Of a DNA stretch of 64,000 bases, positions 1 through 64,000 are shown piece by piece. Each line of letters begins with the position of its first letter. The first letter of the stretch is position 1. The position numbers and the translations under genes are program-made. Below the pieces are notes generated by a model. It did not search any database. It was not told the DNA's origin and worked only from the letters and a program-made list of their open reading frames with translations. The stretch comes from Saprospiraceae bacterium. GTDB taxonomy: Bacteria > Bacteroidota > Bacteroidia > Chitinophagales > Saprospiraceae. The stretch spans positions 77,166-141,165 of the forward strand of contig JALHQW010000001.1 in the NCBI GenBank assembly GCA_022841745.1. Reading direction: 5' to 3'.

Positions 1-1
1 C

Positions 2-370
2 ACCTTGATTCCCGATATAAAAAATGCGGGCAGCCTCAACCCCGAGCAACTCAAGCAAAAAGAAGGAGAAGCTGTATTTTCCAAATTGAAGAAGGATGAT
101 TTTATAGTTTTGCTGGACGAAAAGGGCAAGCAATTGACCTCAGTCGAGTTTTCTACCTTTATGGAGCAACGGCTTCAAATGGGTTCCAGGCGATTGGTGT
201 TCCTGATTGGAGGCGCCTGGGGCTTCTCCGAGGAACTTTACCAGCGTGCCGATTTCAAGCTTTCTTTGTCAAAAATGACTTTCTCCCATCAAATGGTCAG
301 GCTGTTCTTTTTGGAACAACTTTACCGTGCCATGACCATTTTGCGGGGAGAGAATTACCATAATGAATGA
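2..370 (+). CDS. rlmH: RlmH, 23S rRNA (pseudouridine1915-N3)-methyltransferase, 5' partial
   Basis: SPOUT-family methyltransferase that uses SAM to methylate N3 of pseudouridine 1915 in helix 69 of 23S rRNA, acting on the 70S ribosome in the cytoplasm. About 122 C-terminal residues are visible, against a usual length near 157, so the start lies before the window; reading continues upstream of the TTG at base 5. The SAM-binding knot signature GGAWGFSE (family GGxxG) and the C-terminal block LSLSKMTFSHQMVRL...EQLYRA...GENYH match the family end to end. The family usually has GGADG or GGPxG; the Trp here is a mild deviation. The gene is followed by about 150 bases of repeat-like DNA before the rhomboid gene. 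Confidence 0.93.
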   Translation, partial: TLIPDIKNAGSLNPEQLKQKEGEAVFSKLKKDDFIVLLDEKGKQLTSVEFSTFMEQRLQMGSRRLVFLIGGAWGFSEELYQRADFKLSLSKMTFSHQMVRLFFLEQLYRAMTILRGENYHNE

Positions 371-448
371 GTTGGCAGTTTGACAGGTCTTGTAACGGTT
401 CTTCGGGATGGCAGTGGGCAGTCTGGGGCTGCTAAGCCTTCTAGGCAG

Positions 449-518
449 CATCTAGTATATAGTAACCAGTAACATGAACCAGTAACCACCATCCAGTAAC
501 CAGTAACCAGCATCCAGT
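449..518. repeat. CCAGTAACCAG-type short tandem repeats
   Basis: Between rlmH and the rhomboid gene the motif CCAGTAAC recurs several times, separated by ACC, CAT and ATG spacers. It is a degenerate direct repeat ending only a few bases before the rhomboid ATG, so it forms the 5' leader of that gene. No function is visible. Confidence 0.6.
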
Positions 519-523
519 AAATT

Positions 524-1156
524 ATGACCATCACCGTTACCCTTATCATCATCGGCATCACTGTCCTCATTTCATGGCAGGCATTCAACAACCGTGACTT
601 ATTTTTAAAATTCATGCATTATCCCTACGAAGAGCATAGGGATAAGGAGTACTACCGCTGGGTGACTTCTGTTTTTTTACATGGCAGTTGGATGCACTTG
701 GCCATTAATATGTTTGTGCTGTATAGTTTCGGCACATTCATAGAATCAGTTTTTGTCGAACTTTTTGATGGGGTAATGGGGAGAATCAATTTCCTTGCGC
801 TTTACCTTCTTTCCGGTGTTTTTGCCGATATTCCTACCTATTTCAAGCATAAAAACGACCAATCATTCAGCTCGGTAGGTGCGTCAGGCGCCACTTCGGG
901 TATTATGTTTGCCTTTGCGCTGCTCCTGCCATGGGAGATGATTTACTTGTTTGGGATAATTCCTATTCCAGCTATAGTTGCAGCTGTACTCTATTTAGTC
1001 TATTCTTCCTATGCCTCCAAACAGGAGGCTGGCAGCCGCATAGACCACGAAGCACACTTCTGGGGTGCTGTATTTGGCTTCGTCTTCACGATTGCATTGA
1101 AACCGGAACTGTTTTCAGCATTCTTGAGGAAAGTGGTGAATGGGCTACCGTTCTAA
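524..1156 (+). CDS. rhomboid-family intramembrane serine protease
   Basis: Membrane protease of the rhomboid family, which cleaves transmembrane substrates inside the lipid bilayer. The 210-residue protein has six hydrophobic segments. The family signatures are present: HxxxN in the second membrane segment (H58 and N62, oxyanion site), GASG with the nucleophile at S121, and HEAHFWG near the last segment with H178 as the probable general base. The ATG at 524 follows a repeat-rich leader; no better start is visible. The gene stands alone between rlmH and a convergent protease gene and is closed by a strong hairpin. Physiological substrates cannot be deduced. Confidence 0.9.
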   Translation: MTITVTLIIIGITVLISWQAFNNRDLFLKFMHYPYEEHRDKEYYRWVTSVFLHGSWMHLAINMFVLYSFGTFIESVFVELFDGVMGRINFLALYLLSGVFADIPTYFKHKNDQSFSSVGASGATSGIMFAFALLLPWEMIYLFGIIPIPAIVAAVLYLVYSSYASKQEAGSRIDHEAHFWGAVFGFVFTIALKPELFSAFLRKVVNGLPF

Positions 1157-1206
1157 TTTTACTTGAAATATTAGTGGTTTTGCGGAGCAAAAATTCAGCA
1201 ATATCA

Positions 1207-1243
1207 AAAAAAACGGGGTAAGGCCACGCCTTACCCCGTTTTG
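1207..1243. terminator. bidirectional rho-independent terminator
   Basis: Hairpin with arms AACGGGGTAAGGC and GCCTTACCCCGTT, flanked by A-tract on the left and T-tract on the right. It lies between the convergent rhomboid and C1 peptidase genes and can serve both. Confidence 0.85.
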
Positions 1244-1262
1244 CATTTGGGAATTGACTTAG

Positions 1263-2363
1263 TTATATCCCCAACCGCTTCCGAATATCCGTCGGCACAG
1301 CATCCTTGTGTACCATAATGCCCACCGTTTTCAGCCTGAAATAAGGCTCCGACATATAGACATAGCCAGAATAAGGGCTGATTTCGCCCCAAGAGTTTTT
1401 TACATAAAAATAGGTCGTGCCTTGTTGGTCCTTGGCCGTGCCAGTGACATGCATGAGGTGGTCATCGGTTGTGGAGAAATTCGTAAAGGTTTCTTGCCGA
1501 AGTGCCTGCGTCACAGCCACCTCTTCATCGGGTTTCGTGAAAATATCTTCCCGTTTTTCATTCACCGGCAACACGGCGATGCCCTTGCTGCCAGAGAATC
1601 CTTTTTCGCTCACGTCACCGTCCCAGGCCACACTATAACCCTTTGAGATAGCGTGTTTCGTGATAGTCACGAGTTCGGTAAACGGCACATTGTAGTAGCT
1701 GCCATTCGACCAGTTGTCGGGTATTTCCAAGATCATTTGCTGGTCGAAAGGGTGGTGGGTGTAGGAGGTAAAGCTGATATAATCTGATGGATTGATGCCC
1801 AAGGTGGCTGCATAGGATTTAGGGGTGAACTCCTTGCCGTTGACGGTGAACTTCTCAGGTGCATCGCCCATATAGGCATCCAAAATGCCATCAACGCCAG
1901 CAACCCATTTGCTGCTGGGCTTTTTTTGCTGGGTGATAACATCCAGCATTCCTTTCAAGCCAACTTCCATTTCCGAATGGTCGTGCATGAAGTCGCCTGG
2001 CAGCTTGCCGCTGTAGACCGATTCCGGCACAGCTCCTGCTTCTACATAGGCCCTAATCACATCATGGGAAAGACCGCCCTGACCAAACTGCGCTTTGCCT
2101 TGCCGATACACATAGTTCTTGGACTTGTCCAAGAAGATTTGCCGAACGAAGTACATCTCCGAAAGGTCATACTCCTCTTTTTTTCCCATTCGAATCAGTT
2201 CAGATTCCAAGAAAGAAGAAGTGGCATAACTCCAGCACGTACCCGTGTTTTGTTGGTTTTTAACGGAAGTACAATTGCAGTCATTTGTAATCGTGAACTG
2301 ATATTGGGCATGCGCAACGAAGGTTGTCAAAAATGCCAGGGAAAGGAAAAATGCTTTTTTCAT
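1263..2363 (-). CDS. secreted C1B cysteine protease (bleomycin hydrolase/PepC-like)
   Basis: Papain-fold aminopeptidase-type cysteine protease. Residues 1-20 form a signal peptide ending in AHAQ, so the enzyme is exported, unlike cytosolic PepC. The catalytic triad is visible: C43 in GTCWSYATSSF, H302 in DDHLM and N323 in VKNSWGE. At 366 residues it is shorter than the usual 440-450 of bleomycin hydrolase, consistent with the smaller secreted Bacteroidota branch. Its start codon is only about 20 bases from a seven-copy palindromic array that separates it from the upstream sugar kinase gene, leaving little room for its own promoter. Substrate unknown. Confidence 0.88.
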   Translation of the reverse strand: MKKAFFLSLAFLTTFVAHAQYQFTITNDCNCTSVKNQQNTGTCWSYATSSFLESELIRMGKKEEYDLSEMYFVRQIFLDKSKNYVYRQGKAQFGQGGLSHDVIRAYVEAGAVPESVYSGKLPGDFMHDHSEMEVGLKGMLDVITQQKKPSSKWVAGVDGILDAYMGDAPEKFTVNGKEFTPKSYAATLGINPSDYISFTSYTHHPFDQQMILEIPDNWSNGSYYNVPFTELVTITKHAISKGYSVAWDGDVSEKGFSGSKGIAVLPVNEKREDIFTKPDEEVAVTQALRQETFTNFSTTDDHLMHVTGTAKDQQGTTYFYVKNSWGEISPYSGYVYMSEPYFRLKTVGIMVHKDAVPTDIRKRLGI

Positions 2364-2382
2364 GCTATTTTAAGTTGAGAAT

Positions 2383-2704
2383 GAAAGTCAGGCGGTGACT
2401 CGAAGTCACCGCTTGACATGGTTCAAGAGTGAAAGTCAGGCGGTGACTCGAAGTCACCGCTCGACATGGTTCAAGAGTGAAAGTCAGGCGGTGACTCGAA
2501 GTCACCGCTCGACAGGGTTCAAGAGTGAAAGTCAGGCGGTGACTCGAAGTCACCGCTCGACATGGTTCAAGAGTGAAAGTCAGGCGGTGACTCGAAGTCA
2601 CCGCTTGACATGGTTCAAGAGTGAAAGTCAGGCGGTGACTCGAAGACACCGCTTGACATGGTTCAAGAGTGAAAGTCAGGCGGTGACTCGAAGTCACCGC
2701 CTGA
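2383..2704. repeat. seven-copy 48-bp palindromic tandem array (family 1)
   Basis: A 48-base unit begins at 2383, 2431, 2479, 2527, 2575, 2623 and 2671. Each unit contains an inverted repeat with arms GGCGGTGACT and AGTCACCGCC around the loop CGA; the last copy extends the arms outward to GTCA/TGAC. The remainder of the unit is the constant spacer ATGGTTCAAGAGTGAAA with one or two changes. The array starts 20 bases from the protease ATG and ends 7 bases from the sugar kinase stop. Open reading frames through it are artefacts of a 48-base (16-codon) period. A related palindrome occurs inside ggt at 47190-47224. Confidence 0.95.
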
Positions 2705-2710
2705 CTAATT

Positions 2711-3652
2711 TCACAAGTCTTTGTAAATCAGGCTTTTGTCCACATTTTCCTGCAAAGGGCCAAAATGCCCAATCTTGATTTCGGCCATGCTGCGACCTGC
2801 CTTTGCACAGTCAAGGGGGCTATGCCCATCCAGCCAAGCAGTTAAGAAGCCGGACCAAAAAGCATCGCCAGCACCTGTGGTGTCCTTTACATTTACTTGG
2901 CGGGCCTGCAAAAATTCACCTTTTTTGCTGTCCGCAACGTACGCACCGTCGCCACCCATGGTAACACAAACCAGCGAGGCGCCCATTTTGATGAAAAATT
3001 GCGCAGCAAACTCGGCGCTTTCAAAAGGGCTGCCGTAAAGCCGTTCCCAATCCACTTCACTGACCTTCACGATAGCGCCAAGGTTGCAAAATTCGGCAAC
3101 GAATTTTCGGGGGTCTTCCCGGTCGGGCCAGGTTTTCGGGGCGTAATTCGCATCAATACTTAACTGGCAACCCAGTTCCACAGCACGTCGGGCAGCTTTC
3201 ATGATAATAGTTTGCCCAGGTTTTTTGCCCAAACCGAAACAGGTCGTATGGAAAATGGAGGTTTGCCGCAACCTTTCATCGGGAAGTTGGTTGCCTGAAA
3301 TGCGGGCATCTGCCAGTCGGTACGCTTCAAAATTGGCAACTGCTTTTGTTCGGGTGACAAGGATGAGGGTCGTTGGAGCGGCTACCTGCCTAACCAAGGA
3401 GCAATCAACGCCCGTCTTTTTGACGAAGTCAACCAAAAAACTACCCATATCGTCATGTCCGACACTGGCCACTAGGCTGGTGTTGTTTCCAAGGCGAGCC
3501 ATATTCATGCAAAGATTGGCGGGGCTGCCGCCCATGTGGCGTTCAAAAGAATTGGCTTCTTCCAAGGATTCTGCATAGCCACTGCTGATAAAATCAACCA
3601 ACAATTCTCCAGCACATAGTATGTCATAATGGCGTCCTCGACGATTTTTCAT
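2711..3652 (-). CDS. PfkB-family carbohydrate kinase (fructokinase-like)
   Basis: Ribokinase/PfkB-fold kinase that phosphorylates a sugar, probably fructose, using ATP. The N-terminal sugar-binding signature GGSPANLCMNMARLG lies near residues 41-55 and the C-terminal PfkB signature DTTGAGDAFWSGF at 257-269, with D263 as catalytic base and the anion hole in TGAG. Length 313 is normal. The gene is divergent from glpD, with about 80 bases between the two starts, and its stop abuts the 48-bp palindromic array. Exact sugar specificity (fructose, ketodeoxygluconate or ribose) cannot be fixed from the sequence; fructokinase is the best guess from overall similarity. Confidence 0.85.
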   Translation of the reverse strand: MKNRRGRHYDILCAGELLVDFISSGYAESLEEANSFERHMGGSPANLCMNMARLGNNTSLVASVGHDDMGSFLVDFVKKTGVDCSLVRQVAAPTTLILVTRTKAVANFEAYRLADARISGNQLPDERLRQTSIFHTTCFGLGKKPGQTIIMKAARRAVELGCQLSIDANYAPKTWPDREDPRKFVAEFCNLGAIVKVSEVDWERLYGSPFESAEFAAQFFIKMGASLVCVTMGGDGAYVADSKKGEFLQARQVNVKDTTGAGDAFWSGFLTAWLDGHSPLDCAKAGRSMAEIKIGHFGPLQENVDKSLIYKDL

Positions 3653-3733
3653 AAATTTAAATCAGGCGTTATTAGTTAGGCGGTATCTTGTTGCCAGAAA
3701 TTAAAAATGAGGCCGAAAAGTAGGGAAATAAGT

Positions 3734-5350
3734 ATGAACACTCAAAGAGAATTCCTTTTAGCGCAGTTGAAAGACCAACACTTCGACCTGATGGTAATAG
3801 GTGGTGGCATTACTGGGGCTGGCATTGCGCTCGATGCTGCTACCCGTGGGCTTCGTGTTGCCCTTGTCGAAAAAGGGGATTTTGCCAGTGGAACGAGCAG
3901 TAAATCCACCAAATTGATACATGGTGGCTTGCGCTATTTGAAGCAATTGGAGTTAAAGGTCGTGAAGGAAGTAGGGCAAGAACGAGCTATCGTTCACCGC
4001 TTGGCACCTCACTTGGTGAGGCCGGAAAAAATGCTACTGCCCATTTACAAAGGTGGGACGTTCGGAAAAAAAGGAACTTCAATAGGCCTTTGGCTCTACG
4101 ATTTTCTGGCAGGGGTGAAGGGAGCCGATAAGCGGCAAATGTTGGCAAAAGAGCAGACCCTCCAATTGGAGCCATTGCTTCACGCCCAAGGATTACAGGG
4201 TGGTGGTTTTTATGCCGAATACAGAACTGACGACGCCCGCCTTACCATTGAAGTGATAAAAACGGCCATGCGCTTCGGAGCCATTTGCCTGAATTACGTC
4301 CAATTGACCGATTTGATGGAGGAAAACGGCAAGCTCAAAGGGGCTGTTTGCCTTGATGTGAATACTGGGCAAACCTTTCAATTCACGGCCACCACTTTTG
4401 TCAATGCCGCTGGTCCTTGGGTGGACGGGCTGCGAGAGAAGGATAAGTCCTTGAACAACAAGCGGTTGTTTCTATCAAAGGGTACTCACATCGTCGTGCC
4501 GTGGGAGCGATTGCCACTAAAGCATTCTGTCTATTTCGACGTGGCGGGCGGTCGCATGATTTTCGCTATACCCCGCCAAAGGGCTACTTATATCGGTACA
4601 ACGGATACGCCATTTAAAGGAGATATTGACCAAGTTTTTGCGGAAAAACCGGAAATCGAGTACCTTTTAAATGCTGCCAACGCCATTTTTCCTATGGCTC
4701 AATTAACGGCGGACGACGTGGAGAGTACTTGGGCAGGCCTGCGGCCATTGATATACGAGGAGGGCAAGTCGGCAGGTGAGATGAGCAGGAAAGACGAGAT
4801 TTTCATCTCCAACTCCGGGTTGATTTCAGTGGCAGGAGGAAAGCTGACGGGCTACCGCAAAATGGCCCAGAAACTCGTGGATTTAGTGCTGAAAATGCAA
4901 AAACAAGCGGGGATTATTTGCCTAACCAAACAGGTTGCTCTGGCGGAAGATGCTTTTGAAGATTTTTCACAAGTCATTGATTTTCATAAAGATATAGAGT
5001 TAAAGCTGAATGGTTTTTCTTCGCCTTTCATTACCGCCAACTACCTGGTGGAAAACTATGGGAAAATTGCCCTTAAAATTATTGATGACGCCTTTGCCCA
5101 AGGTAGCAGGACAGATGAAGCCCTTATTCTGGCTGAACTGCGGCATTGCCTTGAAAATGAACTTGTGCTCACGCCCACCGATTTTTTTGAGCGGCGAACG
5201 GGTCTGCTTTACTTCAATATCCAACGGGCACGACAGCATTTGGAGTCCGTTTTGGCCGCTTTTCAAGCAGAGATGCACTGGCCGCAGGAGCGGGTCATTG
5301 CGGAGCGGCAAAAAATCCTTGATTTGATGGAAAGGCTCCGACCACTGTGA
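3734..5350 (+). CDS. glpD: aerobic FAD-dependent glycerol-3-phosphate dehydrogenase
   Basis: Membrane-associated flavoenzyme that oxidises sn-glycerol-3-phosphate to dihydroxyacetone phosphate and passes electrons to quinone. The N-terminal Rossmann motif VIGGGITGAGIALDAATRGL binds FAD and is followed by the family signature FASGTSSKSTKLIHGGLRYL. The middle contains the substrate-domain blocks FVNAAGPWVD and AIPRQRATYIGTTDT, and WAGLRPL is present before the C-terminal DAO_C domain. I take the ATG at 3734 (538 residues) rather than the ATG at 3707, because the nine extra codons are not family-like and the Rossmann strand then begins at a normal distance. No glycerol kinase or facilitator lies nearby. 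Confidence 0.93.
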   Translation: MNTQREFLLAQLKDQHFDLMVIGGGITGAGIALDAATRGLRVALVEKGDFASGTSSKSTKLIHGGLRYLKQLELKVVKEVGQERAIVHRLAPHLVRPEKMLLPIYKGGTFGKKGTSIGLWLYDFLAGVKGADKRQMLAKEQTLQLEPLLHAQGLQGGGFYAEYRTDDARLTIEVIKTAMRFGAICLNYVQLTDLMEENGKLKGAVCLDVNTGQTFQFTATTFVNAAGPWVDGLREKDKSLNNKRLFLSKGTHIVVPWERLPLKHSVYFDVAGGRMIFAIPRQRATYIGTTDTPFKGDIDQVFAEKPEIEYLLNAANAIFPMAQLTADDVESTWAGLRPLIYEEGKSAGEMSRKDEIFISNSGLISVAGGKLTGYRKMAQKLVDLVLKMQKQAGIICLTKQVALAEDAFEDFSQVIDFHKDIELKLNGFSSPFITANYLVENYGKIALKIIDDAFAQGSRTDEALILAELRHCLENELVLTPTDFFERRTGLLYFNIQRARQHLESVLAAFQAEMHWPQERVIAERQKILDLMERLRPL

Positions 5351-5408
5351 GGCTGAAAACCTAATTTTGGGCCTTTATTTATCCCTGCTCCAAATTCAAC
5401 ATTCAGAT

Positions 5409-6203
5409 ATGACCAACCGACCATTAATTTTCGTGACAAACGACGACGGCATCAATGCGCCGGGCCTCAAAGCCTTGGTAGAAGTTGCACGTGAATTGGG
5501 CGACCTTATCGTGGTGGCACCTGACTCTCCGCAGTCAGCCCAAGGCCACGCTATTACTATCAAAGACCCATTGCGACTCAAACAGGTTCATATTTTTGAG
5601 GGAATAGAGGCTTATGAATGCAGCGGCACGCCAGTGGATTGCGTGAAATTGGGAAAGCACGTGTTGCTGCACCAGCGAGAAGCCGACCTATGCGTTTCAG
5701 GCATCAATCATGGTTCAAATGCCTCCATCAATATCCTTTACTCTGGCACTATGTCCGCAGCAATGGAAGCCAGCTTGGAAGGTATCAATTCCATTGGATT
5801 CTCACTTTTGAATTATGAATGGGACGCTGATTTTGATGCTTGCAAACCGTTTTTGAAGCAAATCATGCAGTATGTCTTGGAGCATGGATTGGGTAACTGC
5901 AAATTATTGAACGTAAACATCCCTGCCGTGTCAACTGCCCTATTAAAAGGATTCCGGGTGTGCAGGCAGGCAGAGGCCCGTTGGATTGAGCGCTACCAAG
6001 AAGGCACAGACCCACGTGGGCAACGCTACTATTGGCTTACCGGAGAGTTTATGAACCATGACAAAGGAGAGGATACCGACGTATGGGCCTTGGAGAACAA
6101 CTATATTTCAGTCGTTCCATCTGGGCATGACCTTACCCGCTATGATGCCATTGAGGGCTTGAAGGCTTTGGAACAGAAAGCGGGTGTTCCTTCTCTGGAA
6201 TAA
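5409..6203 (+). CDS. surE: SurE, 5'/3'-nucleotidase
   Basis: Metal-dependent survival-protein-E nucleotidase that dephosphorylates nucleoside monophosphates in stationary phase. The 264-residue protein begins with the family block FVTNDDGINAPG; D12 and D13 bind the metal. The blocks APDSPQSAQGHAIT, CSGTPVDCVKLG and SGINHGSN follow in family order. The ATG at 5409 is chosen over the TTG at 5367 since it places the strand just before NDDG as in homologues. It starts 58 bases after glpD on the same strand and may be cotranscribed with it and the small membrane protein that follows. Confidence 0.93.
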   Translation: MTNRPLIFVTNDDGINAPGLKALVEVARELGDLIVVAPDSPQSAQGHAITIKDPLRLKQVHIFEGIEAYECSGTPVDCVKLGKHVLLHQREADLCVSGINHGSNASINILYSGTMSAAMEASLEGINSIGFSLLNYEWDADFDACKPFLKQIMQYVLEHGLGNCKLLNVNIPAVSTALLKGFRVCRQAEARWIERYQEGTDPRGQRYYWLTGEFMNHDKGEDTDVWALENNYISVVPSGHDLTRYDAIEGLKALEQKAGVPSLE

Positions 6204-6263
6204 TGGCATTATAGCTGGGCTTTGCCTTATTTAGCGTTCATCATTCACCAATACGATAGAATC

Positions 6264-6563
6264 ATGCTTGAAAAAAATTCCCTGCCACTTGGTTTGGCAC
6301 TTGCCACCCTGCTCCCATTGGTTTCATTCGGTGTTTTATTTGGATTGTACAGCTTGCTGGAAACCCAAGGTTGGGTAAGTACAGGCGGCTTCCGCCCTAT
6401 GTTCAGGGAGCGCACTTGTGCCATATTTGCTATCGCAATGAACGTGTTCTTGCTCAATTATTACCAAAAAAGATACTTGCACGACACTGTACGGGGTGTA
6501 GTGATAGTTGTGGCATTGTTGGTAATAGGTTGGTTGGTGGTATTTGGCAAGTACGTTTTTTAA
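6264..6563 (+). CDS. small integral membrane protein, unknown function
   Basis: 99 residues with three hydrophobic stretches (about 10-35, 50-65 and 75-97) and basic loops (YQKRYLHD), compatible with a three-segment inner membrane protein. I prefer the ATG at 6264; the TTG at 6222 would prefix the hydrophilic stretch with an unlikely peptide. It follows surE by 60 bases on the same strand and converges with the next small membrane protein gene, whose 3' end overlaps it by 4 bases. Many Bacteroidota encode such a protein; no motif allows a function to be named. Confidence 0.65.
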   Translation: MLEKNSLPLGLALATLLPLVSFGVLFGLYSLLETQGWVSTGGFRPMFRERTCAIFAIAMNVFLLNYYQKRYLHDTVRGVVIVVALLVIGWLVVFGKYVF

Positions 6564-6925
6564 GCTGCGGCCTCTTCTTTTTCAAAAATCTTGCGTAGCA
6601 ATGTACCTGTTTGGGCACCGAAGCCACCCAACAAGCCACCAATCAAACTAACTGCTGGCACCAAATAGCCTGAACCCACCTTGAACAACACACCAATTTG
6701 GTCAGCCAATTGATTGGCGTTCATTGAATTGAGGAAGATAGCATAGCTGCTCCATAGCAGTGTTACAGCGGCAGTACCTGCTGCAAAACTGGCGGCGCTG
6801 TTTTCATGTTTGAAGAAAAAGCCCACTATAGCTGCTACGACCGCAATGCTCCAGAAAGGGAAGAAATATTGGGCGATGGAGCCCAGTACCAGTATGATTA
6901 AGGTTTGAAGACCGAATTTTTTCAT
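6560..6925 (-). CDS. small membrane protein, unknown function
   Basis: 121 residues with four hydrophobic segments: 5-20, 25-36, 45-65 and a Gly-rich helix near 88-105 (SLIGGLLGGFGAQTG). The C-terminus KIFEKEEAAA is charged. Its stop overlaps the convergent upstream membrane protein gene by four bases. It follows the penicillin acylase-like gene on the minus strand across a 30-base hairpin, so it may be the last gene of that unit. Function not recognised. Confidence 0.65.
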   Translation of the reverse strand: MKKFGLQTLIILVLGSIAQYFFPFWSIAVVAAIVGFFFKHENSAASFAAGTAAVTLLWSSYAIFLNSMNANQLADQIGVLFKVGSGYLVPAVSLIGGLLGGFGAQTGTLLRKIFEKEEAAA

Positions 6926-6950
6926 TTTTCAAGCTTTTTTGGCAATTGAA

Positions 6951-6979
6951 ACCTTCCAAGTTTCAAAAACTTGGAAGGT
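6951..6979. repeat. perfect 13-bp inverted repeat between minus-strand genes
   Basis: Arms ACCTTCCAAGTTT and AAACTTGGAAGGT around the loop CAA. It lies between the stop of the acylase gene and the start of the small membrane protein gene on the same strand. There is no T-tract directly after it, so it is more likely a REP-like element or an mRNA processing or stability hairpin than a terminator. Confidence 0.7.
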
Positions 6980-6996
6980 TTGGCATTTCCCATTCT

Positions 6997-9459
6997 TTAG
7001 TTGATTTCAATAGAACAAATCGTTGGCTTGCGGTTGTCCTCCGCATTTTTCATGAAGAAAAGCTCGTTGTACTCACCATTCACCCATTTTTCGAGGTCGG
7101 TAGCGTAGAACTGGCTGCCTGGGTTACCTGACTGGCCACCGGGGAACAGGCCCCAAGCCTTTATTTCCTCACCAAGTTCTACTACCATCCGCCAAGAGGG
7201 TCCGCTACCGCCGGAAATGGCATTCAACGCTTGGCCATAGCCGCCCACTGGCAAGTCCATCCTTGAAAAAGCTGGGATTCGCCCCAAGTGCATGATGGAG
7301 AATTTGCGATAAGTGGACCAAGCGAAATCCGGCTTCGTCAGTTCATCGTTTAATTGCTTCAAGGTTGCGAGGAACGAAGCCGTTGCAATCTGTTTGGCTG
7401 CTTCCCGCTCAGGCGTTTTTTTATCATCGAAAATAATGTCACTGGGGCTGTTGGCGGTCAATTCCACGACCCGCCATTTTTCGGGCATGAGCATGGGCAG
7501 GGAATCCTTGTAAACCATCACTTCGTCGAACGCCATCTCATAAAAATTGTCCCACCAGGTTGTGAAGATGACTGGTTCTACCTTGTCCTTTTCAAAGCGA
7601 AAATCCCAAGCTTTCAGTTTGTCATAGATGGGTTTTTGTAGGGCACTCAGCTGTGTGGTGTCAATCTGCTTCAACATGGCTGGAAGCCCCTCAGAAGCAT
7701 GCAGACTGAAATTGTCGTTTTGTAATGCCATCATGTCCTTTGCTGTGATGCTGTCCATTTCGGCGAGCCGTTGGTTCAGGTACCGGCCCCGATAGTGGTC
7801 GAAATTAGGACTGTTGTAATAGTAAGGATAGCTGGGGTCGGTGGAATGCTGGTTGGCGGAGGAAACAAAGCCTCGCTTTGGGTTCTTAATGGTCGGTATT
7901 TGGTCACGTGTAATAAAGGCAGACCAGCCATTTTTGGAACTGGAACCGTCCTGCACATAACGGCCTTGCTCCTTGTTCTTGATGGGAAATTTTCCGTTTG
8001 CCGTTATGGCAATGTCACCGTCTTTTGCAGCAAAAACAAAGTTCTGGGCTGGGAAATCGTAGTTAGTCAGCGCCTTTCGGTAGTCCTCGTGGTTCTTTCC
8101 TCTGGCTAGGCCAAGGAAGGCCATCAACTCGTTCGGGTTTGGGGTCTCGTGGCCTATCCAATGCATGGCCAAGTCCCTCCAGTCGCTTTCTTTTGAATCG
8201 TAAACGATGGGCCCCCATTCCGTCCAACGAACGGTGTCATACACTGGGCGTTCCATGCCTCGCACCCTGATGGAATCAATGACAAATTTGACTTTTTTGA
8301 CTGCACCGTCATACTGGTAGGAGGTCTTTGCTTGGTCAGTCCAAGAAATCTGGTACCAATCGTTCACATCATGTCCCACGTTCGTTTCGCCCCATGCGAA
8401 ATGCTCATTGAAGCCTATCAATACCCCTGGCAGCCCCGGTACGGAAACACCATAGATATTGGCATCGGGCGTATGGATTTGCAACTCGAACCAGATGGAC
8501 GGCAGGGTCAGGTTCAGGTGCGGGTCATTGGCGAGGATGGGCTTGCCCGATAGTGTTTTGCTGCCCGAAACCGCCCAGTTATTGCTACCAAGCACTCCCC
8601 GCTCTTTTTCATAAAGTTTGTGGTGAATCAAGCCGATGGCTTCTTGCGCTACTGCTTTTTCTGTGGGTTTGGTGGCCTTGAAATTCCAGGGTGTTCCCGC
8701 TGGAATGACAGGTGACTGTTTGGGGTTGATTTCTGGGTAGAGTTTTTTAAATGTCTCTGCCCCCAATATTTTCAAAGCGTTGGAGGCTTCGAGGTCATCT
8801 TCGCCAAAGCATAGGGTTTGGTCCATATACTTTTTGACCAAGGCCGACTTATAGGTATTCCAAAGTTCAGGTTGGAAGCCCATCAACTTCATTTCGACTG
8901 GGTATTGCCTTGGATTAAGTTCCGAGATGTATTTGTTCACGCCCGCCGTGTATGCGTCCATAATGGATGTGACTTCCTTGCTTTCCTTCCAAGCAGCAAC
9001 AGCCCTTTCAGCACCGACCAACATTCCTTGCCTGCGCTTTTTTTTATCGTTTTCCAAGGCATCTGGTCCTGCAATCTCCGCCAACCTGCCGCCCGATGCA
9101 CGGCTCGCCAATTCCATTTGGAATAGGCGAAACTTGGCCGTCACGTAGCCTTGCGCAAACACGGCATCCTCCATGTTCTCGGCGAAGATGTGCGGTACCA
9201 TCCTTTCATCGAAAAGGATTTTTACCTTCCCTTTCATCTCAGGAACTTCGATTTTTTGCGGAGCGTAATCGCTCAACGACTCGGCATTTTGCCAAAAACC
9301 GGTAAATGGGCTAATGAACGGGCCAATAGGCGGGAGTAAGGTTTCTTTTGTTTTCGTGGGGTCGTCGGGTAGGGGAGTTTGAATGGATATGGGACGGTTC
9401 AAGATATAAACCAGTCCCAATAATGTTGATAAAGAAAGTAGGAACTTGACGATTTTCAT
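6997..9459 (-). CDS. penicillin acylase-family N-terminal nucleophile hydrolase
   Basis: Ntn-hydrolase of the penicillin/acyl-homoserine-lactone acylase family; members hydrolyse amide bonds of acylated amines in the periplasm after autocatalytic excision of a spacer. The 820-residue precursor has a signal anchor at 4-20, an alpha chain to about residue 290, and the autocleavage site before S292 in GVLGSNNWAVSGS, the predicted beta-chain nucleophile. Downstream blocks NDPHLNLTLPSIWFE, GFNEHFAWGETN and the region WSAFITRDQIP...GFVSSANQ are family-typical. Whether the substrate is a beta-lactam, an acyl-homoserine lactone or a lipopeptide cannot be told. The next gene upstream on the same strand is a small protein starting at 9894, only 9 bases before this ATG. 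Confidence 0.9.
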   Translation of the reverse strand: MKIVKFLLSLSTLLGLVYILNRPISIQTPLPDDPTKTKETLLPPIGPFISPFTGFWQNAESLSDYAPQKIEVPEMKGKVKILFDERMVPHIFAENMEDAVFAQGYVTAKFRLFQMELASRASGGRLAEIAGPDALENDKKKRRQGMLVGAERAVAAWKESKEVTSIMDAYTAGVNKYISELNPRQYPVEMKLMGFQPELWNTYKSALVKKYMDQTLCFGEDDLEASNALKILGAETFKKLYPEINPKQSPVIPAGTPWNFKATKPTEKAVAQEAIGLIHHKLYEKERGVLGSNNWAVSGSKTLSGKPILANDPHLNLTLPSIWFELQIHTPDANIYGVSVPGLPGVLIGFNEHFAWGETNVGHDVNDWYQISWTDQAKTSYQYDGAVKKVKFVIDSIRVRGMERPVYDTVRWTEWGPIVYDSKESDWRDLAMHWIGHETPNPNELMAFLGLARGKNHEDYRKALTNYDFPAQNFVFAAKDGDIAITANGKFPIKNKEQGRYVQDGSSSKNGWSAFITRDQIPTIKNPKRGFVSSANQHSTDPSYPYYYNSPNFDHYRGRYLNQRLAEMDSITAKDMMALQNDNFSLHASEGLPAMLKQIDTTQLSALQKPIYDKLKAWDFRFEKDKVEPVIFTTWWDNFYEMAFDEVMVYKDSLPMLMPEKWRVVELTANSPSDIIFDDKKTPEREAAKQIATASFLATLKQLNDELTKPDFAWSTYRKFSIMHLGRIPAFSRMDLPVGGYGQALNAISGGSGPSWRMVVELGEEIKAWGLFPGGQSGNPGSQFYATDLEKWVNGEYNELFFMKNAEDNRKPTICSIEIN

Positions 9460-9468
9460 ATGCTATTT

Positions 9469-9894
9469 TTAATTGAATGCTGGTTTGCCAAAAGAGACTT
9501 TTACTTCTGGCGAAAGTCGGACATAAATTTTGACGATTAGTTGGGAATGCGGGCCGATGCGGGCGCTTTGGTACATTTTCAAGGCATTTTTGATGGCCGT
9601 GAAAACGATATTGACGGGGGAACTGGTGGGATTTTCGGCCAAAATTGCCTCAATTCGCCCCATTGGAAAAGCATCAATTTCGCTTTGCAATTCGACCTCC
9701 AAGGTGGGGTTGAGCGACATTGAAACCGAGAAATAGCTGACCTTGAAGCCATAAGCCTCCAATTTAGGCAAAGTGGAAATCCATGCATCTATGATGCCCA
9801 TCCATTTCTCCTTGGCGGCTTCACTTAGGTTCGTTGCCTGTTCCTTGATGGTTTCGCCGGCCGTTGTGATGGTTTGTTTTATTTTGTCGAACAT
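9469..9894 (-). CDS. hypothetical 141-residue protein
   Basis: Begins MFDKIKQTITTAGETIKEQATN, an amphipathic helix of a type seen in small stress or membrane-associated proteins, followed by a mixed alpha/beta body with no cysteines. I choose the ATG at 9894 because a -7 box (9947-9954) lies 53 bases upstream and the 13 codons from 9933 look noncoding. It is directly upstream of the acylase gene (9 bases), so both are probably one transcript. No family motif recognised; no membrane segment or signal peptide. Confidence 0.7.
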   Translation of the reverse strand: MFDKIKQTITTAGETIKEQATNLSEAAKEKWMGIIDAWISTLPKLEAYGFKVSYFSVSMSLNPTLEVELQSEIDAFPMGRIEAILAENPTSSPVNIVFTAIKNALKMYQSARIGPHSQLIVKIYVRLSPEVKVSFGKPAFN

Positions 9895-9946
9895 TATGGA
9901 ATGCTTTGAGCCACTTAAGCAGTCAAGCTGCATTTAATGGGCCCGC

Positions 9947-9954
9947 CAAAGGTA
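9947..9954 (-). promoter_or_regulatory. Bacteroidota -7 box, TACCTTTG
   Basis: Minus-strand match to TAnnTTTG 53 bases upstream of the hypothetical-protein start at 9894. No convincing -33 element was seen. Confidence 0.4.
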
Positions 9955-10073
9955 TGAAAAATCGTTTTCAACTATGGATAAGGCAATTCAAGCATTTCAA
10001 TCGGGGTTTTGGTCGAAGAAAATCAGATGGACAGAATTGGGTTGTGCTATCTTACCGCCATTAATTTATTTCG

Positions 10074-10964
10074 ATGAAAATACTTCAAATCGAAGGACTG
10101 ACAAAGCGTTATGGCAGTATCACCGCCATCAACAACCTTAACCTTGAAATCGAAGCTGGGAGCGTTTATGGCATCCTTGGGCCAAATGGCAGTGGTAAGA
10201 CCACCACTTTGGGCATTGTGCTTGGCATTACGAAACCAGATAGTGGTAGTTTCACTTGGTTCGATGGCAATTACGGGCAGGACGAGCGGCTGCACATCGG
10301 TGCCTTGCTCGAAACCCCCAATTTCTACCCTTATTTGTCGCCCGTAAAAAACCTTGAAATCACCGCTCATATCAAGCGGGTTTCGGCACCCAAAATCGAA
10401 AGCATATTGGAATTGGTCAACCTTGCCCAACGCCGTGACTCAGCTTTTAGTACGTTTTCCTTCGGCATGAAACAACGACTTGCCATCGGTGCGGCACTCG
10501 TTGGCGACCCCGAAGTGCTGATTTTCGATGAACCCACCAACGGCCTCGACCCACAAGGTATAGCCGAGGTTCGTGAAATCATCCACCGCATTGCTGCTGA
10601 AGGCAAAACCATTATCATGGCTAGCCACATCCTCGATGAGGTTGAAAAAGTGTGCAGCCACGTGGCCATCATTAAAAAAGGAAGGCTATTGGCAAATGGG
10701 GAAGTCGGGGCCATCCTCAGCAATGATCGCCAAGTGGAAATTGCCTCGGATAACCTTGCCCGCCTCCGTGAAATGCTTGCAACTTACCCAGGGGTGAACA
10801 ATATCACGGAGAAAAACAAACTTTTACACTTGATGGTCAGCCCAACTATGACTGCCGCTGAACTAAACAAACTGGCTTTTGACAATGGTCTGATTCTCAA
10901 TCATTTGTCCATGAAAGCCAAAAGCCTTGAATCGGAATTCCTAGAGATTACGGCTGGTAAATAG
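10074..10964 (+). CDS. ABC transporter ATP-binding protein (ABC-2 type exporter)
   Basis: Cytoplasmic ATPase subunit of an ABC-2 exporter. It carries Walker A GPNGSGKT (36-43), signature FSFGMKQR (129-135), Walker B VLIFDEP (148-154) and the H-loop in MASHILDEVEKVC; the D-loop follows as TNGLD. The 296-residue length is normal for the CcmA/DrrA/NatA class, and the C-terminal extension of about 80 residues is typical. The permease gene 134 bases downstream completes the transporter. Substrate unknown; drug, lipid or sodium export are all possible for this class. Between the two genes lies a large G/T- then A/C-rich inverted repeat. Confidence 0.93.
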   Translation: MKILQIEGLTKRYGSITAINNLNLEIEAGSVYGILGPNGSGKTTTLGIVLGITKPDSGSFTWFDGNYGQDERLHIGALLETPNFYPYLSPVKNLEITAHIKRVSAPKIESILELVNLAQRRDSAFSTFSFGMKQRLAIGAALVGDPEVLIFDEPTNGLDPQGIAEVREIIHRIAAEGKTIIMASHILDEVEKVCSHVAIIKKGRLLANGEVGAILSNDRQVEIASDNLARLREMLATYPGVNNITEKNKLLHLMVSPTMTAAELNKLAFDNGLILNHLSMKAKSLESEFLEITAGK

Positions 10965-10977
10965 ATAAGAAATAGTT

Positions 10978-11072
10978 CTGGGGGTTTCAGGTTTTTTGGT
11001 TTTCGAGTTGAGCACCTACCCCGAAAACCCAAAACCCCCAAAACCCCAAAACCCGAAAACCCTGAATCCCTC
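10978..11072. repeat. large purine/pyrimidine-biased inverted repeat
   Basis: The left half is G/T-rich (GGGGTTTCAGG...GGTTTTCG) and the right half A/C-rich (CGAAAACCC...CCTGAATCCC) with reiterated AAAACCCC. The outer arms GGGGTTTCAGG and CCTGAATCCC pair, so the DNA can form a long imperfect stem-loop. It sits between the ATPase and permease genes of one transporter. Confidence 0.6.
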
Positions 11073-11098
11073 TTCTTTTCACCGTTTAAGATTGAACT

Positions 11099-11911
11099 AT
11101 GCTTCATTTGTTGAAATTGGAATGGCTCAAGCAGAAGGATTATGTGCTTTTTAAGCTACTTGCTGCAGCCTACCTCATTTTCCTGCCCGCAATACTTTTC
11201 ATTGGTAAAAAGATTAGTGTTGGCGAAGGGATGCCATTTAACCCTGTGAAGGATTTTTTTCAATTCCCAACCATTTGGGAGTGGCTTGGCTACTTCGGCA
11301 ACTGGATGGTGTTTTTCGTGCTCGGATTCTTGGCGGTGTTGATGGTTACCAATGAATACAGCAACAAGACCCTAAGACAGAACATCATCACTGGACTGCA
11401 CAGGGAGGAGTTTTTCAAAAGCAAACTTATCTTCATCGGGGTTGTGGCATTTTTTGCTGCTATTTACTACATGGTTTGCGCTTTGGTCATAGGCATGTTC
11501 CATATAGATGACACACTTTATTTTTCAACGGTCTTTAAAAACGTGGATTACGTGCCAAGGTACTGGCTGATGGGAATGGGGTACATGAGTTTTGGCCTGT
11601 TGATAGGCTTGCTAACGAAAAGGACGGGGATTGCGCTGTTCCTTTACCTTGGTTACACCATGGTCGCAGAGCCTTTTTTTCGTTGGGTGATTCACTTGTA
11701 TTTTTTCAAGAATACTTCCATGAGTTTCTATCCATTGAATGCAATGGAAGATTTGGCCCCAATCCCTGTCATTGCATTTGCGGATGATATGTTGAAAGAA
11801 AACGGTTTCAGGATTCTATTGACACCAATGGAGGCTGCGATTGCTACAGTTGTTTACACATCCATTTTCCTGTTCTTTAGTTATAAAAGGCTGAAAAACA
11901 GCGATTTGTGA
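11099..11911 (+). CDS. ABC-2 type transporter permease subunit
   Basis: 270-residue polytopic protein with about six membrane segments: 20-38, 65-87, 115-135, 160-180, 185-205 and 245-265. The block TNEYSNKTLRQNIITGLHREEFFKSK, after the second segment, is the typical ABC-2 permease cytosolic coupling region. It pairs with the ATPase gene immediately upstream. The stop at 11911 is 5 bases from the convergent HlyD stop and no terminator is visible between them. Transported substrate unknown. Confidence 0.88.
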   Translation: MLHLLKLEWLKQKDYVLFKLLAAAYLIFLPAILFIGKKISVGEGMPFNPVKDFFQFPTIWEWLGYFGNWMVFFVLGFLAVLMVTNEYSNKTLRQNIITGLHREEFFKSKLIFIGVVAFFAAIYYMVCALVIGMFHIDDTLYFSTVFKNVDYVPRYWLMGMGYMSFGLLIGLLTKRTGIALFLYLGYTMVAEPFFRWVIHLYFFKNTSMSFYPLNAMEDLAPIPVIAFADDMLKENGFRILLTPMEAAIATVVYTSIFLFFSYKRLKNSDL

Positions 11912-11915
11912 TGCT

Positions 11916-13199
11916 TTAGTCAAAACTTAGCTTTTCGAAAAGCTTGCTGATAAACGTCTTGTCTTCAGTGATGATTTCAGCTTTGCCCACCATGTTTTGA
12001 TAATAATCAAGCTTGTGGTTCAAGGTGGTCACCAAGCCTTTGTCGAGTACAATGTCGGCATAGAAGGCGTTGTCTTTAGCCACAGGATAGACTTTGCTGA
12101 CCGTAGCCCGAACGGTACCTTGCTCCCTAAAATCATACCGCTCAAACTTGATATTTACCATCTGACCCTGTATTACCTTGTTGCTCTTGGCCACTGGCAG
12201 GTTCACTTTTCCGATGTATTTCTCCGTTTCCGTTTCCGGCATTATATTGAAGAGGACATCCCCGCCATTCACAAAATCCTTGGCCTTTAGGTCTGTATAA
12301 AATTGTACTACGCCATCACCAGGTGCCGTTATCAGGTACTTGTCCTTCCAAGATTTGATTTCCCGCTTTAACTCATCCAATTTTTGGTTCAACTGGAAAA
12401 TGGCTTCCCCAGCGCCTTTGTTTGCTTGGGTCTGGGCCTGTAAGCGCCGCACGTTTGACTTAGAGATTTCGCCTTTGATTTTTTCGATTTCGGAAAGTTT
12501 ATCCTTAATCTCGGCTTCCTTTTTCTTGATGGCCGTATTCAGGTTGAAAACGACCAACGCATCCAAGGTGTCCACGGAATTGGCGTATTGGCGCACAGCG
12601 TTATCGAATTCTTTTTTCAAGGCGCCCAGTTCGGCATTTGCACTTTTCAAAGTGGCCTCTGTACTATTCAATTGACGCTGAAACTGCGAGTTAACCGATT
12701 CGACAGCAATGACGGTTGCATAGTCCACTTCGCCGCTATTATCGAGCGGTACCAACTCCAAAGCAGTCAAGAAATTGGAATAGCTAGGTGCAAGTTCACC
12801 GATGCTTAAATCCTTGTTTGGATTGTAGCTTCGCAATTTTTCAATGTCGAGCTGGCCAATGCTTTCCATGTCTTCTTCCAATTTGAGCACGTTTTCGTAG
12901 TTAGCATTGGAAGGGAAAACCGCCAGAATATCCCCGCTGTTCACCTTTGCATTGTTCATGACTTTCACCTCGGCGATGTACTCCGATTTCGTAGAAATGA
13001 CCGTGATTGGTGGTGTTTCCGTTGAAATGATAACATTGCCTGCAACGATGTCAGGGAAATGGAACATAAACCCTGCAAAGCCCATCAAAACGATGGTGCC
13101 AATTAAAACACAGGTACCCCAAGTGGCGACCCAGGATGGCGGCGTGGCCAATATTTCCTTCACCTCGCCGCTCAGGTATTCAATATTGTCTTCTTTCAT
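11916..13199 (-). CDS. HlyD-family membrane fusion protein of a type I secretion system
   Basis: Periplasmic adaptor linking an inner-membrane peptidase-ABC exporter to an outer-membrane channel. A single membrane anchor lies at about residues 22-46, followed by the lipoyl half-motif, a long coiled coil (about 150-290, rich in KKEFDNAVRQ and KKEAEIKDKLSEIEK repeats), the second lipoyl half (TAPGDGVVQFYTDLK) and a beta-barrel domain. Length 427 is typical. The start lies 7 bases after the stop of the peptidase-ABC gene, so the pair is one operon. No outer-membrane TolC-like gene or obvious leader-peptide substrate gene is seen nearby. Confidence 0.9.
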   Translation of the reverse strand: MKEDNIEYLSGEVKEILATPPSWVATWGTCVLIGTIVLMGFAGFMFHFPDIVAGNVIISTETPPITVISTKSEYIAEVKVMNNAKVNSGDILAVFPSNANYENVLKLEEDMESIGQLDIEKLRSYNPNKDLSIGELAPSYSNFLTALELVPLDNSGEVDYATVIAVESVNSQFQRQLNSTEATLKSANAELGALKKEFDNAVRQYANSVDTLDALVVFNLNTAIKKKEAEIKDKLSEIEKIKGEISKSNVRRLQAQTQANKGAGEAIFQLNQKLDELKREIKSWKDKYLITAPGDGVVQFYTDLKAKDFVNGGDVLFNIMPETETEKYIGKVNLPVAKSNKVIQGQMVNIKFERYDFREQGTVRATVSKVYPVAKDNAFYADIVLDKGLVTTLNHKLDYYQNMVGKAEIITEDKTFISKLFEKLSFD

Positions 13200-13206
13200 T
13201 TGCGGC

Positions 13207-15399
13207 TTAGTTTGATTGAAGTACTTCTTCGAGGTTGTCGGGTAAAATGCTGTTGTTGCCTCCCATGCCCGTTAAAATACTTCTCTCGGCAGTCTTCGTT
13301 TTTGGCGGGGCCAATGGAATCACGTTGTGTATATGGATGGGAAGGTTGATTCGGCTGGTAAAAAGCAAAATAGTTTTCCCTTTGAAAGCTTCCTCAATCC
13401 TACTAAGCACAATGGCTTCGTTTTGACCGTCAAGATCGTTGGTTGCTTCATCGAGGAGCAGAATTTCGGGCTGTTTGTAAATGGCCCTTGCAATCAGGAT
13501 GCCTTGCCTTTGGGCCTTGCTCAAACCTACGCCTCCTTCCCCAACCATGGTATAAAGGCCGTGTTGCAACCGCTCCACAAAGGGCAAAATATTGGCGATT
13601 TTTGCAGCCTCCATCAAACGCCTGTTGTCAATGGTTTCTTCCCCAAGTACGATATTCCTCGCAATGGTGTCGTAGAACAAATGCCCGTCCTGCGATACCA
13701 CGCCACAATGCCGCAACCAAGCGGTGGCTTGGAAATCGTCCAATTTGAAACCACCAAATTTGAGGATGCCCTCTTGTGGCTTCAAAAAAGTAGTGAGTAG
13801 ATTGAGCAGCGTTGACTTGCCGCTCCCGTTAGGCCCCACGACTGCAGTTACCTTGCCGGTAGGCACTTGGAAATCGAGGTTTCGGATAATCCATGGAGAA
13901 TGCTCACCCTCATAACGGAAATGGAGGCCTTCTGCTTCAAGGATTCCGTCTGCTGGAAGAAGGTCAATGCGGTCATTTTTGTTGGCATTGTCATGGGCAA
14001 ATACTTCGTTCATGCGTTCCATGCCCATTTTTGCCTCCTGCCAACCTATGAAAAACTCGATCAATTGCCGAATTGGGCCATTGAGTTGGGTTAGGATAAA
14101 CAATACGGCCACCATCACCCCGACACTCATTCCACCTTCAATGACAGCCATGGCCGCAAAGAAAATGACGATGATATTGCGAAGCTCACCCAGCGCAAAA
14201 GGGATTTGGAGCGAAAGCTCGTCAGACAAGGAATAGGAACGGCTCACTTTGTAGAGCCTTGCTTCGGAGCGTTCCCATGCCCATCGTTGGGTTTGTTCAG
14301 CATTGGCCAATTTGATGTCCCTTATCCCACGAATCAGGTCGGTTAAACGGCTGTACCTTTCAGCTGCAAGCTTGTGGCGATTGAAATTGAGCGACTTTCT
14401 TTTGTTGATGAAGTACCGCACGAACAATACCTGCACCAAAGCGAAGAGGGTCACTGTAAGGCAAATTTTAAGGTTGAAGGCCAGCAAAACCAACAGAAGC
14501 AAGCCGATCACCAAACTCGAATAAATGACCGACACCGCATCCCTTGTAAAAAAACGATGCACCCTGGGGTTGTCGTAAAGGGTTTGCATCACATCGTCGG
14601 TCATCCTGGACTGGAAAAACGTGGCCGGAAGATGGAGTAGTTTAATGATGAAATCCGTCAGCAGTTTGATGTTGAGTTTGGCACCAATATGAAACAGCAG
14701 GAAGCGTCGGATAAAATCCAATCCTATTTGGCTGATGAACAAGACTATCCAAGCTATCACCACAAATGGAAGCAACTCTGCATTTTGTTGTTCAATGCTC
14801 TCATCCACAATTAGTTGCATAATGAAGGGGAAGGTAGCAGCCAAAAGGGCACCAAACAGAACAGCTACCCCTAAAAAAGCCAAAAGCCCTTTGAACCCAA
14901 CTAAATTCTCCCAGATAAAGAATGGCTTTTGGCGTTCGACCTGGGGGTTTTCGGCAGAGAAGAAATTAGCAGTCGGCTCCATTAACAGGATGATACCTTC
15001 ATGACCATAGCCTTCTGGGTCGTTGACCCATCCTTCCAAGAACGCAGTTGGTGAAATTACCTCTAATTGGTCAGTGCTCGGGTCAGCAATCGTGACCTGT
15101 TTGGCATCGGCTTCATAAACTACCACGAAGTGGTTCCCTTTCCAATAGGCAATACCCGGCAATGGGATGTCGTCAATCAATCTTTGATAGTTCAGTTTGG
15201 CACCAACCGTGTGCATGCCCAATGCCTCAGCAGCTTCACTGATATTCAACAAGGTGACGCCTTCCTGTTTTTGGTGGGCCAACGGTCGCAGTTGCTCGGT
15301 CGTGAAAAACTTACCGTAGTACTGCGAAATCATCCTAAGGCAAACTATCCCACAGTCACGTTGGTGCAACTGTTTGAAATGAGGGTATTTTTTTGACAT
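13207..15399 (-). CDS. C39 peptidase-containing ABC transporter (PCAT), bacteriocin/peptide exporter
   Basis: Inner-membrane exporter that cleaves a leader peptide and secretes the cargo. The N-terminal C39 peptidase has a complete triad: C16 (QRDCGIVCL), H90 (WKGNHFVVV) and D106 (IADPS). A six-helix membrane domain occupies about 165-440. The nucleotide-binding domain has Walker A VVGPNGSGKST, a signature LSKAQRQ that is atypical (usual LSGGQRQ), and Walker B ILLLDEATND. The H-loop position reads TSRINLP where AHRLST is usual, so the switch histidine appears to be lost. Length 730 is normal. Operon with the HlyD gene downstream. Substrate is unknown; likely a double-glycine-leader peptide. 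Confidence 0.92.
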   Translation of the reverse strand: MSKKYPHFKQLHQRDCGIVCLRMISQYYGKFFTTEQLRPLAHQKQEGVTLLNISEAAEALGMHTVGAKLNYQRLIDDIPLPGIAYWKGNHFVVVYEADAKQVTIADPSTDQLEVISPTAFLEGWVNDPEGYGHEGIILLMEPTANFFSAENPQVERQKPFFIWENLVGFKGLLAFLGVAVLFGALLAATFPFIMQLIVDESIEQQNAELLPFVVIAWIVLFISQIGLDFIRRFLLFHIGAKLNIKLLTDFIIKLLHLPATFFQSRMTDDVMQTLYDNPRVHRFFTRDAVSVIYSSLVIGLLLLVLLAFNLKICLTVTLFALVQVLFVRYFINKRKSLNFNRHKLAAERYSRLTDLIRGIRDIKLANAEQTQRWAWERSEARLYKVSRSYSLSDELSLQIPFALGELRNIIVIFFAAMAVIEGGMSVGVMVAVLFILTQLNGPIRQLIEFFIGWQEAKMGMERMNEVFAHDNANKNDRIDLLPADGILEAEGLHFRYEGEHSPWIIRNLDFQVPTGKVTAVVGPNGSGKSTLLNLLTTFLKPQEGILKFGGFKLDDFQATAWLRHCGVVSQDGHLFYDTIARNIVLGEETIDNRRLMEAAKIANILPFVERLQHGLYTMVGEGGVGLSKAQRQGILIARAIYKQPEILLLDEATNDLDGQNEAIVLSRIEEAFKGKTILLFTSRINLPIHIHNVIPLAPPKTKTAERSILTGMGGNNSILPDNLEEVLQSN

Positions 15400-15813
15400 A
15401 ACGGCTCAATGTGTCGGGCAAGACGAGGGCAGGGCAAAAGGGTAGGTCGGAGAACACAGCCTGGCAAAAACCAATTTCCAAATTTACTTCCGTGAATCTT
15501 CGATTCCCCAGTTTCCAAATACAAAGCCCCCGTTTCAACCTTCCCGAAGGTAAAACGAGTAATGGTATTTTGCCTCCCTGTGTAGTTTCTCTAAAACAAT
15601 TAACTCCTCGTAACGTGTAAGAGCCTAATTATCAGGCACAATAACCATACCGAAACGGGTTGTAGCCCTGAAATTATCTTAACTAATTTTGTTATGGGCG
15701 GGAAATAGTGCGAAGTAAAATTGCCTTGAGTTGGTGCTTCGCAATTGGTAGTGGTGATTTTTATGCAAATATAGCTCAGTGGCAATAAAGGACAATGCTT
15801 TTATTGAAAATAA
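15400..15813. other. 414-base intergenic region without a supported gene
   Basis: Lies between the start of the PCAT gene and the terminator of the TPR gene, both on the minus strand. It holds the probable PCAT promoter and an A/T-rich leader. Only shadow reading frames of about 60 codons without family features occur, and no RNA gene was recognised. Confidence 0.6.
15480..15487 (-). promoter_or_regulatory. Bacteroidota -7 box, TAAATTTG, for the PCAT-HlyD operon
   Basis: Minus-strand match to TAnnTTTG, 81 bases upstream of the PCAT start at 15399. The -33 element is not clear. Confidence 0.35.
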
Positions 15814-15851
15814 AAAAAGCCGACTCAGTGGACACACCAAGTCGGCTTTTT
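15812..15851 (-). terminator. rho-independent terminator of the TPR-protein gene
   Basis: Hairpin with arms GCCGACT and AGTCGGC extended by A/T pairs, and a run of seven T on the minus strand. It lies 19 bases beyond the TPR gene stop. Confidence 0.85.
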
Positions 15852-15870
15852 GTACAAAAACATAAATTGC

Positions 15871-17298
15871 TTAGTTCTTGAAGTAGGCAGGGCCTACATC
15901 TTGACCAGCTTTAGCTTTTTCCAAGCGAGTTTTGAATTCCCTGGACTTATCCAAATCGTTCGTCCTTGCATAGATTTCGGAAAGGGCTATGAGGGTGTTT
16001 ACGTCAGCAGGCTGCATGGCCTCTGTCTTTTGGAAGTAAGGAAGGGCAGTGGCCATCAAGCTAGTGGATTCATCCATCATGACCTTGTACTTTTTTTGGC
16101 TATCCTTGTCCATTGGCAACAGATTGGCAACTTTGATAAGTTCTACTGCTTTGTTGAAGTAGAGCGAACCTATGCTGTAAACTGCATCGAATTGCTTTGC
16201 ATCCAAGCTGATAGCCTTGTTGAAGTATGAAAGAGCTTCATTAAAATATTCTTCAGTTTTCTCATTAGCACATCCGCTGCTGCAACATGAACGAGCAACA
16301 TATACTTTGTCACCGCCTTCTTTAACGTAATAGCAACCGCCTTCTGGCCCAGTGATATATTTTCGTTTACTTAGGTCTTCTTTACTCTTTTCGTTTGAAA
16401 GATTCATGTAAACGTTACCTAGAGCTGAATATATTGAAGGATTGTTTGGTTCAGCGGCAACAGCCTTGGATAACATCTGCTTCAAAGCTTCATAGTCTTG
16501 CTCTGCAATCTTGGCATTGATACCAGAGAAGAGGATTTCAGTGCTGGTCGGGAAAGCGGCTTGGCCTTTGTCAAAGACCTTCCAAGCCTCTTCTTTTTGG
16601 CCAGTTGCATACAGCATATCAAAGTACTGTGCGTAAACAGAGGCTTCTTTTGAATCCGCCTCGTACAACTCTTTGAAGAGTTTCAAAGCGGATTCTTTGT
16701 CGCCGGCAGCGCTTGCACAATAGGCGACCACGTATTTGTGGTTAGCCATGTCTGCCTCTGCGATTACAGGGTCGCCCCCATTCTTCTTAACGACATCATT
16801 GATTTTCATAACCATTTCAAGCGACTTGAAAGCACCTTTGTAGTCGTTCATCTTGATTTGGGCGTTGCCAATATTGTTCAATTTGCCAGAAGACTCGGTC
16901 ATGCCTTTTACGGCATCCTTTATCTCAAACTTTTTTTGAGCAAGTTCCAAAGCCTTCATAAAGGACTCTGCCGCGATAAGCGGTGCGGCAGGATTCTCAG
17001 GTTTTGCATCCGGGTTTTTGAACAAAATGGTGAGATCCTTATCTGCCAGGGCGTTGTAGATATCGCCTTTGGACTGCCAGGTCCTGACCTTGCCTTTGTT
17101 AATATCAGCGGCGGATGCGAAATCAATCATTTGTACGGCCTCTTTCAGCTTTGCTTCGTTAGTAGCTGGGTCTAGGCTTTGTACATAAGCTGCCAAGGCT
17201 TTGTCTGCCTTGTTTAGTGCCTTTTCCGGGTCTTCTTGTGCAGAAACCAGGTTGGAGAAAAAAAACATGGCCATTAAGCCGAATACAACTTTTTTCAT
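15871..17298 (-). CDS. secreted tetratricopeptide-repeat protein
   Basis: 475 residues with a signal peptide (MKKVVFGLMAMFFFSNLVSAQ) and then mostly alpha-helical TPR-like repeats, e.g. the blocks ALGNVYMNLSNEKSKEDL, YFNEALSYFNKAISLDAKQFDAVYSIGSLYFNKAVELI and ALSEIYARTNDLDKSREF. A Cys-rich insertion (CCSSGC, residues about 343-348) interrupts the repeats. The protein is probably periplasmic and a scaffold for protein-protein contacts. It follows gyrA by 134 bases on the same strand but has no functional link to gyrase that I can name. Closed by a strong terminator. Confidence 0.82.
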   Translation of the reverse strand: MKKVVFGLMAMFFFSNLVSAQEDPEKALNKADKALAAYVQSLDPATNEAKLKEAVQMIDFASAADINKGKVRTWQSKGDIYNALADKDLTILFKNPDAKPENPAAPLIAAESFMKALELAQKKFEIKDAVKGMTESSGKLNNIGNAQIKMNDYKGAFKSLEMVMKINDVVKKNGGDPVIAEADMANHKYVVAYCASAAGDKESALKLFKELYEADSKEASVYAQYFDMLYATGQKEEAWKVFDKGQAAFPTSTEILFSGINAKIAEQDYEALKQMLSKAVAAEPNNPSIYSALGNVYMNLSNEKSKEDLSKRKYITGPEGGCYYVKEGGDKVYVARSCCSSGCANEKTEEYFNEALSYFNKAISLDAKQFDAVYSIGSLYFNKAVELIKVANLLPMDKDSQKKYKVMMDESTSLMATALPYFQKTEAMQPADVNTLIALSEIYARTNDLDKSREFKTRLEKAKAGQDVGPAYFKN

Positions 17299-17432
17299 TG
17301 TTAGTCTAGTTTAAATTAATGTTCTCGTCAGAAATGTTTCCAGACTTGAAATTGTTTGGAAACAGCATTATGACGCTCAAATGCCTGAAATGGCATTTTT
17401 TTGATTGTTAAGATTTTTGTAAAATACAGAAC

Positions 17433-19985
17433 CTACTCGCTGACTGGGCCATCGTTCTGTCCTGCTTCTTCGGTTGTTTCCACGTTTGGAGCATCTGTTG
17501 GGCCGCCTTCGGTTATGATTTCGGCAATTTCCTCCTCTTCTTCGTGTGGAACAACAGTTACATCTGCAATCTCATCATCGCCATCCAATCGTATGACCCT
17601 CACGCCTTGGGTTGCACGGCCCATCACCCTGATGTCGGTCACTGGCATGCGGATAACAATGCCAACCTTGGTCGTAATCATCAAATCTTCGCTTTCAGCA
17701 ACCGATTTGATGGCGATTACTTCGCCTGTTTTTTCGGTCACTTCCATCGTTTTCACCCCTTTTCCGCCACGGTTGGTGAGACGGTAATCGTTCGCCTCCG
17801 TTCGTTTGCCTGTGCCTTTTTCAGAAATGGTCAAAATGGTGTGGGTAGGGTCATTGGCCTGGATAATTGCCATGCCGACCACGGAATCTTGCTCGTTTTC
17901 CAAGGTGATGCCAATCACGCCGCTGGTGTTGCGTCCCATTGGACGAACGTTTTCTTCCCTAAAGTGTATGGCGTTACCTTCTTTGGTTGCAATGAAGACC
18001 TCATTGTTGCCATTTGTCAGCCTTGCTTCCAAAAGCGTATCACCTTCATTGATGCTGATGGCAATGATGCCGCCTTCCCTTGGCCTTGAATATGCTTCCA
18101 GGGAGGTCTTTTTCACTTGCCCTTTCTTAGTGCAGAAAAGGATATAATTATTGTCGAGGAAGGCTTGGTCGGTCAAGTTCTGTACGATGATATAAGCCTT
18201 GACCTTGTCATCTGCGGGAATTGAAAGTACGTTTTGGATAAAGCGGCCTCCTGAGTTTTTGGTGCCTTCTGGTATTTCATAAACACGGAGCCAGTAGCAT
18301 TTGCCTTGTTCCGTAAAGAACAGGAGGTAGTTGTGGTTGCTCGCCACGAACATGTGTTCTATAAAATCCTCCTCCTTGGTTTTGCTGCCTCTTGCGCCTC
18401 TGCCGCCACGGCTTTGTGTGCGGTATTCAGATGCCAAGGTTCGTTTGATGTAGCCACCATGTGTAATGGTGATTACTACATTATCATCAGCAATGAAATC
18501 TTCCATGTTGACCTCACTCTCATCATAGGAGATTTCGGTACGCCGGGCATCCCCAAAGCGCTCTTTGATTTCGAGCAGTTCATCCTTAATAATCTGGCGG
18601 CGGAGGCCTTCGTCGTCAAGTATCGCATGGTATTTTGCGATGAGGGCCAAGGTTTCGTCATATTCCTTGCGCACCTTATCCCTTTCAAGGCCGGTCAACC
18701 TTTGCAGGCGCATTTCAAGGATAGCCTTGGCTTGAATCTCGGATAGGTTAAAGGTGGACATCAAGCCCTCTTTGGCTTCATCCACTGTGGCAGATTTGCG
18801 GATGAGGGCAATGACTTCGTCCAAATGGTCGAGTGCAATCAACAAGCCCTCCAGAATATGGGCCTTTTCCTCAGCCTTTCGGAGGTCATATTTTGTTCGG
18901 CGAACGATGACTTCCAACCTGAACATGATGAATTCCTCGATGAGGTCTTTCACATTCAAGGTCATGGGGCGGCCTCGAACGAGGGCCACGTTGTTTATAC
19001 CATAAGAAGACTGAAGTGGAGTCAGCTTGTACAAGAAGTTAAGCACGATGCTTGCCATGGCGTCCCGCTTGACCTCAACTACGACCCTCAATCCCGTCCT
19101 GTCGCTTTCATCCCTTACATCGCTGATTCCTTCCAATTTCTTTTCATTGGCAAGCTCGGCTATTTTGGCCACGAGCATTGCCTTGTTTACTTGGTAGGGA
19201 ATTTCAGTAATGATGATGGTCTCCCGTCCATTGGCGGCTGTTTCGATATTGGCCCTTCCCCTTAGTACCACTCGCCCCCTTCCGGTTTCCATGCCCTCTT
19301 TCACGCCAGAATAGCCATGAATGATGCCTCCTGTTGGGAAATCAGGCCCTTTTATATGGGTGCAAAGTTCTTCTATAGTGATTTCCGGCTTGTCTATGGT
19401 CGCCATCACGCCGTCCACTACCTCGCTCAGGTTGTGCGGCATCATATTGGTGGCCATGCCCACTGCAATCCCAGAGGAACCATTGATGAGCAAAACCGGA
19501 ATTTTGGTCGGCATGACGGTCGGCTCTTCGAGCGTGTCGTCGAAATTGAGTGCGAAATCAACGGTCTCCTTTTCAATGTCGGCCAAGATTTCATCGGTTA
19601 TGCGCCGCATCCTTGCTTCGGTGTAACGCATGGCCGCAGGGCTGTCGCCGTCCATTGAGCCGAAGTTGCCTTGGCCATCAACGAGTGGGTAGCGGAGCGA
19701 CCACTCTTGAGCCATTCTAACCATGGTGTCGTAAACCGAGGAGTCGCCGTGTGGGTGGTATTTACCGAGAACCTCACCTACGATACGTGCCGATTTCTTG
19801 TGCGCCTTGTTGTACGAAAGACCAAGTTCGTTCATCCCGTACAAAACCCTCCGATGCACTGGCTTTAGACCGTCCCTTACGTCCGGCAATGCCCTTGAAA
19901 CGATGACCGACATTGAGTAATCAATGTAGGCGGTCTTCATCTCCTCCTCAATGTTGATAGGGATAATCCTTTGTCCTGAATTCAT
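17433..19985 (-). CDS. gyrA: DNA gyrase subunit A
   Basis: Breakage-reunion subunit of gyrase, which introduces negative supercoils with GyrB and ATP. The winged-helix domain has the catalytic tyrosine Y121 in [10 protein letters not shown]. The quinolone-resistance region [20 protein letters not shown] has S82 and D86 at the positions equivalent to E. coli S83 and D87, so no classic resistance change is present. The C-terminal beta-pinwheel carries the GyrA box in NRGGKG, which distinguishes it from ParC. An acidic tail of about 35 residues ([15 protein letters not shown]...) follows. Length 850 is typical of the phylum. The gyrB gene is not in this window. Confidence 0.97.
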
Positions 19986-20110
19986 AAATGATGGTTCGTG
20001 CTTGTTTGATGAAAGCTGTCAAATGGGGGTTCTGTAAACGCCACATTGCCATTTTCACCTAAGAAAATCAAAGCGATTAATGATTCATGTCGCTTTTTCT
20101 AAAAGCGGTG

Positions 20111-20127
20111 CAAAAGTAACAAAACTA
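20111..20127 (-). promoter_or_regulatory. two overlapping Bacteroidota -7 boxes upstream of gyrA
   Basis: Minus-strand matches TACTTTTG (20111-20118) and TAGTTTTG (20120-20127), both fitting TAnnTTTG, about 125 bases before the gyrA start. Confidence 0.4.
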
Positions 20128-20209
20128 AGGGAGGATTTTACTAAACGGAATAGGTTTTTACCAATAAAAAACAACAGGATTCGCTTGGATTTTGACCGTA
20201 AACTCAATG

Positions 20210-21061
20210 TCAATTTTTGTTTTTATCAAACAAGGCGAGTAGATTGGAGATTTGACCTTGAAGGTCTTTTCGATTAACTATAAAATCCAGAAAACCATGT
20301 TCAAGTAGGAATTCTGATGTTTGGAACCCTTCCGGCAGGTCACGCTTGATGGTCTCTTTGATGACCCTTGGACCTGCAAATCCAATCAAAGAATTTGGCT
20401 CTGCTATATTGAGATCACCCAACATCGCAAAAGAGGCAGTGACACCACCTGTAGTTGGGTCGGTCATTAGCGAGAAGTAGGGTAGGCCAGCTTTTGAAAG
20501 CTGGGTTAGCTTAGCAGAAGTCTTTCCCATTTGCATCAATGAAAAAGCAGATTCCATCATCCTTGCGCCACCGGATTTGGAAATAATAAGAAATGGGCAA
20601 CCCAAGCTGATACTCAAGTCAATCGCCCTTGCTATTTTTTCACCTACAACCGAACCCATAGACCCACCAATGAATGTGAAGTCCATTGCAGCTACGACCA
20701 AGTTCCTCCCATCAATTTGCCCTTTGGCAACCGAAATGGCATCCGTTAATCCTGATTTTTGGTGCTCTTCCTGTAAGCGTTTCGTGTAGGGTTTTAGGTC
20801 AACGAAGTTTAGGTGGTCTTTTGAAATGAGATTTTCGAAGTGCAGTTCAAATTCTTCTCCAAAAAGTAGCTCAAAATAGTCGTGGGAGCCGATCCTGATG
20901 TGATAGTCGCACTTGGGGCACTTATAATAATTCACCCTGACTTCCTTCATGGTACTCATCTCGTTGCATTGCTTGCATTTGTACCACAAGCCATCGGGAG
21001 TTTCCTTTTTGAACTTGGTAGCAGTTTGTATTCCGTCTTTTAATCTTTTGAACCAACCCAT
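20210..21061 (-). CDS. accD: acetyl-CoA carboxylase carboxyltransferase subunit beta
   Basis: Beta half of the carboxyltransferase that moves the carboxyl group from biotin to acetyl-CoA to make malonyl-CoA for fatty acid synthesis. The N-terminal zinc ribbon is complete: C29 and C32 (CKQC), C48 and C51 (CPKC). The crotonase-fold core carries the family blocks GSMGSVVGEKIARAID, SKSGGARMMESAFSLMQM and DPTTGGVTASFAMLGD. Length 283 is normal. The gene is monocistronic here: accA is not adjacent and the next upstream gene is separated by 200 bases. Confidence 0.96.
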   Translation of the reverse strand: MGWFKRLKDGIQTATKFKKETPDGLWYKCKQCNEMSTMKEVRVNYYKCPKCDYHIRIGSHDYFELLFGEEFELHFENLISKDHLNFVDLKPYTKRLQEEHQKSGLTDAISVAKGQIDGRNLVVAAMDFTFIGGSMGSVVGEKIARAIDLSISLGCPFLIISKSGGARMMESAFSLMQMGKTSAKLTQLSKAGLPYFSLMTDPTTGGVTASFAMLGDLNIAEPNSLIGFAGPRVIKETIKRDLPEGFQTSEFLLEHGFLDFIVNRKDLQGQISNLLALFDKNKN

Positions 21062-21170
21062 TAGAAGTGATTGTTTTCGCTATTTTGTACATAAGCGGAT
21101 GCAAAGAAAAACAGTAAGCCGGAATTATGGGTAATTTTAAGCAGTTATCTTCCGAAACTGCCTAAAACAG

Positions 21171-21214
21171 AACATGCAGGCGAAAACCCCAAAAGGAAAT
21201 TTTGCCTGCATGTT
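21171..21214 (-). terminator. hairpin downstream of the HNH-AP2 gene
   Basis: Arms AACATGCAGGC and GCCTGCATGTT around an A/C-rich loop of about 22 bases, 48 bases beyond the AP2 gene stop. On the minus strand it is followed by TCTGTTTT, a weak T-tract, so terminator function is probable but not certain. Confidence 0.55.
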
Positions 21215-21261
21215 TACAAAATAAGAGTAGTTACAGATTCGATTGAATTAGTTAAAACTTG

Positions 21262-21831
21262 TTAGGCTGTGACCTCTTCAACCGATCCGTCGCCTTTCTG
21301 ACTTTTGATGACATTGAGTTTACCTGTGTCACCATAAATTTCCTTCGATTTCCGATTGTAGGCCAATGCTGCTTCCTCGGCAGTGTCGAACATGCCAATG
21401 TGCATTGATTTGCCGTTTTGAGAAATCACAGCCCTGTACCGATGATTTTCTTGGTAAACTCCTGTGTAGCCAGTCTTGCTGCTTGTCTTGCGTTTGCGGC
21501 TTGCGACTGCCCTTGACCTGTAAACGATGTTTTCGAGCCTACAATCCAATTTGTTGCCGTTCTTGGCTCCCACCAAGTTGTCCGTTTTGGTCTTTGTGTC
21601 AATCAGGAATTTTTCTGCAATCACCTTGTGAAGGTACAAAGTCTCTGTCTTGAAGGTTCCGTCCGCTTTTTTCCAGGTCTTCTGGAAAACGGCGCAGCCA
21701 CTGGAATGCTTCCGTAGATTGTTGATGAAATCCACTTTGGCAAGGTAAGGGTCTGATGTCAACCATTCGTACACGTTGGCGTCCAACACGATGGTGTCAT
21801 CTGCATTCTTAAGTTTGATTTTGTAAAGCAC
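21262..21831 (-). CDS. HNH-like / AP2-domain DNA-binding protein
   Basis: 189 residues. The C-terminal half (about 118-172) is an AP2/ERF-like domain, with the block GYTGVYQENHRYRAVIS followed by HIGMFDTAEEAALAYNRKSKEIYG, the three-stranded sheet and helix that bind DNA. The middle (about 67-108: LHKVIAEKFL...NKLDCRLENI) resembles the beta-beta-alpha part of HNH endonucleases that usually precedes AP2 domains in phage homing proteins. A full catalytic HNH set is not obvious, so the protein may bind DNA without cutting, or act as a regulator. It stands alone, flanked by a 369-base gene-free region upstream and a hairpin downstream, which would suit a solitary mobile gene. Confidence 0.75.
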   Translation of the reverse strand: MLYKIKLKNADDTIVLDANVYEWLTSDPYLAKVDFINNLRKHSSGCAVFQKTWKKADGTFKTETLYLHKVIAEKFLIDTKTKTDNLVGAKNGNKLDCRLENIVYRSRAVASRKRKTSSKTGYTGVYQENHRYRAVISQNGKSMHIGMFDTAEEAALAYNRKSKEIYGDTGKLNVIKSQKGDGSVEEVTA

Positions 21832-22200
21832 GCTCTCTGATTTTGATTGTTGTTGTTACTGTTCTCTGACGTTCTATAAAAACTTCTTAAAAAGCGAATT
21901 TGTTTTTCAGGCTGTTTGATGCGGCAAATGTTTAAAATTAAAGTCAGACGGCGATGAAGTGACGCATAAAAAAAAATGAAAAATGAGTGTTAGGGATTAA
22001 AATCAGTGAAAACACTCATCCCACATTTGGATTTTTAAACACTCGGACTTTGTAAGGTGGAAATCAGATGCTAATTAAGCTATTTCTATCGAAAAATACA
22101 AATTCAAACCTTTGAGTTACTCAAAAATTGACAAAAAAGCCTAAAGTTGAATTAGAATTCAACAGGTTGAATGTAGCGTTCTTGATGTTTCCAACAATGA
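21832..22200. other. 369-base A/T-rich intergenic region without a gene
   Basis: Lies upstream of the AP2 gene. It contains a possible decayed copy of the family 1 palindrome (21941-21966) and A-tracts. No coding frame, tRNA or riboswitch was recognised. Confidence 0.55.
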
Positions 22201-22704
22201 TTACACAACCTTGTCAGCGCAGGATGAGCTTGCGAATGCTTCCGGCTTGGCCTTGAACACGAAGCCCATGCTGAGGATGTACCCCATTGCTTCTTTCAGT
22301 GCGGTATTTGATTGAAAGGATGGGTCTGTATTGATGTCGGCATGGACTTCCAATTCAACATGGTAGAAGTCAAGCAAGTCACACAAGCCGTAGGCAACTT
22401 CAACGGATTTTGCCACTTCTGTAATCATCCGCTCTTTCAGGCTCATCGTTCTCTCTGTCCGGGAGTTTCTTATGAACATAAACCCCCCTTTTTTTTCACG
22501 AAGGAAAACGATGACCGTTGCAAATTCAACAGCACCGTTTCTAACTTGGGAGTCAGAACCTATGCATACTTTAAGGCGGTGGCCGGCTTCGGTTTCCCGC
22601 ATGATGGTGGCTTCAACTGCCTCTTTGATGGGTACATCAATGTGTTGGCCGTTCAATTTTCTCCAGAATTCCATAGGACTTAATTTTGATGATTTTTTGA
22701 ACAT
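22201..22704 (-). CDS. RNase H-like YkuK-family protein
   Basis: 167 residues of the YkuK/DUF458 family, predicted ribonuclease H-like fold. The conserved block VCIGSDSQV at about 46-54 supplies the first acidic residue (D50), followed by the strand ATVIVFLREKKGGFMFIRN and the distal acidic block VELEVHADINTDP. YkuK proteins are of unknown biological role, so a nuclease activity is inference. A -7 box lies at 22707-22714, only 3 bases before this ATG; if it is real, translation may begin at the internal ATG at 22671 (MEFWRKL). The gene appears monocistronic. Confidence 0.75.
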   Translation of the reverse strand: MFKKSSKLSPMEFWRKLNGQHIDVPIKEAVEATIMRETEAGHRLKVCIGSDSQVRNGAVEFATVIVFLREKKGGFMFIRNSRTERTMSLKERMITEVAKSVEVAYGLCDLLDFYHVELEVHADINTDPSFQSNTALKEAMGYILSMGFVFKAKPEAFASSSCADKVV

Positions 22705-22940
22705 AACAAAGTTATTGAAAACTACAATTGCAAACTGCTTTTTATAGCAAAAAGCAGTTTAATTCGTCAAAAGAAACAAAGAAAATTCTGGAATAGTTCC
22801 AAATTATGGAATCCGAAGAGGTAAGGCTAGGAGATTAGGCAATTTAAGGTTTAGTGAAATTTGGGGAAGTACCTGTGCTGTCGAAGCGAAAATCTGAAAT
22901 ACCAAAACTAGGCGTCGTACACAATGGAGAAACCCTCTCG

Positions 22941-24239
22941 TTATTTGAACCTAATGGCCTTTACTGGGTTGATCCTCGTAACCAACCAAGAGGGAATTGT
23001 AAGAAAGAGAAGGATTACCGTCAACGCTATCATGTTTAAGCCCAATATGTTAAAAATGCTTAGATCAATAGGGGCTTCGCTCAGATAGTAATTCTCCTCC
23101 GAAAGTTTTATGAGCCCATATTTTGACTGGATCAAGCAAAATCCAATTCCTACTAAATTGCCGAAGAAAAGCCCCAACAAAATGATATAGGCAGCATTGT
23201 AGAGGAAAAGCTGTCGGATGCTCCAATCCATTTGCCCCAGTGATTTTAGGATACCGATCATGTTGGTACGCTCCAGTATGAGAATCATCAGCGCTGTGAC
23301 CATGTTGATCAGCCCTACCACTAGCATCAGAACCAAAATGACCACTTCGTTGATGTCTTGTAGCGCAAGCCAATCGAAAATAGCCGGGTACTTGGTTCGG
23401 ATGCTTTCACAGTATAGCTCGTTTGGCAAGATTTCGTTGTAAATATGGCTGGCAATCGGTTCCATGTCGTTCAGGTGTTGGACGGATATTTCAAAACCGC
23501 CCACTTCGTCAGCTTCCCATTCCAACAGTTCCTGCACTTTGCGCAGGTCAACTATGGCAAACTTACGATCGTATTCTTCCAATCCCGTTTTATATATACC
23601 CGTGACGATGAATCGCTTTGCCAATGCCTCACCTTCTCTAACATAGTAAAATATGAATTTGTCTCCGACGCCAAGCTCCAGCCTGGTGGCCGTTTGTTTG
23701 GAGAGGACAATCCCATTTCCTGCGCTGTCCGGTAACTCCAGTTTTTCGCCCTCCACCAAAAATTTGTCGAAAAACGACCAATCGAAGTCTTTTCCAATCC
23801 CCTTTAAAACGATACCCTCGATCTCTTTTTTTGTCTTGATGATGCCAGGTTTCAAGGCGAAGGATTGAATATGCCTTACACCTCCTTTGGTAGTCTTGAC
23901 ACGTTCCCAAGGAAGTGGGATTCCGAAAATGGAGGCAGGTTCACTGTAGGAGATTCGTTCCAGGTTTTCTATTATTGGTAGAAACTGCTGATTGGCACTG
24001 ATGGGAACTGATTCCATCGTCGTTCGGTTGATCTGGGTGCTGGTAATATGGATATGTCCCCAAAAGCCGAAAATCTTCTCTCCAATTTGGAGTTTGAACC
24101 CAGAAATAATCGCCGTCGAAATAATCATCACGGACAGGCTCAACGCCACTGCTACAATGGCAATGCGTACGATCAAGCCAGTGAAGGTTTTCTTGGTGCT
24201 AAAAGACACTCGCTTGGCGATGAATAACGGTAGGTTCAT
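22941..24239 (-). CDS. LolC/LolE-type ABC transporter permease (MacB/FtsX family)
   Basis: 432 residues with four membrane segments: one at about 20-45, then a large periplasmic domain (about 50-270), then three C-terminal segments. This is the topology of the MacB/FtsX/LolCE superfamily. The opening LPLFIAKRVSFSTKKTFTGLIVRIAIVAVALSLSVMII and the ending WLVTRINPVKAIRFK are typical of lipoprotein-release permeases. I chose the ATG at 24239 because MNLPLFIAKR is the usual family beginning; the longer frame to 24299 adds a non-conserved 20 residues. The cognate ATPase is not adjacent. Divergent from tyrS. Confidence 0.85.
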   Translation of the reverse strand: MNLPLFIAKRVSFSTKKTFTGLIVRIAIVAVALSLSVMIISTAIISGFKLQIGEKIFGFWGHIHITSTQINRTTMESVPISANQQFLPIIENLERISYSEPASIFGIPLPWERVKTTKGGVRHIQSFALKPGIIKTKKEIEGIVLKGIGKDFDWSFFDKFLVEGEKLELPDSAGNGIVLSKQTATRLELGVGDKFIFYYVREGEALAKRFIVTGIYKTGLEEYDRKFAIVDLRKVQELLEWEADEVGGFEISVQHLNDMEPIASHIYNEILPNELYCESIRTKYPAIFDWLALQDINEVVILVLMLVVGLINMVTALMILILERTNMIGILKSLGQMDWSIRQLFLYNAAYIILLGLFFGNLVGIGFCLIQSKYGLIKLSEENYYLSEAPIDLSIFNILGLNMIALTVILLFLTIPSWLVTRINPVKAIRFK

Positions 24240-24312
24240 GCGTGCAAAGATATTTGAATTGGGCATTGCCAAGGCATTTTTCAAAGCATGGAGAATCAAT
24301 GGCTGACTTGAC

Positions 24313-24320
24313 TATTTTTG
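24313..24320 (+). promoter_or_regulatory. Bacteroidota -7 box, TATTTTTG, for tyrS
   Basis: Match to TAnnTTTG 41 bases before the tyrS ATG, within the divergent interval with the permease gene. Confidence 0.45.
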
Positions 24321-24360
24321 CGCCCCAATATGCTTGGTTTTATCTTTCAATTTTTAAACA

Positions 24361-25635
24361 ATGAATTTCATCGAAGAATTGCGCTGGCGAGGCATGTTCC
24401 ACAATGCAACGGAAGGTGCCGTTGAGCACCTCAATACTGGAATGAGGACTGGGTATATCGGCTTTGACCCAACAGCCTCCTCGCTTACCCTCGGCAACTA
24501 TGTCCAAATCATGTTACTGACCTTGCTCCAAAAAAGTGGCCATCGTCCTGTTGTGCTTATGGGCGGCGCAACGGGTAGGGTAGGGGACCCTTCCGGCAAG
24601 GATAAGGAACGTGAGCTCAAATCCGTGGAGGAGCTGGATGAGAACCTTGCGAGGCAGCAGGCCCAAATGATGAAGTTCCTTGAATTTGGTGACAAAGGCA
24701 ACCAAGCAATTTTGGTGAACAACCTTGATTTTTACAAGGATATGAATGTGCTGACCTTCCTTAGGGATGTTGGCAAAACCCTGACCATCAACTATATGAT
24801 GTCCAAGGACAGTGTAAAAAATAGGCTTGACGCTGGGATGTCTTTTACCGAGTTCAGCTACCAGTTGTTGCAGGCTTATGATTTCCAGAGTTTGTTCAAA
24901 AAACATGGTGTGTCCGTCCAAATGGGTGGTAGCGACCAATGGGGGAACATCACCTCTGGTACAGAATTCATTCGGCGGAACCTACAGGAACAAGCCCACG
25001 CCATTACTACGCCCTTGCTCACAAAAGCCGACGGCAAAAAATTTGGCAAGTCGGAAGAGGGCAATATTTGGTTAGACCCTAACTACACTTCCCCCTACAA
25101 GTTTTACCAGTTTTGGATAAACGCAGATGATGCTGATTTGTCGAAGTTTGTTCGCTATTTTACCTTGAAGTCAAGGGAAGAGGTCGAGGCGGCGGAAGCT
25201 GAGCATGTTGGCAACCCCAATGCGTTGAAAAGGATGCTTGCCGAAGAATTGACGGTTCGGATTCACTCTGCGCCTGTTTTCAAGTCAGTATTGAATGTGT
25301 CGGAACTTTTGTTCAACAACAAAGCTGGCAAGGAGACACTTTTTGAACTCAGCGCCGGGGACTTGGAAACTGTTTCCAATGAAATTCCAAGATTCGAGGT
25401 GCCGAGCACTGTATTTACAGATGGTGTAAATATTGTGGATTTGATGGCCGATGTCGCCAAGATGCTTCCATCCAAAGGTGAAGCCAAGCGTGCGATCCAA
25501 GGACAGGCCATTGCCATCAACAAGGAGAAAATCACTGATGTCAATGCGACAGTTAACCATGAATCCCTTTTGCACGGTAAGTACGTGATGCTGGAGAATG
25601 GCAAGAAGAACAAGATGATGCTTGTGGCAAGATAG
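24361..25635 (+). CDS. tyrS: tyrosyl-tRNA synthetase
   Basis: Class I aminoacyl-tRNA synthetase charging tRNA-Tyr. The Rossmann core carries the tyrosine-binding YIGFDPTASSLTLGNY block; the HIGH signature is degenerate (TLGN), as commonly seen in this enzyme. QMGGSDQWGNI and the KMSKS-equivalent KFGKS (in KADGKKFGKSEEG) follow. An S4-like RNA-binding domain forms the C-terminus (from about residue 355: DLMADVAKMLPSKGEAKRAIQGQAI). Length 424 is normal. Single gene, divergent from the LolC/E-like permease and convergent with the acyltransferase gene, whose stop is 5 bases away. Confidence 0.97.
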   Translation: MNFIEELRWRGMFHNATEGAVEHLNTGMRTGYIGFDPTASSLTLGNYVQIMLLTLLQKSGHRPVVLMGGATGRVGDPSGKDKERELKSVEELDENLARQQAQMMKFLEFGDKGNQAILVNNLDFYKDMNVLTFLRDVGKTLTINYMMSKDSVKNRLDAGMSFTEFSYQLLQAYDFQSLFKKHGVSVQMGGSDQWGNITSGTEFIRRNLQEQAHAITTPLLTKADGKKFGKSEEGNIWLDPNYTSPYKFYQFWINADDADLSKFVRYFTLKSREEVEAAEAEHVGNPNALKRMLAEELTVRIHSAPVFKSVLNVSELLFNNKAGKETLFELSAGDLETVSNEIPRFEVPSTVFTDGVNIVDLMADVAKMLPSKGEAKRAIQGQAIAINKEKITDVNATVNHESLLHGKYVMLENGKKNKMMLVAR

Positions 25636-25640
25636 CAGGG

Positions 25641-27005
25641 CTACTCCTTGAAGGGGTTTCGAGGCACCCAGTCTGTGGATGGTTTGAGGTAGTCAATGAT
25701 GGGGCCGAGTACCTTATTAGTGAGCCTGTTGCTCGCCCTGATATAGCAGAACATTTGGTGGGCTTCTGCGCCGAGCGTGCTTTTTATCTCCATCGCTGTA
25801 CGGGCATAAACAATTTTTTTAACCCTTTTTTCGATGCCCAATTTCAGGATATCAAATAGCATATTGTGGTAAATATGATAGGATCGGTTTAGTTCTGGTT
25901 CAAATCCGAGGAAATGAGCCTCCAACTCGTGGTGGTTGTCTATGGTAGTGTAATATCCAATCAATTTACCCTCCAAGAAATAGCCATAAATATTGAACTG
26001 GTCGCCAAGTTGCCTTTTAAGTTCAGGCATGTAGGCTTCGCTAAGCGCAACCATGTTGAAGTCTTGGTTGTCCACCACGGCTTTATACAGTTCATATAGC
26101 CTGGTTTGATAGCTAAAAATCTGCTGGTCTGTCAATTTCGATTTCTCAATACCTTCCAGAGATTTGAAAGCCTTCCTTGCCCGTACCTTGTACTTGGAGG
26201 AAATATCGTTCATGTAATCATCAAAGCTGTGCCAAGACTCCTTTAATTCGAGCACCATATTGGGATGGAAATAAATCTCGCTAAATTTCCTGTCAACCAG
26301 CACTTGGACCGGTGCCTTGTGTGCCTCCGCTATATCTTTGATAAATATACCGTCAATATTAGTGCCCGATGATTCCAGCCCAGCTTGGGTCATGATGAGC
26401 GCCTCTTCCAAAAGGTCGAAGGCTGTTGCTTTGTCCACCATTTCTTGGAAATGAAAGCCGTGCTCACCAGTTAGCAGGAGGTTGCCACAAATCAGCAGGT
26501 TGCGGTTTTTGCCAGCCACAAGGTTTCTAACGATTCTGCCAAAAGCCCTAACCAAGCAGGGGTATCGCTTGAAATCCTCGTCTTCCGTCATTACGCTTTC
26601 TCCAACACTGAAAGGGCTGATTTGGCAATAGGCTACTCCGATGGGGTTGCTCTCCTTGTAAAAAATCAAGTAACTGAACCCCATCCCTTTAGGAGGGGAA
26701 GTTTCGATTGCTGTCAAAAAAGGCAAGTGCAAGAAGTCATTGTCCGGCGGTGCGGCAATCGTCCAGTCGTTCGGGAGGTCTGCAATCTTTGTGAAGGTGC
26801 TGAACCCGAAACCCGCCTTGGAAAGTGGTTTTTTCTTGGTCACTTGAAAAGGAGGATTGGCTTTTTTTTCAAGCGTTGTTGCCCCGAAAAACACAAGGCT
26901 ACCTTGCGTTTCATAAGCAGGTTGAAAGGTGGTTTTTGCTTTTTTGTTCCGAAAAAGCCAAAACCATAAAGTGCTGGTGAAAAAGCTGGGTAAAGCAATC
27001 GTCAA
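25641..27005 (-). CDS. GNAT/FemABX-like acyltransferase-fold protein
   Basis: 454 residues. The C-terminal part (about 290-430) shows the acyl-CoA N-acyltransferase pattern: FNMVALSEAYMPELKRQLGDQFNIYGYFLEGKLIGYYTTI followed by HHELEAHFLGFEPELNRSYHIYHNMLFDILKLGIEKRVKKIVYART. A first, weaker acyltransferase half precedes it (FSYLIFYKESNPIGVAYCQI), so a two-domain FemABX-like arrangement is likely. The N-terminal 50 residues are not family-like and the real start may be internal. Such proteins transfer acyl or aminoacyl groups to a cell-envelope or metabolite amine, but the substrate is unknown here. No neighbouring gene gives a hint. Confidence 0.6.
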   Translation of the reverse strand: MTIALPSFFTSTLWFWLFRNKKAKTTFQPAYETQGSLVFFGATTLEKKANPPFQVTKKKPLSKAGFGFSTFTKIADLPNDWTIAAPPDNDFLHLPFLTAIETSPPKGMGFSYLIFYKESNPIGVAYCQISPFSVGESVMTEDEDFKRYPCLVRAFGRIVRNLVAGKNRNLLICGNLLLTGEHGFHFQEMVDKATAFDLLEEALIMTQAGLESSGTNIDGIFIKDIAEAHKAPVQVLVDRKFSEIYFHPNMVLELKESWHSFDDYMNDISSKYKVRARKAFKSLEGIEKSKLTDQQIFSYQTRLYELYKAVVDNQDFNMVALSEAYMPELKRQLGDQFNIYGYFLEGKLIGYYTTIDNHHELEAHFLGFEPELNRSYHIYHNMLFDILKLGIEKRVKKIVYARTAMEIKSTLGAEAHQMFCYIRASNRLTNKVLGPIIDYLKPSTDWVPRNPFKE

Positions 27006-27055
27006 TGGAGGTGTGGTTGATTTGGAGTAGAGAACGCAAAAAACGTTCGATAGTT

Positions 27056-29473
27056 TTACATACCAAAACGATTGGGTTCAGCTTCCTGCATTAATTTCAA
27101 AACTGCCTCATATACGTCTTCGGGGTTAGGTTTAGTGAAATAGTCGCCATCAGAACCATATGGCGGTCGGTGAGCCTTTGCAGTCAATGTAACTGGGCCA
27201 CTGTCCAGGTATTGATAGCCACCTTGCACTTCTAAAACTTCACGCATCATAAAGCTGGTTGCCCCCCCGGGCACGTCCTCATCCATGAAGATGATCCGAT
27301 TGGTTTTCTTGAGCGACTCAACAATGCTATGCTCCAAATCAAATGGCAGCAAGGTTTGCACATCTATCAATTCGACTGAAATACCTGTTGGTTCCAGCAA
27401 CTTCAAGCCTTCCAAGGCAATCCGGATATTGGAACCGTAAGTGACCAATGTGATATCTGAACCTTGTCTCATGATATCAGGTACACCAAGTGGCACGGTA
27501 TATTCGCCAATATTGTCTGGCATACGTTCTTTCAGGCGGTAGCCATTCAAACATTCAATGACGAGCGCCGGGTCGTCAGAATTGAGCATAGTATTGTACA
27601 TGCCGGCTGCCTGTACGAAATTGCGGGGCGTCAAAATATACATGCCACGCAAAGAGTTGATTATCAAGCCGATGGGTGATCCTGAATGCCAAATCCCCTC
27701 CAGCCTGTGCCCCCTTGTACGTATAATGGCTGGTGCTTGCTGAATGCCATTGCTTCGATAACGCAAGGTGGCCAAATCGTCGGAAAGTGGTGCAAGCCCG
27801 TAAATCAGGTAGTCGAGGTATTGTATCTCGGCTATTGGCCTTAGGCCACGCATAGCCATGCCGATTGCTTGTCCCATGATGGTCCATTCCCTGATGCCCG
27901 TATCAAAAACCCTTGCCTCGCCGTACTTGTCCTGCATGCCAACAAAGCCCTGGTTAACGCCACCAATTTTACCTACGTCTTCTCCGTAGGCAAATAACTC
28001 CGGATATTTTTCCAAAGCCCGGTCGAAGAAATTGTTCAGAACCTCAAACCCGTTTTTGGTGGGGGAATTTTCCGAGTAAACTGGTTTTATAACAGGTACA
28101 TTCAACGCAGAGTACTTGCTTGTACTATAGAGGTGGGAGTGGAACCGCTTGTGAGCTAGGTTTTTTGACCTGTCGAGCCAAGCCTTTAGCGCTGATTTGT
28201 CAACACTGGGGTTGTTTTTAACTATAAAAAAGAGTTGGCGGGCATTTTTTACAATGTCCGAGAAATGAGGGTTAATGAAAGCCTGAAATTCTTTCCTCAA
28301 ATTGGATATGGCCTCGTCGTTGCTTTTTTGTAGGATTTGTTCATAGATTTGGCTCATAGATTCGGCTTCTACCTTTACCGACTTGTTATAGGCAGCCCAG
28401 GCCCTGTCTTTGCATTCCCTAGTATATGTTTTAGCTTTTTCCTGAATCTTATCAATCTCCGTTTGAGTAGCCAGCCCAGCATCCACAATCCATTTCGCCA
28501 TTATCTTGTTGCAATCATTTTCCCTCTCCCAGGCGAGCCTTTCTGGGGATTTATACCGTTCGTGCGAGCCTGATGTAGAATGCCCTAACTGTTGGGTGCA
28601 ATCTTCTACATGTATGATGACTGGTATGTGCGTCTTGCGCATCTGCTCGGCTGCCGTCTCAAAAAGTTCGCAAAGAGCAGGGTAATTCCAGCATTTCTCT
28701 TGGTAAATTTCAAAACCTTGCCCTAATTCGTTTACCCGAAACCCCTCCAAAACCGTCGAAATATTGCCCTTTGTCGTTTGATATTGCCTGGGCACTGAAA
28801 TGCCATAGCCATCGTCCCAAATGGAAATCATCAAGGGAATGCGTTGCACACCAGCAGAATTGACGGCCTCCCAAAAAACCCCTTCGGAAGTAGAAGCATC
28901 GCCAATCGTACAGAAACAAATTTCGTTTCCATTATCGGAAAAACGGGTGGAATCGGCGAGCACGGGACTTTCCCTGTATTTCTTGGATGCGAGGGCAAGC
29001 CCTACCGCCCTTGCCATCTGACCTCCAGTGCTGGAGATGTCGGATGACGTGTTGAACATTTGCCGTTGGTCAAGCCACTCGCCGTTTTCATCAATCATCG
29101 GTGTGGCAAAATGGCTGTTCATCTGCCTGCCCCCCGACCAGGGGTCGTTTTCAGTATCGGCATAGAGCTGGGCAAAAAAATCTTCAACAGTTCCAAGGCC
29201 CAGCGCAAAAATCAAAGTTTGGTCACGGTAATAGCCTGAACGCCAATCACCCTTTTTGAATGCCTTTGCCATGGCAACTTGGGGCACCTCTTTTCCGTCA
29301 CCCACTATGCCGAACTTGGCTTTGCCGCTCAGCACTTCCTTACGGCCAAGGATACTGGCTTCCCGACTGACACAGCAAATCCAGAAGTCCCTCAGTACTT
29401 CCGAGCGATACTTTTCCTCCAACGTAGATGTGCTGGTAGCTGTGATGATGTCTGAAATTGGCGATTCTATCAT
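27056..29473 (-). CDS. fused E1 alpha/beta subunit of 2-oxo acid (branched-chain) dehydrogenase
   Basis: TPP-dependent decarboxylase component (E1) of a 2-oxo acid dehydrogenase complex, with alpha and beta chains in one 805-residue polypeptide. The alpha half (about 20-400) has the TPP motif GDASTSEGVFWEAVNSAGVQ followed by WDDGYGIS; the beta half (about 460-800) has FAYGEDVGKIGGVNQGF, PIAEIQYLDYL, RTRGHRLEGIWHSGSPIG and the C-terminal transketolase block ITLVTYGSNIRIALEG. Fusion of E1a and E1b is usual in Bacteroidota. Branched-chain 2-oxoisovalerate or a general pyruvate/2-oxo acid substrate are both possible. E2 and E3 genes are not adjacent. Confidence 0.9.
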   Translation of the reverse strand: MIESPISDIITATSTSTLEEKYRSEVLRDFWICCVSREASILGRKEVLSGKAKFGIVGDGKEVPQVAMAKAFKKGDWRSGYYRDQTLIFALGLGTVEDFFAQLYADTENDPWSGGRQMNSHFATPMIDENGEWLDQRQMFNTSSDISSTGGQMARAVGLALASKKYRESPVLADSTRFSDNGNEICFCTIGDASTSEGVFWEAVNSAGVQRIPLMISIWDDGYGISVPRQYQTTKGNISTVLEGFRVNELGQGFEIYQEKCWNYPALCELFETAAEQMRKTHIPVIIHVEDCTQQLGHSTSGSHERYKSPERLAWERENDCNKIMAKWIVDAGLATQTEIDKIQEKAKTYTRECKDRAWAAYNKSVKVEAESMSQIYEQILQKSNDEAISNLRKEFQAFINPHFSDIVKNARQLFFIVKNNPSVDKSALKAWLDRSKNLAHKRFHSHLYSTSKYSALNVPVIKPVYSENSPTKNGFEVLNNFFDRALEKYPELFAYGEDVGKIGGVNQGFVGMQDKYGEARVFDTGIREWTIMGQAIGMAMRGLRPIAEIQYLDYLIYGLAPLSDDLATLRYRSNGIQQAPAIIRTRGHRLEGIWHSGSPIGLIINSLRGMYILTPRNFVQAAGMYNTMLNSDDPALVIECLNGYRLKERMPDNIGEYTVPLGVPDIMRQGSDITLVTYGSNIRIALEGLKLLEPTGISVELIDVQTLLPFDLEHSIVESLKKTNRIIFMDEDVPGGATSFMMREVLEVQGGYQYLDSGPVTLTAKAHRPPYGSDGDYFTKPNPEDVYEAVLKLMQEAEPNRFGM

Positions 29474-29582
29474 GCGTAAATAATTGGTTCGTGACTTGGC
29501 TATTTCAAGACTTCTGTGAAATCAGGGTAAATAATTGGTCGGAGCAACAAAACATAATTCCAACCAAGGTCTCGTTTTGCCG

Positions 29583-29590
29583 CAAAATTA
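29583..29590 (-). promoter_or_regulatory. Bacteroidota -7 box, TAATTTTG, for the fused E1 gene
   Basis: Minus-strand match to TAnnTTTG 110 bases before the E1 start at 29473, in the divergent interval with the DUF1573 gene. Confidence 0.4.
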
Positions 29591-29720
29591 AAGAAAAGTT
29601 TGGGATTGCAATATCCTGCGGCTGATAGGGTGGAAGTTTGTTAATGGCCATCAAATTCACATTAACATCGCGTTAACCGCCAAAAAATGGCGAAGTATTT
29701 CATGGTATGGAAGTTGCGCC

Positions 29721-29728
29721 TACTTTTG
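29721..29728 (+). promoter_or_regulatory. Bacteroidota -7 box, TACTTTTG, for the DUF1573 gene
   Basis: Match to TAnnTTTG 40 bases before the ATG at 29768, which gives a leader of about 33 bases. Confidence 0.5.
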
Positions 29729-29767
29729 TACCGTCAATAAGACATCAACAATCTAAACTCATATTCG

Positions 29768-30196
29768 ATGAAAAATTTCCTTTCAATTTTCGCATTCTTG
29801 GCATTCTTCGCCACAGCCTCTTACGCACAACCAGAAATGAAGTTCGAAGTTACCGAAATCAACTACGGTGACCTCATGCAGGGCAAGCAAAGCGACCCAG
29901 AAGCTGTTCGTACTTTCAAGTTCACGAACACTGGCAACGAGCCACTCATCATAAGCAACGCCAAAGGTAGCTGCGGTTGCACGGTGCCAAGCTATCCGAA
30001 AGACCCAATTCTCCCAGGCAAGTCGGCCAGCATCGAGGTGCGTTATGACATTGCACGCCTTGGCCCTTTCCAAAAATCAATAACTATCACCACTAACGAG
30101 GCCAACCCAACCCATACCCTTCAAATCAAGGGTAAGATAAATCCTAAGCCTTCTGAAGAAAGTGTTCCTGCTTCCGGCAGCGGATTTGGTGGCTAA
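29768..30196 (+). CDS. secreted DUF1573-domain protein
   Basis: 142 residues: signal peptide (about 1-20, ending SYAQ), then one DUF1573 immunoglobulin-like domain with the hallmark GSCGCTVPSYPKDPILPG and the ending RLGPFQKSITITTNEANPTHTLQIKGKI. DUF1573 proteins are abundant in Bacteroidota and resemble the ASH/MSP domains; their role in the envelope is unsettled. The tail (SGSGFGG) is low complexity. It is a separate transcript ended by a strong terminator. Confidence 0.88.
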   Translation: MKNFLSIFAFLAFFATASYAQPEMKFEVTEINYGDLMQGKQSDPEAVRTFKFTNTGNEPLIISNAKGSCGCTVPSYPKDPILPGKSASIEVRYDIARLGPFQKSITITTNEANPTHTLQIKGKINPKPSEESVPASGSGFGG

Positions 30197-30223
30197 TTTC
30201 CAAAGAAATAATACCATGAATAA

Positions 30224-30254
30224 GCCCAAGGATGTTCAATTCCTTGGGCTTTTT
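30224..30254 (+). terminator. rho-independent terminator after the DUF1573 gene
   Basis: Arms GCCCAAGGA and TCCTTGGGC around an 8-base loop, followed by TTTTT. Confidence 0.9.
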
Positions 30255-30286
30255 CTATTTTCACCGCTGAAACAAACAACGCACAC

Positions 30287-31225
30287 ATGTTTTTACAAAT
30301 CGCTAAACAAGGCCAAAACAGCTGGTGGAGGTACCTGCTCGGCATCTTCGTGATTGTAATTGGCACATTGCTTGGCCAAATGCCCATTTATGGTTTATTG
30401 TTGGCCAAAGGCATTTCCGGTGACGAGATTGGAGAAATGGCAGCCACCTTGAACTTCGAACCCGCAGGCATCACGCAGAACATGACCTTGTTTTTCATGT
30501 TGCTCGCTTTTGCGGGCGGCATGGTGGGACTTTGGTTTAGTGTGGTATTCATTCATGGGAAAAAATTTCGATGGCTTATTACGCCTTTAGAGCGCATCAA
30601 CTGGCGAAAAATCCTTTTCAGTTTTTCACTTTGGATGGGGCTTACCTTGGCAGCGGAGTTGATTTTCTTTCTCATCCACCCCGAAAACTATGAGCTGAAT
30701 TTCCAACCAGCTCAATTCTTTGGCTTGGTTGTGGTGTCCTTGATCATGTTCCCAATTCAAACATCCTGGGAAGAATTGGTGTTCAGGGGATATATGATGC
30801 AAGGTATCAGCTTGATTTCCTATTTCCGATGGATTCCGCTGCTGATTACCAGTTTGGCTTTTGGCTTAATGCACATGATGAACGAAGAAGTGAGTGCCTT
30901 CGGCGTTGGCTCCACCATGACTTATTATATAGGTACTGGGCTGTTTCTTGGCATTATCACTTTGATGGACGATAGCCTCGAATTGGCACTTGGTGTTCAT
31001 GCGGCCACCAATATTTACAGTTCCTTGTTCGTTACATTTGAGGCGTCATCTTTGAAAACTGCTGCGGTATTTGAAATGAAGTCGGTGAACATGACTGAAA
31101 TGCTCATCGCTTTTTTTGCAGTTGCCATTGTTTACACCTTGGTAGTGGCCAAGAAAAACGGCTGGTCCCATTGGTCTGCCAACCTTTTGGGAACGGTTTA
31201 CAAGCCGCAGAACGATCAGGTTTGA
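30287..31225 (+). CDS. CPBP-family intramembrane metalloprotease (CAAX-like)
   Basis: Eight-helix membrane protein of the CAAX protease and bacteriocin-processing (CPBP/Abi) family. The three conserved motifs are present in order: EELVFRGYM (paired glutamates and arginine), FGLMHMMNE (histidine) and HAATNIY (histidine and asparagine), the residues of the family active site. Length 312 is normal for Bacteroidota CPBP proteins. The gene is separated by the upstream terminator from the DUF1573 gene and runs towards the VWA lipoprotein gene 43 bases downstream. Substrate unknown; a role in processing prenylated or bacteriocin-type proteins is conjectural. Confidence 0.88.
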   Translation: MFLQIAKQGQNSWWRYLLGIFVIVIGTLLGQMPIYGLLLAKGISGDEIGEMAATLNFEPAGITQNMTLFFMLLAFAGGMVGLWFSVVFIHGKKFRWLITPLERINWRKILFSFSLWMGLTLAAELIFFLIHPENYELNFQPAQFFGLVVVSLIMFPIQTSWEELVFRGYMMQGISLISYFRWIPLLITSLAFGLMHMMNEEVSAFGVGSTMTYYIGTGLFLGIITLMDDSLELALGVHAATNIYSSLFVTFEASSLKTAAVFEMKSVNMTEMLIAFFAVAIVYTLVVAKKNGWSHWSANLLGTVYKPQNDQV

Positions 31226-31268
31226 CGTTTAACAATCATAAAAAAACTTTCACCCAACTTTCTTTACC

Positions 31269-32318
31269 ATGAAACGATTGATTTTGATTTTTGGCTTGCT
31301 TTCATTGACTGTCCTCAACAACAGTTGCAAGGACGACGACCCTGAGTTCAATGATTGTTGGCGGGCGCCCAACAAGACGCAACTCAAGCTCACGCTCCTC
31401 GAAGGGCCAACGATTACGTTACCTTCCAAGATTTCCATGTTCTTCAAAGTGACCGATGAGAACAACAACCCAGTTGGTTATTTAACGGAAGATAACTTTG
31501 TGATTTATGAAAAAGGTGTGAATGACAGTTGCCCACGCATCATTTCTGAGTTCGAGGCCAAGCGCAAGATCTCAGGGAGAGAGCAGGTTTTCAATCATTC
31601 CACTTTGCTGGTACTCGATTTGAGTGGTTCGGTGCTTCAGCAAAGCCTGCAGCAAGTTAAAGACGCAGCGAATGCCTTTGTAGAATCCATAGTGCCACCA
31701 CTGCCAGATCCATCCATTTCAATGGGCATTTATTGGTTCGATGGCGAGGATGTTCTCCATGAACTTGAGCCAGTAACGAGCAGCCTTGTTGACCTAAAAA
31801 ATGCCATCAATAGCGTAAACCAAAATATCAGCAACGACAACTCAACCGATTTATACGGTGCAGTTATCAAGGCCGATGTTATTGCTGATGGGATTTTGGC
31901 CCAATACCAAGCCCTGGACATCACCGCAGCTGCTTCCGTCGTTTTGTTCACAGATGGAGAAGACCGTGCAAACCGCTACCCCAAACAACAGGCTTACGAT
32001 GTTGTCGCAAACTCGCCAAAAGAAATCTCTTGGTTCACCTTGGGCGTGGGCAACGAAATCAACATTCCTGATTTGCAAAAAATTGGCAGGAACGGCTTTT
32101 TCCAAGCTGCCTCCATTTCCAATTTGACCACCGTTTTCCAACAAATAGCTACTGTGGTGAACAATGAGGCCAATAGCTACTATTTCTTCGAATATTGCAG
32201 CCCTATCAGAAGTGGCAACAACAACGGCCTCATCATTGAGGCTTTTGAAGGCAAGGAAGTAGGTTTCTTGCAAGCCAATTTTGACGCTACCGGTTTTACG
32301 GGAGGCTGTCAGCTCTAG
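31269..32318 (+). CDS. lipoprotein with von Willebrand factor A domain
   Basis: 349 residues with a lipoprotein signal ending in the lipobox LNNSC (lipidated cysteine at about 20) followed by acidic residues (KDDDPE), typical of Bacteroidota surface-exposed lipoproteins. After an N-terminal beta region, a VWA domain begins at about 115 with the metal-ion-dependent adhesion site DLSGS, then the second MIDAS threonine-like position in DNSTDLYGAV and the aspartate in VVLFTDGEDRAN. Probably mediates protein contact at the outer membrane; partner unknown. It follows the CPBP gene closely and ends at a terminator. Confidence 0.87.
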   Translation: MKRLILIFGLLSLTVLNNSCKDDDPEFNDCWRAPNKTQLKLTLLEGPTITLPSKISMFFKVTDENNNPVGYLTEDNFVIYEKGVNDSCPRIISEFEAKRKISGREQVFNHSTLLVLDLSGSVLQQSLQQVKDAANAFVESIVPPLPDPSISMGIYWFDGEDVLHELEPVTSSLVDLKNAINSVNQNISNDNSTDLYGAVIKADVIADGILAQYQALDITAAASVVLFTDGEDRANRYPKQQAYDVVANSPKEISWFTLGVGNEINIPDLQKIGRNGFFQAASISNLTTVFQQIATVVNNEANSYYFFEYCSPIRSGNNNGLIIEAFEGKEVGFLQANFDATGFTGGCQL

Positions 32319-32340
32319 GCCTTAGTACCCTAAATTACAG

Positions 32341-32374
32341 AACGGGAAGTTGCCGATGCAGCTTCCCGTTTTTT
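32341..32374 (+). terminator. rho-independent terminator after the VWA lipoprotein gene
   Basis: Arms AACGGGAAG and CTTCCCGTT, loop of about 12 bases, then TTTT. Confidence 0.88.
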
Positions 32375-32467
32375 GTTAGCGAAAATGGAAATGATGCTTT
32401 CGATGAAAAATTAGTAGGCTTCCTTACCTTGCCGCCACTTTCACATTCAAAACAAAAAGAGAAATAC

Positions 32468-33658
32468 ATGAAGCTTACAACAAGATTGCAGCTTTCGGCA
32501 ATGATGTTTTTCCAGTATTTTATTTGGGGAGCTTTTTTTCCTCCAATGGGCATCTACATGGAAGAAATCCTTGGCCCTGATGCAAAGGAAGCAATAGGCG
32601 ATACTTTCGCAAATGTTTGGATTGGCGCTATCATCTCCCCCTTTTTTGTGGGGATGGTAGCTGATAGGTATTTTTCAGCTCAAAAAGTCTTGGGTGTCTT
32701 CAACTTAGCAATCGCTGGAATCCTTTACTGGATAAGTCAATGCAATGATGTTTCGCAATTCAAAACCGGGATCTTGATTTGGTCTATCTTGTTTATGCCA
32801 ACCATGGCGCTGTCTAATTCAGTGGCTTTTCATCAAACAACCGATAAATCAAAGGATTTTCCGACGCTTCGAGTATTGGGTACTATCGGTTGGATTGTTG
32901 CCGGTTTTGTAGTGTCCGGCTATATCAAGGATAGGATGCTTTTCCTGATTCCAGCAATAGTTGCTTTTGGTATGGGCATATTCAGCTTTTTCTTGCCAGA
33001 CACTCCAGCAAGTAAAACGGGTAAGGCAAGCCTGTGGCAAATTTTGGGGCTGGATGCGCTTGTCCTTCTTAAAGACCGTTCCTACCTCACATTTTTTATT
33101 GGTTCAGTCCTTGTTTGCATCCCACTCTCTTTTTATTATAGCTATACTGGAACTTTCTTGGATAAAATGGGGGTAGAGGGTATCACCATGAAAATGGGCT
33201 TCCTTGGCCAAGGTTCTGAGGTGATTTTTATGCTACTAATGCCACTTTTTTTCATTAGACTTGGTGTGAAGAAGATGTTGCTTGCCGGAATGGTTGCTTG
33301 GGTATTGAGGTACCTTTTCTTCCGATTTGGAATTGAAGGCGGCCATTGGCTGATTTATATTGGATTGGTGTTGCACGGTATTTGCTACGATTTCTTTTTT
33401 GTCACAGGCCAAATTTACACTGACCAGAAAGCGAGTGAATCCATCAAAAGTGCTGCGCAGGGTCTAATCACTTTTGCTACTTATGGTGTTGGCCTTACCA
33501 TTGGCTCGAAGTTGAGTGGATTGGTAGCAAACCACTATGCAAACGATACTGCAGCAGGATACGATTGGGCAAGCTTATGGTTAGTGCCTGCGGCAATTGC
33601 AGGGGCAGTCCTTTTGCTGTTTGCCCTGGTCTTCCGGGAAAACAAATCGAAAGCATAA
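32468..33658 (+). CDS. MFS nucleoside transporter (NupG/nucleoside permease family)
   Basis: Twelve-helix major facilitator of the nucleoside:proton symporter type. The start MKLTTRLQLSAMMFFQYFIWGAFF matches the NupG/XapB group; the first loop motif is seen in GAIISPFFVGMVADRYFSAQKVLG and the central charged loop lies near residue 200. I choose the ATG at 32468 (396 residues) since the 13 residues before it, read from 32429, are rich in Ser/Lys and not conserved. The gene ends before a strong hairpin. Uptake of purine or pyrimidine nucleosides is the family function; exact specificity unknown. Confidence 0.87.
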   Translation: MKLTTRLQLSAMMFFQYFIWGAFFPPMGIYMEEILGPDAKEAIGDTFANVWIGAIISPFFVGMVADRYFSAQKVLGVFNLAIAGILYWISQCNDVSQFKTGILIWSILFMPTMALSNSVAFHQTTDKSKDFPTLRVLGTIGWIVAGFVVSGYIKDRMLFLIPAIVAFGMGIFSFFLPDTPASKTGKASLWQILGLDALVLLKDRSYLTFFIGSVLVCIPLSFYYSYTGTFLDKMGVEGITMKMGFLGQGSEVIFMLLMPLFFIRLGVKKMLLAGMVAWVLRYLFFRFGIEGGHWLIYIGLVLHGICYDFFFVTGQIYTDQKASESIKSAAQGLITFATYGVGLTIGSKLSGLVANHYANDTAAGYDWASLWLVPAAIAGAVLLLFALVFRENKSKA

Positions 33659-33680
33659 TTATTCACTTGGAAATAGAAAG

Positions 33681-33712
33681 CGGTGGGCTGGCTCAAAGCC
33701 AGCCCACCGTTT
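33681..33712. terminator. terminator hairpin between the transporter and rlmI-like genes
   Basis: Arms CGGTGGGCTGGCT and AGCCAGCCCACCG around CAA, followed by TTT. Very stable stem with a short T-tract. Confidence 0.75.
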
Positions 33713-33731
33713 GTATTTCAAAATCGAAGCA

Positions 33732-34910
33732 ATGTCCAAAATCTATCTCAAGCCCAAAAAAGACGAAGCCCTCCGCCGCTTCCACCCTTGGGTTTTCTCA
33801 GGGGCTATCTTGCGCACCGAGGGCAAGCCCAGTGACGGCGAAACGGTTGAGGTTTACGATGCGAGGGGAGAGTACCTTGCCACTGGCCATTTTTCCGAAG
33901 GGAGCAGCATCGCAGTGCGTATTTTTTCCTTCGGAAAAACTGCTGGCGGCCTTGATTTTTGGTTGAAAAAATTGGGCGAAGCCTACCAGTATCGCCTTTG
34001 GGTTGGGTTGATTGGCAAGGAGCACACCACCTGTTTTAGGTTGGTTCATGCAGAAGGGGATGGTTTGCCCGGCCTCATCATAGATGTTTATGGCGCAACA
34101 GCTGTGGTACAGTGCCATTCGGTGGGGATGCACCGCCAGCGGGATCTCATTGCGGAAGCACTCCAAAAATTGGGTGGAAGTGCAGTGACCGCCGTTTTCG
34201 ACAAAAGCAAAGAGACCCTTCCCCCAAACTACGCCGCCACAGTTTCAAACGGTTACCTCGTTGGGCAATCCAATGCCCAAGAGGTCAAGGAGAATGACCA
34301 TACCTTTTTTGTAGATTGGGAGGCAGGCCAAAAAACGGGCTTCTTCCTCGACCAACGGGACAACCGCCAATTGCTTGGGCGCTATGTGGAAGGCAAGGCT
34401 GTCTTGAATAGTTTCTGCTATTCCGGTGGTTTTTCGGTGTATGCCTTGGCAGCAGGTGCCAGCCTCGTGCATTCCGTGGATGTTTCACAAAAAGCCATCG
34501 AATGGACTAAGCGAAACCTCTCCTTGAATGGTTTTCAACCAGAAACCCATGCCTGCATTGCCGAAGATGTGCTGAAATACCTTCAAACCTGTCCAATTTA
34601 TGAAGTCATAGTGGTTGACCCACCAGCATTCGCAAAGAACATCAGCAAAAGGCACAATGCCGTTCAAGGCTACAAAAGACTGAACGTGGCAGCCATCAAA
34701 AAAATGGCACCTGGCGGCATTCTTTTGACGTTTTCATGCTCCCAAGTGGTTGATCGTGAACTGTTTTACCATACCATTACTGCCGCCGCCATTGAGGCAG
34801 GCAGGCAGGTTCGGGTCATGCACCACCTCTCGCAGCCACCTGACCATCCCGTTAGCTTGTTCCATCCGGAAGGCTCTTACCTCAAGGGCTTGGTGGTTTA
34901 TGTGGAGTAA
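33732..34910 (+). CDS. rlmI: RlmI-like class I rRNA (cytosine-C5)-methyltransferase
   Basis: 392-residue enzyme of the RlmI/RlmK group, which methylates C1962 of 23S rRNA with SAM. The N-terminal PUA RNA-binding domain spans about 1-80 (MSKIYLKPKKDEALRRFHPWVFSGAI). The methyltransferase core has QKTGFFLDQRDNR, the SAM loop VLNSFCYSGGFSVYALAAGA, the motif IV VVDPPAFAK and a Ser/Cys near FSCSQ. Translation from the ATG at 33732 is taken because the longer frame from 33597 runs through the upstream transporter gene and the terminator. Single gene. Confidence 0.9.
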   Translation: MSKIYLKPKKDEALRRFHPWVFSGAILRTEGKPSDGETVEVYDARGEYLATGHFSEGSSIAVRIFSFGKTAGGLDFWLKKLGEAYQYRLWVGLIGKEHTTCFRLVHAEGDGLPGLIIDVYGATAVVQCHSVGMHRQRDLIAEALQKLGGSAVTAVFDKSKETLPPNYAATVSNGYLVGQSNAQEVKENDHTFFVDWEAGQKTGFFLDQRDNRQLLGRYVEGKAVLNSFCYSGGFSVYALAAGASLVHSVDVSQKAIEWTKRNLSLNGFQPETHACIAEDVLKYLQTCPIYEVIVVDPPAFAKNISKRHNAVQGYKRLNVAAIKKMAPGGILLTFSCSQVVDRELFYHTITAAAIEAGRQVRVMHHLSQPPDHPVSLFHPEGSYLKGLVVYVE

Positions 34911-34976
34911 GTCAATTGGTTTAATTTAATGAAAACGGTCGGTCTGAACCATTTCAATTAATTTCCCAAAAGAGAA

Positions 34977-35007
34977 GCGGCCTCGTCACACGAAGTGACA
35001 AGGCCGC
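34977..35007. terminator. bidirectional terminator between rlmI-like and queA
   Basis: Arms GCGGCCTCGTCAC and GTGACAAGGCCGC (one bulge) around ACGAA, between two convergent genes. The T-tract is weak on the plus side; termination is probable. Confidence 0.6.
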
Positions 35008-35039
35008 ATTGCAAATGGGAGTAATGTTGTTAAAATCGG

Positions 35040-36104
35040 TTATAGGATCAGCATGGCGTCGCCATAGCTGAAAAAGCGATACTGTTCTTTTACGGCCTGC
35101 TCGTAAGCCTCCATCACCAATTCGTAGCCTCCAAAGGCGCAGATCATGATGAGCAAGCTCGATTTGGGCAGGTGGAAATTGGTTACCATTGAGTTAGCGA
35201 TGCTAAAATCGTAAGGAGGGTAAACGAAGAGGTTCGTCCAACCCTCGGCTGGCTTCAATAGGCCCTCAGCGGAAACAGCGGTTTCGATGGTACGCATGGA
35301 AGTCGTACCTACGGCGCAAACTTTTTTGTTAGCCAGCTTTGACTTATTTACTATCTCAGCCGCTTGTTGAGGAATTCTGAAGTATTCAGCATCCATTTTG
35401 TGCTTGCTGAGGTCTTCCACGTCAATGGTGCGGAATGTGCCAAGGCCAATGTGTAGCGTCACCTCAGCGAAGTTCACGCCTTTGATTTCAAGGCGCTTCA
35501 TCAGCTCCCGGCTGAAGTGGAGGCCAGCAGTAGGGGCAGCCACCGCTCCGAGCTCCTTCGCATATACGGTCTGGTAACGGTCACGGTCAATTTCCTCGTC
35601 GTTTCGGGTAATGTATTTTGGAAGAGGCGTATTGCCAAGGAAATCAAGGTTTTTACGGTATTCCTCCTCGGTCCCATCGAAAAGAAAGCGAATGGTACGC
35701 CCACGGGAAGTGGTGTTGTCCACTACCTCGGCCACCAAGATTTCATTGCCTTTTTCGTCCATGAAATAGAGCTTGTTGCCTACCCGGATTTTGCGGGCGG
35801 GGTCAACGAGCACATCCCAAAGGCGCTGGTCGGCGTTGAGTTCACGTAGCAGGAAAACCTCGATTTTGGCACCTGTTTTTTCTTTCTTGCCGTACAGGCG
35901 GGCAGCAAAGACCTTCGTGTTGTTGAAAATCATCGAATCGCCATCGTCAAAATAGCCAAGCAGGTCTTTGAAAATTTTATGTTCGATTTTTCCAGTATCT
36001 CGGTGGAGGACCATCAGCCGTGACTCGTCACGGTTTGGGGCGGGATGTTGGGCAATCAGGTTCTTGTCAAGCTCGTAATTGAATTGAGACAGTTTAGTCC
36101 TCAT
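35040..36104 (-). CDS. queA: S-adenosylmethionine:tRNA ribosyltransferase-isomerase
   Basis: Queuosine pathway enzyme that transfers and isomerises the ribose moiety of SAM onto preQ1 at position 34 of tRNAs with GUN anticodons. The N-terminal [18 protein letters not shown] and [15 protein letters not shown], the central [10 protein letters not shown] and [10 protein letters not shown], and the C-terminal [17 protein letters not shown] are all diagnostic. Length 354 is normal. A -7 box lies at 36157-36164. No other queuosine genes are in the window. Confidence 0.95.
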
Positions 36105-36156
36105 TGAATTTTACGGAATTTTATGAAGGAAAATACACCTATTTTTAAAAAGACCG

Positions 36157-36164
36157 CAAAAGTA
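36157..36164 (-). promoter_or_regulatory. Bacteroidota -7 box, TACTTTTG, for queA
   Basis: Minus-strand match to TAnnTTTG 53 bases before the queA start. Confidence 0.45.
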
Positions 36165-36370
36165 AGAAAATTTATGGCTTTTCATCACATTTATACTGAA
36201 TAGCCCTAATTTTTTTTCAAATGGCTATCAATTATTTTTTTGGAGCAATTGGTAGTTTACCCCAAAAAATATTCCAGAACCCTCAAAGTGACGAAAGTCA
36301 CGGTATATTGCACCGCTGACCGCCAGCTTTACGGCAAGAAATCAAGCAAAACGAACCAAGCTAAGAATAC

Positions 36371-37996
36371 ATGAAATTTGGCTTTATCATAGACAACCGA
36401 AAGTGCATTGGCTGCCACGCCTGCACCACCGCCTGCAAATCGGAGCATGATGTACCAGTCGGCGTCTTTCGCACTTGGGTAAAACAAGTCGAAAAGGGCG
36501 AGTTTCCCCACACTCGTAGGGTATTTTCCGTAATGCGCTGCAACCACTGCACCGACGCACCTTGCGTGGAGATTTGCCCAGTGGAGGCGCTGTATTTCCG
36601 ACCAGACGGCATCGTGGACTTCGACAAAAACCGCTGCATCGGCTGCAAGTCGTGCATGCAGGCTTGTCCCTATGATGCCCTCTATATTGACCCTGATACC
36701 CATACCGCTGCCAAGTGCAACTACTGCGCCCACCGAGTGGACATTGGCCTGGAACCTGCCTGCGTGAACGTCTGCCCAGAGCATGCCATCATCTCTGGCG
36801 ATATGGACAATCCAGATTCTGAGATTTCGCAACTGCTTGGTCGTGAGACGGTTACCGTTCGACGTGAAGCCAAGGGTACGCACCCGAACCTGTTTTATAT
36901 AGATGGTGACGAGGCTTCGCTGAACCCCATTGCAACTGCGACTTCTGATGTGACGCTATGGGGGCAGCAAACCCGTGGCGTCGGCCATTTTGCGAAGCGA
37001 ACCGAAAAACTTGCCTTCGACAATGGCGACCTGCTCTCTGCTTTGGCCGATGAAAAAACGACGGGCATCGTTGCTCCGCAAAAATCGGTTGACGTGCTGA
37101 TGAACAACGGTTCGCCACGTAGGGTCTATGATGCACCGAACAAAGGCTTGCTATGGGGATGGGAAGTGAGCGGGTATGTGTTTACGAAGGCGATTTCGGC
37201 AGGCGTTTTCTTGGTAGCCGTTATGGCTTTGGCTTATTTCGAATTCTTCAAAATTGAGACCGCCTTCTTGGAACCAGTTGGGATGCTATTCGTGGGCGTT
37301 GTTGCCTCGTTGCTTTTCTTGATTATCACCACAGCGCTTTTGGTCAAAGACCTTGACCAACCCAAACGCTTTCTGTACGTCATCCTTCGCCCACAATGGA
37401 ATAGCTGGTTGGTGAGGGGCGGCTACGCCTTGACCATTTTCGGCGGTGCGCTAACGATAACATTGGTAGGTGCTTTTTTCGCCTTGGATTGGCTTACTCA
37501 AATCGGCATGGTACTCGGTGTGGTTTCTGGCATCATCACTGCCGTTTATACTGCCTACCTTTTTGCGCAAGCAAAAGGCCGTGATTTCTGGCAAAGCCCA
37601 GTGCTTGCCCTGCACATGCTGATACACAGTTTTGTGGCTGGAGCAGCTTTCTTTGGCATCCTTGCACTCATTGATGCTCCAAGCGAGGGGTGGTTGACTT
37701 ACTTAAAAGCCGTCATGGTAATCGGAATTGCAGTGAACCTTCTAGTCATGTTCGTCGAGCTTACCACCACCCACATGACACAAGAGGCCAAGCTGACCGC
37801 CGAAATGATTACCAAAGGCAGCTACAAGCAGCTTTTCTGGTGGGGCGTGGTCATGATGGGCAACCTGCTGCCGCTCATCCTGATGCTGTCTGGCATGGAT
37901 TACGGCGTGCAAATTGGCGGCCTTTTAGCCCTCATCGGCATCTATTTTACGGAAAAAATCTGGGTGGAAGCGCCACAGCGCATCCAACTTTCATAA
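36371..37996 (+). CDS. fused 4Fe-4S ferredoxin / NrfD-type membrane subunit (PsrB-PsrC or SoeB-SoeC-like)
   Basis: 541 residues combining two subunits of a complex-iron-sulfur molybdoenzyme. Residues 1-180 form a four-cluster ferredoxin domain: CIGCHACTTAC (first Cys C12), CNHCTDAPCVEICP, CIGCKSCMQACP and CNYCAHRVDIGLEPACVNVCP. A hydrophilic linker (about 180-265) carries the KGTHPNLFYID block common in PsrB-like proteins. Residues about 270-541 form eight hydrophobic segments of the NrfD/PsrC type, which exchange electrons with quinone. The protein would couple the molybdopterin subunit encoded at 41627 to the quinone pool. Electron direction (sulfite or sulfur-compound oxidation, or polysulfide reduction) is not fixed by sequence. 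First gene of the sulfur locus; the SQR gene starts 52 bases on. Confidence 0.85.
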   Translation: MKFGFIIDNRKCIGCHACTTACKSEHDVPVGVFRTWVKQVEKGEFPHTRRVFSVMRCNHCTDAPCVEICPVEALYFRPDGIVDFDKNRCIGCKSCMQACPYDALYIDPDTHTAAKCNYCAHRVDIGLEPACVNVCPEHAIISGDMDNPDSEISQLLGRETVTVRREAKGTHPNLFYIDGDEASLNPIATATSDVTLWGQQTRGVGHFAKRTEKLAFDNGDLLSALADEKTTGIVAPQKSVDVLMNNGSPRRVYDAPNKGLLWGWEVSGYVFTKAISAGVFLVAVMALAYFEFFKIETAFLEPVGMLFVGVVASLLFLIITTALLVKDLDQPKRFLYVILRPQWNSWLVRGGYALTIFGGALTITLVGAFFALDWLTQIGMVLGVVSGIITAVYTAYLFAQAKGRDFWQSPVLALHMLIHSFVAGAAFFGILALIDAPSEGWLTYLKAVMVIGIAVNLLVMFVELTTTHMTQEAKLTAEMITKGSYKQLFWWGVVMMGNLLPLILMLSGMDYGVQIGGLLALIGIYFTEKIWVEAPQRIQLS

Positions 37997-38047
37997 CACT
38001 GACCAACAACCCTGTGCCTCTAACATTTAAAAATTAACAACTTAGTC

Positions 38048-39286
38048 ATGGCACATCATCAAATCTTAATCATCGGCGGCGGAAACGCAGGCCTGTCCAT
38101 TGCATCCAAGCTGTTGATAAAGGACCGTTCCCTGAAAATCGGCATCATCGAACCATCCGAAAAGCACTACTACCAGCCCGCATGGACGCTGGTCGGTGGC
38201 GGCACTTTTGACATCAACGATACCATCAAGAACGAGAAGGACTTCATCCCCAAGGGCACTACTTGGATTAAGGATGCCGTGGCCACTTTCGAGCCGGAGC
38301 AAAACCAAGTGACCTGCAAGAGTGGGGATAAGCACACCTATGACTATATGGTGGTCGTACCGGGCATCCAGTTGGACTGGCATAAGGTCAAGGGGCTAAA
38401 AGAGACGCTCGGCAAAAACGGGGTCACCTCCAATTACCTCGCTGACTATGCGCCCTACACCTGGGATTTGCTCCGCAATTTCAAGGGCGGGAACGCCATC
38501 TTTACGAACCCGAACACCCCCATCAAATGTGGTGGTGCGCCGCAAAAAATCATGTACTTGGCCGGGGATTACATCCTTAAGAACGGCCTTCAGCCCAAGT
38601 CAAACATCCATTTCTACTCCGGTGGCGGCATCATCTTCGGGGTGAAGAAGTACGCCGATACTTTGAACCAAGTCATTGCCCGCTATAAAATACAGACCCA
38701 CTTCAAGCACAACCTTGTCGAGATTGACGGGCCGAACAGTAAGGCTTGGTTCCAGAACGAAGCAGGCGAACGCATCGAGCAGTCGTTTGACATGATTCAC
38801 GTAACGCCACCGCAAAGTGCACCGGATTTCATCAAGGACAGCCCGCTTTCCATTCTTGAAATGGACGCCAATTCAGGCACGCCTTGCCAACCCGGCCACC
38901 ATACACCGTCTTTTATGGGCTGGGTGGACGTGGACAAGTTCACTTTGCAGCACAAGCGCTACCCCAATATTTTCAGTTGTGGGGACGTGGCCAATACTCC
39001 GAACGCAAAAACGGGTGCAGCCATTCGCAAACAAGCGCCCGTACTGGTCGAGAACCTGCTCCATGTGAAAAATGGAGGTTCCTTGGATGCCAAATATACT
39101 GGTTACGGCTCATGCCCACTCGTGACTGGCTACGGCAAGCTCGTGCTCGCTGAGTTTGACTACGACAACAACCCAATGGAAACCTTCCCATTTGACCAGA
39201 GCAAAGAGCGCTGGAGCATGTGGATGCTGAAAACGAAGGTGCTTCCTTGGCTTTATTGGAACAGGATTTTGCAGGGCAGGGCATAA
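38048..39286 (+). CDS. sqr: type II sulfide:quinone oxidoreductase (SQOR-like)
   Basis: Membrane-associated flavoprotein that oxidises sulfide to sulfane sulfur and reduces quinone. The FAD motif IIGGGNAGLSIASKLL opens the protein. The redox cysteines are recognisable in NTPIKCGGAPQKIMYL and YGSCPLVTGYG, matching the cysteine environments of mitochondrial SQOR (type II) closely. Other SQOR blocks are GVKKYADTLNQVI, HVTPPQSAPD, GWVDVDKFTLQHKRYPNIFSCGD and ETFPFDQSKERWSMW near the end. Length 412 is typical. It lies between the Fe-S/NrfD fusion and a methyltransferase gene, all on one strand, suggesting an operon for sulfide or sulfur oxidation. Confidence 0.92.
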   Translation: MAHHQILIIGGGNAGLSIASKLLIKDRSLKIGIIEPSEKHYYQPAWTLVGGGTFDINDTIKNEKDFIPKGTTWIKDAVATFEPEQNQVTCKSGDKHTYDYMVVVPGIQLDWHKVKGLKETLGKNGVTSNYLADYAPYTWDLLRNFKGGNAIFTNPNTPIKCGGAPQKIMYLAGDYILKNGLQPKSNIHFYSGGGIIFGVKKYADTLNQVIARYKIQTHFKHNLVEIDGPNSKAWFQNEAGERIEQSFDMIHVTPPQSAPDFIKDSPLSILEMDANSGTPCQPGHHTPSFMGWVDVDKFTLQHKRYPNIFSCGDVANTPNAKTGAAIRKQAPVLVENLLHVKNGGSLDAKYTGYGSCPLVTGYGKLVLAEFDYDNNPMETFPFDQSKERWSMWMLKTKVLPWLYWNRILQGRA

Positions 39287-39343
39287 GATGGAAATTGTGA
39301 AATCGAAGATTCACGCCAGTAAATTAGGAAATTGGAAATTGCA

Positions 39344-39982
39344 ATGAATTCAACAGAGCGCAAGTCACATTGGGACACCGTTTTTCAAACCCAAAAGCTC
39401 ACTGAAGTATCGTGGTACCAGGCCAAGCCCGATATTTCTTTGGACTACCTGCATGGTTTCAACTTGCCGAAGGACGCCAAAATCATTGACGTGGGCGGCG
39501 GCGACAGCCTGCTGGTGGACTACCTCATTGCCGAAGGCTACGGAGACGTTACTGTTCTGGACATTTCTGAAAAAGCCCTAGAACGGTCTAAGACAAGGAT
39601 TGGTAAAGTCGCTGCCGCTAAGGTGAAATGGGTGGTTTCTGACGCCGCCGCTTTTCAACCTGCGGAAAAGTACGACTTCTGGCACGACCGGGCAGCCTTC
39701 CACTTTTTTACCGAAGAAGCCGAGATTTTGAAATACATCAGCATAGTGCAACAATCGGTAAAGCCGGGTGGCTACCTCGTGCTTGGGACCTTTTCGGAAA
39801 ACGGCCCTGAGAAATGTTCTGGCCTGCCCGTGAAGCAATACAGTGAAGTGGCGATGAAAGAGCGCTTAAAGGAGTTTTTTGAAAAAGTAAAATGCCTGAC
39901 CGTGAAGCACTTGACGCCGAGCGAGAAGGTGCAGGAGTTTATTTTTTGTGGGTTCAGGCGGGTGGGTAACACGGTCTGCTAG
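39344..39982 (+). CDS. class I SAM-dependent methyltransferase, small-molecule type
   Basis: 212 residues with a Rossmann-like methyltransferase core: the SAM loop IIDVGGGDSLLVDYLI, the acidic residue of VLDISEKALE, VVSDAAAF and HDRAAFHFF. The opening HWDTVFQTQKLTEVSWYQAKP is shared with a Bacteroidota family of unknown substrate. The start at the ATG 39344 follows a purine-rich leader; the frame is open to 39332. The C-terminus ends GNTVC and its TAG lies inside the first REP palindrome (39966 on), so the last few residues derive from the repeat. Placed after SQR, it might act on a thiol or sulfide, but that is inference. Confidence 0.8.
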   Translation: MNSTERKSHWDTVFQTQKLTEVSWYQAKPDISLDYLHGFNLPKDAKIIDVGGGDSLLVDYLIAEGYGDVTVLDISEKALERSKTRIGKVAAAKVKWVVSDAAAFQPAEKYDFWHDRAAFHFFTEEAEILKYISIVQQSVKPGGYLVLGTFSENGPEKCSGLPVKQYSEVAMKERLKEFFEKVKCLTVKHLTPSEKVQEFIFCGFRRVGNTVC

Positions 39983-40138
39983 ACCGTGCTTTTACACTTC
40001 CCATGTAAGCAGGGATTCTTTCTTGGGAAAGCACGGACTGGCAGTCCGTGTTACGGGCGCACGGACTGGCAGTCCGTGTTACGGGCGCACGGACTAGCAG
40101 TCCGTGTTACGGGTGCACGGACTAGCAGTCCGTGTTAC
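39966..40138. repeat. left REP block flanking the RAYT gene
   Basis: One forward REP (GTAA at 39966-39969, then arms CACGGTCTG/CAGACCGTG with a TAG in the loop) is followed by a spacer and then four inverted REPs at 40031, 40059, 40087 and 40115 in a 28-base tandem period. Each has arms CACGGACT and AGTCCGTG and ends TTAC, the complement of GTAA. The last copy contains the stop codon of the RAYT gene. Confidence 0.95.
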
Positions 40139-40776
40139 GGAGCGTAAGTTTCAAACTCAGGATGAAGAAAACTGAGTTTCCAATCCGACCAATGATTGCA
40201 AAGGCCGGGTTTAACAGGGTTGTTCAAGTTGTAACGAATCCAATGGCCAAGTTCATCACGGTTCCGAATGAGGTGGTCGTAAGATTCTTGCATCCAAAAT
40301 TTTTCACCGACCCTATCCAATATTAGATTAGCTTCGGTGCCTGTATATGTTTTGATAGATTGAAGAATCCGAAACAACGGTTTCTGGATTTTGTATAGGA
40401 TGGTGTGGACATGATTCGGCATGATGGTCACATTGATGAGCTTATAACGCCCCTCTTTGTGCCAATGTACAAAACTGTCAAACACCAATTGACCAATATC
40501 AGCCTGGCCAAGATAAGTGGGACCAAAACTAGCATTATCAAGCAACTCATCGAATTTGCCATAATACAGTATTCGCTCCTTTCGCACAGCCTCGTTAAGC
40601 AGTTTGGCATCACTGATGGTTTTGGAAAGTTCTTTTTTATTTTGTTCGTATTCTGACTTTAGTCGAATTACAACTTCTTTGGGCAGACTGCCCTCCAACC
40701 TGAAACTAATGTTGAATACGCCATTTTCTGGTTGCCTATGAGGAAGGTTGCGGCGGTAATGGGTAGGTTCGGTCAT
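40135..40776 (-). CDS. REP-associated tyrosine transposase (RAYT, IS200/IS605-like Y1 family)
   Basis: 213-residue HUH-type single-strand DNA transposase. The N-terminus YRRNLPHRQPENGVFNISFRL is the typical RAYT/TnpA_REP opening. The HUH motif is H122-V-H124 in IMPNHVHTIL, and the nucleophile is Y166 in KFWMQESYDH, followed by the helix NRDELGHWIRYNLNNPVKPGL. All catalytic residues are present, so the enzyme looks intact. I use the ATG at 40776 rather than the frame start at 40851, since the preceding region belongs to the REP block. The TAA stop lies in the terminal REP (40135-40138). Flanking REP blocks on both sides are consistent with the enzyme mobilising these palindromes, which is inference. 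Confidence 0.92.
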   Translation of the reverse strand: MTEPTHYRRNLPHRQPENGVFNISFRLEGSLPKEVVIRLKSEYEQNKKELSKTISDAKLLNEAVRKERILYYGKFDELLDNASFGPTYLGQADIGQLVFDSFVHWHKEGRYKLINVTIMPNHVHTILYKIQKPLFRILQSIKTYTGTEANLILDRVGEKFWMQESYDHLIRNRDELGHWIRYNLNNPVKPGLCNHWSDWKLSFLHPEFETYAP

Positions 40777-40812
40777 AGTATTTGATTGAAATATTGAGTA
40801 GGTGCTGGTCAA

Positions 40813-41623
40813 GTAACATGGTTTGCAGGGCCGTGGGTAGTGACGTAACACGGTCTGCCAGACCGTGCTTCCAAACTTCCTAAGTTAACTGGGATTCGTT
40901 CTTGTGAAAGCACGGACTAGCAGTCCGTGTTACGGGGCCAGTAACACGGTCTGCCAGACCGTGCTTCCAAACTTCCCAAGTTAACTGGGATTCGTTCTTG
41001 TGAAAGCACGGACTAGCAGTCCGTGTTACGGGGCCAGTAACACGGTCTGCCAGGCCGTGCTTCCAAACTTCCCAAGTTAACTGGGATTCGTTCTTGTGAA
41101 AGCACGGACTAGCAGTCCGTGTTACGGGGCCAGTAACACGGTCTGCCAGACCGTGCTTCCAAACTTCCCAAGTTAACTGGGATTCGTTCTTGGGAAAGCA
41201 CGGACTAGCAGTTCGTGTTACGGGGCCAGTAACACGGTCTGCCAGGCCGTGCTTCCAAACTTCCCAAGTTAGCTGGGATTCGTTCTTGGGAAAGCACGGA
41301 CTAGCAGTTCGTGTTACGGGGCCAGTAACACGGTCTGCCAGACCGTGCTTCCACACTTCCCAAGTTAGCTGGGATTCGTTCTTGTGAAAGCACGGACTAG
41401 CAGTTCGTGTTACGGGGCCAGTAACACGGTCTGCCAGACCGTGCTTCCAAACTTCCCAAGTTAGCTGGGATTCGTTCTTGTGAAAGCACGGAGTAGCACT
41501 CCGTATTACTGCCAGTCCGTACTACTTGAGACAAATTTAACCGCAAAGACCAATTTTCACAAAATGTAAAAAATAATGGACAAGCTGGGAAGTGCAAAAG
41601 CACGGACTAGCAGTCCGTGTTAC
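40813..41623. repeat. right REP array: seven 96-bp dimers plus degenerate outer copies
   Basis: Seven units begin with GTAA at 40845, 40941, 41037, 41133, 41229, 41325 and 41421, period 96. Each unit holds a forward palindrome (arms CACGGTCTG/CAGACCGTG), a spacer with its own small inverted repeat (TCCCA/TGGGA around a GTTAAC core) and an inverted palindrome (arms CACGGACT/AGTCCGTG) ending TTAC. Degenerate copies flank the array at 40813-40836 and 41486-41509. A final inverted copy at 41600-41623 abuts the molybdopterin gene. Reading frames through the array are artefacts of the 96-base (32-codon) period. It contains no unique spacers, so it is not a CRISPR. Confidence 0.95.
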
Positions 41624-41626
41624 GTT

Positions 41627-44488
41627 ATGGGCTACAAACACAAACCAACCTTCATCGAAAAAATGGCCGAAAGCATCGGCCTCATCCCCAACCTCCACGG
41701 TGAGGAGGACTATGCTCCGTCCGTCGAGAGCCTGACCGAGCCGGGTGACCTGACCAAGTACCCACCGCCCAGCGAATGGAACGAATGGACGGAGTACGAG
41801 GCCAAGACCTGGCCAAAGAAGGAGAAGAAAACCTACTCCATCGTACCGACGACCTGCTTCAACTGCGAGTCGGCCTGCGGCATGTTGGCGTACATAGACA
41901 AGGAAACGAACCAAGTACGCAAGTTCGAGGGTAACCCGTGGCACCCCGGCAGCCGTGGGCGCAACTGCGCCAAAGGTCCGGCTACCATCAACCAAATCAC
42001 CGACCCCGACCGAATCTTGTACCCAATGAAGCGGGTAGGGGAGCGTGGCAGCGGCCAATGGGAGCGGGTGACCTGGGACTCTGTGCTCGACGACATCGCC
42101 GGGCGGATGCGCAAGGCCATACAAGAAGGGCGGAACAACGAAATTGCCTACCACGTCGGGCGGCCCGGCCATGAGGGTTATATGGACCGGGTGCTGAAAG
42201 GTTGGGGTGTGGACGGCCACAATTCCCACACCAATATCTGCTCGTCGGGGGCGAGGTTTGGCTATGCCATCTGGTACGGCCACGACCGCCCGTCGCCCGA
42301 CCATGCCAACGCCCATGCCATCCTGCTCATTTCGGCACACTTGGAATCGGGGCATTATTTCAACCCACATGCACAGCGCATTATGGAGGCGAAAATGAAG
42401 GGCGCAAAGCTCATCGTGCTCGACCCTCGCCTAAGCAATACCGCCAGCCTCGCCGATGAATGGCTGCCAACCTACCCCGGTACGGAGGCGGCGCTGTTGT
42501 TGGCCATTGCCCGTATCCTCTTGCAAAAAGGCTGGTACAACCGCCCCTACATGGAGCAGTGGACGAATTGGGATGCTTACATGAAATCGGAGCACCCGAC
42601 GAAACCGCAAACCTTCGAGGCATTCATTGATACACTTATTGAGGTGTACGCCGAGTACACGCCAGAATTTGCGGAGCGTGAAACGGGCATCCCCGTCGCC
42701 CAAACGCTCGAAGTGGCTCGAATCATCGGAGAGGCAGGTACCCGTTTTGCGCAGCACAACTGGCGAAGCGCCGGGAGCGGCAACCTCGGTGGCTGGGCAG
42801 TGGCAAGGGCGCTGCATTTTATCAGCGTCATTAACGGGTCGGTGGGCACGGTGGGCGGCACTTCGCCGAACACCTGGAACAAGTTCCACCCCCATTTCTT
42901 CGACACTCCCCCGGCGCAGAAGTTCTGGAACGAACTACATTTCCCGAAGGAATACCCACTTGCGTACTTTGAAATGAGCTTCCTCCTGCCGCACTTCCTA
43001 AAGGATGGGCGGGGCTTCATGGACGTATATTTCAGTCGGGTGTTCAACCCTGTTTGGACCTACCCTGATGGCTTCATGTGGATGGACGCCTACAAGGACG
43101 AGAAATGCTTCGGTCTGCACGCTGCCCTGACCCCAGTTTGGAGTGAAACTGCCTATTTCGCTGACTATGTGCTGCCGATGGGCCTGGCCAGCGAGCGCCA
43201 CGACCTGAACAGTTACGAGACACACAGCGGCATTTGGATTGCCTTTCGGCAACCTGTCCTTCGGGAAAAAGCGAGACGGGACGGCAAGAACTTCCAGTTC
43301 ACCTACGAGGTGAACCCCGGCGAGGTCTGGGAGGAGGACGAGTTTTGGATTCAACTTTCGTGGCGCATTGACCCCGACGGCTCGCTTGGCATTCGCAAGC
43401 ACTTCGAAAGCCCTTACCGTCCAGGCGAGTGCATCACCGTGGACGAGTACTACCGCTATATTTTCGAAGAAACAAAGGGATTGCCGGAGGCAGCCGCTAA
43501 GGAGGGCTTGACTGCGCTCGATTATATGCGAAAATACGGCGCATTCGTGGTGGAGGAAAGCGTTTATGAAGTAAACAAACGCCCACTTTCCCCAAAAGAA
43601 CTCGATGGCACAGAGGTCGCAGACGATGGCCGTGTTTTGAAAAAAGGCAAGACCGTCGGCATCGTTCACGAAGGAAAACCTGTGGAGGGTTTCCCGACGC
43701 CGAGCGGCAAGAACGAGTTCTTCAGCCAAACCATGATTGACTGGAAATGGCCGGAATACGCCATTCCGCAGTACATCAAGAGCCATATCCACGAGGATGA
43801 AATGGACCGCAGCAAGGGCGATTACCCGCTAGTGCCCACGTTCCGCCTACCGACGCTCATCCACTCCCGCAGCGGCAATGCAAAATGGCTCTATGAAATC
43901 GCCAACCGCAACCCGCTCTGGATGCACCCGAAGGACGCCGCTCAATTTGGGGTAAAAACGGGCGATTTGCTCCGCATCAACACCGAAATCGGCTATTTCG
44001 TGGACAAGGTATGGGTGACGGAAGGCATGAAGCCCGGTGTGGTTGCCTGCTCGCACCACCTTGGCCGCTGGCGCCGCCCCGCCGACCCTGCTGGCAACCG
44101 CTGGGCCACCGCCACCGTGCAGATTGACAACGACGGCAACGGCGGCTATAAAATGAAGCAGTTGAAGGGCATCCACCCGTTCAAGAGCGAGGACAAGGAC
44201 TCGTCCCGCATCTATTGGAGCGATGGCGGCGTCCACCAGAACATCACTTTCCCCGTCCACCCCGACCCGATTTCGGGGATGCACTGCTGGCACCAGAAGG
44301 TCAGGATTGAGAACGTACATCCGGGCGACCAGTATGGCGATATTTTCGTGGACACGAAGAAATCAATGGAGGTCTATCGCCGCTGGCTGGCATTGGCGAG
44401 GCCAGCGCCGGGGCCGGATGGGCTGCGGAGGCCGTTGTGGATGAAACGAGTGCTGAGGCCGGTGGAGGAGACGTTTTATATTAAATAG
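41627..44488 (+). CDS. molybdopterin oxidoreductase catalytic subunit (PsrA/SoeA-like)
   Basis: 953 residues from the ATG at 41627. The N-terminal 4Fe-4S site is C77, C80, C84 and C114 in TTCFNCESACG...GRNCAKG, and the bis-MGD molybdenum core and C-terminal molydopterin-binding domain (from about 745, LVPTFRLPTLIHSRSGNAKWLYEIANRNPLWMHPKDA) follow. There is no Tat signal, so the enzyme is probably cytoplasmic, like SoeA sulfite dehydrogenase. The active-site ligand residue is not identified with confidence. Two starts are possible: ATG 41627, directly after a REP copy, or ATG 41576, whose first 17 codons include REP-derived residues. It completes the complex with the Fe-S/NrfD fusion at 36371, but 1.6 kb of RAYT/REP DNA separates it from the SQR-methyltransferase genes. 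Confidence 0.88.
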   Translation: MGYKHKPTFIEKMAESIGLIPNLHGEEDYAPSVESLTEPGDLTKYPPPSEWNEWTEYEAKTWPKKEKKTYSIVPTTCFNCESACGMLAYIDKETNQVRKFEGNPWHPGSRGRNCAKGPATINQITDPDRILYPMKRVGERGSGQWERVTWDSVLDDIAGRMRKAIQEGRNNEIAYHVGRPGHEGYMDRVLKGWGVDGHNSHTNICSSGARFGYAIWYGHDRPSPDHANAHAILLISAHLESGHYFNPHAQRIMEAKMKGAKLIVLDPRLSNTASLADEWLPTYPGTEAALLLAIARILLQKGWYNRPYMEQWTNWDAYMKSEHPTKPQTFEAFIDTLIEVYAEYTPEFAERETGIPVAQTLEVARIIGEAGTRFAQHNWRSAGSGNLGGWAVARALHFISVINGSVGTVGGTSPNTWNKFHPHFFDTPPAQKFWNELHFPKEYPLAYFEMSFLLPHFLKDGRGFMDVYFSRVFNPVWTYPDGFMWMDAYKDEKCFGLHAALTPVWSETAYFADYVLPMGLASERHDLNSYETHSGIWIAFRQPVLREKARRDGKNFQFTYEVNPGEVWEEDEFWIQLSWRIDPDGSLGIRKHFESPYRPGECITVDEYYRYIFEETKGLPEAAAKEGLTALDYMRKYGAFVVEESVYEVNKRPLSPKELDGTEVADDGRVLKKGKTVGIVHEGKPVEGFPTPSGKNEFFSQTMIDWKWPEYAIPQYIKSHIHEDEMDRSKGDYPLVPTFRLPTLIHSRSGNAKWLYEIANRNPLWMHPKDAAQFGVKTGDLLRINTEIGYFVDKVWVTEGMKPGVVACSHHLGRWRRPADPAGNRWATATVQIDNDGNGGYKMKQLKGIHPFKSEDKDSSRIYWSDGGVHQNITFPVHPDPISGMHCWHQKVRIENVHPGDQYGDIFVDTKKSMEVYRRWLALARPAPGPDGLRRPLWMKRVLRPVEETFYIK

Positions 44489-44529
44489 AACGAGCTGCCA
44501 ATCCATTTTTGCGATAGGTTACTGCCCGT

Positions 44530-44709
44530 TGGCCCTCACGGCATAGCCCTTGGGGCGTGGACAGTTCCCTAAAGGGATGACAAGGGGAAGGGCCGTGCTT
44601 CGATAAACGGGTGTAGTTTCGGGTCTTTAAAGCGTGGCAACTTCCTAAAGATTGGATTGGGTAGGCACTTCCCTTTGTCATCCCTTTAGGGAACCGCCCA
44701 CGCCTTGAT
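44530..44709. repeat. repeat family 3, two inverted copies
   Basis: A copy reads GGCGTGGACAGTTCCCTAAA followed by GGGATGACAA (44551-44584), and an inverted copy reads GTCATCCCTTTAGGGAACC near 44678-44696, followed by GCCCACGCC. The same element forms a direct array after the GH127 gene at 58100-58286. It follows the molybdopterin gene stop by about 40 bases. Confidence 0.8.
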
Positions 44710-44735
44710 GGAAAGCGGGCTTCAAAGCAGAAAAT

Positions 44736-44758
44736 CATGGTCTGCCAGACCGTCTTAC
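44736..44758. repeat. degenerate REP copy at the stop codon of the GNAT-nitrilase gene
   Basis: Arms CATGGTCTG/CAGACCGTC, ending TTAC on the plus strand, i.e. GTAA on the minus strand. Bases 44755-44757 are the TAA stop of the minus-strand gene. Confidence 0.85.
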
Positions 44759-46299
44759 TCCGCACTCCTCTTCCGCCACCTCACCTCATACAAATCCTTC
44801 CGCCTATCCCTCAAATTCTGCACCGACCCATTCCGGTGTAGCTCCTTCAACAATTCCAAATCAAGGTCAGAAATTAGAATCATCTCCGTATTCGGCGTGG
44901 CCTCTTCCTTGATGCCCGTGGTGGGGAAAGCGAAGTCGCAGGGCGTGAACACGACGGACTGGCTGAACTGGATGTCCATGTTGTGCACTTTGGGCAGGTT
45001 ACCTACGCTGCCCGCCAAGGCTACGTAGCACTCGTTTTCGATGGCACGGGCCTGGGCGCAGTGGCGTACCCGGGAGTAGCCGTTTTGGGTATCGGTGAGG
45101 AAGGGCACGAAGAGGATGTTCATGCCCTGGTCGGCGAGGATACGGGCGAGTTCGGGGAATTCCACGTCGTAGCAGATGAGGATGCCGATTTTGCCGCAGT
45201 CGGTGTCGAAAGTCTTTAGCTCGTTGCCGCCGCTCATGCCCCAGACCTTCACTTCATCGGGGGTAGGGTGTAGCTTCACGAAACGTTCCGACTCGCCGTT
45301 ACGCTTGCAGAGGTAGCCGATGTTGTAGAGTATGTCGTCTTCCACATGAGGCATGGAGCCAGTGATGATATTGATATTGTAGCTGATGGCCAGTTCTTGG
45401 AAGCGGTCACGGATGGGAATGGAGAAATCGGCCAGCAGGCGAATTGCCTCCGATTCGCTGAACTTGTTATAAGCGGCCATGAGTGGGGCGTTGAACAGTT
45501 CCGGGAACATCACAAAATCACAGCGGTAGCCACTGACAGCGTCAATGAAATATTCAGCCTGCTCAATGAGTTCTTCGAGGCTGTTGTAGGGCCGCATCTG
45601 CCATTGCACGAGGCCCACCCTTACGTATTCTTTCTGGCTGACGGGCGTACTCGTGGAGGGAGCTTCGTAGTAAATATTGTCCCATTGAAGCAGGCAGGCG
45701 TAGTCCTTGCTGGCCTTGTCGCCGGGCAGGTAGCCCCGCATCACTTTTTTTACGTGGAAGTCGTTGGACAATTGGAAGGTGAGCACCGGGTCATAAATCT
45801 TTTTCAGCTTCACCTCTTGGATGTACTCCTTCGTGGAAAGCTCTTTGGCGTGGAGGTGGTAATTGGGCAGCCGCCCACCGAAGATGATGGCCTTGAGGTT
45901 GAGGTTCTCGCAAAGCTCCTTGCGGTAGTCGTAAATGCGACGACCCAATCGCATGCCCCGGTAGCTGCTTTTAATGAAAACATCAATGCCGTACAGCACG
46001 TCCCCATCGTCGTCGTGGGTGTCGAAGGAGTAGTTGTCGCCACAGATTTGGGGATAGGTATGGTTGTCGCCAAACTTTTGGTAATTGACGATGATGCTCA
46101 AAGCGCAGCCCACCACCTCGTCGTTGACGGTAATGGCCACCTGCCCATCGGGGAATTTTTCGATGAGCGTCGCAATGGTCTCCTCCGGCCAATAGGAGTC
46201 CTTCATGCCGGAGTAGGATTCCTGCATCAGGGTTTTCAAGGATTCGTAGTCGGAGATTTGGAGGAAGCGGAGTTCTATTTTGTCTATGGTCTTGGTCAT
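44755..46299 (-). CDS. bifunctional GNAT acetyltransferase / nitrilase-family amidohydrolase
   Basis: 514 residues. The first 215 form a GNAT domain (LRFLQISDYESLKTLMQESY ... DVFIKSSYRGMRLGRRIYDYRKELC) with the acetyl-CoA loop RGMRLGRR. The second half (about 228-490) is a carbon-nitrogen hydrolase with the triad E in MFPELF, K in KLHPTPDE and C in LICYDVEFPE. This fusion is known in many bacteria, but its substrate is unclear; it may acylate and hydrolyse an amide, or act in nitrilase-like detoxification. Its TAA stop lies in a degenerate REP. A -7 box at 46439-46446 lies 140 bases upstream. Confidence 0.88.
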   Translation of the reverse strand: MTKTIDKIELRFLQISDYESLKTLMQESYSGMKDSYWPEETIATLIEKFPDGQVAITVNDEVVGCALSIIVNYQKFGDNHTYPQICGDNYSFDTHDDDGDVLYGIDVFIKSSYRGMRLGRRIYDYRKELCENLNLKAIIFGGRLPNYHLHAKELSTKEYIQEVKLKKIYDPVLTFQLSNDFHVKKVMRGYLPGDKASKDYACLLQWDNIYYEAPSTSTPVSQKEYVRVGLVQWQMRPYNSLEELIEQAEYFIDAVSGYRCDFVMFPELFNAPLMAAYNKFSESEAIRLLADFSIPIRDRFQELAISYNINIITGSMPHVEDDILYNIGYLCKRNGESERFVKLHPTPDEVKVWGMSGGNELKTFDTDCGKIGILICYDVEFPELARILADQGMNILFVPFLTDTQNGYSRVRHCAQARAIENECYVALAGSVGNLPKVHNMDIQFSQSVVFTPCDFAFPTTGIKEEATPNTEMILISDLDLELLKELHRNGSVQNLRDRRKDLYEVRWRKRSAE

Positions 46300-46438
46300 A
46301 AATAGTTTCGAGTTGTGAGTTTCGAGTTTCGAGTTCTCGTCAAGCGTTGTTCATCAATGCGTCGTAAGGTTCTAAAAATAAACTGTTTCAATCTCAAACT
46401 AACTTAGGTTGATTTACAGCTTGCTGTTTTCAGAAATG

Positions 46439-46446
46439 CAAAGCTA
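46439..46446 (-). promoter_or_regulatory. Bacteroidota -7 box, TAGCTTTG, for the GNAT-nitrilase gene
   Basis: Minus-strand match to TAnnTTTG, 140 bases before the start. Its -33 region would overlap the REP copies that begin at 46460. Confidence 0.35.
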
Positions 46447-46459
46447 AACCTTTGTCAAC

Positions 46460-46583
46460 GTAACACGGACTGCCAGTCCGTACTTTTGACGTAACACGGA
46501 CTGCCAGTCCGTGCTTTTGTAGGAACAAAAAATAGGTCTTGTTAAATGAAAGGGGGGAAGCACGGTCTGGCAGACCGTGTTAC
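46460..46583. repeat. cluster of three REPs between ggt and the GNAT-nitrilase gene
   Basis: Forward REPs at 46460-46483 and 46491-46514 (GTAA then arms CACGGACT/AGTCCGT), and an inverted copy at 46560-46583 with arms CACGGTCTG/CAGACCGTG ending TTAC. The inverted copy holds the TAA stop codon of ggt at 46580-46582. Confidence 0.93.
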
Positions 46584-48463
46584 CAACCAATCCCATAATC
46601 CTCTCCATGGTTGCTGCTGCCGCCCCACATCGTACCGTGGGCATGGTCGAAGAAAATGGCATTGATGGGGCCGCTGGTGCGGTCTTGGTAGTTGATTTTA
46701 TAGCCCATCTTAACCAGTTCCTTGCGCACCCAATCGGGCATGGCGCTGTTGAGGGTGAGACTGCCGGGCTTGCGCTCGTGATCGCCGAAGCTGGCGTACA
46801 TCTGGTAGGTCTTGAAGCTGGGTGCCTCACTGGCCTCCTGCACTGTCATTCCGAACTCTATCATATTGAGGAAAAACTGAAGGATGCACTGGTCTTGCTC
46901 ATCGCCGCCCTGCATCCCAAAGGCCATCAGCGGCTTGCCATCTTTCATGGCAAGACTCGGCGTAAGCGTCACCCGTGGCTGCTTGCCGGGGGCCAGCACG
47001 TTGAACGGGTTTTCCTTTTCATCCAAAACGAAGGACTGCATCCGCTGGCTCATGCCGAAGCCCGTGTTGCCAGCGATGCAGGCGGGAATCCAGCCGCCGC
47101 TGGGGGTGACGGACACGACCCAGCCGTCGGCGTCTGCGGCTTCGATGGTGGTGGTACCGAGGGCGAAGTCGTGGAGGAACTTTTCGTCCAAGTCAGGCGG
47201 TGACTTCAAGTCACCGCCTGACTTCGGGGCTATGCTCCCATTCCCCCAATCCTCCAACAAGTGCAGGAACGGGTTCTTTCCATTTTCGAAAGGGTACGGG
47301 TCGCCCGGTCCAGCCTTGGCGTCGTTTCGGTCGGGGTTGATTTCCTTGCTACGCAATTTGGCGTACTCCTTCGACAGCAGCCCCTTGATAGGCTCGACAG
47401 GCGGCACGGCAGGGTCGCCATAGTAGAAGTCCCGGTCGGCAAAGGCAAGGTTCATCGCCTGATAAACTGTGTGGATGTAGCGGGCCGAGTTATAGCCCAT
47501 GCCTTTAAGGTCGAAGTTTTCGAGGATGTTCAGGGCCTGCAGCAGGGCGGGGCCTTGCGTCCATGCTTGGAGTTTATACACCTCGATGCCTCGATATGTC
47601 GTCATGGTCGGCTCCTCGATTTTCACTTTCCAGTTGGCAAGGTCGGCCTCGGTAATCAGCCCGCCCTGTTCCTGGCAGCCTCGTACAAATTCCTTAGCGA
47701 TGTCGCCCCGGTAGCAGCGCTCATAAGCAGCGTATATGGCTTCCTTCCTGTTTTTGCCTGCGGCAATGACTGCCCGTTCTGCTTCCACTAATTTGCGAAG
47801 CGTGGCCAGCAAGTCTTTTTGCACAAAGACCTCCCCAGCCTCTGGCGCTTCCCAAGCATTGCCGAGGTGCGGAAGGAAGACCTTCTTGGAATACGGCCAT
47901 TGCTTAATTTCCGCCTTGTTCCGCTCAATGGCATTGGCCGTCTGCGCTTCGATGGGGTAGCCTTCGGCCAATTGCATGGCAGGGGCAAGCACCTGTTCGA
48001 GACTCATCGTTCCGTATTCGGCAAGCATGGTCATCAGTCCGCCAGGAGTGCCGGGTGTTACAGCGGCCAGTGGGCCAAACTCAGGCGGGTATTTCATTCC
48101 TTTTTGCCTGAAAAACTCAGTGGTAGCGCCCGTTGGGGCCACGCCGAGCGCATTGATGGCGATGACTTTTTTCAGCTTAGGATGGTATATGAGCGCCTGC
48201 GTTTCACCGCCCCAACTCAGCACGTCCCACATGGTACAAGTAGCGGCTAGCATGGCACAGGAGGCGTCCACGGCATTGCCGCCTTGCTGAAATATAGCTG
48301 CTCCTGCTGTGGCAGCCAATGGCTTGCCCGTTATGGCCATCCAGTGACGGGCATGTAGCGGTGGCTTCTGCGTGGTTACGGGCAAGTTGTTGAAGGATTG
48401 GGCGGTGGCGAGGTGGTGCCAGCCCATTGCGAAGCAAAGAAGGATGAAAATGATATTCCTCAT
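46580..48463 (-). CDS. ggt: gamma-glutamyltransferase
   Basis: Secreted or periplasmic Ntn-hydrolase that cleaves gamma-glutamyl bonds (glutathione) and self-processes into two subunits. 627 residues with a signal peptide (MRNIIFILLCFAMGWHHLATAQ). Substrate-binding and core blocks are FQQGGNAVDAS, WGGETQALIY and PGTPGGLMTMLAEYG. The autocleavage nucleophile is T437 in LGTTTIEAADADG. Residues about 414-425 (KSGGDLKSPPDL) are encoded by a 35-base perfect palindrome of repeat family 1, inserted in frame about 12 residues before the catalytic threonine. The ATG at 48463 is preferred over the frame at 48556. The TAA is supplied by the adjoining REP. Confidence 0.93.
   Translation of the reverse strand: MRNIIFILLCFAMGWHHLATAQSFNNLPVTTQKPPLHARHWMAITGKPLAATAGAAIFQQGGNAVDASCAMLAATCTMWDVLSWGGETQALIYHPKLKKVIAINALGVAPTGATTEFFRQKGMKYPPEFGPLAAVTPGTPGGLMTMLAEYGTMSLEQVLAPAMQLAEGYPIEAQTANAIERNKAEIKQWPYSKKVFLPHLGNAWEAPEAGEVFVQKDLLATLRKLVEAERAVIAAGKNRKEAIYAAYERCYRGDIAKEFVRGCQEQGGLITEADLANWKVKIEEPTMTTYRGIEVYKLQAWTQGPALLQALNILENFDLKGMGYNSARYIHTVYQAMNLAFADRDFYYGDPAVPPVEPIKGLLSKEYAKLRSKEINPDRNDAKAGPGDPYPFENGKNPFLHLLEDWGNGSIAPKSGGDLKSPPDLDEKFLHDFALGTTTIEAADADGWVVSVTPSGGWIPACIAGNTGFGMSQRMQSFVLDEKENPFNVLAPGKQPRVTLTPSLAMKDGKPLMAFGMQGGDEQDQCILQFFLNMIEFGMTVQEASEAPSFKTYQMYASFGDHERKPGSLTLNSAMPDWVRKELVKMGYKINYQDRTSGPINAIFFDHAHGTMWGGSSNHGEDYGIGW
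47190..47224. repeat. 35-base perfect palindrome inside ggt (family 1 copy)
   Basis: Arms AAGTCAGGCGGTGACTT and AAGTCACCGCCTGACTT around a single C on the plus strand. It shares the core GTCAGGCGGTGACT with the 48-bp array at 2383-2704, more than 44 kb away. Confidence 0.95.
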
Positions 48464-48583
48464 GTCAAGCGGATTTTTGTCAATGACGATGAGGGCGAAA
48501 GGTAAGGAATCCTTTTGTATCCTTGCACAACTGGTAATTGCTGGACAGCTTTTCATTAATTCCTGTTGTGCTTTGTATTTCTC

Positions 48584-50404
48584 CTAAGCCAAGGCCTTTC
48601 GTTCGGCACGTGTTTTCAGCTTTTTAGCCAATAAGTTTGCCATTAAAATCATTGTTGTGAAGAAAGCAAACCGTGCAATCATATCCCCCCAGCGCACATA
48701 AAAAGTGATACGGTCATTGAATTTGATGTTTTGCCGGATTGCAGCTTCCACCTCATATTCCGTCGGCTGCTGAACATCGCCCCGTTGGTTGATGAAGCAG
48801 GAGGTACCAGTGTTGGCCGAGCGTGCAATGCTGCGGCGGGTCTCCACAGCACGGAGGCGTGCAAAAGCGAGGTGCTGTTTGTGGCCGCCAGAGTCGTCCC
48901 ACCAGCCATCGTTGGTCATGATGAAGGTGGCCTCAGCGCCTGCCCGAACATAGCCACCATTGTAGTCGCCAAAAACGCTTTCGTAGCAAATGCTGGGGGC
49001 AACCCTGCCATCGTTGCTAGGGAACGCCTCCCGGTATTTTTGGATGCCGTGACCCTCCACTGAGCCGTCCAATTGGTCAACGATGGGTTTCAGGAAGAAC
49101 AAGACCTCGTGATAGGGCAGAATCTCTGCCCCCGGCACCAGCTTGGACTTGATATAAAAAGGGATGCTGTCCTGCCCGGCCTCTAATTGGAGGGCGGCGT
49201 TGTAAACTTCTAAGTATAAAGTGCGGCTGCCCCGCTCTAAGCGACGAGTGTTACGGGTATGGGGTTCTCCTTCCTTGAAAAGCTTATAGGCGCTGATACC
49301 AGTGACCAATTTCACACCGGGGTGTTTATCCACGAATTGCCTTGCCACCCGCATGGCAGGATGGTTCTCCATGTCGTCGGTTTGGACGCCATCGAACGCT
49401 GTCTCCGGCCAAACGACATACTTGGTATTGGGCGTCACAACCCCTTCCGACAGTCGAATGAAACGCTCCATTTGTTCTCGGTCGGGTACGTTGAACTTTT
49501 CATAATGCGGCTCGAAATTGGGTTGCACCACGGCCACTTCCACGTCACGGCCTTCGTCTTCTACATTGAAATACCAGATAAGAGAAATAGCCATGGGAAC
49601 CAAAACGAGCAATTTAATCCGCCAAAGCGCCCAACCTTGTGCCAAGGCAGCCTTGGAAGAGATACGGAACTCGCATTTCTCCAACAGCTTGAAAGTCAGC
49701 ACGTTGGCAGCCATGACCCAGAGCGAACCGCCGAACACGCCCGTGTACTCGTACCACTGCACGATTTGCGGCCACTGCGCAAAGGCATTGCCGAGCGTCA
49801 GCCACGACCATGAGATTTCCCAGTTCAGGTGCAGGAACTCAAAGCTGAGCCAGTAGGCGACGAAAGAGAGGTAGCCCGTCTTGGGCAGGTATTGCCTCGT
49901 TTTGTGGAAAAACCAAATCGGCACGTACATGAACCAAGCGTTCAACCAAATGGCCACGATTCCAGCGATGAAGGCCGTATTGCCCACCCACCAGGTCACG
50001 AGGATGTTCCAAAGGACGAAGGCGTGGTAGATGTAAGGAAGGATTGAAGGATTGGAGGATTGTAGGATTGAAGGATTGGCCCGCTCCTTGGCGACTTCGT
50101 ACTCGATGATGAGGAGGGGAACCCATGCGATGAAGAGAAGAATGGTCGTGGGGAAGGGCGGGAAGCTTAGGGCCAACAGCACGGCACTGAGGGTGCTGAG
50201 GCCGAGCCAGCGGAGGCCCTTAGGGTGGCGGGTATATTTTTTCCAAAACAACAGGACGATGCTGGCCCATGCCAGCAGGAAGAAAAACAAGGGACGGTGT
50301 GCCCAAAGCGTATCGGCTTGCCAGAGGCTGTACATGTTCCAGCCGAGGGCAAGGGTGGCAATGGTGGTAGTGGCAAGCAGGCCGAGCCTGAGTCGGTTAT
50401 TCAT
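48584..50404 (-). CDS. lnt: apolipoprotein N-acyltransferase
   Basis: Inner-membrane enzyme that adds the third fatty acid to the N-terminal cysteine of lipoproteins, using a nitrilase-type triad. 606 residues: eight or so N-terminal membrane helices (to about 285), then the CN-hydrolase domain with E in VVWPETAF, K in the KLVP/LKP region and C in SICYESVFGDYNGGY. A last helix near the end (RFAFFTTMILMANLLAKKL) closes it. Residues about 109-122 (NPSILQSSNPSILP) come from a low-complexity mini-repeat inserted between membrane segments. Co-directional with metG upstream (124 bases) and ggt downstream (120 bases). Confidence 0.9.
   Translation of the reverse strand: MNNRLRLGLLATTTIATLALGWNMYSLWQADTLWAHRPLFFFLLAWASIVLLFWKKYTRHPKGLRWLGLSTLSAVLLALSFPPFPTTILLFIAWVPLLIIEYEVAKERANPSILQSSNPSILPYIYHAFVLWNILVTWWVGNTAFIAGIVAIWLNAWFMYVPIWFFHKTRQYLPKTGYLSFVAYWLSFEFLHLNWEISWSWLTLGNAFAQWPQIVQWYEYTGVFGGSLWVMAANVLTFKLLEKCEFRISSKAALAQGWALWRIKLLVLVPMAISLIWYFNVEDEGRDVEVAVVQPNFEPHYEKFNVPDREQMERFIRLSEGVVTPNTKYVVWPETAFDGVQTDDMENHPAMRVARQFVDKHPGVKLVTGISAYKLFKEGEPHTRNTRRLERGSRTLYLEVYNAALQLEAGQDSIPFYIKSKLVPGAEILPYHEVLFFLKPIVDQLDGSVEGHGIQKYREAFPSNDGRVAPSICYESVFGDYNGGYVRAGAEATFIMTNDGWWDDSGGHKQHLAFARLRAVETRRSIARSANTGTSCFINQRGDVQQPTEYEVEAAIRQNIKFNDRITFYVRWGDMIARFAFFTTMILMANLLAKKLKTRAERKALA
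50036..50081. repeat. GGATTGAAGGATTGG mini-repeat inside lnt
   Basis: Reiterated GGATTGAAGGATT and GGATTGTAGGATT run in frame and encode NPSILQSSNPSIL on the minus strand. The same motif forms the intergenic repeats at 63467-63562. Confidence 0.8.
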
Positions 50405-50528
50405 TTCGACAGTTTTTTTAAGCAGCTTTTCGAAGTGATGTATCTGCTACATCAACGGGATGCACTCATTTCGGCACTGTACCGTTTGCGAAAGTTTAAC
50501 CAAAATGAAAACAATCGCTATTGACGAA

Positions 50529-52688
50529 TCATTTCACGCCCAGTCCAGGCCCAAATGCCTCGTCCGCTTGCACAAAGCTCAGTTTTCCCTCCGCATTCTC
50601 CGCCATCAAAATCATCCCCTGCGAGTCTACGCCACGCAGCTTGCGGGGTGCGAGGTTGGCCAGCAGCAGCACTCGCTGCCCGATGACTTCCTCTGGTGTG
50701 AAATGCTCCGCAATACCCGATACCACCGTGCGCTGCTCAAAGCCAAGGTCAACGCTGAGTTTCAGGAGCTTGTCCGCCTTTGGAATTCGCTCGGCTGCAG
50801 TGATGGTGGCCGTGCGGATGTCCATTTTGGCAAATTCGTCGTATTGGATTTCGTCTTTCAAAGGTTGAAATGATTGTTGAATTGTTGAATTGTTTGATGG
50901 TTGGGGGGCAGCAGCCTCTGCTGCAAGAATGGCCGCAAGTTTGGCCTTCTGTCTCTCGATGATTTCTAAGCGACTCTTGTCGTTGCGGTCGTTGATTTTG
51001 GCAAAAAGGATTTCGGGTTGACCGACTTTGTGCCCTTCGGGTAGCAGGGCTTCGCCGTTTTTCAGCTTCGCAATGGTTGCCTCCAACTCCTCGTTTTCTA
51101 CTTTTGGTAAATTGAGCAACTGCCTGATTTTCAGTGAAGTAAATGGAATAAACGGCTCGCAAAGCACAGCCAATAGGTTCACCAATTGCAAGCTGGTATT
51201 GATGCACTCCGCAATAACGGGGGAGTCTGGGTCCGTCTTTCGGATGGCCCAAGGTGCGGTGTCTTGGAGATACTGGTTGCCCCAAGTGGCAATCTCCACA
51301 AGCGAACTTGCCGCTGATTTCAGGTTGAACTGTTCAATATCATTGGTGAGCGAATTGACCAATTCTACAACGTTGGCTGGAATTGAAGCCGTTGATGATG
51401 CGGGAGAGATACCTTCAAAGTAGCTGTTCGTCAATGTCACCACCCGATTGATAAAATTCCCCAGCTTATCCGCCAAATCCTTGTCATAAAAATCCACGAA
51501 CTCGTCCCATTTGAAATCGGCGTCACGGTTCTCCGGCAGGTTGCGGATGAGCGCCCAGCGCAGGGCGTCTTCCTTGTTCGGGAAATTGGCGAATTCCTCC
51601 AAATACTCGTGCTGCTCGATACCCCAGCCCTTGCTTTTGCTGAACTTCCGTCCCTCGAAATTCAGGAACTGGTTGGCGGGGACGTTCACGGGCAGGGCGT
51701 ATTCTCCATGTGCCTTGAGCATGGAGGGGAACACGATACAATGGAAAACGATATTGTCCTTTCCGATGAAATGGACGAGTTGCAGCTTTTCGGGCCCGCC
51801 TTTCCAGTAGTCTTCCCAGTTCTTGCCGTTCTCGGCGGCCCATTGCTTGGTGCTGCTGATATAACCTATCGGCGCATCGAACCAGACGTAGAGCACCTTG
51901 CCCTCGGCACCCGGCATGGGCACGGGGATGCCCCAGTCGAGGTCACGGGTGATGGAGCGGGGTTGGAGGCCCTCGCCATCATTTAGCCACGATAGGCACT
52001 GCCCAACAACATGGTTTTTCCAAGCATTCGGGTCGTGGTGGGGCTGGCCGTCAATCGTACCATTTTCTATCCATTCCCGTAGCCACTCACCGTGCTTATC
52101 GAGGCGGAAATACCAGTGGCTAGTCTCTTTGAGGACTGGCGTGGAGCCGCTCAAAACCGATTTAGGATTTATCAATTCAGTAGGCGATAGCGTAGAGCCG
52201 CAGCGCTCGCACTGGTCACCATAGGCTTCGGGGTTAGCACATTTGGGGCACTCACCGACGATAAAGCGGTCGGCAAGGAACTGCTGGTATTCTTCATCGA
52301 AGTATTGCTCGGAAGTTTTCTCATCCAGCTCTCCGCCTTTTTCAATCAGCTTCAAAAAGAACTCCTGCGAGGTTTTATGGTGCAGTTCGGCACTTGTCCG
52401 ATGGTAGAAATCGAAGCTGATGCCCAATTTTTCAAAAGTGGCCTTATTAAGCGTGTGGTATTTGTCAATGATTTCCTGTGGGGATATACCGTCTTTCTTA
52501 GCCTTCATAGTGATGGCAGCGCCGTGTTCGTCAGAGCCACAGATAAAGGCCACGTCGCAGCCCATGCCACGCAGGTAGCGCACGTAGATGTCGGCAGGCA
52601 AATAGGCCCCCGCTAAGTGACCTAGGTGAAGCGCACCGTTGGCGTAGGGTAGGGCGGAGGTGACGATGTATTTCTTGGATTTATCCAT
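50529..52688 (-). CDS. metG: methionyl-tRNA synthetase
   Basis: Class I synthetase charging tRNA-Met. The Rossmann start SALPYANGALHLGHLAGAYLPADI holds the HIGH motif (HLGH); the zinc knuckle is CPKC...CERC (in ECPKCANPEAYGDQCERCG); KMSKS is KFSKS in RKFSKSKGWGI. The alpha-helical anticodon domain and a C-terminal tRNA-binding (Arc1p/EMAP-like) domain, from about residue 620 (DEFAKMDIRTATITAAERIPKADKLLKL), follow. Length 719 is normal for the two-domain form. The linker before the C-terminal domain, at about 595-608, carries a low-complexity stretch (SNNSTIQQSFQPL) resembling genomic mini-repeats. Confidence 0.96.
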   Translation of the reverse strand: MDKSKKYIVTSALPYANGALHLGHLAGAYLPADIYVRYLRGMGCDVAFICGSDEHGAAITMKAKKDGISPQEIIDKYHTLNKATFEKLGISFDFYHRTSAELHHKTSQEFFLKLIEKGGELDEKTSEQYFDEEYQQFLADRFIVGECPKCANPEAYGDQCERCGSTLSPTELINPKSVLSGSTPVLKETSHWYFRLDKHGEWLREWIENGTIDGQPHHDPNAWKNHVVGQCLSWLNDGEGLQPRSITRDLDWGIPVPMPGAEGKVLYVWFDAPIGYISSTKQWAAENGKNWEDYWKGGPEKLQLVHFIGKDNIVFHCIVFPSMLKAHGEYALPVNVPANQFLNFEGRKFSKSKGWGIEQHEYLEEFANFPNKEDALRWALIRNLPENRDADFKWDEFVDFYDKDLADKLGNFINRVVTLTNSYFEGISPASSTASIPANVVELVNSLTNDIEQFNLKSAASSLVEIATWGNQYLQDTAPWAIRKTDPDSPVIAECINTSLQLVNLLAVLCEPFIPFTSLKIRQLLNLPKVENEELEATIAKLKNGEALLPEGHKVGQPEILFAKINDRNDKSRLEIIERQKAKLAAILAAEAAAPQPSNNSTIQQSFQPLKDEIQYDEFAKMDIRTATITAAERIPKADKLLKLSVDLGFEQRTVVSGIAEHFTPEEVIGQRVLLLANLAPRKLRGVDSQGMILMAENAEGKLSFVQADEAFGPGLGVK
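50863..50905. repeat. mini-repeat in the metG interdomain linker
   Basis: Reiterated TTGTTGAATTGTTGAA on the plus strand, encoding PSNNSTIQQSFQ on the minus strand. It resembles the low-complexity repeats found between genes in this genome. Confidence 0.65.
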
Positions 52689-52692
52689 TTTT

Positions 52693-52745
52693 CAAGGAAA
52701 AAGTCTAAAGTACAAAGTAAAAAGTACAAAGTACAAAGTAAAAAG
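52693..52745. repeat. AAAGTACAAAGTA short tandem repeat upstream of metG
   Basis: The motif AAAGTACAAAGT recurs four or five times in the metG leader and then gives way to G/T-rich DNA. It is a typical degenerate mini-repeat; no function visible. Confidence 0.7.
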
Positions 52746-52833
52746 AATGGGGGTTTTGGGGTCTTATTTTCGGCTGCGAAGATAGCCGTAAAACTTAAAT
52801 CGAAAACCAAGGGGCAAGGTTCCAAGTCTAAAA

Positions 52834-52868
52834 CAAAAAAGCGGGCCAATGCTATTGCAAAGGCCCGC
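52834..52868 (-). terminator. terminator of the peroxidase gene
   Basis: Minus-strand hairpin with arms GCGGGCC and GGCCCGC (long loop) followed by TTTTTTG, 28 bases beyond the peroxidase stop. Confidence 0.8.
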
Positions 52869-52895
52869 CCGCTAATGTGCTTAAAAGCGTATATT

Positions 52896-54095
52896 TTAGT
52901 TGAACGGGTTGGAGAACTTCTCGTCCACAATTAATGAACGGTCGGTTAGGGACTCCAAGAACGCAACCAATGCTTTTTTCTCTAAGTTGGACAGGTTGAG
53001 GCGAAGTGGTTCGCCATCCTCCCCAATCAGCTTTTTGTCGAGGTTTGGATGCAGCTTTATGCCATTGTCATAAAATTCCACCACTTCCTCCAGGGTCTTG
53101 AACCTGCCATCGTGCATATAGGGGCCTGTGAGGGCAATATTGCGGAGACTGGGGATGCGGAACTGGCCATTGCGCAAGCCTGCATCAGCAGTTGTTAGGT
53201 CAAGACCGTTGTTGGCAGTGCCTTTTGGGCCGCCACCGCCGAACCCGAAATCGGGGTCACCATACTCACCGCCTGGGCGGTCGTCAGCCATGAAATTGCT
53301 GCCGCTGTGGCAGCTTGCACATTTGGTTTCAGCCCGGAAGAACACGTCCATTCCCAATTTTTCCAAATCAGACAAAGCTGCTTGGTCGCCAGCTTGGAAG
53401 GCATCAAAGCGGCTGTCAACGGACACCATGCTGCAAAGGAACTGGGCCAATGCATCGGAAATGCGCTCTTCTGTGATATACGAATCACCAAAGGCTTTGT
53501 TGAAAAGGGAAGGGTAGTAGTCCGTTTTACCCAGTTTCTTTACCAATACGCTTAGGTCTTCCATGCCCATTTCGATGTGGTTTTGCACTGGTTTCAGGGT
53601 AAGCTCCTTGGCTGATTGCACCCTTGAATCCCAGAACAAGTTGCGGTTGAGTGCCACATTGATAATGGCCATGGAGTTGCGGGTCGTCACTTTCCCTTCA
53701 AAGCCCTTGCTGCCAGCAGTTGGGTCGGCAAATGCAAGCTCCTGCTTGTGGCAAGTGGCACAAGCCACGGCGTTGTTGAGCGAAAGTTTGGTGTCGTAGA
53801 AAAGGACACGGCCGAGGGTTGCACCGTGGTCGGTTACTTGTGGGTTGGATATGATATCGCCAAAGAAACCGAAGCCTGGGTCAATAATACCGCCTCCAAT
53901 ATTTGAAAAAACGGTGGGCGCATTGGCACTGAACTCGGCCTGCATGTGCTGTGGCAAGTCCAAGTCGGCGTAATTGTAGGGCTGCTCTGGCATGTTGAGC
54001 TTCGCAGCTTCTGTCGGTTTGGGGTCTTTCAAACAGCTTGCAAGGCCAATGGCGAGCATCAACGATAAAGAAATGAAAAGCGCATTTTTTTTCAT
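52896..54095 (-). CDS. di-haem cytochrome c peroxidase / MauG-family lipoprotein
   Basis: 399 residues with a lipoprotein signal ending LASC (C21) followed by acidic and proline residues. Two c-type haem motifs are visible: CATCH at about 137-141 (ACATCHKQELAFADP) and CASCH at about 260-264. The distal region YMHDGRFKTLEEVVEFYDNGI is a cytochrome c peroxidase signature. The enzyme would reduce hydrogen peroxide using c-type cytochrome electrons, or oxidise a protein substrate as MauG does. It is the last gene of a minus-strand run with two secreted proteins (54193 and 54799) and has its own terminator. Confidence 0.9.
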   Translation of the reverse strand: MKKNALFISLSLMLAIGLASCLKDPKPTEAAKLNMPEQPYNYADLDLPQHMQAEFSANAPTVFSNIGGGIIDPGFGFFGDIISNPQVTDHGATLGRVLFYDTKLSLNNAVACATCHKQELAFADPTAGSKGFEGKVTTRNSMAIINVALNRNLFWDSRVQSAKELTLKPVQNHIEMGMEDLSVLVKKLGKTDYYPSLFNKAFGDSYITEERISDALAQFLCSMVSVDSRFDAFQAGDQAALSDLEKLGMDVFFRAETKCASCHSGSNFMADDRPGGEYGDPDFGFGGGGPKGTANNGLDLTTADAGLRNGQFRIPSLRNIALTGPYMHDGRFKTLEEVVEFYDNGIKLHPNLDKKLIGEDGEPLRLNLSNLEKKALVAFLESLTDRSLIVDEKFSNPFN

Positions 54096-54192
54096 TGGTA
54101 TAGAATTTTATGAGTTGAGAATGCAATTATAAGGTTTAATAGCCAAGTTTCAAGCCAAGTGGCAAACTTTAACATTGCCTTGGTAAATTGGC

Positions 54193-54780
54193 TCAGAATA
54201 ACCTCGGCAATACGAAATTCATATTAACGGCAACTGGGGGGATAAACTGAAAATTGGGCACCCCGGCATTCAAGTCAAGGCCAATGACCAAAGCGGTTTC
54301 AATAGAAATGGAGAATGGTGGTTTTATTCGGTAGGCAATACTCCACCTTGGTCCCATTCCTACAATAGCCTTCTCGCTGCTATTGTCTCCAATCAAGTTG
54401 AAATTGCCCGCTGAGAGGTAAAAATCCCAACCTCGATAGAACGTCCATCGCTCGCTGAATTCCCTCCTCCTGGTACCGCCAATACGGAAATTGAAGTTTG
54501 CATTGTCAGCTACATCAAAATTGCCATCGCTGACCACGAAGACGCCGATGCTGGTATGAAATGCCCTGTTCCCGTTGAAGCGGTTAAACTCCACATTGTA
54601 CGGCCCGGATTGCAGCGGGTTGGTCCTGTTGAATGGAATCAACTGCACCAGCAAAGGCGTTGTGTTGATGCTTACCATTCTGTAACGTTCTGGGTAGGTC
54701 CAATCCTCTTTTGCGGATTCGGTTTGGGCCAGCAAGGAAAAGGAGCAAAGAAGAAAGGCTATGATGACAGGGTATTTCAT
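54193..54780 (-). CDS. secreted hypothetical protein, possible outer-membrane beta-barrel
   Basis: 195 residues with a signal peptide (MKYPVIIAFLLCSFSLLAQ) and alternating hydrophobic/polar strands, ending FVLPRLF, a C-terminal aromatic as in outer-membrane proteins. Strand-like blocks such as NFRIGGTRRREFSERWTFYRGWDFYLSAGNFNLIG support a beta-barrel or beta-sandwich. No named family. It lies 18 bases after the stop of the 215-residue gene and 97 bases before the peroxidase gene, on the same strand. Confidence 0.7.
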   Translation of the reverse strand: MKYPVIIAFLLCSFSLLAQTESAKEDWTYPERYRMVSINTTPLLVQLIPFNRTNPLQSGPYNVEFNRFNGNRAFHTSIGVFVVSDGNFDVADNANFNFRIGGTRRREFSERWTFYRGWDFYLSAGNFNLIGDNSSEKAIVGMGPRWSIAYRIKPPFSISIETALVIGLDLNAGVPNFQFIPPVAVNMNFVLPRLF

Positions 54781-54798
54781 TGCGTTTTGGGTTGTTTT

Positions 54799-55446
54799 TC
54801 AAAAAGTGAAATTGACATAGAGCGAGTTCGGCATGGCTGGTAGGAAGGATAACCTACTTATTCGGGTTTTTTCATTCGGAAGGCCTCCGCCGATTTCGTC
54901 CAACCCTTCACCATAATAGTACATCACATAAGCATAAGTTTCGGTTGAAAAACGGACATGCTCACTCAATTTGAAATATACCCCCAAAAAAGGCCCGCCG
55001 CCAAGGCCAAACATTTGATCCCTGCTCACGAGGTCTTGGCCAAACTCGAACTTGCTCCGTTCCAAATCATAGGTTCCCACGCCATCAAAGCCATAGAACA
55101 TATCGAACCGTTTATGAAGGGGCATGACCCATTCCCTTCCGAACCTCAATTTCAAGGAAGTTTCCGTGGTAGTTAGGAAGCCGTTAAATGAGTCTTCTTC
55201 TTTTTGGTCAACTTTGGCGTTCATTCCAATGCGCCACACTTTGTTGTCCTTCAAGGTTTTGAAGCTGAAGAGGAAAGGGTCTTTGGGTATGTCCTGACCG
55301 CCAGAATTGAAGAACCCTGCAAGCGTATTGGTGATATTGATGCCCAACATGGTTTGGGAACGATCCTTTGATTTTCCTTGATTTTGAGCCATCAAGGGGA
55401 GTTGTAGAGCAGTGAAAGCAAGGTATAATGCAAGCGTGATTCTCAT
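54799..55446 (-). CDS. secreted hypothetical protein, possible beta-barrel
   Basis: 215 residues from the ATG at 55446, with a signal peptide (MRITLALYLAFTALQLPLMAQ). The body has strand-rich blocks (TSLKLRFGREWVMPLHKRFDMFYGFDGVGTYDL, GGPFLGVYFKLSEHVRFSTETYAYVMYYYG) and ends YVNFTF, again an outer-membrane-type terminus. It is paralogous in style to the following gene but not clearly homologous. First gene of the run leading to the peroxidase. Function unknown. Confidence 0.68.
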   Translation of the reverse strand: MRITLALYLAFTALQLPLMAQNQGKSKDRSQTMLGINITNTLAGFFNSGGQDIPKDPFLFSFKTLKDNKVWRIGMNAKVDQKEEDSFNGFLTTTETSLKLRFGREWVMPLHKRFDMFYGFDGVGTYDLERSKFEFGQDLVSRDQMFGLGGGPFLGVYFKLSEHVRFSTETYAYVMYYYGEGLDEIGGGLPNEKTRISRLSFLPAMPNSLYVNFTF

Positions 55447-55576
55447 GCTATGATTTAGGTGTTTGGATGAATAGACGGTCAAATTTGAAGTTTCGTTTGT
55501 AAACGGTGGAATTTATTTTTGAATATCCGTTCTCGTTAAAAAAAAGCCTTTATGCTTTTACTTCAACTCCAAGGAT

Positions 55577-55584
55577 TAATTTTG
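55577..55584 (+). promoter_or_regulatory. Bacteroidota -7 box, TAATTTTG, for the GH127 gene
   Basis: Match to TAnnTTTG 50 bases before the GH127 ATG at 55634. Confidence 0.45.
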
Positions 55585-55633
55585 GCCCCGGCTTCAAAAT
55601 TCGATGATAAACAAAGCTCAAAGTCAATTCAAA

Positions 55634-58084
55634 ATGTCCATGAAATTCAGGTTATTGCTAAACGCAATTTTACTTACAAGTGCTGCATTCGCACAAACGG
55701 AAAAGCCACAATATCCCATCCAGCCCATCCCATTTACGGAGGTAAAAATTACTGATAAATTTTGGGCGCCCCGACTTGAAACAGTTCGGGATAAAACCTT
55801 GCCTTACACTTTCGGCCAATGCGAAGAAACAGGCCGCATCAAAAACTTCGATATTGCCGCAGGCAATGCAACTGGTTCATTTTGTGGGGTTTATGGCTTC
55901 GATGATTCGGATGTTTTCAAAATCATTGAGGGTGCTGCCTATTCTTTGCAGGTTCACCCTGACCCTAAATTGGACGCTTATGTGGATGGCCTAATTGAGA
56001 AAATCCGCTTGGCACAAGAGCCAGATGGCTACCTCTACACTTGGCGAACCATTTATGAAAAAGAAAAGGCTGCTGGTGTCGTCAAGAAGGAAGTGACTGG
56101 TGACTACTACAAAGGCACTGACAAGCGCTGGGTTTATGAGGATAAGCACAGCCACGAGACCTATAACGTTGGCCACCTTTACGAGGCAGCAGTTGCCCAC
56201 CACCTCGCTACGGGTAAGCGGAACCTACTCGACATCGCCATCAAGAGTGCCGATTTGTTGGACAAGAATTTTGGATGGGGCAAATTGGAGCAAGCCCCTG
56301 GTCACCAGGAAATCGAGCTTGGCTTAACAAAACTCTATTTGGTCACCAGCGAAAAACGCTACCTCGACCTCGCCAAGTTCTTCCTTGATGTGCGTGGCTA
56401 CGCCAAAGAGGAATACAACCAAAACCACCAAAAAGTAAAGGATCAAAAAGAAATCGTGGGCCACGCTGTGCGTGCTTGCTATATGTACGCCAGCATGGCA
56501 GATGTGGCAGCGCTCACGGGCAGCCAAGAATATATTCCCGCACTGAATGCGCTTTGGGAGGATGTCGTCGGGAGGAAGATGTACGTGACTGGCGGAATCG
56601 GCAGCAGCGGCTCCAACGAAGGGTTCAGCAAGCCCTACGATTTGCCAAATTACTCTGCCTATTGCGAGACCTGCTCCTCCATTGCTTTTGTTTACTGGAA
56701 TCAGCGCATGTTTCAGCTAACGGGTGAGAGCAAGTACATAGATGTGCTGGAGCGCACCCTTTACAATGCACTCAATGCGGGGCTTTCGTTATCAGGCGAC
56801 CGCTTTTTTTATCCAAACCCACTCGAAAGCCGCAAGAATGTGGAGCGCAGCCCTTGGTTCCAGTGTGCTTGCTGTCCCAGCAACGTGTCCCGTTTTTTTC
56901 CTTCCATACCAGGTTACGTTTATGCCAAGCGAGGCAATGAGGTGTTCGTGAACCTTTACACATCCAGCGAGACCAACGTGACCAATATCAACAGCAAGGG
57001 GCAGGAGGTAAAGGTGCATATTGCGCAGCAAACGGAATACCCGTACGATGGAAAAATCAAGATTGCCGTTGAGCCAGAGAAGCCCAACACCTTCACACTT
57101 AGGATGCGGGTGCCTGGTTGGGCGCAGGGCGATGCCGTTCCGTTTGACCTTTATGGCTTTGCTAACCACGATGGCAGTCAGGTACAGGTGATGCTGAATG
57201 GGAAAAAGATTTTGAGTGGCATCAAGGATGGGTACATGAGCATTGAGCGGAAGTGGAAACAAGGGGACACCCTATCGCTCATCCTGCCCATGCCCATCCA
57301 GCAAGTGAAGGGCAATTCAAAAATCGAGGCGACCGCCGACCGCTACGCCCTGCAACGTGGGCCGCTCATCTATTGCCTCGAAGGCAAAGACCAACCCGAC
57401 GAGCGCATCCTGAGCGTTTATGTGCCGAAAGATGCGGATTTTGCTTCGCAATATGAGCCTAACCTGCTTGGTGGTGTCCAAACCATCAGCTTTGCCGGGT
57501 CGTTGGTGAACAAAAAAACGGCGCCTGACCAAGGTGAACTGACGCCGCTCATGCTGAAAGCGATTCCCTATTTCGCCTGGGCAAACCGGGGCAAAGACAA
57601 TATGCTCGTTTGGTTGCCCAATGATTTGCGGAGCACCCGACCCTTGGCCCAGCCAACTTTGGTGGCAAAAAGCAAGTTAAGTTCCTCGGAAGGCGTCAAA
57701 GGTGAACTCAACGCCCTTGCCGACCAATGGATTCCCAAGCATTCCAATGACCAAGAGAACCCATTCGTTCATTGGTGGCCACATTTTGGTGGTTCGGAAT
57801 GGGTGCAAACTGAGTTTGAGAAAGAAGAACAGGTAGGCACGGCCCGTATCTACTGGTTCGACGACGAGGCTACAGGTGGTGGCTGCCGGGTACCCAAATC
57901 ATTCGTTATCAAGTATTTGGAAAACGGTGAATGGAAGAAATGCTATTCCCACGAAGGCTGGCAAGTGGTAAAGGATGGCTGGTCGGAGGTGCAGTTTGAG
58001 CCAGTTAAAACGACGGCTCTTCGCCTTGAAATTCAGTTGCAGGATGGCGTGAGTGCAGGAGTACATGAGTGGGAGGTTCGGTAA
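55634..58084 (+). CDS. GH127-family glycoside hydrolase (beta-L-arabinofuranosidase-type)
   Basis: 816 residues, signal peptide then the former DUF1680 fold: an (alpha/alpha)6 barrel followed by beta-sandwich domains. The zinc/nucleophile cysteine region is preserved, with E-x-C in YCETCSSIAFVYWNQRM and CC in WFQCACCPSN; in characterised GH127 the cysteine acts as nucleophile. A C-terminal carbohydrate-binding-like domain (STRPLAQPTLVAKSKLSSSE ... HEWEVR) ends the protein. I start at the ATG at 55634 because a signal peptide follows; 55604 is in the same frame. It probably removes L-arabinofuranose from plant glycans. The TAA stop is the GTAA of a REP-like remnant. Confidence 0.88.
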   Translation: MSMKFRLLLNAILLTSAAFAQTEKPQYPIQPIPFTEVKITDKFWAPRLETVRDKTLPYTFGQCEETGRIKNFDIAAGNATGSFCGVYGFDDSDVFKIIEGAAYSLQVHPDPKLDAYVDGLIEKIRLAQEPDGYLYTWRTIYEKEKAAGVVKKEVTGDYYKGTDKRWVYEDKHSHETYNVGHLYEAAVAHHLATGKRNLLDIAIKSADLLDKNFGWGKLEQAPGHQEIELGLTKLYLVTSEKRYLDLAKFFLDVRGYAKEEYNQNHQKVKDQKEIVGHAVRACYMYASMADVAALTGSQEYIPALNALWEDVVGRKMYVTGGIGSSGSNEGFSKPYDLPNYSAYCETCSSIAFVYWNQRMFQLTGESKYIDVLERTLYNALNAGLSLSGDRFFYPNPLESRKNVERSPWFQCACCPSNVSRFFPSIPGYVYAKRGNEVFVNLYTSSETNVTNINSKGQEVKVHIAQQTEYPYDGKIKIAVEPEKPNTFTLRMRVPGWAQGDAVPFDLYGFANHDGSQVQVMLNGKKILSGIKDGYMSIERKWKQGDTLSLILPMPIQQVKGNSKIEATADRYALQRGPLIYCLEGKDQPDERILSVYVPKDADFASQYEPNLLGGVQTISFAGSLVNKKTAPDQGELTPLMLKAIPYFAWANRGKDNMLVWLPNDLRSTRPLAQPTLVAKSKLSSSEGVKGELNALADQWIPKHSNDQENPFVHWWPHFGGSEWVQTEFEKEEQVGTARIYWFDDEATGGGCRVPKSFVIKYLENGEWKKCYSHEGWQVVKDGWSEVQFEPVKTTALRLEIQLQDGVSAGVHEWEVR

Positions 58085-58099
58085 CACGTGCCTAGTTTT

Positions 58100-58286
58100 C
58101 CCTCATGGCGTGGACAGTTCCCTAAAGGGATGACAAAATGAGGAGTGCCCTCGTGGCGTGGACGGATCCCTAAAGGGAAGACAAAAGGTGAAGAGCCCTC
58201 ATGGCGTGGACAGTTCCCTAAAGGGATGACAAAATGAGGAGTGCCCTCGTGGCGTGGACGGATCCCTAAAGGGATGACAAAAAGGG
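58100..58286. repeat. four-copy 48-bp direct array of repeat family 3
   Basis: Units start at 58100, 58148, 58196 and 58244, each reading CCCTC(A/G)TGGCGTGGAC, then a 6-base variable core, then CCCTAAAGGGA(T/A)GACAAAA. Alternate copies differ at the variable core, so the array is a duplication of a two-unit block. It fills the interval between the convergent GH127 and lipoprotein genes. Confidence 0.9.
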
Positions 58287-58314
58287 CGTTGGTTGCCGTC
58301 CACTGTCCACCGTT

Positions 58315-59832
58315 CTACTTCCAATCCGGCATTTCAGCGTTTTGGAACATCGTCAGTCTGCCTTGACCTTGGTCGCTCATGATCAAAATATTGCGCTGCG
58401 AATTGGGCGCATTGCTCGTTTCGACGAAAATGACTTGGGCTCCGTTGGGCGAAAACTTGGGGTCGAGGTCGTTGAAGCCCGAAGGTTTTTCGATGGAAAG
58501 GTCGGTGGTTGCCCCAGTCGCAATTTTTCTCAAGAAAACATGAGCGTTCAACTGTCGGCCATCAGGAGTTTCGAGGCCGTCAATATCATGGGTAAAAAGG
58601 ATAGCACTGCCATCAATGCTGAACGAAGGGCCGCCGATGTTTCCGGTGAGGTCAGATACCAACTCCTGCTCCAAGGAGCCACTGGAGTTAAACAGCAAAA
58701 TTCGACCGATATAAGGTTGGCTGCCGACTGTCCTTGCCGCCACTTTATTGGTGACGGGTGCCCAGTCCACCTCTACAAACTCCTCTGTCACAGGCAACTC
58801 AGCAAACAACTCAAACCCGCTGCCATCCAAGTTCACTGTGTACAGCCGGTTCCTGTTCATGAAAAGCAGCTTGGTGCCGTCTGGTGACCAGCAGTAATCC
58901 AATTGGAACATATCCTTGCCGTCAATCTGCAAGGAAGCGGGCACGAGCGTAGGGTCTGTGCCATCCCGTTTCATCACAAATATTTGGGTATTGATGAAAT
59001 TATTGTTCAAAAAGGCCACCTTATCGCCCAACGGGCTGATGCGGGGGCGGAAGCTGCTGCCAGCCAAGTCGGTCATTTGATAGAGCGGTAGGCTGGGGTT
59101 TGCGCTTTGCGCAGCAAAAACATCGTATTTGCCGTTGGCAATTTTGGCGAAAACAAAAGGGTGGGGCGGGAAATCCTTGGTGGAGAAACTCCAAACCTCG
59201 CTGAAAACCGGGTCGTTCTCGCCGTCGTGCGCCACAACTTGCCAAAAACAGGTGGTGCCATATCTCACATTGGCCAATTGGAAAACGGTATCGGTGATGC
59301 CTTCGGCAACGAGGTTGCCTGCCCCTTGCAGGGAGTGGAAGGTGTAAACATCGAAGGTCAACGCATCGTCGTCGGGGTCGCTGGCCGTCCATTTCAACTG
59401 TAGTGAGATGTCAAGACCTGTTGCGCCATTCAAGGGGAGGATGGGTTTTGGTGTGGAGGGAAGGCCGTTTCCCACGGTTTTTTCCGACATGGTGACGATG
59501 ACGGCGCTTTCCTTGTTTTCCAAGATGGCCACTGATTCTGAAGTGGCTACCAGCCCTGTTTTTTCTGCCCGGATGGTATAGTTCCCCACTTCAATTTCAT
59601 CGAAGACAAATCGGCCTTGGGCATCGGTGATTACTTGGCTGGTCGGGGGATTCGTGGAGACGAAGGCATCGGCTACTGGGGTGCTAGAGCCTTCCAGCAA
59701 CACTTGGCCAGACAAGGAGCCAAAGATGTCTGGTTTTATGGTATCCTCGCTGCAAGCTGCGGCAAGCAATATTACCATTATTGCAGCGCAAAAAAATTGC
59801 AAACGATTGATTTTATGTATAGATAGGTTCAT
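58315..59832 (-). CDS. lipoprotein with carboxypeptidase-regulatory and PD40/TolB-like propeller domains
   Basis: 505 residues. A lipoprotein signal ends in the box LAAAC (C27) followed by SED. An N-terminal CarboxypepD_reg-like domain is seen at about 38-115 (GSLSGQVLLEGSSTPVADAFVS), then a fibronectin-like region (about 125-225), then WD40/TolB-like beta-propeller blades with RISPLGDKVAFLN, CWSPDGTKLLFMN and KFSPNGAQVIF. It is the last gene of the curli operon, 45 bases after csgG, and may help surface assembly or anchor the fibre; this is inference. Confidence 0.8.
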   Translation of the reverse strand: MNLSIHKINRLQFFCAAIMVILLAAACSEDTIKPDIFGSLSGQVLLEGSSTPVADAFVSTNPPTSQVITDAQGRFVFDEIEVGNYTIRAEKTGLVATSESVAILENKESAVIVTMSEKTVGNGLPSTPKPILPLNGATGLDISLQLKWTASDPDDDALTFDVYTFHSLQGAGNLVAEGITDTVFQLANVRYGTTCFWQVVAHDGENDPVFSEVWSFSTKDFPPHPFVFAKIANGKYDVFAAQSANPSLPLYQMTDLAGSSFRPRISPLGDKVAFLNNNFINTQIFVMKRDGTDPTLVPASLQIDGKDMFQLDYCWSPDGTKLLFMNRNRLYTVNLDGSGFELFAELPVTEEFVEVDWAPVTNKVAARTVGSQPYIGRILLFNSSGSLEQELVSDLTGNIGGPSFSIDGSAILFTHDIDGLETPDGRQLNAHVFLRKIATGATTDLSIEKPSGFNDLDPKFSPNGAQVIFVETSNAPNSQRNILIMSDQGQGRLTMFQNAEMPDWK

Positions 59833-59877
59833 TCCTTTCTGTTTTTTAGCCTGGAAATTGTTTTTCAGGCCATTTGA

Positions 59878-61320
59878 TTAAAAACCGGGGTCTCGCTGCT
59901 TTTCCGTTTCAAACTTCCTGGCTCCTTCCACTTTCCTGCCGAAGTAAAAATTCACCCCAATATTCCCACGCCAATAGAAATCATTGTATTTGCCTTGTTC
60001 TACCTGGTCAAGGCGGTCGTTGATGAGGTAGTTGTAATCGGCGCTGAAACGGATGCCGGTTGCATCATTTACCAGCACCTCAAAGCCACCACCGATTTGT
60101 GCCTTTGCATAGACAGGAGCGCTGAAATCAAGACGGGTATTGACGTTTTCCGTGATGAACCCAAGGCCGGAATAAAAGAAGGGCGTAAACTGGTCATAGG
60201 GGAATAGCCTGTATTTGACTGCGAAATCGAAATAACTGACCTTGGAATCATAGAATTTCTTGGTGGAAAGGGAGTTAAGGCCCGCATTGAACAGGATGCC
60301 GATAGCCGGTTTGGGGTTTACTTCAAATCCTAAATCAAGCCCCGTTTTTAGGACAGCATCAGGGTAATCGCCTTGATAAAGCAGGCTTGAAGTGCCAGCT
60401 TGGAACGCCGCTATGCCTCTTCGGTTATCTATGCGCTTGCCAAAAATATCCGTCTTGGCAATCATTTCTTTTTCCTTTTTGTATTCCTTGATGGGCGATT
60501 CTGCCACCATCCTCGCTTCGGCTGGTGACCATAGGTCGCCATCTATTCCCTCAATGACGAGGCTCATTACGGCCTTTTCAATGGCTTCCGTTACGGCAAT
60601 TTCTGAGGGTTCGTTGTAGGTGAAACCCGTTTCCACTTCCAGCAGCCGTTTGTATTTCACGAACTGGAACATACCGCCATCCAACTGTTGGGAAAGCAGG
60701 GTTTTTGAGGTATAAACCGTTTTCAGGATTTTGCCATTGCTTGCTGATACCGCCCGAAGATAGACAGTCACTCGGTCTTGCCTATACTGGCTGCTGCCCC
60801 CTACGCCGAAATAGCGCAAGCCAGCCCCTCCCGTAATCACGTTGGCGTCATAGCTCACAATGCCGCCTTCCAGAATCACGCCTGCGTAAAGGAGCGGTGG
60901 TAATAGGTTGTCTTGTCCTTCACCACTTTGGTTGTTGTACTGTGCCCGACTGCTCCTGATGATTTTGCGCTCATTGAGTAGGTTGCCCACGTTTTCCCGC
61001 TCGATGGGGACGAACCAGCCGGAATCGTCCAAGGCTTTGATGAGGATATTGGTTGCGCCTTGGGTGACAGCAGTGCTCCAGCTTGTTCCGCCTTCGGTTG
61101 GCTTGTATTGGCCCGATTGGTCTCGGAATTTATAGACGGCCACCACGATTTTTTCCTTGGGGGCTGGCAAGCTCTTTAGGTCGAGGGTGCTTTGGGTCTC
61201 TTCGCCTAGCCGGGCCTTCGTCTGTTGGATGGGCTGATATAGGTAAGATCCACAACCCGATAATAGGGTGGCAGCTATGATTAATGCGAATTGATACAGC
61301 CAGGTGTGAAGTTTGTCCAT
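59878..61320 (-). CDS. csgG: CsgG-family curli secretion channel, C-terminally extended
   Basis: Outer-membrane lipoprotein that forms the nonameric pore for curlin subunits. The lipobox is LLSGC (C23). The CsgG domain includes KIVVAVYKFRDQSGQYK, AVTQGATNILIKALDDSGWFVPIERENVGNLLNERKIIRS, and DRVTVYLRAVSASNGKILKTV; it ends near residue 280. A further 190 residues (to 480) form an additional beta-strand-rich region with an OmpA-like barrel pattern (HLDLGFEV... YKFAVKYRLFPYDQFTPFFYSGLGF), not present in E. coli CsgG. The gene lies downstream of csgF and upstream of the lipoprotein gene in one operon. Confidence 0.92.
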   Translation of the reverse strand: MDKLHTWLYQFALIIAATLLSGCGSYLYQPIQQTKARLGEETQSTLDLKSLPAPKEKIVVAVYKFRDQSGQYKPTEGGTSWSTAVTQGATNILIKALDDSGWFVPIERENVGNLLNERKIIRSSRAQYNNQSGEGQDNLLPPLLYAGVILEGGIVSYDANVITGGAGLRYFGVGGSSQYRQDRVTVYLRAVSASNGKILKTVYTSKTLLSQQLDGGMFQFVKYKRLLEVETGFTYNEPSEIAVTEAIEKAVMSLVIEGIDGDLWSPAEARMVAESPIKEYKKEKEMIAKTDIFGKRIDNRRGIAAFQAGTSSLLYQGDYPDAVLKTGLDLGFEVNPKPAIGILFNAGLNSLSTKKFYDSKVSYFDFAVKYRLFPYDQFTPFFYSGLGFITENVNTRLDFSAPVYAKAQIGGGFEVLVNDATGIRFSADYNYLINDRLDQVEQGKYNDFYWRGNIGVNFYFGRKVEGARKFETEKQRDPGF

Positions 61321-61380
61321 ATTTATCAGCTTTGGTTACGAGCAATTGAGCGGGTTTCTCCTAATCAAAAAATAGCCTGT

Positions 61381-61402
61381 GTTGGGAAGCTAACTTCCCA
61401 AC
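61381..61402. repeat. inverted repeat between csgF and csgG
   Basis: Arms GTTGGGAAG and CTTCCCAAC around CTAA, in the 168-base gap between two minus-strand curli genes. No T-tract that would define a terminator. Confidence 0.55.
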
Positions 61403-61488
61403 TTTAACAGGTGTCCTAAAACGAGGGATAAAAGGGGGACATCAATCTTTGGCGTGTGCAGTGTGTGGGCAGGGATTCTTAAAGTCTT

Positions 61489-61902
61489 TCAAAAAAACGG
61501 AATAACGATTTGTGTGCTCTCACCTTGGGCTTGGTCAAAAATGGTGATGGTCAGGCCATCGAAAGTGGTAGCCACGTCCACTTGGAAGTTGCCGAGGGTA
61601 TAGACGCCGTCTTGAAGGCCTTCTTCACCAAACTGGTCAGAGATCAATTGCCTCGAAATTTGGCTAAGCAACAGGTTGTTGAGGTTGCTGGCGAAAGCGT
61701 CCACCGAGCTTCTGGTGGTGGTCCTGCTGCGGTTTTCGGAGGTCAAATCCTGCACTTGGGCAGAACTGAGCAACCAGTTGTAATTAAAAGTATCGCCGCC
61801 GAAGGCAGGGTTTTTAGGTTTATAGACGAGGTCTTGTGCCGCTAATTGCGAAGCGATGCAGATAAGGGCCAAGGCAAAAAATGACTGTATGATATTCTTC
61901 AT
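61489..61902 (-). CDS. csgF: CsgF-like curli assembly factor
   Basis: 137 residues with signal peptide (MKNIIQSFFALALICIASQLAAQ) and the CsgF hallmark DLVYKPKNPAFGGDTFNYNWLLSSAQVQ. CsgF binds the CsgG pore and links it to the CsgB nucleator; its N-terminal part forms the pore constriction in E. coli. Length is in the family range. The gene lies 26 bases after csgE and 168 bases before csgG, with an inverted repeat in the gap. Confidence 0.9.
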   Translation of the reverse strand: MKNIIQSFFALALICIASQLAAQDLVYKPKNPAFGGDTFNYNWLLSSAQVQDLTSENRSRTTTRSSVDAFASNLNNLLLSQISRQLISDQFGEEGLQDGVYTLGNFQVDVATTFDGLTITIFDQAQGESTQIVIPFF

Positions 61903-61928
61903 GGCTGATTGATTTAAAACAGTTTCTA

Positions 61929-62690
61929 CTAATAAATCCCACTTCCAGAAATGTCTTCGGCACCAATTTCTTGGTAGGCTGCATCAGGGTTTTTGATTTG
62001 GTTGTAAAGCATTTCCACCAGTTGTACCGACAGTTGTTCCATGAGTTCCTGCCTTGGCTGGAGGTTCATTTGGGTTAATTCGATCCCATCAAGGTCAATT
62101 GCGATGCGGGAGCCATTGCCAACAATGGCAGGCTGCTCTCTTATGATGATGGAGTAGTTGGTTTTTAGGTCTTCCTCCACGACCCGCCAGCTTGTGTAAA
62201 ACAACTCGTAAAAATCGTGGGCCAATTTCGACCTCGTTTCGTCCAAAACTAGCCCTTCTATTTCTATGTCATCCACATTAAGGCGGTCGGAATTGGGCGA
62301 ACGAACGATGTTCTCTTCTTTGCTTTGCACTTCCTGTTTAGGCCCTTGCAGCTCGGCTTTAGCGACCAATTCATCGTTCTTGAAAATAAAGAGATGAACT
62401 GCGTCAAACTGGCCACCCTGAACCAAGTAGCTGGCATTGAGCAACAAGTTTGGCTGGTCGGGAATTGCCAAGGTTTTGCCTTCTTTGATGAGGGTATCCT
62501 TGTTGATTAAAAGGGCTTTGTAGCGAAGATGAAGTGGGGAATGAGTATGGTTTTGGCACCAAGTGGAGATGATAGCATTGCCATCAGCCGATTGAATGTC
62601 AACCCATGCAGTGACCGTGGCGGGTCGCTGGACGATGGAGGTTGCTGCCAGCAGGGGCAGCAAGAGTAGGGTGAATAGTGTTTGTTTCAA
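61929..62690 (-). CDS. csgE: CsgE-like curli chaperone with an N-terminal CsgC/CsgH-like domain
   Basis: 253 residues. The C-terminal half (about 137-235) is CsgE-like: IEGLVLDETRSKLAHDFYELFYTSWRVVE followed by the strand NYSIIIREQPAIVGNGSRIAIDLDG and a final helix. The N-terminal half after the signal peptide (about 20-130) resembles the Ig-like chaperones CsgC/CsgH: VDIQSADGNAIISTWCQNH...KEGKTLAIPDQPNLLLNASYLVQGGQFDAVHLFIFKNDELVAKAEL. If so, one protein would combine anti-amyloid and CsgE channel-capping roles. The CsgC/H call is inference from the strand pattern. Sits between csgB and csgF. Confidence 0.8.
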   Translation of the reverse strand: MKQTLFTLLLLPLLAATSIVQRPATVTAWVDIQSADGNAIISTWCQNHTHSPLHLRYKALLINKDTLIKEGKTLAIPDQPNLLLNASYLVQGGQFDAVHLFIFKNDELVAKAELQGPKQEVQSKEENIVRSPNSDRLNVDDIEIEGLVLDETRSKLAHDFYELFYTSWRVVEEDLKTNYSIIIREQPAIVGNGSRIAIDLDGIELTQMNLQPRQELMEQLSVQLVEMLYNQIKNPDAAYQEIGAEDISGSGIY

Positions 62691-62755
62691 AATGCCTTTG
62701 TTTACCAGGGGGGTAAATTTTAGGTCATTCGCTCGGTCGGGATGGATTGCGCCTT

Positions 62756-63319
62756 TTATTGCCCAACCCTGTGTACAGTTACTTTCAGGTCGTTGCCTAC
62801 TTGGCGGATGATGAATCCTTCACTGTGGATATTTTCAAGGACTTGAATGATTTCATTGTTGTTGCCTATCTGCACCAATTCGCTCCTTACTTGGCTGCTG
62901 TTGATCAGTTGTTGGTTGATCTTGTTGTTGGAGCCATCCTGAAAATTCACCAATTCGTTGTCGGCACCGTAGTTCACCAATTCATAGTAATTGTTGTTTC
63001 CGCTTTGAATGAGCGCCAGTTTGTTGCCACCCTCGGTTTGAAGGAGTTCGGCTATGTTCGAATTCCCTGATTGCAGCACCCTTGCGAGGTTGCCTTCAAG
63101 GTTTTCCTGCTGCTGCAAAAGCTGGAGTTGGTTGTTGTTCCCCAACTGTTGGATATATGCCTCGCTTCCCGCCCTAGTCGTGCCCAAGTTGAGCAGTTCG
63201 GATGGCTGTGCCAGCAAATCCGATTCGCTCAGCATTTGTGCCGAACAAGGAAGGCTAAGCCCAAGTGCGTACAGCACAAATAGGGCTAAATGCCATCTTT
63301 TTTTAAACGGCTTTAACAT
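62756..63319 (-). CDS. csgB: curlin-repeat protein, CsgB-like
   Basis: 187 residues from the ATG at 63319, which gives a clean signal peptide (MLKPFKKRWHLALFVLYALGLSLPCSAQ); the frame is open to 63370. The mature protein has curlin-type repeats with GNxN turns: IQQLGNNNQLQLLQQ, VLQSGNSNIAELLQT, LIQSGNNNYYELVNY, GADNELVNFQDGSNNKINQQL and LVQIGNNNEIIQVLEN. The C-terminal repeat ends in basic residues (LKVTVHRVGQ), as in the nucleator CsgB. It is the second curlin gene after the partial one at the window end, so nucleator is the likely role. Confidence 0.85.
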   Translation of the reverse strand: MLKPFKKRWHLALFVLYALGLSLPCSAQMLSESDLLAQPSELLNLGTTRAGSEAYIQQLGNNNQLQLLQQQENLEGNLARVLQSGNSNIAELLQTEGGNKLALIQSGNNNYYELVNYGADNELVNFQDGSNNKINQQLINSSQVRSELVQIGNNNEIIQVLENIHSEGFIIRQVGNDLKVTVHRVGQ

Positions 63320-63380
63320 TGGGCGGAGGGTGGATGTCAAGGCTTCGTTCTTAGGGAGGGGATGTTTCACTTAAACAAGT

Positions 63381-63413
63381 TCGAAGGGGAAAATCATTCT
63401 TTTCCCCATTCGA
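63381..63413. repeat. near-perfect inverted repeat between the two curlin genes
   Basis: Arms TCGAAGGGGAAAA and TTTTCCCCATTCGA around ATCATTC. It lies in the minus-strand csgA-csgB interval and could attenuate transcription or protect the csgA mRNA 3' end. Confidence 0.65.
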
Positions 63414-63466
63414 ACCTACTAAAGTCTTAACCAGAAAGCTGATTTATTAATCCCTGTATCTTTGGG

Positions 63467-63562
63467 AAGGATTGGGGGATTGAAGGTTTGAAGGATTGAA
63501 TAGTTAAGGCGTCTGCGTTCTATGTTATTCAATCCTTCAATCCTCCTCCCCTTCAATCCTTA
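63467..63562. repeat. GGATTGAAGGATTG mini-repeats in inverted orientation
   Basis: The left side carries reiterated GGATTG(A)AGG and the right side its complement (CAATCCTTCAATCCT), so the block folds back on itself. It ends next to the stop of the downstream-most curlin gene. The same motif is carried in frame in lnt. Confidence 0.75.
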
Positions 63563-64000
63563 ATTATTCGACTGCGTAACGGTGGCCGTATTGTTGTTGC
63601 CAATTTGGCGAACGATATTGGTGTGCTCGGCACCCGTTTGCGAGTTGATGGTCTTGTTTTCATCTCCTTCTTGGCGGATGGAGCTTGAGTTCAAATCGCC
63701 TTGTTGTACCAATAGGATGGAGTTGTTGTCTCCGATTTGGATCAGGCGAGGGTCGTTCCCGGCACCGGCGAAGTTGTTGTCGCCATTTTGCAGCATGTTG
63801 ATTTGGTTGATATTGCCTTCTACAGTAGCGCCCATGCTGTTGGAAATGCCGTTTTGTGTAACGACGTTTAGGTTGGCATTGCCAATGATGTTCAATTTGG
63901 CAAATTGGTTTTCTCCATTCTGTGCTTGGGCAGAGTTGTTGTTGTTGCCCTTCACGTCAATTTGAGCGGAGTTGTTGCCCACGCCAAGCTGCTGCTGAAC
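63560..64000 (-). CDS. csgA: curlin-repeat protein, CsgA-like, 5' partial
   Basis: At least 146 residues; the frame runs on past the window end (before the internal GTG, residues QQQLG are still curlin-like), so the start and signal peptide are missing. Five or six curlin repeats with the pattern Q-x-G-x-x-N: QAQNGENQFAKLNI, VTQNGISNSMGATVEGNINQINMLQNGDNNFAGAG, RLIQIGDNNSILLVQQGDLNSSSIRQEGDENKTINSQTGAEHTNIVRQIGNNNTATVTQ. Probably the major fibre subunit. First gene seen of the curli operon, preceding csgB by 240 bases. Confidence 0.87.
   Translation of the reverse strand, partial: VQQQLGVGNNSAQIDVKGNNNNSAQAQNGENQFAKLNIIGNANLNVVTQNGISNSMGATVEGNINQINMLQNGDNNFAGAGNDPRLIQIGDNNSILLVQQGDLNSSSIRQEGDENKTINSQTGAEHTNIVRQIGNNNTATVTQSNN

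Follow-up and report, generated by a model that had tools for sequence, protein, structure and literature searches.

A tandem palindrome array between a sugar kinase gene and a C1-type protease gene belongs to a dispersed palindrome family in a Saprospiraceae genome

The window, the whole stretch of 64,000 nucleotides analysed here, comes from the contig JALHQW010000001.1 of a Saprospiraceae bacterium (assembly GCA_022841745.1). Close to one of its ends, a gene for a PfkB-family sugar kinase is followed, in the same direction, by a gene for a C1-type cysteine protease (Table 1). The 347 bases between the stop codon of the kinase (2711–2713) and the ATG of the protease are almost wholly occupied by seven tandem units of 48 bp. 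The presence of a seven-unit palindromic array at this place, as given in the original prediction, was confirmed by Tandem Repeats Finder (2378–2705, period 48, 6.8 copies, 97% matches) and by a repeat search of the window, in which the spacing was uniform and each unit measured 48 bases from 2378 onwards. Its description of the units as near-identical is accurate at the level of 97% matches, but several distinct point variants are found among the units. The distance from the array to the ATG is indeed small, but amounts to 22–23 bases rather than the 20 initially reported, the first hairpin starting from 2386 and the ATG lying at 2363. Units 1 to 6 are imperfect palindromes, whereas unit 7, which lies 4 bases from the kinase stop, is perfect. 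The energy of unit 7 folded as a single RNA hairpin was −27.9 kcal/mol, versus −16.9 to −20.9 kcal/mol for the five others that were folded (unit 4 was not), and this greater stability might matter for the RNA.

Table 1. Positions, within the window, of the kinase–protease array, its flanking genes and the single palindrome copy in the gamma-glutamyltransferase gene.
Feature	Position	Strand	Remarks
C1-type cysteine protease gene	1263..2363	-	PF03051, E 6.3e-19; PF00112, E 2.5e-11; signal-like N-terminus (signal judged by eye)
Seven-unit array	2378..2706		48-bp units, each a palindrome and a 13-base spacer
Palindrome of unit 1	2386..2417		Closest to the protease ATG
Palindrome of unit 7	2674..2706		Closest to the kinase; only perfect palindrome of the array; 15-bp stem, 3-base loop CGA
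PfkB-family sugar kinase gene	2711..3652	-	Upstream of the array; PF00294, E 5.8e-45
Gamma-glutamyltransferase gene	46580..48556	-	PF01019, E 6.3e-106; contains an in-frame palindrome copy
Single palindrome copy	47190..47224		In frame in the gamma-glutamyltransferase gene; residues KSGGDLKSPPDL, 445-456

The protease had been thought to depend either on read-through across the hairpins or on a promoter within the array. The co-directional arrangement of the two genes around a hairpin-filled gap fits the first of these possibilities, but the second was rejected. The −7 promoter motif of Bacteroidota is TAnnTTTG; no such motif was found in the kinase–protease gap, and the array contains no TA dinucleotide at all and cannot, therefore, hold it. 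A promoter scan also revealed no sigma-70-like site on the transcribed strand across the array region. No intrinsic terminator (a G+C-rich hairpin followed by a T run) was found between 2250 and 2850. The protease is probably read through from the kinase, or transcribed from a promoter of an unrecognised type. Translation of the kinase into the array was also considered and rejected, as a second in-frame stop codon lies two codons past the TGA stop.

The 35-bp core of the array, AAGTCAGGCGGTGACTnnnAGTCACCGCCTGACTT, is a member of a palindrome family dispersed in the genome. In the assembly (8.43 Mb in 178 contigs, draft), GCGGTGACTnnnAGTCACCGC was found at 45 sites with no more than two mismatches, and the relaxed core AGGNGGNNACTNNNAGTNNCCNCCT gave 49 matches with one mismatch allowed; the reversed-pattern control for the former and the control for the latter both yielded 0. 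Within the window, the relaxed core matched eight times (seven in the array and once at 47190), as against a single match in 100 first-order Markov windows combined. The alignment of 55 copies from 38 independent loci comprised 35 columns and was free of gaps (consensus AAGTCAGGCGGTGACTTnAAGTCACCGCCTGACTT).

The two arms of the palindrome vary together, remaining complementary through paired changes. In the alignment (43 distinct rows, 16 pairs), 94.0% of the cells pair. Cells with compensatory changes in both arms numbered 38, versus a mean of 9.8 (sd 2.5) after shuffling, a level attained in 0 of 500 shuffles, although the search patterns had fixed several stem positions, so that mainly the free columns (1–5, 9, 12, 13 and their partners) can vary, and the aligned copies are related to one another. 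Slid controls gave only one to five cells with both sides changed. Columns 5 and 31, for example, are paired as CG in 31 rows, UA in 10 and GC in 2, and columns 13 and 23 as GC in 32 and AU in 10. One source of these paired changes is the sub-family AGGAGGTAACT...AGTTACCTCCT. Two other measures of covariation were unremarkable: the number of pairs with changes in both members was reached in 98 of 500 shuffles, and the number of further pair types in 34 of 500. In five intergenic copies (L035, L038, L039, L043 and L047), the similarity continues to the right into a sequence that roughly matches TTGGGCAGCTTnCAAAC, as might be expected from the copying of a longer unit; this tail is only partly specific (27 places with up to two mismatches, versus 4 in the reversed control). 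Three AGGAGGTAACT copies (L120, L122 and L123) have longer flanks in common, with similar translations, and form part of a larger repeat.

At 15 of the 38 loci, the palindrome lies in frame within an ORF with a recognised domain, identified with Pfam or, for the aminotransferase and the ABC protein, from solved structures. The hosts are the gamma-glutamyltransferase of the window, HypF (an array and a second, single copy), an FGGY kinase, MutS, an aminotransferase-IV protein (array), a FAD-oxidase/Fer4 protein, an ABC ATPase (array), an APH/M23/aminotransferase-III protein, a type I restriction R-like protein, a histidine kinase, a FAD/NAD oxidoreductase, a type ISP specificity protein, a ResB/CcsA-like protein and a family 2 glycosyltransferase. 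The other 23 loci, not counted as genic, are mostly intergenic, with a few in ORFs without a Pfam family; L034, L035, L045, L046 and L049 were left out on the latter ground, and L128 because the copy lies upstream of the domain and possibly ahead of the true start. Two of the three reading frames of the palindrome can be open, one of them (S frame) with some loops only, the loop TTG creating a TGA stop in it. Eleven of the 15 genic copies are read as K(S/L)GG(D/N)..(K/E)(S/L)PP or a close variant and four as S(Q/E)xVTxSH. None is read in the frame with the constant TGA (P = 0.002 under equal frames), a bias of the type that survival would give.

The positions of these copies within the proteins look permissive. 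The gamma-glutamyltransferase copy lies just ahead of Thr 468 of the small subunit (a position taken from the alignment); since the large chain 2dbu_A aligns to residues 66–425 of the query and the small chain 2dbu_B from residue 471, the copy sits between the two chains. The HypF array precedes the Sua5/YrdC domain at residue 358, and the MutS copy comes after domain V. Some copies fall within a Pfam domain match, as in the restriction R-like protein and the FAD/NAD oxidoreductase.

Four arrays of at least three copies were found in the genome, with periods of 48, 78, 60 and 57 bp, each with its own spacer, and three of them are in frame inside genes: those of HypF (period 78 bp, six copies), the aminotransferase-IV protein (period 60 bp, four evenly spaced copies and one more at 102 bp) and the ABC ATPase (period 57 bp, three copies). 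The last two fall between segments homologous to solved chains. As each array has a spacer of its own, the arrays seem to form locally, each out of a single palindrome and the sequence next to it. In the protease array, the left flank of unit 1, TTGAGAATGAAA, resembles the spacer TCAAGAGTGAAA at 9 of 12 bases, and the spacer is not continued in the right flank past unit 7. Its period of 48 is a multiple of three despite the intergenic location; within genes such a period is forced, but here it may be due to chance, the expectation being 1 in 3. A separate tandem array with periods of 48 and 96 bp and CCCTAAAGGG cores lies at 58100–58282 of the window, and similar sequences are found beside the palindrome copies at L040, L044 and L046.

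The family is much rarer in the congeners of this bacterium. The 31-base core, with up to two mismatches, gave 38 forward matches in this genome, versus one in each of four congeners and none in the other nine of the 13; among 59 other relatives, it was found once in each of G001, G006, G008 and G011 and was absent from 55. Another 31-base pattern, searched for in a family-level sample of 298 genomes, had 34 matches in this genome, one to three in four others and none in the remaining 293. An exact pattern was found in seven stretches of named records, all titled as Saprospiraceae or Lewinellaceae MAGs. Some sites are common to different genomes: that of the second HypF copy is found also in G006 and that of the MutS copy in record DIUC01000050 (UBA6168), and an FGGY kinase has palindrome copies at two sites across three genomes. 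In another MAG (L068, 1076–2635), three palindromes are grouped at a single site of an FGGY kinase and one lies elsewhere in it; the variant GTCACGGGGTGACT is among them.

The protease is present in 12 of the 13 other congeners, and the array was absent upstream of all 12 orthologues (420 bases examined; about 195 in L080, which begins at a contig start), suggesting, on the present sample, that the array arose in this lineage. The kinase still adjoins the protease in two congeners only, with a gap of 59 bases in G006 and a short one in G011. The HypF array is likewise absent from G011 (open frame of 801 codons, versus 937 here), in which a different small palindrome, GCCAACAG...CTGTTGGC, was observed at the same place (L101). 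At the second HypF site, G011 is about 10 residues shorter than this genome, and G013, the best relative for the gamma-glutamyltransferase site, is 5 residues shorter there, whereas a palindrome copy corresponds to 12 residues. These net gains are smaller than the element, and simple insertion is thus not proven at these two single sites; replacement of a variable loop, or insertion followed by trimming, cannot be told from it. No clean empty site was found among the relatives compared at the HypF, gamma-glutamyltransferase, FGGY kinase and MutS sites.

Repeats of this kind, REP- or RPE-like, are already known, but this palindrome family is new: no account of it was found in the literature searched, and no paper on palindromic elements in Saprospiraceae was found. 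Elhai et al. reportedly described, in 2008, small dispersed repeats (SDR) in cyanobacteria, as very short repeats thought to be mobile. A mention in PMC2884548 presents the cyanobacterial SDR in the same terms; they resemble the present family as very short, presumed mobile repeats, but belong to another phylum. In PMC3733652, REPs are palindromes of 20–40 bp with many copies, occurring singly and in tandem groups with flanking DNA, some of them inside ORFs, in which REP clusters encode 43 to 82 amino acids; RAYTs are flanked by REPs, according to PMC2817692. By comparison with these descriptions, our family is similarly a short palindrome with many dispersed copies, as singles and tandem groups and partly in ORFs, but it lacks an unpaired GTAG or CGTC tag and an adjoining RAYT gene in the loci scanned, and its stem reaches 16 bp. 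Rickettsia palindromic elements (RPEs) are palindromic repeats located between genes and in frame inside unrelated genes (PMC10969869 and PMC3733652), and the present family has the same two locations, with in-frame copies inside conserved-domain genes at 15 of 38 loci. It differs, on a comparison of descriptions, in its length (35 bp, versus RPEs of about 150 bp in PMC10969869) and in its Saprospiraceae-like lineage (Bacteroidota), and it shows no tag, whereas RPE-4 and RPE-6 are presented as CGTC-tagged REPs in PMC3733652. Protein-coding palindromes are best known from Rickettsia, and their effect on proteins is called unexplored in PMC10969869. A recent expansion in a large-genome member of the Bacteroidota, with in-frame arrays and most copies absent from near relatives, would offer a way of studying the movement of such repeats and the tolerance of enzymes for added segments.

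The palindrome is dispersed throughout this genome, is far rarer in congeners and often lies in frame inside conserved enzymes. The best explanation for the protease array (with a probability of about 0.75) is, in our view, that a non-autonomous, mobile palindromic repeat of about 35 bp, which has multiplied in this lineage, accumulated here in tandem, rather than that the array is a switch specific to the protease. A single copy would have landed between the kinase and the protease after the split of this lineage from the sampled congeners; replication slippage or recombination may then have produced tandem duplicates of the palindrome and some 13 bases of its left flank, the units drifting thereafter. 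The protease would be co-transcribed with the kinase through the array, which would have at most a minor regulatory role of its own. Against the mobile-repeat reading stand the lack of a clean empty site, of a transposase gene beside the copies scanned and of any observed movement.

The array had instead been proposed to tune expression. As a tuning leader, its hairpins would damp or stabilise the kinase–protease transcript and set the level of the protease. The gap is co-directional and packed with stable hairpins (the 381-nt minus-strand RNA folds at −178.7 kcal/mol, z −14.7), and no promoter is seen after the array. However, this fold follows from the palindromes themselves and its score says nothing about use, no terminator-like site is present, the same palindrome is found at 37 other loci, both intergenic and inside coding genes (15 of the 38 family loci being in frame in genes with recognised domains), and the twelve orthologous proteases of the congeners manage without an array. 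These observations speak against the proposal, and a tuning leader is unlikely; an effect of the array on protease expression is possible but unproven, and direct evidence would be needed before the array is taken to regulate the protease. Near-identical units in tandem readily undergo slippage and the four arrays of the family differ in copy number, but phase variation, with fast changes in unit number switching protease output, is very improbable: the point differences between units indicate that the array is not freshly homogenised, and there is no sign of a promoter or frame that it would switch. An assembly artefact is hardly credible, even in a draft of 178 contigs, given that the units differ from one another, that the flanks are unique genes and that the element recurs in independent genomes, in some of them at the same positions within genes.

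The mobile-repeat reading leaves room for different modes of movement. The palindrome could be a REP proper, with a RAYT/Y1 transposase of this genome moving it in trans, a sub-mechanism that is compatible with the mobile-repeat reading. The genome has at least 10 Y1_Tnp-like genes (a PF01797 profile search gave 9 matches at E 0.001 and 13 at E 10), several of which have palindromes of their own close by, and the Y1 gene of the window stands among CGGACTnnnAGTCCG palindromes. However, none of the 13 PF01797 places is at this family, in a draft genome in which a gene may lie in a gap, and no Y1-like protein or transposase gene was found beside any copy by tblastn with nine Y1 proteins (33 loci and the window) or by profile and sequence searches (49 loci and the window); the only Y1-like match in the scanned loci is the RAYT of the window itself, which lies about 6.4 kb from the copy at 47190. 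Nor do the flanks contain a GTAG/CGTC-like tag, the information content being 0.29 bit or less at each of the 12 positions compared over the 66 flanks of 33 single copies, with a mild G/C preference at −4/−3. Movement in trans is, then, a possibility that we do not favour. It is doubtful, too, that an untagged palindrome moving without a RAYT and open in two frames settles in enzymes and grows there as in-frame arrays (up to about 136 codons added, in HypF), with the protease array as an intergenic sibling of this protein-building process.

The RAYT/Y1 transposase gene of the window is divergent (40150–40779, minus strand; PF01797 21.4 bits, under the cut-off of 23). The surrounding region (39966–41623) contains, in addition to the CGGACTnnnAGTCCG palindromes, a 28-bp array at 40031–40140 and a 96-bp array at 40845–41509. 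At L063, two Y1 transposase genes lie 2.2 kb apart, flanked by GGTTCAAGTC palindromes.

Follow-up and report, generated by a model that had tools for sequence, protein, structure and literature searches.

A Saprospiraceae REP-RAYT system whose guide tag has probably moved from GTAG to GTAA

The window analyzed here, a stretch of 64,000 nucleotides from the genome of a Saprospiraceae bacterium, contains a RAYT gene flanked by REP palindromes, and together with the REPs dispersed through the genome it probably represents a REP-RAYT (REPtron/REPIN) system in which the guide tag moved from GTAG to GTAA. A guide code for RAYTs is also proposed, which on balance appears likely: the residue after an invariant W would be one of the chief determinants of the tag's fourth base, Q going with GTAG and loss of Q with GTAA, GTAC or GTAT, and many REP families would have been missed in Bacteroidota, Chloroflexota and their neighbours by searches restricted to GTAG/GTGG. 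Guide recognition sets RAYTs apart from their IS200/IS605 relatives, and the main value of the system described here is a naturally changed tag accompanied by a covarying residue. In the searchable literature the fourth guide base was not found to be altered in any natural system, and a search made mostly without subscription papers returned neither a GTAA tag nor residue-tag covariation.

The RAYT gene and its locus

The RAYT gene (40135..40776, minus strand) is an intact ORF encoding a Y1/HUH protein of 213 aa, and it terminates with a TAA codon (complement of 40135-40137) that belongs to a REP tag. The gene and three groups of REPs are bordered by a methyltransferase ORF (39332-39982) on one side and a molybdopterin oxidoreductase gene on the other. 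An earlier note, made from the sequence alone, had described an apparently intact gene with the motif H122-V-H124, and this was borne out (N121-H122-V-H124, NHVH at 121-124). The catalytic tyrosine, which the same note placed at Y166, has to be corrected, since alignment to Escherichia coli TnpAREP (PDB 4ER8) assigns it to Y182, in the motif Y182-NLNNP (YxxxNP type), and Y166 to the position of W99. This alignment also pairs W94 with W161, Q95 with M162, E100 with D167, H101 with H168 and R104 with R171. Within the guide-contact set W94/Q95/E100/R104, W161, D167 and R171 are kept and Q95 is replaced by M162.

The best PDB match of the RAYT is 4ER8 by both sequence profile and fold, the latter being the top PDB match in a fold search with the AlphaFold model (pLDDT 92). 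The NCBIfam model REP_Tyr_transpos (NF047646) gives 61 bits, under its curated cut-off of 80, and outscores Pfam Y1_Tnp, which gives 21, under its cut-off of 23. The protein is a divergent member of the REP_Tyr family and a domesticated transposase-like gene, present in one copy in the genome; the sole other match is 41% identical and has its own REPs. The gene is located upstream of the molybdopterin oxidoreductase gene in this genome (G000) and in two congeners, G004 (77% identical) and G010 (59%), and this common locus indicates that the RAYT has been inherited vertically.

REPs and REPINs in the window

Each REP is composed of GTAA, CACGG[T/A]CT, a 3-nt loop (mostly GCC or GCT) and AG[A/T]CCGTG. 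The arms that the earlier note distinguished as two types are alleles of one palindrome. Paired REPs are inverted with their tags outward and form an 89-bp REPIN, with a 7-bp spacer between units. The tagged palindromes and their outward pairing, which had been recognized from the sequence beforehand, were confirmed, and so was the placement of the RAYT between a REP block (39966-40138) of five REPs on one side and seven 96-bp units on the other.

The block starts with the plus-strand REP GTAACACGGTCTGCTAGACCGTG (39966..39988), the left REP of a REPIN at 39966-40054, and includes four tandem REPs with 28-bp spacing on the minus strand (40032-40054, 40060-40082, 40088-40110 and 40116-40138). 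The 3' end of the methyltransferase ORF extends into the first REP, where the hairpin loop supplies the stop codon. On the other side, seven tandem REPINs (40845..41509, 89 bp plus the 7-bp spacer) start at 40845, 40941, 41037, 41133, 41229, 41325 and 41421; these direct repeats with a 96-bp period are 93-98% alike where complete, and the right REP of the seventh REPIN is degenerate (CACGGAGTAGCACTCCGTATTAC). A single minus-strand REP (41601..41623), in a position common to G004 and G006, stops three bases short of the probable ATG (41627) of the molybdopterin oxidoreductase gene, and its hairpin occupies the ribosome-binding position of this gene (window 41601-41629). An extra cluster of the same family occurs outside 39966-41623, at 46460..46583 (46460-46482 and 46491-46513, plus strand; 46561-46583, minus strand; positions converted from G000:C1 coordinates).

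The genome-wide population and its history

Counting GTAA palindromes across the genome against the RAYT gene had been suggested in the earlier note as a check. A search of the 8.4-Mb assembly (178 contigs) that allowed up to 2 mismatches yielded 131 matches, part of the 2-mismatch ones representing the same palindrome read on its reverse strand, compared with a single RAYT of this type; a reversed control gave 0, which puts the count far above chance. Among 80 fetched REPs the tag was GTAA in 76 and GTAG in none, so that the guide tetranucleotides known from other systems, GTAG and GTGG, are replaced here by GTAA; the earlier note had also listed GGAG for known systems, a tag that the literature gives as GTGG alongside GTAG (PMC6006769, PMC2817692). 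REPs flank the RAYT and are also dispersed through the genome, the modal REPIN length being 89-90 bp and the commonest site type '+-'. The palindrome family is confined to congeners, with 95 matches in G001, 54 in G004, 51 in G011 and 43 in G006 and at most 12 in other genomes; relatives that bear names assign this group to Saprospiraceae. The assignment to a Bacteroidota REP-RAYT system stands: the RAYT belongs to a Saprospiraceae genome and has a cognate REP/REPIN population throughout that genome.

Local duplication, to which the array had been attributed, is supported by the orthologous place in G004, which holds one REPIN and one REP vs seven REPINs and one REP in this genome, and the growth of the array is specific to the latter. 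Other sites are also larger here than in congeners ('+-------' vs '-', '+++----' vs '+-' and '+---' vs '+-'). In G006 the contig breaks within the array. In G001 and G011 continuous contigs show the same order of genes, the RAYT being absent at the locus, where G001 retains one relic REP, and both genomes keep many intact REPs. The outcome that the earlier note would have taken as a refutation, REPs equally common in relatives lacking any RAYT, was therefore seen in part, and a strict dependence of REPs on the gene is not supported. Either the RAYT was lost recently in G001 and G011 while the REPs persisted, which is the simplest reading, or it has been relocated to a region missing from the assembly.

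REPs at stop codons

At ~46 of 80 REP sites from three genomes (about 58%, one site having been entered twice), an ORF of 80 codons or more terminates exactly on the TAA of the tag, the RAYT gene being one such ORF, and no other offset between tag and stop codon exceeds 2 sites. REP termini with GTAG were reported to supply stop codons of flanking ORFs (Di Nocera et al., 2013, PMC3733652), and the TAA-stop REPs are therefore regarded as the GTAA counterpart of a known arrangement. Insertion at pre-existing GTAA of stop codons was considered as a target-site rule; the corresponding gene ends of relatives in which the site is empty show mixed sequences, some having GTAA and others ATAA, CTAA, TAG or TGA.

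These stop codons are one argument for a different view of the whole system, namely that the REPs are 3'-end signals (stop codon plus hairpin) maintained by the host under selection, that the RAYT is dispensable and no longer moves them, and that GTAA arose from selection for TAA stops and not through recognition by the enzyme. Many REP sites are common to congeners, and the 95 and 51 matches kept by G001 and G011, RAYT absent at the locus, also fit this view. However, arrays at one and the same site differ in copy number between genomes, and a given gene junction may hold a REPIN in one genome and none in another: a REPIN between the FeS and SQR genes is found in G001 and G011 and is absent in G000, G004 and G008, and among five gene ends compared two are occupied in this genome only, the rest being shared with some relatives. 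In addition, the covariation of residue 162 with the tag, presented below, includes GTAC and GTAT, neither of which contains a stop codon, and of 53 tags examined in G291, where the tag is mostly GTAG, only 4 serve as stops. Maintenance of the REPs as host signals is thus considered unlikely, and a REP-RAYT system with a shifted tag remains the preferred reading.

Covariation of the tag with residue 162

A set of RAYT loci encoding 194 distinct intact proteins was assembled from Saprospiraceae, other Bacteroidota and further phyla, and their tags were read from recurring flanking hairpins, blind to the protein. A recurring GTAN family was detected at 118 loci and a clear majority base at 88, many of the calls being based on just 2-4 REP copies. 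The residue after the invariant W is Q at 51 of these 88 loci; 34 of the 51 have GTAG and the other 17 GTAA, GTAC or GTAT. Where Q is missing, GTAG occurs at 6 of 37 loci, five of the six belonging to one divergent clade (G, D or S162), and at 1 of 32 outside this clade. Column 162 is the most informative of all columns on the fourth base of the tag (z 9.2, next 5.2). On a tree built without this column, independent pairs differing in Q numbered 8.9 with the tag and 0.1 against (median p 0.004), and column 162 was the best of 319 column/residue splits, other columns reaching a net of at most 4.1.

The relationship extends to close relatives. G291 is the nearest relative that keeps Q (RAYT 57% identical), and its homologous palindromes have 85 GTAG and 15 GTAA tags among the 100 matches listed. 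The genus g129 (G233, G285, G345), whose RAYTs apparently represent one locus, carries Q (G233) or H (G345 and G285) at the guide-contact position. The REPs flanking these genes fit the rule, including two GTAG REPs beside the Q RAYT of G233, yet in G233 the dispersed population departs from it, with GTAA on 28 of 32 homologous REPs genome-wide; g129 was accordingly dropped as a clean replicate, and a tag switch may be in progress there. A second RAYT fragment in this genus has its own unrelated GTAG REPs. Q looks close to necessary for GTAG and is not sufficient, because of the 17 of 51 Q loci without GTAG and the mostly GTAA population of G233. Residue 95 need not act alone, since in the C-terminal tail of the E. 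coli protein residues G160 and E161 touch the two final bases of the guide (Corneloup et al., 2021, PMC8266576). In an exploratory comparison of the base 3' of the stem (predicted cleavage dinucleotide), C was frequent after GTAG, G after GTAC, and T did not occur after GTAA.

The exceptions among Q loci, the G233 genome and the few copies per locus would also be compatible with an artefact of shared ancestry or tag calling, residue 162 not reading the guide. Against this, protein sequences played no part in tag calling, column 162 comes first in the plain and in the tree-controlled scan and aligns to the E. coli guide-contact residue Q95 (PMC6006769), and although the idea of covariation arose on the first loci (L031-L069), those gathered later are significant by themselves (p = 2.3e-5). 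An artefact is therefore judged quite unlikely. The tag is GTAA, as the earlier note had proposed, and the proposal that it is the guide of this RAYT gains support from the way in which tag and guide-contact residue vary together, so that the protein would read GTAA.

Other RAYT and Y1 genes

A conventional insertion sequence of the IS200/IS605 type, with subterminal hairpins and its own MITEs, would share the Y1/HUH fold and the hairpins on both sides, but this reading was rejected as highly improbable, since the gene is single-copy at a locus fixed in three genomes, near-identical full copies at different loci were searched for in this genome and none was found, the other match (41% identical) has its own REPs and the REP_Tyr model beats Y1_Tnp.

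This other match is a second RAYT (L063/L070, G000:C24:91235-91903) that carries W-E and is flanked by an unrelated REP array with a GTAC tag in 12 of 13 units; the genome search for its GTAC family was noisy (control 11/26). Two further Y1 transposase genes of equal match score (L036 and L037, G000:C92:3506-3736 and 5743-5973), located 2.2 kb apart and each flanked by GGTTCAAGTC...GACTTGAACC hairpins, are a tandem duplication of another Y1 type. In other genomes RAYT domains were detected in frame within three unrelated large DNA-methyltransferase ORFs, of 1288 aa with DUF1156 (L431, G385:C1), 1428 aa with Eco57I (L432, G339:C71) and 1362 aa with N6_N4_Mtase (L433, G213:C215); the repeated peptides that flank these domains may be translated REPs, and comparable open frames of 1082-1332 aa occur in several other genomes.

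Proposed mechanism and significance

The RAYT, a vertically inherited gene present in one copy, would encode an HUH endonuclease of subclass 2.4 type. By analogy with the E. coli enzyme, it would bind one strand of the REP hairpin plus the 5' tetranucleotide and cut and rejoin single-stranded DNA, and as a result 89-bp REPINs would spread and also multiply locally, mostly at gene ends. The residue equivalent to the guide-contact Q95 would help to read the fourth base of the guide, and in this lineage the change of Q to M162 would have gone together with a change of the REP population to GTAA. Binding, cleavage, mobilization and a direct M162-A4 contact are all predicted from E. coli TnpAREP (PMC8266576, PMC6006769).

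Changes of the tag have repeatedly been accompanied by changes of one contact residue, also among close relatives with homologous palindromes, so that the question of how the tetranucleotide is read may be reduced to a one-residue swap. Searching by the usual GTAG/GTGG rule also leaves REP families uncounted: only hairpins with one of these two tags were accepted in the REP search of Quentin et al. (2018, PMC6006769), and GTAA, GTAC and GTAT families were therefore invisible to it.

Comparison with known systems

RAYT subclass 2.4 comprises the RAYTs of Bacteroidota (Quentin et al., 2018, PMC6006769; the table gives '(4)' as the group in the older classification). The protein described here resembles this subclass in its Bacteroidota host, its NH[IFV]H HUH motif (NHVH), its Y-x-x-NNP-type tyrosine motif and its flanking REPs, and differs by W-M instead of W-Q, YNLNNP instead of YIxNNP and the GTAA tag. 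W94, Q95 and R104 were reported as well conserved (PMC6006769). With E. coli TnpAREP (4ER8), its best profile and fold match, it shares W94, R104 and the catalytic tyrosine (W161, R171 and Y182), E100 being conservatively replaced by D167, whereas Q95 corresponds to M162 and the E. coli REPs are bulged and tagged GTAG.

The REPtron Sm of Stenotrophomonas maltophilia (Corneloup et al., 2021, PMC8266576) likewise has a perfect 8-bp stem with the tetranucleotide directly at the stem, and its 3-nt loop is GCT, compared with GCC or GCT here; it differs in its GTAG tag, its group 3 protein and its activity in vitro, the present system being known from sequence. REPINs as defined by Bertels and Rainey (2011, PMC3116915) are also units of two inverted REPs, dispersed and with one cognate RAYT, while a Bacteroidota host, the GTAA tag and strong tandem growth at the RAYT locus are particular to the system reported here. 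Finally, the GTAG REPs of Di Nocera et al. (2013, PMC3733652) provide TAG stops from GTAG, and those described here provide TAA from GTAA, at the majority of sites given above.

Follow-up and report, generated by a model that had tools for sequence, protein, structure and literature searches.

Curli systems of Bacteroidetes have been reported to lack csgC (PMC3521004), which left the question of how Bacteroidota keep curlin soluble. The DNA analysed here, a stretch of 64,000 nucleotides (the window), carries a curli operon whose csgE gene bears on this question, as its product contains about 95 residues ahead of the CsgE domain that are conserved among relatives. CsgH-type sequences have been noted in Bacteroidetes, in passages that do not mention a fusion to CsgE (PMC4838910); the Bacteroidetes set of that paper may include fused CsgE N-termini that passed unremarked. 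A survey from 2023 tallied CsgC or CsgH per genome (PMC10192328), and tallies of CsgH that rely on separate genes overlook a fused form. No description of a CsgE-CsgH or LysM-CsgE fusion was found in the open-access literature searched, a search in which a subscription-only paper could be missed. The original prediction for this gene was a CsgC/CsgH-like N-terminal half joined to a C-terminal CsgE half.

A csgE gene with an extended N-terminus

The reading frame starts at a TTG codon shared with two relatives, L031 (82% identical) and L032 (61% identical), and encodes the only CsgE detected in its genome. The order of its parts, established by alignment and domain searches, is as follows:

61929..62690, minus strand: csgE gene (253 aa, TTG start) encoding a signal peptide, a CsgC/CsgH-family domain, a linker and CsgE (open reading frame, translation, Pfam, profile comparisons)
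62628..62690, minus strand: signal peptide, residues 1 to about 21 (hydrophobic N-terminus that aligns with the signal peptides of relatives; putative cleavage site)
62346..62627, minus strand: CsgC/CsgH-family domain, residues about 22-115, without the GxxGTSxxxQxG hairpin (hhalign, hmmsearch, alignment)
62262..62345, minus strand: linker, residues about 116-143 (alignment: variable length, low conservation)
61986..62261, minus strand: CsgE domain, residues 144-235 (PF10627, 45.9 bits against a cut-off of 25; phmmer to 2na4)

The C-terminal half is thus CsgE, as predicted, and the E. coli CsgE structure 2na4 was the sole credible PDB match of the window protein (phmmer, E 0.0011). E. coli CsgE, in contrast, has no extra N-terminal domain. 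The linker of about 28 residues exceeds 100 residues in some relatives. In L031 (27-788) the residues LAAC at the end of the signal peptide could be a lipobox, whereas the window protein reads LAAT there; judged from this motif, the CsgE of L031 may be a lipoprotein.

All genes of the surrounding operon, a Bacteroidota curli operon, lie on the minus strand in this order: two curlin genes, csgE, csgF, csgG and a lipoprotein-like gene. The neighbours of csgE are:

63560..64000, minus strand: curlin, extending beyond the window; 296 aa in the genome (L053; PF07012, 36.2 bits)
62756..63370, minus strand: curlin-like protein (PF07012 curlin repeat, 20.4 bits, slightly under the cut-off; repeat count)
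61489..61902, minus strand: csgF (PF10614, 125 bits)
59878..61320, minus strand: csgG with a C-terminal extension (PF03783, 215.6 bits; OMP_b-brl, 19.4 bits, under the cut-off)
58315..59832, minus strand: lipoprotein-like gene with CarboxypepD_reg and PD40 domains at the end of the operon (Pfam; also in related curli loci)

The CarboxypepD_reg/PD40 gene, or a shorter relative of it, was present at all related curli loci examined and is an unnamed, constant partner of the curli operon in Bacteroidota. CsgG of the window (480 aa) is far longer than that of E. coli, the CsgG proteins of relatives are of similar length, and residues 324-441 weakly resemble an outer-membrane beta-barrel domain (under the cut-off). 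In three genomes of the same genus (G471, G495, G503) CsgE was undetected, which indicates that the curli operon is patchy within the genus.

Assignment of the N-terminal domain to the CsgC/CsgH family

Searched alone, the window protein matched no CsgC or CsgH HMM, NF041112 and PF21112 included, and neither the protein nor its clade alone gave a convincing match for the N-terminal half among library models or PDB entries, only CsgE being recovered. Weak matches to U2A' in the PDB searches were dismissed as chance, and the viral contigs searched contained no relative of the window protein. We gathered CsgE proteins from other Bacteroidota and then inspected the region ahead of their CsgE domain. 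The profile of the fused domains obtained in this way matched the window clade with an hhalign probability of 96.1% (E 3.3e-9, score 49.4; best of 100 column shuffles 21.6), and an enlarged fused set of 33 other Bacteroidota sequences matched the window domain at 97.7% (E 1.4e-12) and at 37.9 bits with hmmsearch. The fused-domain family in turn matched free CsgH at 99.3% (E 5.9e-20) in profile comparison. Compared directly with four free CsgH proteins, the window clade scored 24.5 (E 7.5e-4) at a probability of just 25.6%, the maximum of 100 shuffles being 17.6.

Searches of the PDB with the fused-domain profile, built without the window protein and without free CsgH, point to the same family. 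The best match was CsgC, the enterobacterial curli chaperone (PF10610; structures 2xsk, 2y2t and 2y2y), at an E value of 2.8e-5, followed by an unrelated entry at 0.14. When the window protein and free CsgH were added, the CsgH structure 2n59 ranked first (3.1e-9), which demonstrates consistency only because the query then contains free CsgH. In addition, the N-termini of several fused relatives exceed the cut-off of 35 bits of the CsgH model NF041112 (L037, 40.2; L022, 36.0; G281, 46.2; G1059, 50.9; G950, 49.2 bits), and these N-termini also give weak CsgC matches. By transitive profile homology, we therefore assign the N-terminal domain of the window protein to the CsgC/CsgH family, its likeness to which the original prediction had read from strand order and which, at the level of sequence, is borne out.

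Distribution of the fusion and replacement of free csgH

Three architectures were called by reading the alignments of the region ahead of CsgE in Bacteroidota: an Ig-type domain roughly 100 residues long, a LysM domain, or no recognised domain. The fusion was present in 36 of the 59 CsgE-bearing Bacteroidota genomes examined; it is thus not peculiar to the window protein and represents a common architecture in this phylum. LysM domains precede CsgE at nine loci from other Bacteroidota recognised by eye (L003, L004, L006, L008-L013), and the three of these that were tested were confirmed by Pfam (47.5, 31.5 and 30.9 bits). With such a domain, the curli gate could be attached to peptidoglycan.

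The presence of a fused domain is associated with the absence of a separate csgH gene. A free csgH gene accompanied bare CsgE in 5 of 13 genomes and fused CsgE in 2 of 36 (Fisher p 0.010 by genome and 0.017 by genus, with kinship handled to the genus level only and an HMM that may overlook divergent free copies). By the same HMM, no free csgH was detected in the other eight genomes with bare CsgE or in ten more genomes, nine of the LysM type and one of unclear architecture (G203). In four loci with bare CsgE (L042, L043, L044, L045) free csgH immediately precedes the lipoprotein-like gene, whereas this position yielded no csgH either in the window or at the fused loci L031, L032 and L046-L049. 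Free CsgH of Bacteroidota (L042-L045, L081, L091) shares the operon with CsgE, and its domain can be aligned with that of the window protein; it differs in being encoded by a separate gene ahead of the lipoprotein gene (or, in L091, adjoining csgE) and in not being joined to CsgE. Both exceptions in which fused and free forms co-occur belong to one genus (L091 and L092, genomes G935 and G1001), and in L091 free csgH lies immediately ahead of the fused csgE on the same strand; these pairs are perhaps an intermediate or a duplication. The fused CsgH-family domain thus largely takes the place of a separate csgH gene, and this replacement is partial. A tree of CsgE domains (62 rows, 99 columns) groups the proteins by architecture and does not resolve the number of fusion origins. 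Judged from profile homology, gene order and the occurrence of free csgH mostly beside unfused CsgE, the predicted joining of CsgE to a CsgC/CsgH-family domain is real and widespread.

Divergence of the window domain and its possible role

The window domain departs from its family in several respects. The curli chaperone CsgH (NF041112/PF21112; structure 2n59), which was first named in Alphaproteobacteria, is the product of a separate gene, whereas the window copy is homologous by profile but fused to CsgE and has neither the hairpin motif nor the cysteine pair; fused relatives of it nevertheless pass the CsgH cut-off. According to the alignment, the window domain has lost about six residues and with them the GxxGTSxxxQxG hairpin, which is the best conserved CsgC/CsgH stretch in the alignments made here and which many fused relatives retain. 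PMC4838910 defines CsgH by two distant cysteines that form a disulphide. Only one cysteine is found in the window domain, the second being absent, so that neither a CsgH-type nor a CsgC-type disulphide would form within the domain; two free CsgH proteins recognised by the HMM (L044, L045) likewise have no cysteine pair, with zero cysteines in the domain. Compared with CsgC, the window domain lacks the CxC motif, as its single cysteine implies, and is not encoded by a separate gene. The same paper reports that CsgC and CsgH have isoelectric points some two pH units higher than that of their curlin and rely on a positive patch (PMC4838910). The isoelectric point is 6.4 for the window domain and 4.1 for the CsgE half, as against 4.5 and 5.8 for the two curlins; the domain is only slightly less acidic than these, and a gap of roughly two units is seen for one curlin but not for the other. 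Among the other fused domains it spans 4.1 to 9.4, which indicates that a conserved positive patch is not general and that function may differ by lineage. Loss of the most conserved hairpin of the family in the window lineage suggests that the domain may inhibit amyloid formation only weakly or in a changed way there.

Work on E. coli places a nonamer of CsgE beneath CsgG, and CsgC and CsgH stop CsgA from nucleating (PMC5135000). We consider it likely that the window protein is a curli secretion factor, CsgE, with an N-terminal Ig-type domain of the CsgC/CsgH family, an architecture that is common in Bacteroidota and largely replaces the csgH gene, and that may both cap CsgG and guard curlin. 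By analogy with its E. coli counterpart, the CsgE half would form a ring closing the periplasmic mouth of CsgG and admitting curlin. The fused domains, each held by a linker of some 28 residues, would encircle this cap at its periplasmic side, where they would meet incoming curlin and prevent nucleation before it is handed over. The suggestion in the original prediction that one protein could hold curlin soluble and cap the channel is plausible. If true, a CsgH-family domain inside CsgE answers the question of curlin solubility for many Bacteroidota, and inhibitor and gate act at one site and in a fixed ratio.

Alternatively, a domain of CsgH descent might no longer be an amyloid inhibitor and instead dock or space the protein, for example by keeping CsgE close to CsgG, to the lipoprotein or to the cell wall. 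The loss of both the conserved hairpin and the cysteine pair in the window domain would fit such a role, as would the acidic nature of the fused domain in several relatives and the LysM domain found in the same position elsewhere in Bacteroidota, which suggests that the N-terminus can anchor. However, the stretch WCQNH..SPLHLRY of the N-terminal domain is strongly conserved across the window clade and has a similar counterpart in one free CsgH, and the hairpin motif persists in many fused relatives. We regard a pure docking function as unlikely.

Structure prediction adds little to this picture. AlphaFold2, run with a three-sequence alignment only, gave a low-confidence model of the domain with seven strands and a short helix (mean pLDDT 57.6) and a mean pLDDT of 37.8 for the mature protein, a quality too low to reveal an Ig-like sandwich; Foldseek and VIA-align searches with the domain model turned up nothing informative, and CsgC and CsgH were both absent from the lists. 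It is very improbable that the domain is an unrelated beta-rich domain whose likeness to CsgC/CsgH arose by convergence or reflects an artefact of the profiles: the window copy has no direct HMM match and Foldseek returned just weak NTF2-like and other matches, but these carry little weight given the quality of the model, the profile scores are well above those of shuffles, and intermediate relatives exceed the curated CsgH cut-off and share the operon.

We propose more tentatively, as a generalization that could well fail, that in much of Bacteroidota a single protein acts as both curli gate and anti-amyloid chaperone, with CsgH-type domains arranged in a ring at each CsgG channel to disarm curlin on entry and an N-terminal slot that can be swapped between CsgH, LysM and nothing. 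The CsgH-CsgE fusion represents a natural chimera for probing the co-operation of CsgC/CsgH with CsgE.
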